DNA of 21,777 nucleotides from Streptomyces sp. NRRL F-5135 (lineage in GTDB: Bacteria; Actinomycetota; Actinomycetes; Streptomycetales; Streptomycetaceae), in the NCBI RefSeq assembly GCF_000719775.1, contig NZ_JOHR01000035.1, forward strand, positions 1 to 21,777. Direction: 5' to 3'. The position numbers were made by a program, and so were the translations under genes. Below, piece after piece: positions 1-21,777 of this stretch. Numbering within the stretch: the first letter of the stretch is position 1; every line of letters begins with the position of its first letter. Below the pieces are notes generated by a model. That model saw only the letters and a program-made list of their open reading frames with translations, was not told the origin of the DNA and did no database searches.

Positions 1-17
1 CGCTTCCTGGAGAGCCC

Positions 18-1064
18 ATGCCCGGCCGTGATCACACATTCCCCGTCCCACGCCCGTCGGCGGAGTTGTCGACCGACCGGCACGACCCCCGCGACGACTG
101 GCCCGACGAAGCCCGCAACCTCGCCGACCACCTCACCGCCATCTACGGCGACCGCGACCCGCTCCCCACCATCGCCGGAGGATGGATCGCCCGCCAGAAG
201 AGCCGCCACACCCGGCGGGCCTACGTGCGAACGTTCAAGGCGTGGGAGGAGTACACCCGCTCCACCGGCATCCACCCGCTCCAGGCGAAGCTGCCGCTCG
301 CCGACGCCTACGCCAAGCACCTCGCCAAGACGCCCACCCGCAACGGCAAGCCGCCAGCCGAGACCACCCAGGCCCAGGCCCTCGCTGCCACCGGGAGCTT
401 CTACACCTACGCCGCACGCCTCCAGGTCGTCGACTCCGACCCGTTCGCCGCAGTCAACCGGCCCTACGTCGACCCCGACTACTCGCCCACCGAGGGCATG
501 ACCGAAGAGGAGACGACCCGGCTCATCCAGACGGCCGCCGACTGGGCACCCCGCTCCTACGCCCTCGTCATGCTCCTCTATCTCACTGGCGCCCGCGTCG
601 ACGAACTGCTGTCCCTCGACGCCAACCAGCTCGGCTACGACAGGGGCCATCGCACGCTGCCCCTCACACAGAAGGGCGGCAAGAAGCGGCCCGCGCCCGT
701 ACCGCCGCTCGCCCTCGACGCGCTCCTCGCCTACCTCGGCGACCGCACCGACGGTCCGCTCTTCATCACCGAGCGCGGCCGCCGCTGGACGCAGCCCGAA
801 GTCTGGAAGCACCTCCGCGTCCTCGCCCGCCGGGCGGGCATCCCGCAAGCCGACAGCATCAAACCCCACACGCTGCGGCACCAGTTCATCACCGACAACC
901 TCGCCAACGGCGTTCCCCTCCAAGACGTCCAGGACGCCGTCTCCCACTCCGACCCACGCACCACCCAGCGGTACAACCGGCGCCGCCGCCAACTCGACAA
1001 CCACCCTGCCTACGCACTCGCCGCCAAGCTCGGAGTGAGGCTCCAACAAGGCACGGTCGAGTAG
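18..1064 (+). CDS. Tyrosine recombinase (phage-type integrase)
   Basis: This 348-aa protein is a site-specific recombinase that cuts and rejoins DNA through a covalent 3'-phosphotyrosine. An N-terminal SAM-like core-binding domain lies at about residues 50-150 and the catalytic domain at about 160-340. The catalytic set is visible: R193 (TGARVDELL), a lysine in the QKGGKKR hairpin, H284 and R287 (HTLRH), H310 (VSH) and nucleophile Y319 (TQRYN). GGAGAG at 9-14 places a Shine-Dalgarno 5-7 nt before the ATG. A strong hairpin follows the stop. Its neighbours (nuclease, GntR and XRE regulators, zinc-ribbon protein) fit an integrative element extending left of the window. A chromosomal XerC/D role is unlikely given this context. 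The substrate att site is not identified with certainty. Confidence 0.93.
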   Translation: MPGRDHTFPVPRPSAELSTDRHDPRDDWPDEARNLADHLTAIYGDRDPLPTIAGGWIARQKSRHTRRAYVRTFKAWEEYTRSTGIHPLQAKLPLADAYAKHLAKTPTRNGKPPAETTQAQALAATGSFYTYAARLQVVDSDPFAAVNRPYVDPDYSPTEGMTEEETTRLIQTAADWAPRSYALVMLLYLTGARVDELLSLDANQLGYDRGHRTLPLTQKGGKKRPAPVPPLALDALLAYLGDRTDGPLFITERGRRWTQPEVWKHLRVLARRAGIPQADSIKPHTLRHQFITDNLANGVPLQDVQDAVSHSDPRTTQRYNRRRRQLDNHPAYALAAKLGVRLQQGTVE

Positions 1065-1088
1065 GCTCGCCCCGTACCAGACTGACTA

Positions 1089-1124
1089 CGGCTCCGCCTG
1101 GCATCCCCCGTCGAGGCGGAGCCG
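1089..1124. terminator. Intrinsic terminator hairpin after the integrase
   Basis: CGGCTCCGCCT (1089-1099) pairs perfectly with AGGCGGAGCCG (1114-1124), an 11-bp stem with a 14-nt loop, 25 nt after the integrase stop. There is no U-tract, as is common for actinobacterial terminators. It separates the integrase transcript from the downstream nuclease gene. Confidence 0.75.
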
Positions 1125-1212
1125 CTGTCTGCCGGTATGAGGATTTCGCCCTCCCGGGTGACACACCAGCAGACCTGGCCCTCAACGGCCATAGCGCCGG
1201 TATCACCGGACC

Positions 1213-1884
1213 ATGACCATCTTCACGCGCGGTCTGGCCGCTGCCGCTCTCCTCACCCTCCAGCTCGCTGCCTCCGCCCCGTCCGCAGTCGCGGACGCCG
1301 GGCCAGTCACGCTCGCCCCGATCACGCTCGCTGAAGGCATCTCTGTCCTTCCCGTCGCCGAGGAGTCCCGCGAGGGGTACAAGCGCACTCTCTTCAAGCA
1401 CTGGGTCGACGTTGACAAGCACGGATGCGACACCCGCCAGGAGACGCTGAAGGCCGAATCACGGATCCCTGCGACCGTCGCTGCTGGCTGCAAGGTGACC
1501 GCGGGGGAGTGGTACTCCTACTACGACGGCGTCACAGTCACGGACCCGAAGCAGTTGGACATCGACCACGTCGTTCCCCTTGCTGAAGCCTGGGATTCGG
1601 GGGCGTCCGGCTGGACGGCGAAGCGTCGCGAGCAGTACGCCAACGACCTCGACGCCGAGCGCAGCCTCGTGGCGGTGACGGGGAAGACGAATCGCTCGAA
1701 GGCTGACAAGGATCCGCAGGACTGGATGCCGCCGCTGGCCGACGCCCGCTGCACGTACATCGCGGACTGGGTCGGCACGAAACTTCGCTGGCAGCTGTCC
1801 GTCGACCAGGCGGAGCGGAAGGCATTGACGCGGATTGCTGACGGCTGCGGCCAGGAACGAGTCGAGTACACCCCCGCGCCGTAG
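1213..1884 (+). CDS. Secreted HNH endonuclease family protein (GmrSD C-terminal/DUF1524-like)
   Basis: The 223-aa product is a predicted exported nuclease. Residues 1-27 form a Sec signal peptide: a short basic start, a hydrophobic stretch (LAAAALLTLQLAA) and an AVA-D cleavage site after A27. The mature part carries the DIDHVVPLAEAW motif (116-127, catalytic H119) followed by N160 and the K-D-P-x-x-W block at 166-171, the pattern of HNH nucleases of the DUF1524 family often annotated in Streptomyces as secreted HNH proteins. Cysteines 72, 93, 180 and 212 could form two disulfides outside the cell. No strong ribosome-binding site precedes the ATG. The upstream gap (1065-1212) holds the integrase terminator and no further gene. 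A role in nutrient DNA degradation or element biology cannot be distinguished. Confidence 0.85.
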   Translation: MTIFTRGLAAAALLTLQLAASAPSAVADAGPVTLAPITLAEGISVLPVAEESREGYKRTLFKHWVDVDKHGCDTRQETLKAESRIPATVAAGCKVTAGEWYSYYDGVTVTDPKQLDIDHVVPLAEAWDSGASGWTAKRREQYANDLDAERSLVAVTGKTNRSKADKDPQDWMPPLADARCTYIADWVGTKLRWQLSVDQAERKALTRIADGCGQERVEYTPAP

Positions 1885-1952
1885 GACTGGACGTCGGCCG
1901 ACGTGGCCGTGAGGCCGCACTGTCGTAGCGGACTCGTATCGTAGAACCATCT

Positions 1953-2010
1953 ATCCCCGAGACTGCGGGGATTGCTTCTGGCCCCGCCCCGGAGTGATGC
2001 CCGGGGCGGG
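1953..2010. terminator. Two consecutive hairpins between convergent genes
   Basis: ATCCCCG (1953-1959) pairs with CGGGGAT (1966-1972) across a 6-nt loop. Directly after it CCCGCCCCGG (1983-1992) pairs with CCGGGGCGGG (2001-2010) across an 8-nt loop. They lie between the rightward nuclease gene and the leftward 58-aa gene and probably end both transcripts. Confidence 0.7.
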
Positions 2011-2042
2011 CTGCTGCTGTCACCCCACGGCCGCGATCCTGC

Positions 2043-2219
2043 CTACGCTGCTTCGGCAGCCTCAGATCTGACCGCTGCCGCCCATTCCGCCAGGAGCCGC
2101 TGATACGTCTCCTGCTCGACCGGAGACAGCACCCCGTCGGCCCGAGCCCAGAGGGCACGGATCTCCTCATTCACCACGGCAGCAGGCCGCGCGGCACCAG
2201 GGCGAGAAGAAGCGGACAT
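2043..2219 (-). CDS. Small conserved-type hypothetical protein (58 aa)
   Basis: The reading frame encodes 58 residues starting MSASSRPGAARPAAVVNEE and ending RSEAAEAA. The core pattern NEEIRALWARADGVLSPVEQE followed by TYQRLLAEWAAAVR looks like a two-helix small protein type that I associate with Streptomyces mobile elements. No function is known to me. It lies 29 bp downstream of the GntR-type gene on the same strand, so the two may be co-transcribed. No Shine-Dalgarno is present, but TATCCT on the minus strand (2231-2226) sits exactly 6 nt before the ATG, as in a leaderless start. Codon use is consistent with coding and the helices are amphipathic. Confidence 0.62.
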   Translation of the reverse strand: MSASSRPGAARPAAVVNEEIRALWARADGVLSPVEQETYQRLLAEWAAAVRSEAAEAA

Positions 2220-2225
2220 GCCAGA

Positions 2226-2254
2226 AGGATAGGCCGGGCGACTGACAATCAGTC
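2226..2254 (-). promoter_or_regulatory. Candidate leaderless promoter and 6-3-6 inverted repeat
   Basis: The minus-strand -10-like TATCCT (2231-2226) lies 6 nt before the small ORF's ATG. GACTGA-CAA-TCAGTC (2240-2254) is a perfect 6-3-6 inverted repeat overlapping the stop codon of the upstream GntR-type gene and the expected -35 zone. It may be an operator; a short hairpin is the alternative. Confidence 0.4.
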
Positions 2255-2494
2255 AGCGTCAGCGGCCGGCGTCGCGATCACGAACGTTCCCTTGTTCGGC
2301 AGCGTCCGCACCAGCCCGCGGTCCCGCAGTTCCTGAACGGCTCGCCGAACCGTTCCAGACGCGACCCCGTATTCCGCGCCCATCGCCCGCTCATTCGGCA
2401 GCCGTGCTCCGACAGGGATCCTCCCGGCCGCGATCTCCTGCTCGACCTGGTTTGCGACCCGCACGTACACGTACTCGATCGGCTCGTGCTCCAT
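2249..2494 (-). CDS. GntR-type winged-helix DNA-binding protein (no ligand domain)
   Basis: The 81-aa protein is essentially one GntR winged helix-turn-helix. YVYVRVANQVEQEIAAG forms helix 1, RLPNERAMGAEYGVASGTVR the recognition region (about residues 31-50), and LVRTLPNKGTFV (61-72) the beta wing. Full GntR regulators continue into an effector-binding domain of 100 or more residues. Here the protein ends ten residues after the wing (IATPAADAD), so it is a stand-alone DNA-binder of a kind frequent on Streptomyces integrative elements. It probably regulates itself and nearby element genes. On the minus strand TACGTT (2506-2501) is 6 nt before the ATG with no Shine-Dalgarno, suggesting leaderless translation. 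An inverted repeat overlaps the promoter zone. Confidence 0.85.
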   Translation of the reverse strand: MEHEPIEYVYVRVANQVEQEIAAGRIPVGARLPNERAMGAEYGVASGTVRRAVQELRDRGLVRTLPNKGTFVIATPAADAD

Positions 2495-2500
2495 GCCCGG

Positions 2501-2530
2501 AACGTATGGCGCGAGGGTGCAGCCTGCACC
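2501..2530 (-). promoter_or_regulatory. GntR gene promoter with overlapping 6-3-6 operator candidate
   Basis: GGTGCA-GCC-TGCACC (2516-2530) is a perfect 15-bp inverted repeat just upstream of the -10-like TACGTT (minus strand 2506-2501), which lies 6 nt from the GntR ATG. The repeat would cover the spacer and -35 zone, the usual place for an autorepressor site. Confidence 0.5.
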
Positions 2531-2542
2531 TGTAGATGGCCG

Positions 2543-2570
2543 TATGGGGCACTATGGGGCGGCCTATAGC
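2543..2570. repeat. Direct repeats TATGGGGC in the divergent promoter region
   Basis: TATGGGGC occurs at 2543-2550 and 2553-2560, spaced exactly 10 bp (one helical turn), followed by TATAGC (2565-2570) that could act as a -10 for the rightward 130-aa gene. The 153-bp gap 2495-2647 contains this and the operator above, and no gene. Confidence 0.35.
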
Positions 2571-2647
2571 GGTAGCTTCTGAGCAGCAGAAACCCCCGCA
2601 GCCGTGCAGGGCTCGGGGGTACGGCCGACACTCGCTGGAGTATCGAC

Positions 2648-3040
2648 ATGACGCAGCCTATCGACGGCGCCCCCGACGCAGACCCTCACGGCTGGTGCCA
2701 CTGGCACAAAGGCCCCTCGCGGTCGGCTGAGCTGATCGAGGTCATCAAGTCCGGGCCGAGCGTCGGCTACGAAATGTACGCCTGCGGCCCCTGCCGCGAA
2801 CAGCGGCACCTCACCCCGCATGTGGAGCCCGCCTCGCCGCTCGACCTCCTCGTGCCGCAACTTTGCGAAACGTGCGGTGAAACCACGACCTTGCCCACCC
2901 GCGTTGGCATTCACCATGCAGGTAGCGGTGGCGGACGCGTCATGTACGCCTGCCCGTCCTGCCAGGCCGGTCCTCAGCGCCTACTGCCCCTCGACCGGCA
3001 TCCGCGCGACTCATACGGGTTCCCGCGCTTGGAGCTGTGA
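2648..3040 (+). CDS. Double zinc-ribbon-like hypothetical protein
   Basis: The 130-aa protein has two metal-binding-like clusters. One is C17-x-x-H20 (WCHWH) paired with C46-x-x-C49 (YACGPC). The other is C73-x-x-C76 (LCETC) paired with C102-x-x-C105 (YACPSC). The spacing within each pair is that of zinc knuckles, and the second half is a textbook four-cysteine ribbon. GGAG at 2637-2640, 7 nt before the ATG, supports the start. It is divergent from the GntR gene. The location on an element with regulators suggests nucleic-acid or protein binding, but no specific function is recognised. Confidence 0.72.
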   Translation: MTQPIDGAPDADPHGWCHWHKGPSRSAELIEVIKSGPSVGYEMYACGPCREQRHLTPHVEPASPLDLLVPQLCETCGETTTLPTRVGIHHAGSGGGRVMYACPSCQAGPQRLLPLDRHPRDSYGFPRLEL

Positions 3041-3079
3041 ACCGCCACCGCCTAGGAGATGCGCAGACGGTGACTCTTT

Positions 3080-3140
3080 CACACCCCGTGTGCGCGATTC
3101 ACTTAGATACGTTCTCGCCACACCCTTTTCCATGTGGAAA
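3080..3140. terminator. Short inverted repeats between convergent genes
   Basis: CACAC-CCC-GTGTG (3080-3092) and TTTCCA-TG-TGGAAA (3127-3140) lie between the end of the 130-aa gene and the end of the leftward XRE gene. The area is visibly more AT-rich than its surroundings. It may be a weak bidirectional terminator or a protein-binding site; no other signal is seen in 3041-3198. Confidence 0.35.
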
Positions 3141-3198
3141 CTATCGGCTTTACTCGGTGGCGGCGAGGAGGAGCATAGGCCGCCCCCCCACGGGCCGC

Positions 3199-3440
3199 TC
3201 AGTCGAGGAAATCGGTGACGTGTATGTCCAGGGCGCGGGCAACCCGCAGTAAGTGGCTGATCTTCGCGTCGCTGGTGCCTGCCTCTAGGCGCTGGACGGT
3301 GGACCGGTCGATGCCAGCACGCTCTGCCAACTTCTCCTGCGTAAAGTCCTTACGCATCCGCTGATCTTGTACGCGCCTGCCGATGGCTCGACGGGCGGCG
3401 ATCTTAAGTCAGCAGCTAGATTGAAGCTTTTTTGGATCAC
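3199..3440 (-). pseudogene. XRE-family helix-turn-helix regulator, frame broken by one missing base
   Basis: The minus strand encodes a clear HTH_3 domain: IAARRAIGRRVQDQRMRK, DFTQEKLAERAGIDRSTVQR, then LEAGTSDAKISHLLRVARAL and a terminal DIHVTDFLD. Going upstream, this frame hits a TGA two codons before ATCGCC with no standard start between. The other frame supplies a plausible beginning, GTG at 3440 reading VIQKSFNLAADL, which would join as ...AADL-KIAARR if the CTTAAG at 3403-3408 had one more A. The total span of 242 nt is one short of 81 codons. So this is a one-base deletion, a sequencing error, or less likely a -1 frameshift. An internal ATG would give only 52 aa and lose helix 1. A TTA codon at 3252-3250 would make expression bldA-dependent. 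Confidence 0.6.
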
Positions 3441-3576
3441 GCCCAGACCGGCGGCAGTGATCTTCGCGATGCGACCCGCGTCGCCCTGAGGCGACCGCCC
3501 GCTCTTCCGAGCACCCCCGGTGGGGCGGGTGGTCTTCCCCTCGGCCCCCGGGATGGGGCTCCGAGAGGAAATGGCT
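3441..3576. other. Gene-free stretch upstream of the XRE remnant
   Basis: No reading frame here has convincing protein character. The stretch could contain the XRE promoter. A GAGAGGAA followed by ATG at 3571 and a stop after five codons (MAAGA) is too short to call. It leads directly into the inverted repeats at 3577-3688. Confidence 0.4.
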
Positions 3577-3605
3577 GCGGGCGCCTGACGTCGTCAGGCG
3601 CCCGC
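3577..3605. repeat. Perfect 29-bp inverted repeat
   Basis: GCGGGCGCCTGACG (3577-3590) and CGTCAGGCGCCCGC (3592-3605) are exact reverse complements around a single T. As RNA it would form a strong hairpin with a closed tip; as DNA it is a near-palindrome. It could be a terminator, or a protein-binding or cruciform site at the element end. Confidence 0.85.
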
Positions 3606-3609
3606 ATTG

Positions 3610-3688
3610 CCCATCCGTAGACCGGCCAGGGTGGGGCGGTCGTATCCCCGCCCCTCCAGGTGGCGCTCCCACCCTGGCCTCGGATGGG
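3610..3688. repeat. Nested 79-bp cruciform-type element
   Basis: The outer arms CCCATCCG (3610-3617) and CGGATGGG (3681-3688) enclose the inner arms GGCCAGGGTGGG (3624-3635) and CCCACCCTGGCC (3668-3679), both pairs perfect. Inside, GGGGCGG (3633-3639) can pair with CCGCCCC (3648-3654), competing for three bases of the 12-bp arm. No protein is encoded. Possible roles are a structured small RNA, a recombination or replication site, or an element end. Confidence 0.75.
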
Positions 3689-3710
3689 AGAGTGGGAGAC
3701 AGATGGGAGA
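3683..3710. repeat. Short purine-rich direct repeats
   Basis: GATGGGAGA at 3683-3691, GTGGGAGAC at 3692-3700 and GATGGGAGA at 3702-3710 form three related copies about 9-10 bp apart, so they fall on one face of the helix. They resemble binding-site arrays such as integrase arm sites, but no binding protein is known. Confidence 0.5.
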
Positions 3711-3746
3711 TGATCAAGGTGAGAGGGCTCGAATTGGCTCTAAAAT

Positions 3747-3766
3747 CCGCTAAAAAACTCTAGCGG
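3747..3766. other. Candidate element boundary / recombination core (6-8-6 inverted repeat)
   Basis: CCGCTA (3747-3752), an 8-nt spacer AAAAACTC and TAGCGG (3761-3766) make an inverted repeat in an AT-rich pocket (3731-3762) of otherwise GC-rich DNA. The geometry is like a tyrosine-recombinase core site. It lies where element-type genes stop and the chromosomal uppP gene begins. The partner copy is not in the window, so this stays a hypothesis. Confidence 0.35.
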
Positions 3767-3800
3767 TCTTGCCCGCCCGCCCCCGTCCCGCCGGGCGTCG

Positions 3801-4539
3801 TCAGCCCGCCGACTCGCCCGCGTGCGGGCTCAGTGTGTCGGTCCCGACCAGCACGAACAGCGCGATGCCGAGGAGGCGCGTCCTTCAGTTCGTACGCGCC
3901 CGAGGCGAGCACCGCCGGTACCGCCAGCAGGAAGGAGTAGCGGGCCGCCGACTCGCGGGTGTACCCCATCAGCAGGCCGCCGCTGATGGTGGCGCCCGAG
4001 CGGGACACGCCCGGCACCAGGGCCATGGCCTGGCAGAAGCCGTAGATCAGACCGTCCCGGACACCCAGGTCCTTGAGGGTCTTGCGCTCCTTGCCCGCGC
4101 GGTGCCTGCCGCCGCTCTCGTCGCGGGCCGCGAGCCGGTCGGCGATGCCGAGGACGACGCCCATCACGATCAGCGTGGTCGCGATCAGGCGCAGATCCCG
4201 GAACGGGCCCTCGATCTGGTCCTTGAGGGTGATGCCGAGCACGCCGATGGGGATCGAGCCGACGATCACCAGCCAGCCCATCCGCGCGTCGTGGTCGCCG
4301 CGCATCTCCTTGTTCACCAGGGAGCGGGACCACGCGGAGAGGATCCGGGCGATGTCCTTGCGGAAGTAGATCAGGACGGCCGCCTCCGTGCCGATCTGGG
4401 TGATCGCCGTGAACGCGGCCCCCGGGTCGTGCCAGCCCGCGAACGCCGCGGTCAGCCGCAGGTGCGCGCTGGAGGAGATCGGGAGGAACTCGGTCAAACC
4501 CTGGACGAGCCCGAGGATGAATGATTCGAACCAAGACAT
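3801..4539 (-). pseudogene. uppP: Undecaprenyl-diphosphatase, 3' internal deletion
   Basis: UppP (BacA family) is a polytopic membrane enzyme that dephosphorylates undecaprenyl diphosphate, recycling the lipid carrier for cell-wall synthesis and giving bacitracin tolerance. Residues 1-221 look intact: [13 protein letters not shown] (E17, H26) and PGVSRSGAT (R180) are the catalytic motifs, with about six membrane segments. After ELKDA the frame reads nonsense ([12 protein letters not shown]) to a TAG at 3762-3760. The neighbouring frame from 3875 instead reads [11 protein letters not shown] then [13 protein letters not shown] with a TGA at 3803-3801, a typical Streptomyces UppP ending. About 45-50 codons holding the last two membrane segments are therefore missing at 3875/3876, with a frame change. 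The product would be truncated and probably inactive, unless the deletion is an assembly error. Streptomyces often carry further uppP copies. The coordinates run to the ancestral stop. Confidence 0.8.
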
Positions 4540-4891
4540 GGGGTGCTACGCCGTCCAAGAGGAGTTCGGGGCACTGGCCGGCGGAGCCGTGGCGCAGTGA
4601 CGGGCTGACAGGGCCAGGGCCGTGGGGCGTTGGCCGTGGGCAGCGTAGCGTCTGCCTGTCGCGGGGCCGTCGCGGGGTCATTCGGGTGAAACCCGGGTAA
4701 AGCGTCGGTGTGATCGCGGCAAATGCCCGGGGTGGTGAAGGTGAACGCGTCGGGCGGCCCCGGGCGGTCCCGTATGCCGACGGGCCGTCAGCGTCACCCC
4801 TCATGACGGCTCCTACTCGCAGGTAAGGAGAGGGATAGCTCACACGCGCGCGCCCTGCTGCTCTTCCGGCGCGCTGCCCTAACATCTGGGC
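4540..4891. promoter_or_regulatory. Divergent intergenic region between uppP and mutA
   Basis: This 352-bp gap holds no gene. On the right, TAACAT (4880-4885) lies 6 nt before the mutA ATG, a leaderless -10 arrangement. CTACTCGCAGGTAA (4813-4826) is a 14-mer that recurs with one mismatch at the thioesterase promoter (17368-17381). On the left, a minus-strand TACGCT (4647-4642) is a weak -10 candidate for uppP. No B12 riboswitch box was recognised. Confidence 0.5.
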
Positions 4892-6864
4892 ATGACGGTC
4901 CTGCCCGATGACGGGCTTTCCCTGGCCGCCGAGTTCCCGGAAGCGACCCGCGCGCAATGGCAGAGCCTGGTGGCAGGCGTACTGCGCAAGTCAGGGCGGG
5001 AGCTGACGGGGCCGGCCGCGGAGGAAGCGCTTCTCACCACGCTCCAGGACGGGCTCACCACCCGCCCCCTCTACACCGCCGAGGACATCGCCGGAAGCCT
5101 CGCCGACGACGCCTACGAGGACGCCCGCGGGGACACCGCGGAGGGCGACTGCGGAGACGGCGCCGGGGCCCCCGCCGGGTTCGGCGCCGCGCGCACGGGT
5201 CTGCCGGGATTCGCGCCGTTCACCCGGGCCGGCCGCCCGGAGGGCGCCGCCGTCTCCGGCTGGGACGTACGGCAACGGCACGCGCATCCCGATCCCCGGC
5301 GGACCAACGAGGCCGTGCTCGCCGATCTGGAGAACGGCGTCACCTCCCTCTGGCTCACCGTCGGAACCGCCGGCGTGCCCGCCGGTGAACTGGCCACCGC
5401 CCTCGACGGAGTCCATCTCGACCTCGCCCCCGTCGTCCTCGACGCCGACGACCAGTTCGCGTCCGCCGCACGCGCGTTGCTGGCGCTCTACGACCGGCGC
5501 GGCATCGCGCCGCACGCCGCCCGGGGCGGCCTCGGCGCCGATCCCGTCGGCCGGTTCGCCCGTACGGGACGTCGGACGGCCGGAGACATCGACCGGGCCG
5601 TGGAACTCGCCGCGCTCTGCGACCGGACGTACCCCGGCCTGCGCGCCGTCTGCGTCGACGGGCTGCCGTACCACGAGGCCGGCGCCTCCGACGCCCAGGA
5701 ACTCGGCTGCGCCCTGGCCACCGGGGTCGGCTGGCTGCGCGACCTGACCGGGGCCGGGCTCTCGGCCGAAGCGGCCTGCGGGCAGCTGGAGTTCCGGTAC
5801 GCGGCCACCGCCGACCAGTTCCTGACGATCGCCAAGTTCCGGGCCGGGCGGCGGTTGTGGGCCCGGGTGGCCCAGGTCTGCGGCGCGCCCGCCGGGGCCG
5901 GGGCGCAGCGCCAGCACGCGGTGACCTCGCCGGTGATGATGACGCGCCGCGACCCGTGGGTGAACATGCTGCGCACCACCGTCGCCTCGCTCGCGGCCGG
6001 CCTCGGCGGCGCGGACGCCGTGACCGTGCTGCCCTTCGACCACGCGCTCGGGCTGCCCGACACGTTCGCCCGCAGAATCGCCCGCAACACCTCCACGATC
6101 CTGCTGGCGGAGTCCCATCTGGGCCGGGTCATCGACCCCGCCGGCGGCTCCTGGTACGTGGAACGGCTCACCGACGACCTCGCCCGCGCCGCCTGGGCCT
6201 GGTTCCAGGAGATCGAACGGGCCGGGGGCCAGCGGGCCGCCCTGCGCTCCGGTCTGATCGGCGAGCGGATCGAGGGGACCTGGCGGGAGCGGTCCGGGCG
6301 GCTGGCCCGGCGGGCCGAACCCATCACCGGCGTCAGCGAGTTCCCGCTGCTCGACCAGGCACCCGTCGAGCGGGAACCGGCACCGGCGCCGTCGGGCGGC
6401 GGGCTCCCGGTGGTCCGGCGCGACGAGGCGTTCGAGGCGCTGCGGGCCCGTTCCGACGCGCACCTCGCGGCCACCGGCGCCCGCCCCCGGGTCTTCCTGG
6501 CCGCGCTCGGACCGGCCGCCGCGCACACGGCCCGGGCCGCCTTCGCCACCGGCTTCTTCCGGGCCGGCGGCATCGAGACCGTGCACGACCCGGTGTCGGT
6601 CGACGCGGACACGGCCGCCGACGCCTTCGCGCGCAGCGGGGCCACCGTCGCCTGCCTGTGCTCCAGTGACGCGCTCTACGCCGAGCGGGCGGCCCCCGTC
6701 GCCGAGGCGCTCAAGGCCGCCGGCGCGGCCCGGGTCTTCCTGGCCGGCCGGCCGGGCGAACACCGGGAGACGTATCTACGGGCGGGGATCGACGAGTTCG
6801 TCTCCGTGGGCACGGACGCGGTCGCCGTCCTCGGCTCCGTTCTCGACCGGATGGGAGTGGCGTG

Positions 6865-6865
<1 letters not shown>
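4892..6865 (+). CDS. mutA: Methylmalonyl-CoA mutase, small (non-catalytic) subunit
   Basis: This 657-aa protein is the small subunit of the heterodimeric B12-dependent mutase that interconverts (R)-methylmalonyl-CoA and succinyl-CoA in the cytoplasm. It keeps the TIM-barrel substrate-binding fold (about residues 30-460; for example [26 protein letters not shown] and [20 protein letters not shown] seen as segments of the translation). The C-terminal Rossmann-like domain (about 530-657) lacks the cobalamin-ligand D-x-H-x-x-G motif: the matching place reads [12 protein letters not shown]. That is the normal sign of the structural subunit. It is slightly longer than the usual 610-640 aa because of a Gly/Ala-rich insert near residues 80-105. 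TAACAT 6 nt before the ATG and no Shine-Dalgarno suggest a leaderless mRNA. The stop overlaps the mutB start by one base. Confidence 0.94.
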
Positions 6866-9192
<2,327 letters not shown>

Positions 9193-9196
9193 GTGC

Positions 9197-10180
9197 GTGC
9201 CGCCCCGGATCGACATCGACGCCTACGTCAAGGGCGTACTGGACGGCAACCGCGCGTCCGTGGCCCGAGCCATCACGCTGGTGGAGTCCACGCGCGCCGA
9301 CCACCGCGCGCTCGCCCAGCGCCTGCTGACCGAACTGCTCCCCTACGCGGGGGGAGCGCGCAGGATCGGGATCAGCGGGGTCCCCGGCGTCGGCAAGTCC
9401 ACCTTCGTCGACGCGCTCGGCACGCTGCTGACCGGGCAGGGACACCGGGTCGCGGTGCTCGCCGTCGACCCGTCCTCCAGCCGGACCGGCGGATCCATCC
9501 TCGGCGACAAGACCCGGATGGAGCGGCTGGCCGTCGATCCCGCGGCCTTCGTCCGTCCCTCGCCCACGGCCGGGACCCTCGGCGGGGTCGCGCGGGCGAC
9601 CCGGGAGACCGTCGTCGTGATGGAGGCGGCGGGGTACGACGTGGTGCTCGTCGAGACCGTGGGCGTCGGCCAGTCCGAGACGGCCGTGGCGGGCATGGTC
9701 GACTCCTTCCTGCTCCTCACCCTCGCCCGCACCGGCGACCAGCTCCAGGGCATCAAGAAGGGCGTCCTCGAACTGGCCGACGTCATCGCCGTCAACAAGG
9801 CCGACGGCCCGCACGAACGGGACGCCCGCTCCGCCGCGCGCGAACTGGCGGGCGCGCTGCGGCTGATGCGCTCCCCGGACGCGGTGTGGACGCCCCCGGT
9901 CCTCAGTTGCAGCGCACGCGAGGGCACGGGGCTCGCCGAGGTGTGGGAACGCCTCGAACAGCACCGCTCCCTGCTCGACGCCGACGGCCGCCTCGCCGCG
10001 ATCCGAGCCGACCAGCAGGTGGAGTGGGCCTGGTCGATGGTCCGCGAGCGACTGCTGAGCCGGCTGCGGGAGGACCCGGCGGTCCGGGAGCTGACGCCGG
10101 AGCTGGAGCGCCGGGTACGGGAGGGCACGCTCACGGCGACGTCCGCGGCCGAGCGGATTCTCGACGCGCTGGACCGCTGA
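9197..10180 (+). CDS. meaB: Methylmalonyl-CoA mutase GTPase chaperone MeaB (ArgK/MMAA family)
   Basis: The 327-aa G3E-type GTPase gates adenosylcobalamin loading onto the mutase and protects it from inactivation (MMAA in humans). Visible motifs are the Walker A loop GVPGVGKST (61-69), D91-PSS with the following switch segment, ETVGVGQSE (153-161) and base-recognition NKAD (200-203). The C-terminal helices expected for dimerisation follow. The GTG start at 9197 lies 4 nt after the mutB stop, and AGGTGA, overlapping that stop, is the Shine-Dalgarno, so expression is coupled to mutAB. Older databases name this family LAO/AO transport ATPase, a misnomer. Its place directly after mutB makes the chaperone role near certain. 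Confidence 0.95.
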
Positions 10181-10287
10181 CGCGACCGCGTCCCGCCGTC
10201 CCGCGCGTCACCCGGCGCGGGGGCCCGGCCGGGGCGGGCCGATACTGGGAACGTCGCGTCGGCCCAGGGGAAGGAACCAACCGGAGC

Positions 10288-11361
10288 ATGGCTCACGAGG
10301 AACCGGTACTGATCGCCAGGGCCGGGCGCACGGGCCGCGTCACGCTCAACCGCCCCCGCGCCCTCAACGCCCTCACCCACCCCATGGTGCTGCGCGTCGC
10401 CGAGGCCCTGACGGCGTGGGAGCGGGACGAGAGCGTGGCCGCCGTGGTCGTCGACGGGGCCGGCGACCGCGGGCTGTGCGCGGGAGGCGACATCCGGGCG
10501 ATCCACCAGGACGCGCGTACGGGCGGCGGCGCCTCGGCGCCGTTCTGGCGCGACGAGTACCGGCTGAACGCCCGCATCGCCCGCTACCCCAAGCCCTATG
10601 TCGCGCTGATGGACGGCATCGTGATGGGCGGTGGCGTCGGCGTCTCCGCGCACGGTGACGTACGGGTCGTCACGGAACGGTCGGCCGTCGCGATGCCGGA
10701 GACCGGCATCGGGCTGGTCCCCGACGTCGGCGGCACCTGGCTGCTCACCCGTGCACCCGGCGCGCTCGGCACCCATCTCGCGCTCACCGGACGGGCGGCG
10801 GGCGCGGCGGACGCGCTGCTGTGCGGGCTCGCGGACCACTACGTACCCGCCGACCGGCTGCCCGCGCTGCGCGCCGCGCTCGCCGGCGACCGCGTACGGG
10901 ACGGGGCGGACGTACGGGAGACGGTACGGCGGTACGCGTCGGCCCCGCCGGCCGGCCAACTCGCCGCCGACCGGGCCTGGATCGACGCCTGCTACGCGGC
11001 CGGCACCGTCGAGGAGATCGTCGACCGGCTGCTCGGCCACGGCGAGCCCGCCGCCAAGGAAGCGGCGGAGACGATCCTGGGCCGATCACCCACCGCTCTT
11101 AAAGCCACCCTCGCCGCCCTGCGCCGGGCCGCCCGGCTGAACACCCTGGAGGAGGCGCTCGACTGGGAATACCGCGCTTCCTGTGCCGCGCTCGACACCC
11201 CGGACCTGCTGGAGGGGATCCGGGCGCAGGTCATCGACAAGGACCGCGCGCCCCGCTGGTCCCCGGGGGAACTGGAGCGGGTGACGGAAGCGGACGTGGC
11301 GCGCTTCTCCGCCCCACCGCCCGGCGGGGACCTGGGGCTGAGCCCCGTATCGCGGAACTGA
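10288..11361 (+). CDS. Enoyl-CoA hydratase/isomerase family, probable 3-hydroxyisobutyryl-CoA hydrolase
   Basis: The 357-aa crotonase-fold protein probably hydrolyses 3-hydroxyisobutyryl-CoA in valine breakdown. LNRPRALNALT (20-30) and GLCAGGDIRAIH (62-73) are crotonase signatures. GIVMGGGVGVS (110-120) forms the oxyanion hole, and MPETGIGLVPDVGGT (136-150) carries the catalytic E138 and D146 typical of the hydrolase subgroup. The long C-terminal region and total length match hydrolases (about 350 aa) rather than hydratases (about 260 aa). AAGGA at 10271-10275 precedes the ATG by 12 nt. A 107-bp gap after meaB contains GATACT (10241-10246), a possible own -10, so it may be transcribed alone or by read-through. 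Its product feeds the route toward propionyl- and methylmalonyl-CoA, linking it to mutAB. Confidence 0.85.
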   Translation: MAHEEPVLIARAGRTGRVTLNRPRALNALTHPMVLRVAEALTAWERDESVAAVVVDGAGDRGLCAGGDIRAIHQDARTGGGASAPFWRDEYRLNARIARYPKPYVALMDGIVMGGGVGVSAHGDVRVVTERSAVAMPETGIGLVPDVGGTWLLTRAPGALGTHLALTGRAAGAADALLCGLADHYVPADRLPALRAALAGDRVRDGADVRETVRRYASAPPAGQLAADRAWIDACYAAGTVEEIVDRLLGHGEPAAKEAAETILGRSPTALKATLAALRRAARLNTLEEALDWEYRASCAALDTPDLLEGIRAQVIDKDRAPRWSPGELERVTEADVARFSAPPPGGDLGLSPVSRN

Positions 11362-11393
11362 CCACCGGGCCGGGGACGGGCGCACCCGGGCGG

Positions 11394-11486
11394 CGGATCC
11401 GGCCGCCGGATCCGGACCGCCGGGCCGGGGGCCGCAAGGCCCGGGTCGGCGGCCGGGGGCCACGGGACCCGGGGCGGCGGATCCGG
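11394..11486. terminator. GC-rich inverted repeats between convergent genes
   Basis: CGGATCCGG (11394-11402) and CCGGATCCG (11406-11414) are perfect complements with a 3-nt spacer, flanked by GC-rich arms. CGGATCCGG recurs at 11478-11486. The 174-bp gap 11362-11535 separates the rightward hydrolase gene from the leftward TVP38 gene and holds no reading frame of interest; a bidirectional terminator is likely. Confidence 0.5.
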
Positions 11487-11535
11487 GACGGCGGGTCAGC
11501 GCCGTCGGGCCGCCCGGCACGGCCCGCCGCGGGGA

Positions 11536-12240
11536 TCAGCGCCCGCGCAGATGATGGCGCTTGCGCCAGGCGACGGCTGCCGCGCCCAGCCCGGTCAGCA
11601 CGATGAACCCCAGCGCGACCAGGAACACGGGGGACGTCGGGGCCGCCGCGCGGCTGCCCGCGACCACGTACGCCGCCGTGTTGGGAACCGACCCGAGAGC
11701 CGTCGCCAGCAGGAACGGCGCCCACCCCATCCGCGAGACGGCCGCGCAGTAGTTGGCCGCGGCGAACGGCACCCCGGGGAACAGCCGGATCGCCAGCATC
11801 GACCGGAAGCCGTGCCCGCTCAGCTGCCGGTCGGCCGCCGTGAGCCAGCGCCCGCGCAGCAGCGGGCGCAACGCCTCCTGGCCGAGGAACCGGCCGAGCC
11901 CGAAGGCCAGCCCCGCCCCCAGCACGGTCCCCGCCAGCGCGGCGGCCAGCCCGAACTGCGCACCGAAGAGCGCTCCCGCGGCCAGGTTGAGCAGCGGGCG
12001 CGGGACGAACGCGACCGCGCACAGCCCGTACGCCAGCGCGAACAGCACCAGGGCCGCGCCCCCGCCGATCCGGGCGGGCATGCCCTCCGTGAGCACTCTC
12101 TGGGGCTCGTACAGCGACACCACGACGGCCGCCCCGGCCAGCACGGCGACCAGGACCGAGAAACGCGACCAGGGGGAGAGCAGGATCCGCGAGCAGCGGA
12201 CGACGAGCCCCGAGGAGCCCCGGGTGATGGTGTCGGACAT
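11536..12240 (-). CDS. TVP38/TMEM64-type (VTT domain) membrane protein
   Basis: The 234-aa integral membrane protein belongs to the SNARE-associated/VTT superfamily that also includes DedA. A first helix lies at about 28-43. FVPRPLLNLAAGALFG (78-93) and GLAFGLGRFLGQEALRP (110-126) are the re-entrant motif region, followed by IRLFPGVPFAAANYCAAVSRM (151-171, shown in parts: IRLFPGVPFAAAN and YCAAVSRM), then LLATALGSVPNTAAYVVAG and a last helix at about 204-222 ending in a basic tail. Relatives are lipid scramblases or transporters; the bacterial substrate is unknown. There is no Shine-Dalgarno, and minus-strand TAGTCT (12252-12247) is 6 nt before the ATG, so translation may be leaderless. Confidence 0.85.
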   Translation of the reverse strand: MSDTITRGSSGLVVRCSRILLSPWSRFSVLVAVLAGAAVVVSLYEPQRVLTEGMPARIGGGAALVLFALAYGLCAVAFVPRPLLNLAAGALFGAQFGLAAALAGTVLGAGLAFGLGRFLGQEALRPLLRGRWLTAADRQLSGHGFRSMLAIRLFPGVPFAAANYCAAVSRMGWAPFLLATALGSVPNTAAYVVAGSRAAAPTSPVFLVALGFIVLTGLGAAAVAWRKRHHLRGR

Positions 12241-12372
12241 TCGGGGAGACTAACCGACAGACCTGTGTGATCGCCGCGCGGTGTTCCCCATGGCCCTCCG
12301 GAGGCGCGCCCAACCGGGCCGTCCGGAAAAACCGTTCGACGCGCGAGGCACCACCGGGCCAGTATCGACGGC

Positions 12373-12498
12373 ATGTTCCGGTACGCCTTCCCCGCAGCGC
12401 CGTCCGCAGTCGCGGACGCGCCGAAGGCTGCCGCGCGCCCCGCGCCCGCCGCACTCGACGCTGCGGCGGCGGCGCCCCTCGGCGGCGCCCGAAGCTGA
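12373..12498 (+). CDS. Possible 41-aa Ala/Pro-rich leader peptide upstream of tuf3
   Basis: An ATG at 12373 opens a 41-codon frame: [20 protein letters not shown], then [20 protein letters not shown] and S before TGA. No Shine-Dalgarno is present, but CAGTAT (12360-12365) is 7 nt before the ATG, similar to the leaderless starts elsewhere in the window. The stop codon lies at the base of a hairpin (12497-12539) in the tuf3 leader, as expected for a regulatory upstream frame. Composition alone cannot prove coding, because high-GC DNA gives Ala/Pro-rich frames by chance. Confidence 0.3.
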
Positions 12499-12557
12499 CC
12501 CTTCCCGGATCGTCCGGCGGACCCCGCAGGGGGAGGGTCGGCAAGACCCGGGGGTCC
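12497..12557 (+). promoter_or_regulatory. tuf3 leader with two mutually exclusive hairpins
   Basis: Structure A: GACCCTTCCC (12497-12506) pairs with GGGGAGGGTC (12530-12539), ten pairs including one G-U. Structure B: GGACCCC (12519-12525) pairs with GGGGTCC (12551-12557) around an inner hairpin GGGTC (12535-12539)/GACCC (12545-12549). Both use 12535-12539, so they cannot coexist. This looks like an attenuation-type leader 33 nt before the tuf3 start. The remainder of the gap 12241-12589 holds only the possible leader peptide. Confidence 0.4.
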
Positions 12558-12589
12558 CGCTCACGCTTCGAGAAACGGTTGCGTACCTC

Positions 12590-13759
12590 ATGTCCAAGAC
12601 GGCGTACGTGCGGACCAAGCCGCACCTCAACATCGGCACCATGGGCCATGTCGACCATGGCAAGACCACCCTGACCGCGGCCATCACCAAGGTGCTCAGC
12701 GACCGGGGGACCGGCACCTTCGTGCCCTTCGACCGGATCGACCGGGCCCCGGAGGAGGCCGCCCGGGGGATCACCATCAACATCGCCCACGTCGAGTACG
12801 AGACCGACACCCGGCACTACGCGCACGTGGACATGCCGGGCCACGCCGACTACATCAAGAACATGGTGACCGGGGCCGCCCAGCTCGACGGGGCCATCCT
12901 CGTCGTCTCCGCGCTCGACGGGATCATGCCGCAGACCTCCGAACACGTCCTGCTCGCCCGGCAGGTCGGCGTCGACCACATCGTCGTGGCGATCAACAAG
13001 GCCGACGCGGGCGACCCGGAACTGACCGACCTGGTCGAGCTGGAGGTCCGCGAACTGCTCACCGCGCACGGTTACGGCGGTGACACCGCGCCCGTCGTCC
13101 GGGTCTCGGGCCTGCGCGCCCTGGAGGGCGACCCGCGCTGGGTCGCCGCCGTGGAGGCCCTGCTGGACGCCGTCGACACCTATGTGCCGGTGCCCGTCAG
13201 GTACACGGACGCGCCCTTCCTGCTGTCCGTGGAGAACGTCCTGACGATCACGGGCCGGGGCACGGTCGTCACCGGTGCCGTCGAGCGCGGCACCGTGCGC
13301 GTCGGGGACCGGGTGGAGGTGCTGGGCGCCGGTGTCGAGACGGTCGTCACCGGGCTGGAGACCTTCGGCAAGCCGATGGAGTCCGCGCAGGCCGGGGACA
13401 ACGTCGCGCTGCTGCTGCGCGGTACGCCGCGCGACGCGGTCCGCCGGGGCCATGTCGTGGCGGCGCCCGGCAGCCTCGTGCCGAGCCGCCGCTTCACCGC
13501 GCGGGTCCATCTGCTGCCCGCACGGGAGGGCGGCCGCTCCACGCCCGTCACCACCGGCTACCGGCCGCAGTTCTACCTCCGTACGGCGGACGTGGTCGGC
13601 GACATGGACCTGGGCGAGGCGGCGGTGGCGCGCCCCGGCGACACGGTCACCGTGACCGTCGAGCTGGGCCGGGACACGCCGCTGGAGCCGGGGCTCGGCT
13701 TCGCGATCCGTGAGGGCGGCCGTACGGTCGGCGCCGGAACGGTCACCGCGCTGCTCTGA
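12590..13759 (+). CDS. tuf3: Translation elongation factor Tu, divergent tuf3-type paralogue
   Basis: EF-Tu delivers aminoacyl-tRNA to the ribosome with GTP. This 389-aa protein has G1 GHVDHGKT (19-26), switch [15 protein letters not shown] (59-72), G3 DMPGHADY (81-88) with H85, and G4 NKAD (136-139), then domain II ([17 protein letters not shown]) and a full domain III ending [10 protein letters not shown]. Met82 replaces the cysteine found in most bacterial EF-Tu (DCPGH), and the APEEAARG segment differs from the usual APEE(K/R)xRG, matching the Tuf3 class of Streptomyces. In S. coelicolor tuf3 is known as an inessential second EF-Tu under positive stringent control. The ATG at 12590 begins [10 protein letters not shown]; a longer in-frame extension upstream has no protein character. 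No neighbouring rps/fus genes exist, unlike tuf1. No clear Shine-Dalgarno is seen. Confidence 0.93.
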
Positions 13760-13989
13760 GCCGGCCGCTACCGCCGGGAGCCGGCCCGGCCGGGGCCGGT
13801 TCCAGGCCGGCGATCCGTCGCGGGGCGGGCTCGCCGCCCGGTCGGCCGGCCCCGCGCCCGGTCGCCCCCGCCCCGGTAGGTTCGCCGGCCGGGGCCGGCC
13901 TTCCGTCCTCCGGCCGGCCTTCGCCCTCCGGCCGGGCTCGGGGGCCGGGCGGTCGCGCCCGGCCGTTCCGCCCGCGCGACAATGGGCAC
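13760..13989. repeat. GC-rich gap with tandem 18-19-bp repeats and leaderless -10
   Basis: GGCCGGCCTTCCGTCCTCC (13893-13911) is followed directly by GGCCGGCCTTCGCCCTCC (13912-13929) and a third partial GGCCGGGC. Many GGCCGG-type inverted segments could terminate the tuf3 transcript. GACAAT (13978-13983) lies 6 nt before the GTG of the next gene and may be its -10. Confidence 0.5.
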
Positions 13990-14853
13990 GTGCACGAAGA
14001 GCCCGCCTCCGCCCCCGAGCCCGTCCCCGTCGTCCGCGCCGTCGACGGCGGTACCGCCAGGCTGCTGCCCGACCTGGACCGGGCACGGGCCTGGCTGCTG
14101 ACGGTCGACGACGCGCCGCAGTCGTACGTGGACCTGGACGAGCCGCGGCACCTGGAGTTCGAGTACGTACGGCGGCTCGCCCACGTCATCGACTGCGCGG
14201 CGGACGAGGGCACGCCGCTCACCGTCTGGCACCTCGGCGGCGGGGCGCTCACCCTGCCGCGCTACGTGGCCGCCACCCGTCCCGGCTCGGCCCAGCACGT
14301 CGTCGAGGCGGACGGGGCCCTGCTGGCGTTGGTGGCCGAGCGGCTGCCGATACCGGACGACAGCGGGATCACCGTGCACGGCGCGGACGCCAGGCGGTGG
14401 CTGGAGGCCGCTCCGGACGGGGCGGCCGACCTGCTGATCGCCGATGTCTTCGGCGGCTCCACCATCCCCGCGCACCTCACCTCCGTGGAGTACGCGCGCC
14501 AGGCCGCCCGGGTGCTGGGGGCCGACGGGATCTACGCGGTGAATCTCGCCGACGGAGCGCCCTTCGGCTTCCTCCGCTCCCAACTGGCCACCCTCGCCGC
14601 CGTCTTTCCCGAACTGGCGCTGATCGCCGAGCCGTCCGTACTGCGGGGCCGCCGCTTCGGCAACACCGTCCTGGCCGCCTCCCGCCGCCCCCTCGACACT
14701 GCCGCGCTCGCCCGCCGTGCGGCGGCCGACGCCTTCCCCGCCCGGGTCGAGCACGGCGCGGCGCTGCGGCGGCGGGCCGGCCGCGCGGCGCCGGTACGGG
14801 ACAGCGGGGCGGTGCCCTCACCCCGCCCGCCCGACGGCGCCTTCAGCGTCTGA
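13990..14853 (+). CDS. Spermidine-synthase-fold (SpeE-like) methyltransferase-type protein
   Basis: The 287-aa cytoplasmic protein has the Rossmann fold of spermidine synthases. PQSYVDLDEPRHLEFEYVRR (43-62) is the entry segment, VWHLGGGALTLPRY (79-92) the nucleotide-binding loop, VVEAD (104-108) the acidic end of strand 2, GADARRWL (131-138), and LLIADVFGGSTIPAHLTS (148-165) the strand-4 region. Family members either transfer aminopropyl groups or are methyltransferase-like proteins of unknown substrate; Streptomyces has several of the latter, and no speD is nearby, so a true polyamine role is doubtful. The GTG start is chosen because GACAAT is 6 nt upstream and no Shine-Dalgarno exists. The last 36 nt overlap the convergent MFS gene. 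Confidence 0.8.
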   Translation: MHEEPASAPEPVPVVRAVDGGTARLLPDLDRARAWLLTVDDAPQSYVDLDEPRHLEFEYVRRLAHVIDCAADEGTPLTVWHLGGGALTLPRYVAATRPGSAQHVVEADGALLALVAERLPIPDDSGITVHGADARRWLEAAPDGAADLLIADVFGGSTIPAHLTSVEYARQAARVLGADGIYAVNLADGAPFGFLRSQLATLAAVFPELALIAEPSVLRGRRFGNTVLAASRRPLDTAALARRAAADAFPARVEHGAALRRRAGRAAPVRDSGAVPSPRPPDGAFSV

Positions 14854-16119
14854 GACGTCCGGCGCCGACGCGGCCACCGGGTCCTTCGCCTCACGACGGG
14901 CGAGCCTCCGTACGTCGGGCACGAACAGTACGGCGGCCGTCAGCAGCACCACCAGAGCCGCACACCCCCACAGCGCCTGTGTCCGGCCGAAGGTCGCCTC
15001 CGCCGGTCCCGCCAGCGCCGTGGCGAGCGGAATCATGGCGACCGAGCCCAGCATGTCGTACGCGGCGACCCGGGACAGCTTCTCCTCCGGGATCTCCTGA
15101 TGCAGCGCGGTCATCCACGCGACGCCGAACACCTCGATCGACAGGCCGGCCAGGAACATGGCCACCGCCAGCCCCGCCGTCGGCAGCGGTACCGCGACGC
15201 CGGCCGGGATCAGGGCGTACGGGAAGACACAGAGCGAGCCCACGAGCAGCAGCCGCCGGGGCCGCCAGCGGGCCATCAGCAGCGCGCCGCCCACGGTCCC
15301 GGCCCCGAACGCGGCGAGCACGAAGCCCCAGGGGCCCGAGCCGCCGAGCTCCTCCTGGGCGACCACCGGCCCGTACACCGCCTCGGCCGCCACGACGACG
15401 GCGTTGACCACCGCGAACTGGGCCACTACGGCCCACAGCCACGCCCTGCCCGTGAACTCCCGCCAGCCGTCCCGCAGGTCGGCCAGCATCCCGTCCCCCG
15501 GCGTGCGCGCCGGGATGTGGCCGACGTCGAGGAACAGGCGGAGCGCCCCGGCGACGAGGAAGGCGGCGGCGTCGACGGCCAGCACCCACCCGGGACCGAC
15601 CACCGCGATCAGCGCGCCGCCCAGTGCCGCGCCGCCGATGCCCGCGCCCTGCACGGACATCCGGTACAGCGCGAACGCCCGGCCCGCCTGCGCCGCGGTC
15701 ACGCTCGACAGCAGCATGCCCTCGGAGGCGGGACTGAAGAAGGCGTGGCCGGTGCCGCCCAGCGCGGACAGCAGCGCCATCTGCCACAGGTGTGGCTCGC
15801 CGAGGAGGACCAGCGCGGCGAAGGCTCCCTGCGAGGCGAAGTTGAGGGCGTTGGCACCCACCATCACCCGGTGGCGCGGCAGCCGGTCCGCGAGCGCGCC
15901 GCCGACCAGCAGGAAGAGCACCAGCGGGACGGTACGGGACGCTGCCACCAGCCCCACGTCCCCGGCGTCGCCACCCGCCTGGATGACCGCGAACGCCGCG
16001 GCGATCAGCGCCCCCTGGCTGCCCAGTTGGGTGATGATCGCCGCGGCGGTCAGCAGTGTGTAGTTACGGCCGGCCCAGGCGGAACGGCGGTGGCCCGTGT
16101 CGGCGGCGGGAGACGTCAC
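14818..16119 (-). CDS. MFS transporter (MFS_3/EntS-like exporter)
   Basis: The protein (433 aa from the GTG at 16119) is a 12-helix proton-driven exporter. The first helix begins at YTLLTAAAIITQLGSQG. GALADRLPRHRVMVGAN is the A-motif between helices 2 and 3. Other recognisable parts are FSPASEGMLLSSVT, the helix-5 segment MSVQGAGIGGAALGGAL, and the central loop HIPARTPGDGMLADLRDGWREF, as in the MFS_3 group that includes EntS and macrolide exporters. The substrate is unknown. A start at 16155 would add 12 residues (MAAGSGRAIVPR), but minus-strand GATAGT (16132-16127) lies 7 nt before the GTG, favouring a leaderless GTG. The 3' end overlaps the SpeE-like gene, and the upstream membrane-protein gene on the same strand ends 63 bp away. 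Confidence 0.86.
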   Translation of the reverse strand: MTSPAADTGHRRSAWAGRNYTLLTAAAIITQLGSQGALIAAAFAVIQAGGDAGDVGLVAASRTVPLVLFLLVGGALADRLPRHRVMVGANALNFASQGAFAALVLLGEPHLWQMALLSALGGTGHAFFSPASEGMLLSSVTAAQAGRAFALYRMSVQGAGIGGAALGGALIAVVGPGWVLAVDAAAFLVAGALRLFLDVGHIPARTPGDGMLADLRDGWREFTGRAWLWAVVAQFAVVNAVVVAAEAVYGPVVAQEELGGSGPWGFVLAAFGAGTVGGALLMARWRPRRLLLVGSLCVFPYALIPAGVAVPLPTAGLAVAMFLAGLSIEVFGVAWMTALHQEIPEEKLSRVAAYDMLGSVAMIPLATALAGPAEATFGRTQALWGCAALVVLLTAAVLFVPDVRRLARREAKDPVAASAPDVSDAEGAVGRAG

Positions 16120-16182
16120 CCGAGGGACTATCGCGCGGCCGGACCCGGCTGCCAAGCGGTTTTCCGGCGCCCGGGGACCGGC

Positions 16183-17298
16183 TCAGGCGGGCGGCGAGGC
16201 CAGCCGCACCGTGCTCATGATCTTCTTCATGGTGTCGTCCGACAGCTCGTCGGGGACACCGGCGTTGGCGTACAGCACCCAGGTCGCGTAGTCGCCCTTG
16301 GCGTTGGTGAAGGTGAAGGCGATCGACTTGCCGTCCGTGTCGCACTTGTTCTTCTTGGCGACGCCGGTGGCGGTCGCCGTCGCGAAGTGGCCCTTGAGAC
16401 CGGTCGTGGTGGTGTAGGCCTCGGCCTCGCTCATCTTCACCGTGCCCGACTTCGTGGCCTCCTCCGGGGTCTGCGCCTGGTCGTACGCGGCCCAGACCCA
16501 GGTCCCCGCCTCGCTGCGGGCCGCCGACGCCGTGTCCTTGGCGCCCCGGCCGCCCTTGGTGCCGACGCCGGCGAGGCTGCTGTCCTCTTGCTTGCCGTCC
16601 TTGTTGGTGTCCTGCGAGCACCACTGGGACTTGTAGGTCGCGGGGGCGGAGAAGGTGACGACGGGCGAGCCGTCCCCCTTCGCGGCGTCCTCGAACCCGG
16701 AGTGGACGTCGGGCTTGTCGACCTCCCAGTCCGCGGGCACGTCGAACTGGGTGCCGTGCTTGGGATTGGTCACGACCTTCCAGCCCGATATCTGCGGCTT
16801 GTTGGCGGAGCCGTCCCGGGGGTTGGCGACGGACTCGGCCGGCGCCGGGTCCTCCTCGGGCGCGGATGCCGACGCGGACGCCTTGTCGTCGCCGGAGGCC
16901 GTGTCCTTCTTCTTGTCGTCGTCGCCCAGAACGAAGAACGCCGTGCCCGCGGCGACGGCCACCACCACCGCCGCGGCGACGGCCGCCACGACGGTCGTGT
17001 TCTTCTTGTCCTTCGAGGGGCCGGGGCCGCCGGGCGGCCCCGGTACCGAGTACTGCTGCGGCACGGTCGGCTGCTGGTACGGGTTGGGCTGCTGGCCAGT
17101 CGGTCCGGGCGGTCCAGGCGGTCCGGGCTGCGCCGGCTGCTGCCCGGACGGCGGGTGACCGGGCTGCTGGTACCCCGGCTGCTGGTAGCCGGGCTGCTGA
17201 TACGGATTCGGTTGTTGGTACCCCGGCTGCTGGTACGGATTCGGTGTCTGGTCCTGCGGGTTCTGCTCGCCCCCGGGCGGCTGCTGTCCTGGCCACAT
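16183..17298 (-). CDS. Membrane-anchored protein with Pro/Gln/Tyr-rich repeat tail and extracellular domain
   Basis: The 371-aa product has no name I can give with certainty. Residues 1-95 are a cytoplasmic low-complexity tail of PYQQPGYQQP-type repeats followed by GPPGPPGP. KDKK precedes a single helix (about 102-124, TTVVAAVAAAVVVAVAAGTAFFVL), shown by charge to be type II. After a charged Asp/Ser linker (125-160) comes an extracellular domain beginning ISGWKVVTNPKHGTQFDVP, with two cysteines (C227, C319) likely in one disulfide. This architecture is common in Streptomyces, often annotated as DUF-type secreted or anchored proteins. The ATG has no Shine-Dalgarno; minus-strand TATCGT (17312-17307) is 8 nt upstream. 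It is divergent from the thioesterase gene. Confidence 0.75.
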   Translation of the reverse strand: MWPGQQPPGGEQNPQDQTPNPYQQPGYQQPNPYQQPGYQQPGYQQPGHPPSGQQPAQPGPPGPPGPTGQQPNPYQQPTVPQQYSVPGPPGGPGPSKDKKNTTVVAAVAAAVVVAVAAGTAFFVLGDDDKKKDTASGDDKASASASAPEEDPAPAESVANPRDGSANKPQISGWKVVTNPKHGTQFDVPADWEVDKPDVHSGFEDAAKGDGSPVVTFSAPATYKSQWCSQDTNKDGKQEDSSLAGVGTKGGRGAKDTASAARSEAGTWVWAAYDQAQTPEEATKSGTVKMSEAEAYTTTTGLKGHFATATATGVAKKNKCDTDGKSIAFTFTNAKGDYATWVLYANAGVPDELSDDTMKKIMSTVRLASPPA

Positions 17299-17367
17299 GG
17301 CGAATAACGATAGAGGTGCTTTTCGGCCGCTGCCACGTCCGGCCCGTCAGGGGATGGTGAAGCTCTG

Positions 17368-17384
17368 CTACTCGTAGGTAACAT
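17368..17384 (+). promoter_or_regulatory. Thioesterase promoter with shared 14-bp motif
   Basis: CTACTCGTAGGTAA (17368-17381) matches the 14-mer upstream of mutA (4813-4826) at 13 of 14 positions and contains the palindrome CTAC-TC-GTAG. It overlaps the -10-like TAACAT (17379-17384), itself 8 nt before the ATG. A repressor bound here would block RNA polymerase directly. Confidence 0.4.
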
Positions 17385-17392
17385 CACGCCGT

Positions 17393-17845
17393 ATGAGCGC
17401 TGATCAGATGTCCACCGGCGAACTGCTCGCCGCCACCGTTCCGATGGTCAGGACCCTGGGGCTGGAATTCCTGGAGACCACCACGGAACGGGCCGTCGTC
17501 CGCCTGCCCGACCGGCCCGATTACCACAACCACGTCGGTGGCCCGCATGCCGGAGCGATGTTCACACTCGCCGAGAGCGCCAGCGGCGCGATCGTCCTGG
17601 CCGCCTTCGGCGACCAGCTCGGCCGCGCGGTGCCGCTCGCCGTCCGGGCGGAGATCGACTACCGCAAACTCGCCATGGGCGCGGTCACGGCGACCGCGAC
17701 GCTCGGCCGGCCGGTCCGGGACGTGGTGGCGGAGCTGGACGCGGGGGAGCGGCCCGAGTTCCCGGTGGCGATCGCCCTCGCCCGGGAGGACGGCGCGGTC
17801 ACGGGAGAGATGACCGTCGTATGGACCCTCCGCCCCAACGCCTGA
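17393..17845 (+). CDS. Hotdog-fold thioesterase (PaaI/DUF4442 type)
   Basis: The 150-aa cytoplasmic protein has the single hotdog domain of small acyl-CoA thioesterases. NHVGGPHAGAMFTLAESASG (46-65) is the signature: the H47/H52 loop and the long central helix with the acidic E61. AEIDYRKLAMGAVTATATLG and VAIALAREDGAVTGEMTVVW form the last beta strands. It probably hydrolyses an acyl- or aryl-CoA; the substrate is unknown. A second ATG at residue 6 is possible, but the first has TAACAT 8 nt upstream, fitting leaderless translation. The promoter motif shared with mutA suggests common control by a CoA-ester or fatty-acid signal. Confidence 0.85.
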   Translation: MSADQMSTGELLAATVPMVRTLGLEFLETTTERAVVRLPDRPDYHNHVGGPHAGAMFTLAESASGAIVLAAFGDQLGRAVPLAVRAEIDYRKLAMGAVTATATLGRPVRDVVAELDAGERPEFPVAIALAREDGAVTGEMTVVWTLRPNA

Positions 17846-17936
17846 TCGTCCGCGCGCCACGGGCGGCGGTGCCACTCCGGTACCTGATCGTTCCCGGCCG
17901 GCCGCTCCGTGTTCCCGGCCGCCTCGGGACACCGGG

Positions 17937-17973
17937 TAGGCTGCACGGGCGTGCGCTGCACCCGCGCACGCCC
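17937..17973 (+). promoter_or_regulatory. TAGGCT -10 and 5'-end hairpin in the dedA leader
   Basis: TAGGCT (17937-17942) fits the Streptomyces TAGNNT -10, with only weak -35 sequence. GGGCGTGCGC (17947-17956) and GCGCACGCCC (17964-17973) form a perfect 10-bp hairpin right at the predicted transcript start, leaving a leader of about 155 nt before the TTG start. The gap 17846-18103 contains no gene. Confidence 0.45.
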
Positions 17974-18103
17974 GCGCGGCGGCCGCCCGCGGGAAGCGGG
18001 CACACCCGAGCCGCCCGGCCGCGATCAGCGCTTCCTGACCGTCGCGCCGGCCGTCGCGGACCGATCACCGCGGACATCGCGCACTTCACGGAAGGAACCG
18101 GCG

Positions 18104-18766
18104 TTGCACGTCCAGGAGTGGCTTGAGACCGTCCCCGCGGTCAGCGTCTACCTCCTGGTGGGGGTGGTCATCGGGCTGGAAAGCCTCGGTATCCCGCTGC
18201 CGGGCGAGATCGTGCTCGTCAGCTCCGCGCTGCTCGCCTCCCAGCACGGCGAGATCGATCCGTTCGTCCTGGGCGCCTGTGCCACCGCCGGCGCGATCAT
18301 CGGGGACTCCATCGGCTACGCCATCGGCCGTAAGGGCGGGCGGCCACTGCTCGCCTGGCTCGGGGGCAGGTTCCCCAAGCACTTCGGCGAGGCACAGATC
18401 GCGATGGCGGAGCGGTCCTTCGAGAAGTGGGGCATGTGGGCGGTCTTCTTCGGCCGGTTCGTGGCCCTGCTGCGGATCTTCGCCGGACCGCTGGCGGGCG
18501 TGCTGCGCATGCCGTACTGGAAGTTCCTGATCGCCAACGTGCTGGGCGGCATCGTCTGGGCCGGCGGTACGACAGCGGTCGTCTACACCGTGGGCGTGGT
18601 CGCCGAGGCCTGGCTCAAGCGCTTCTCCTGGCTCGGGCTGGTGCTCGCCGTCCTCATCGGGCTCACGTCCATGCTCGTCCTGAAGAACCGGGCGAAGAAG
18701 GCCGCCGAGCGGGCGGCGGCGACGCCGGCGCCCGGGGAGCCCGACACCGTGCCCGCCGCCGACTGA
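18104..18766 (+). CDS. DedA family membrane protein
   Basis: The 220-aa protein is a DedA/VTT-superfamily membrane protein. Some DedA proteins have been shown to return undecaprenyl phosphate across the membrane, and others affect proton balance. The hallmark GLESLGIPLPGEIVL (24-38; E26, P31, P33, E35) is complete. GAIIGDSIGYAIGRKGG (63-79, D68) and FFGRFVALLRIFAGPLAG (115-132, R118 and R124) follow, with closing helices at about 145-165 and 175-193 and a charged tail. Translation starts at TTG (LHVQEWLE): GAAGGA at 18091-18096 is 7 nt upstream, and no ATG or GTG fits. A start at 17909 in the same frame gives low-complexity sequence and is rejected. Confidence 0.9.
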   Translation: MHVQEWLETVPAVSVYLLVGVVIGLESLGIPLPGEIVLVSSALLASQHGEIDPFVLGACATAGAIIGDSIGYAIGRKGGRPLLAWLGGRFPKHFGEAQIAMAERSFEKWGMWAVFFGRFVALLRIFAGPLAGVLRMPYWKFLIANVLGGIVWAGGTTAVVYTVGVVAEAWLKRFSWLGLVLAVLIGLTSMLVLKNRAKKAAERAAATPAPGEPDTVPAAD

Positions 18767-18813
18767 CGCCCGCGCCGCCGCCCCGCCCGCACATCCCTCG
18801 GGCGCGAGCCCGC

Positions 18814-18855
18814 GCCGCGACGGGCGCACCCGGTGCCGCGACGGGCGCACTCGGC
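18814..18855. repeat. Two tandem 21-bp repeats
   Basis: GCCGCGACGGGCGCAC-C/T-CGG-T/C occurs at 18814-18834 and 18835-18855, with two differences. It lies in the 199-bp gap between dedA and the P450 gene. TAACCT (18905-18910) and TTGATC (18897-18902) further right are weak promoter candidates. No gene is seen. Confidence 0.7.
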
Positions 18856-18965
18856 GGCGCGCGCCCGGCCGGGCCCTGGCCTGTTCTCGACGGCCGTTGA
18901 TCAATAACCTTGGTCGCACGGAGCGTCCTCCGATCAGGACCGTACCGACCGAGGGAGCAGCATCC

Positions 18966-20192
18966 ATGCCCACCGCACCGCAGGTCCCCGACATACTCTC
19001 GCCGGAGTTCGCCGCGAACCCGTATCCGGCCTATCGCGTCATGCGGGAGAGCGCGCCGCTCATCTGGCACGAGGCCACGCGGAGCTACATCATCTCCCGG
19101 TACGACGACGTGGAGCGGGCCTTCAAGGACAAGGAGGCCGCTTTCACCACCGAGAACTACGACTGGCAGCTCGAACCCGTCCACGGAAGGACCATCCTCC
19201 AGCTCAGCGGCCGGGAACACGCGGTGCGCAGGGCCCTGGTCGCCCCCGCGTTCCGCGGCGGCCAGCTCCGGGACTCCATCCAGCCGGTCATCGAGCGCAA
19301 CTCCCGCGAACTGATCGACGCCTTCCGGCACACCGGCTCCGCCGATCTGGTCCGGGACTACGCGACCCGGTTCCCCGTCAATGTGATCGCCGACATGCTG
19401 GGTCTCGACAAGGCCGACCACCCCCGGTTCCACGGCTGGTACACCGCGGTCATCGCCTTTCTCGGCAACCTGTCCGCCGACCCGGAGGTGGCGGCGGCCG
19501 GTGAGCGCACCCGCGTCGAGTTCGCGGAGTACATGCTGCCCATCATCCAGCGGCGCCGGGAGGACCTGGGCGACGACCTGCTGTCCACCCTCTGCGCCGC
19601 CGAGGTCGACGGCGTACGGATGAGCGACGAGGACATCAAGGCCTTCTGCAGCCTGCTGCTCGCGGCCGGGGGCGAGACCACGGACAAGGCGATCGCCGGC
19701 ATCATGGCCAATCTGCTGGCGCACCCGGACCAGTTGGCGGCCGTACGCCAGGACCGCGGGCTGATCGAGCGGGCGTTCGCGGAGACCCTCCGGTACACCC
19801 CGCCGGTGCACATGATCATGCGGCAGACCGCGCGGGACGTCGAAGTCAGCGGCGGCACGATCCCGTCCGGAGCCACGGTCACCTGCCTGATCGGGGCCGC
19901 CAACCGGGATGGCACCCGCTACCGCGACCCGGACACCTTCGACATCTTCCGCGAGGACCTGACCACCACGACGGCCTTCTCCGCCGCCGCCGACCATCTC
20001 GCCTTCGCCCTCGGCCGGCACTTCTGCGTCGGCGCGCTGCTGGCCAAGGCCGAGGTCGAGACGGGCGTCAACCAACTGCTCGACGCCATGCCGGACATGC
20101 GCCTCGCGGACGGCTTCGACCCGGCGGAGCGCGGGGTGTTCACGCGCGGGCCCGAGTCCCTGCCGGTCGAGTTCACCCCCGTCGGGTCCTGA
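18966..20192 (+). CDS. Cytochrome P450 (bacterial class I)
   Basis: The 408-aa soluble heme monooxygenase has all canonical motifs. The I-helix LLAAGGETTDKA (231-242) has the oxygen-activating Glu-Thr pair. E273-T-L-R276 is the K-helix ExxR, HMIMRQTARDVEV the following strand region, and FALGRHFCVGALLA (347-360) holds the heme-ligand C354. GGGAG at 18953-18957, 8 nt before the ATG, supports the start. The substrate is unknown, and no ferredoxin or reductase gene is adjacent. It faces a conservon-linked CYP157-like gene tail to tail. Such P450 pairs are known near Streptomyces conservons, though usually in the same direction, so a working partnership is inference. Confidence 0.92.
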   Translation: MPTAPQVPDILSPEFAANPYPAYRVMRESAPLIWHEATRSYIISRYDDVERAFKDKEAAFTTENYDWQLEPVHGRTILQLSGREHAVRRALVAPAFRGGQLRDSIQPVIERNSRELIDAFRHTGSADLVRDYATRFPVNVIADMLGLDKADHPRFHGWYTAVIAFLGNLSADPEVAAAGERTRVEFAEYMLPIIQRRREDLGDDLLSTLCAAEVDGVRMSDEDIKAFCSLLLAAGGETTDKAIAGIMANLLAHPDQLAAVRQDRGLIERAFAETLRYTPPVHMIMRQTARDVEVSGGTIPSGATVTCLIGAANRDGTRYRDPDTFDIFREDLTTTTAFSAAADHLAFALGRHFCVGALLAKAEVETGVNQLLDAMPDMRLADGFDPAERGVFTRGPESLPVEFTPVGS

Positions 20193-20232
20193 CGGCGGGC
20201 GGCGGGCCCGGTACGACGCCGGGCGGCACGTG

Positions 20233-20274
20233 CGGGCACCGTACGGCACATGCCGGGCACCGTGCGGCACATGC
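20233..20274. repeat. Two tandem 21-bp repeats between the P450 genes
   Basis: CGGGCACCGT-A/G-CGGCACATGC occurs at 20233-20253 and 20254-20274 with one mismatch. A partial CGGGCGGCAC copy precedes it. Confidence 0.8.
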
Positions 20275-20282
20275 CGGCCGGG

Positions 20283-20312
20283 CGCGGGCGGCGGGCACAT
20301 CCGCCGCCCGCG
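20283..20312. terminator. Bidirectional terminator hairpin between convergent P450 genes
   Basis: CGCGGGCGGCGG (20283-20294) and CCGCCGCCCGCG (20301-20312) form a perfect 12-bp stem with loop GCACAT, 4 nt beyond the stop of the leftward P450 gene. Confidence 0.8.
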
Positions 20313-20316
20313 TTCG

Positions 20317-21517
20317 TCACCGTACGACGGGAGTGAACCGCACCGGCAGCGAGGTCAGCCCGCGCATCCAGATCGACGGCCGCCAGGTCAGCTCCTCCGG
20401 CTCCACGGCGAGCACCACGTCCGGCAGCCGCTCCAGCAGCGTCTCGATCGCGGTACGGGCGATGACGTCGGCCAGCAGCGGGCCGGGGTAGAGGCAGCGG
20501 TGCTCGCCGTTGCTGAACGACAGGTGCGCCGAGTTCTCCGCCCCGACATGCCCCTCGGGCCAGATCTGCGGGTCCGTGTTGGCCGCGGCGAAGCCCAGCA
20601 CGAGGCAGTCGCCCGCCTTGATGTGCCGGCCGCCCAGCTGGGTGTCCCGCACCGCCCACCGGCCGACGAAGTTCTGCGTCGGGGTGTCCAGCCACAGCAC
20701 CTCGTTGAGCGCGTGCCCCACACTGAGCCGGCCGCCCGACACGTTCAGCGCGAACCGGTCGTCCGTCAGCAGCAGCCGCAGCGTGTTGCAGATCCAGTTG
20801 GCCGTCGGCTGCTGGGCCGCGGCGATGACGGTGATCAGGTCCTGGACGACCTCCTCGTCCGTCAGCCCGGCCGGGTGGGCCAGCATCCGGGACGTGACGT
20901 CGGGACCGGGGCTGTTCCGCTTCTCCTTGACCAGCCGCTCCATGCGCTCCTGCACGCGCAGGTACGCGGCCACGGGGTCGTCGTCCTCGGGCGCGTCCAG
21001 CGAGATCTTCAGGTCCCGGACCAGGTCCTCGGTGTCCACGTCGCCCTGCGGTATCCCGCAGAGCTGGACCACCGCGCGCATCGGCAGAGCGTGCGCGTAG
21101 GAGGCCATCAGCTCGGCCTGCCCGCTGCCGGCGAACGTGTCGATGAGCCCCTCGGCGATCTGCCGGCACACATGGGCCAGTTCGAACTGGTCGACGGCCT
21201 CCAGCGCCTCGCTGATCACGCCGGCCCGCCGCTGGTGCTCCGCGCCCTCGGTGAACAGCAACGAGGGCTGGTAGCCGACGAACGGCATGAGCGGCCAGTC
21301 GTCCGGGATGTTGGGCCACTGGTTCCAGCGCCGTGAGTCCCGGGCGAAGAGGTCGTCGTGGCTGGTGACGTAGCTGACCTCGGCGTAGCCGAGCACCAGC
21401 CAGGCGGGGATGTCCCCGTCGAGCAGGACCGGGGCGACCGCGCCGTGCTCGCGGCGCATCGCCCGGTACAGCTGCGAGGGGGCCTGCGGGGCCGAGGGGG
21501 CCTGCGGGGTCGGTCAT
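20317..21517 (-). CDS. CYP157-like cytochrome P450 without ExxR, start frameshifted
   Basis: The intact frame from ATG 21459 encodes 380 aa. The heme loop FSNGEHRCLYPG (315-326, C322) is clear. The K-helix position reads E253-V-L-W256, so the ExxR arginine is lost, as known for the CYP157 family. The I-helix reads AAAQQPT (213-219) with no acidic residue. Such P450s accompany conservon operons, and here the gene follows a cvnD-like GTPase. The expected start is the ATG at 21517, overlapping the cvnD stop as ATGA, but that frame shifts away. With one C fewer in the run at 21506-21509 it would read MTDPQAPSAPQAPSQLYRAM straight into RREHGAVAPVLL. A real one-base insertion, a sequencing error, or use of the internal ATG at 21459 are the options. 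Catalysis as a monooxygenase is doubtful; a signalling or binding role is possible. Confidence 0.82.
21474..21509. repeat. 18-bp direct repeat at the CYP157-like N-terminus
   Basis: Two adjacent 18-bp copies (21492-21509 and 21474-21491, 17 of 18 identical on the minus strand) each contain a C4 and a C5 run. They encode PQAPSA/PQAPSQ in the P450 frame. The suspected extra base lies in the first C-run. Confidence 0.75.
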
Positions 21518-21777
21518 GGTGTCATCTCCCGGGCCATGGCCAGTTCGTAGAGGTGGTCCACGAGGGTGATCAGTACGTTCTTGCCGGAGGAGCGTACCCG
21601 TGCGTCGCAGTCGATCAGCGGGACGTGCTCGGGCAGCGACAGCGCCTGGCGGATCTCCGCCAGCGAGAACGAGGAAGCGTCGTTGTCGAACCGGTTGACG
21701 GCGACGACGAAGGGGGTCTTGTGGTGTTCGAGCCGGTCGATGGCGTACCAGGAGTCGCTCATGCGGCGGGTGTCGAC
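21514..21777 (-). CDS. Conservon GTPase CvnD-like (partial, 5' part beyond the window)
   Basis: The visible 87 residues are the C-terminal half of a small Ras/MglA-like GTPase of Streptomyces conservons. The frame enters from the window edge with VDTRR, then MSDSWYAIDRLEHHKTPFVV. VAVNRFDND holds the N(R/K)xD base-recognition motif, and LPEHVPLIDCDARVRSSGKN with VLITLVDHLYELA is the typical CvnD ending. Conservon operons (cvnA sensor-kinase-like, cvnB roadblock, cvnC DUF742, cvnD GTPase) form a membrane-associated complex similar to eukaryotic G-protein signalling, often with a P450 as fifth gene, as here. The remaining members should lie to the right. The stop overlaps the expected P450 start by 4 nt, indicating translational coupling. 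Confidence 0.88.
   Translation of the reverse strand, partial: VDTRRMSDSWYAIDRLEHHKTPFVVAVNRFDNDASSFSLAEIRQALSLPEHVPLIDCDARVRSSGKNVLITLVDHLYELAMAREMTP

Follow-up and report, generated by a model that had tools for sequence, protein, structure and literature searches.

A conservon-linked CYP157-type P450 in a Streptomyces draft genome, with a frameshifted start that is probably an assembly artefact

The end of one contig from Streptomyces sp. NRRL F-5135 raises the question of whether a P450 gene lying next to the small GTPase gene cvnD really begins in the wrong frame, as a switchable gene might, and of what a P450 with unusual motifs would do beside a conservon. The window, meaning the whole 21,777-nucleotide stretch analysed, is the complete contig C35 of the strain's 116-contig, 8.02-Mb draft assembly (G000). 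On its minus strand, the 3′ end of cvnD is followed directly downstream by the P450 frame; the upstream part of the strain's own cvnA-cvnB-cvnC-cvnD set is lost at the contig end, and its core is absent from the assembly. The features at this border are as follows:

21514 to 21777, minus strand: 3′ portion of the small GTPase gene cvnD, truncated where the contig stops; the homologous cvnD of locus L011 is recognised in Pfam.
21475 to 21517, minus strand: the cvnD-coupled ATG with the leader bases that precede the presumed break, reading MTDPAGPLGPAGPL in the ATG frame and containing an 18-bp repeat.
20317 to 21459, minus strand: body of the CYP157-type P450, 380 aa from the first in-frame Met (Pfam p450, E 4.7e-8).

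Convergent to this gene lies another P450 (18966–20192, plus strand; Pfam 127.5 bits) with an ordinary-looking haem region, and a 21-bp tandem repeat (20224–20277; 2.6 copies, 91% match) is situated between the two.

The cvnD stop TGA (21514–21516) overlaps an ATG (21515–21517) as ATGA, and this ATG is out of frame with the P450. The coordinates thus bear out both the overlap and the entry into the wrong frame reported in the earlier note, and they place a C4 run (21506–21509) inside the 18-bp repeat, as it had said. Of this repeat, 17 bp recur exactly (21493–21509 and 21475–21491, spaced 18), and two copies of the 17-bp repeat were found in 0 of 100 shuffles. The C4 run is itself unremarkable, given that 257 C/G runs of at least 4 occur in the window at a GC content of 72.6%. 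The further claim that removing one C restores a full N-terminus fails: dropping it would open a leader of only 19 codons, from which the LSGLEYQQTP segment, conserved at all orthologous loci (see below), is still absent. Since the ATG frame reads MTDPAG, resembling the MTDP start of the homologues' consensus, the reading frame seems to be right at the ATG and to be lost further on, near 21474/21475. Just before this point the P450 frame reads QAPS, which is also present in loci L025 and L064/L139; hence the break may lie further upstream, and part of the repeat may be genuine P450 sequence.

To see how such genes normally begin, 109 homologous loci (80 from a contig search and 29 from a genome search) were reduced by 8 duplicates to 101 distinct ones. 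Every one of the 101 carries a segment of the type [YFH]xx[TASN]P immediately ahead of the window's first-Met position, and 96 have a Cys-Pro further upstream in the leader. At 96 of the 101 loci an ATGA or GTGA start overlaps the end of an upstream ORF of more than 100 codons, and this coupled start lies 32–86 codons upstream of the first-Met position; two loci had little upstream sequence. Where the cvnD end was recognisable (97 of 101), the distance from the cvnD stop to the first-Met position is 92–254 nt, with one phase common to 96 of the 97. The window's spacer is 54 nt long, is in a different phase and is missing the LSGLEYQQTP segment; it is at least 38 nt shorter than that of any of the 97 orthologous loci measured. 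The comparison holds for these loci only, because in the more distant L135 (57% identical) the natural coupled leader spans just 22 codons, lacking GCPAH but keeping LSGPRFQAEP. The sole out-of-phase spacer among the 97 belongs to L045 (Streptomyces sp. Tue 6430); it measures 115 nt with the leader segment present, and its phase would be explained by a one-base indel, whether error or real. When the missing leader was searched for elsewhere in the strain's own assembly, matches at 88% spanned only residues 32–56 on C35 itself, and all others were at 63% or less. The leader comparison indicates that the 5′ end is not one base out and that a larger segment is missing, and slippage in the C-run was rejected on this ground.

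Two near-identical proteins are complete at this end. Of the 380 residues in the window's body, 378 are the same in P0004 of Streptomyces sp. NPDC095613, which extends 53 residues further upstream, while P0124 of Streptomyces hebeiensis, encoded on a 7.5-Mb contig, equals a paralogous CYP157 on the strain's own contig C7 in 375 of 378 residues and has a full N-terminus. At the two places where the window's body departs from P0004, its first Met (Leu in P0004) and position x of NIPxDWP (D instead of A), it has the residue of the C7 paralogue. The C7 gene is broken at the same border, where cvnD text runs straight into the P450; over the first 176 bp compared, it matches the window copy at 98%. 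What they share at their edges is listed here:

21679 to 21777, minus strand: terminal 99 bp of the contig, which recur unchanged as the terminal 99 bp of C7.
21376 to 21475, minus strand: 100-bp block identical to C7, beginning at the break (99 bp if counted from 21474).

C35 and C7 thus end on the same base and share exactly 99 bp there. Exactly 99 bp are also shared by the start of C4 and the end of C20, both of which end in a cvnA-like stretch. About 2.5 kb of the L011 conservon, lying between its match to C4 and its match to C35/C7, have no counterpart in the strain's assembly, where this stretch matches only other conservons or cvnD-like genes on C12, C1, C30, C18 and C14 at 68–77%. Two related conservons therefore seem to have a common core that is absent from the assembly, with flanking contigs that, on either side, end in exactly 99 shared bases.

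We consider it likely that the window holds an ordinary, selected CYP157 gene of the CvnE type, normally coupled by ATGA or GTGA, and that its broken start is an artefact of a k=99 repeat collapse or mis-join. The leader is kept at 101 of 101 loci and the coupled start at 96, against which the window's spacer is both short and out of phase; the near-identical P0004 and P0124 have full N-termini; and the C7 paralogue is broken at the same border, with paired contig ends. Block lengths of 99, 99 and 99–100 bases suggest that repeat nodes of a k=99 graph (k being deduced from these lengths) were glued together or dropped. On this account, the draft genome would hold two related conservons, whose common core would have been collapsed by the assembly and dropped out, with C4 and C20 as the presumed other sides of the two. 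At the cvnD/CYP157 border, copy-specific cvnD ends would have been joined directly to the common P450 5′ block, so that part of the CYP157 leader, at least 38 nt by comparison with the orthologues, was left out; the lost piece would not be a multiple of three, so that the coupled ATG looks frameshifted. Assembly error had been offered in the earlier note as the way its own reading might fall, and it is the nearest to ours, although the simple miscall of C4 for C3 that it envisaged does not account for a spacer at least 38 nt too short. Counted against the artefact is a common block of 100 bp rather than 99, although the length falls to 99 when the joining base is assigned to the left-hand pieces. 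Moreover, identity of the window to C7 continues past the block, with mismatches at 100, 160 and 163 and a rise in divergence only after about 210, so the block may instead reflect natural homology or gene conversion. The short natural leader of L135 also lowers the odds of an artefact slightly.

Alternatively, the CYP157 leader may truly have been lost in this strain, by deletion or by recombination between the two paralogous conservons, leaving the gene truncated or silenced. Identity of 98% over the first 176 bp is what gene conversion would leave behind, the window reads AM like the C7 copy where P0004 has TL, and the missing segment is nowhere in the assembly, a finding that both a deletion and an artefact predict. 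However, two paralogues of a single strain would each have had to break independently at this border, in each case next to a 99–100-bp block matching the contig-end overlaps, and in very close relatives neither copy has lost its leader; we therefore regard this alternative as unlikely.

An intact gene translated from MRREHG (21459), for example by reinitiation after cvnD, with the coupled ATG irrelevant, is very improbable. There is an in-frame ATG at 21457–21459 with the core motifs downstream of it, but the corresponding codon is Leu at 85 and Met at only 16 of the 101 distinct loci, and upstream of it P23, H25, G40, L41, Q45 and P47 are invariant in 38 aligned proteins. The earlier note had allowed that homologues might all start at this Met; of the 141 listed proteins, P0105 alone, encoded on a contig of 1342 bp, has its start no more than 10 residues away. 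With coupled starts 32–86 codons upstream at 96 of 101 loci, a start at MRREHG was rejected.

Hardly credible is the proposal in that note of a phase-variable C-run (21506–21509) switching the gene on and off, for which speak the differing ATG and P450 frames, the position of the run inside the 18-bp repeat and the short coupled leader of the distant L135, but against which stand a run of only four Cs among 257 runs of at least 4, a one-base change that does not return the conserved leader, and an exact junction found in the strain's own genome alone of the 392 searched. What is expected of a phase-variable locus, a repeat tract of variable length that restores an intact frame, is not what the window holds; the spacer is at least 38 nt short of those at the 97 orthologous loci measured and lies at a repeat edge of the draft assembly, and the C7 paralogue is broken too. 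The right half of the junction pattern matches exactly only in the strain's own genome among the 392 genomes searched, and the two matches with one mismatch, in G262 (L137) and G351 (L139), have intact leaders. A lineage-wide junction was rejected for the same reasons.

The motifs that set this P450 apart raise a separate question. They were compared in a homologue set of 141 proteins, made up of the best 120 of 2229 matches from one protein search and the best 120 of 427 from a second (21 of them new); the acid and Thr columns of the I-helix were assigned from an own-genome P450 with AGHETT. The features concerned are:

20803 to 20823, minus strand: AAAQQPT in place of the I-helix acid-Thr site, from the alignment of the 141 listed homologues.
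20692 to 20703, minus strand: EVLW in place of ExxR of the K-helix, with Trp for Arg in all 141 listed homologues.
20479 to 20511, minus strand: haem-Cys region NGEHRCLYPGP, in which Cys is retained (141 of 141 listed homologues) and CxG is not followed.

The Glu of ExxR is likewise retained in all 141. At the I-helix acid position 140 of the listed homologues have Gln and one has Arg, and at the Thr position 139 have Pro and two have Gln. EVLW and AAAQQPT are thus present as first described, yet family-wide: the motif losses are family traits and not peculiar to the window gene. Among own-genome P450s, 10 places fetched out of 32 matches were compared, of which 7 have Trp and 3 Arg at the ExxR Arg position. 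The seven with Trp are the window gene and L002, L003, L004, L005, L006 and L007, and they show a graded loss of the I-helix acid and Thr, from AAYETT (L005) to AGMQPL (L007).

The CYP157-type assignment is supported, with the Arg of ExxR and the acid-Thr pair lost, the K-helix reading ExxW instead of ExxR, and the haem Cys retained in the window as in all 141 listed homologues. The dN/dS of the body is 0.10–0.27 against 7 homologues tried (of 101 loci) and 0.43 against the C7 copy, and the former range, for those 7 of 101 loci, argues for purifying selection. Where a catalytic monooxygenase has ExxR and the acid-Thr pair of the I-helix, this protein has EVLW and Q-P. Judged by these motif losses, it would probably not be a classical monooxygenase; the product may instead be a haem-thiolate or ligand-sensing partner of the conservon kinase and GTPase. 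Most likely it would serve the conservon kinase as an accessory sensor or modulator. Tentatively, the whole clade could be read as a conserved pseudo-P450, a sensor of haem or of a ligand (gas, redox state or small molecule) feeding a sensor-less CvnA kinase, in view of the fact that, of the usual signatures, only the Cys is kept, Trp and Gln-Pro are almost fixed, and the gene is under purifying selection and coupled to cvnD. That the CYP157 of this clade works as a monooxygenase without the usual motifs is somewhat doubtful: the haem Cys is retained in 141 of 141 listed homologues and purifying selection would fit an enzyme too, but the ExxR Arg, the acid and the Thr are replaced across the same 141, and the portions of the literature covered hold no evidence of activity.

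Taken together, the window gene is probably a normal member of the known conservon-linked CYP157 family, and its frameshifted start is probably not a real feature. This removes a likely false lead, that of a phase-variable P450 switch, and provides an example of how repeat collapse in a draft genome can mimic a frameshifted coupled gene. The remaining interest is family-wide and concerns conservon-linked P450s, which have lost the usual catalytic sites and are nevertheless conserved next to a G-protein operon; their signalling role is a testable question already posed in print.

Among solved structures, the best relative by sequence is CYP154C1 (PDB 1gwi; E 2.1e-41 over P0004 residues 56–428), a canonical P450. 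The structure predicted for P0004 from an alignment with 37 relatives was of poor quality (mean pLDDT 49.9), and no conclusion here draws on it.

Within its own family, the window gene resembles Svu023, CYP157A2 and CYP157C1, as far as these appear in the part of the source available, in having EVLW for ExxR, Gln-Pro at the acid-Thr site, a link to a conservon and, in those proteins, a Cys followed by PFPA- or PYPAP-type text. Svu023, a CYP157A of S. virginiae, is given there with GHQPT, EVLW and HRCPFPA; the same pages state the link between CYP157 and the conservon, quote the 40% and 55% rules, and cite the CYP157 paper of Rupasinghe et al. 2006 (PMC3599690). Unlike Svu023-type CYP157, the window clade has AAAQQPT and HRC(L/P)YP. 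To L003, an own-genome copy with Svu023-like motifs, its P450 shows about 50% identity; with this figure and its own motif variants, the clade is probably another CYP157 subfamily under the 40% and 55% rules.

Like the CvnE accessory proteins of actinobacterial G protein systems, the P450 follows cvnD directly, in an order that is the same at the orthologous loci, with the coupled start at 96 of 101. In one relative's CvnA, that of L011, scanned from a start chosen by eye, only HATPase_c was found in Pfam. In the sections accessible, CvnA proteins that have no sensor domain are described as going together with genes for CvnE and CvnF, CvnE11 is positioned by AlphaFold2 against the HATPase domains of CvnA11 (PMC13343842), and P450 genes are reported for S. 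coelicolor conservons 9 to 12 (PMC8510531). The partnership with the conservon suggested for the window gene is upheld as probable, and it matches a proposal already published, so far as the sections consulted show (PMC3599690; PMC13343842).
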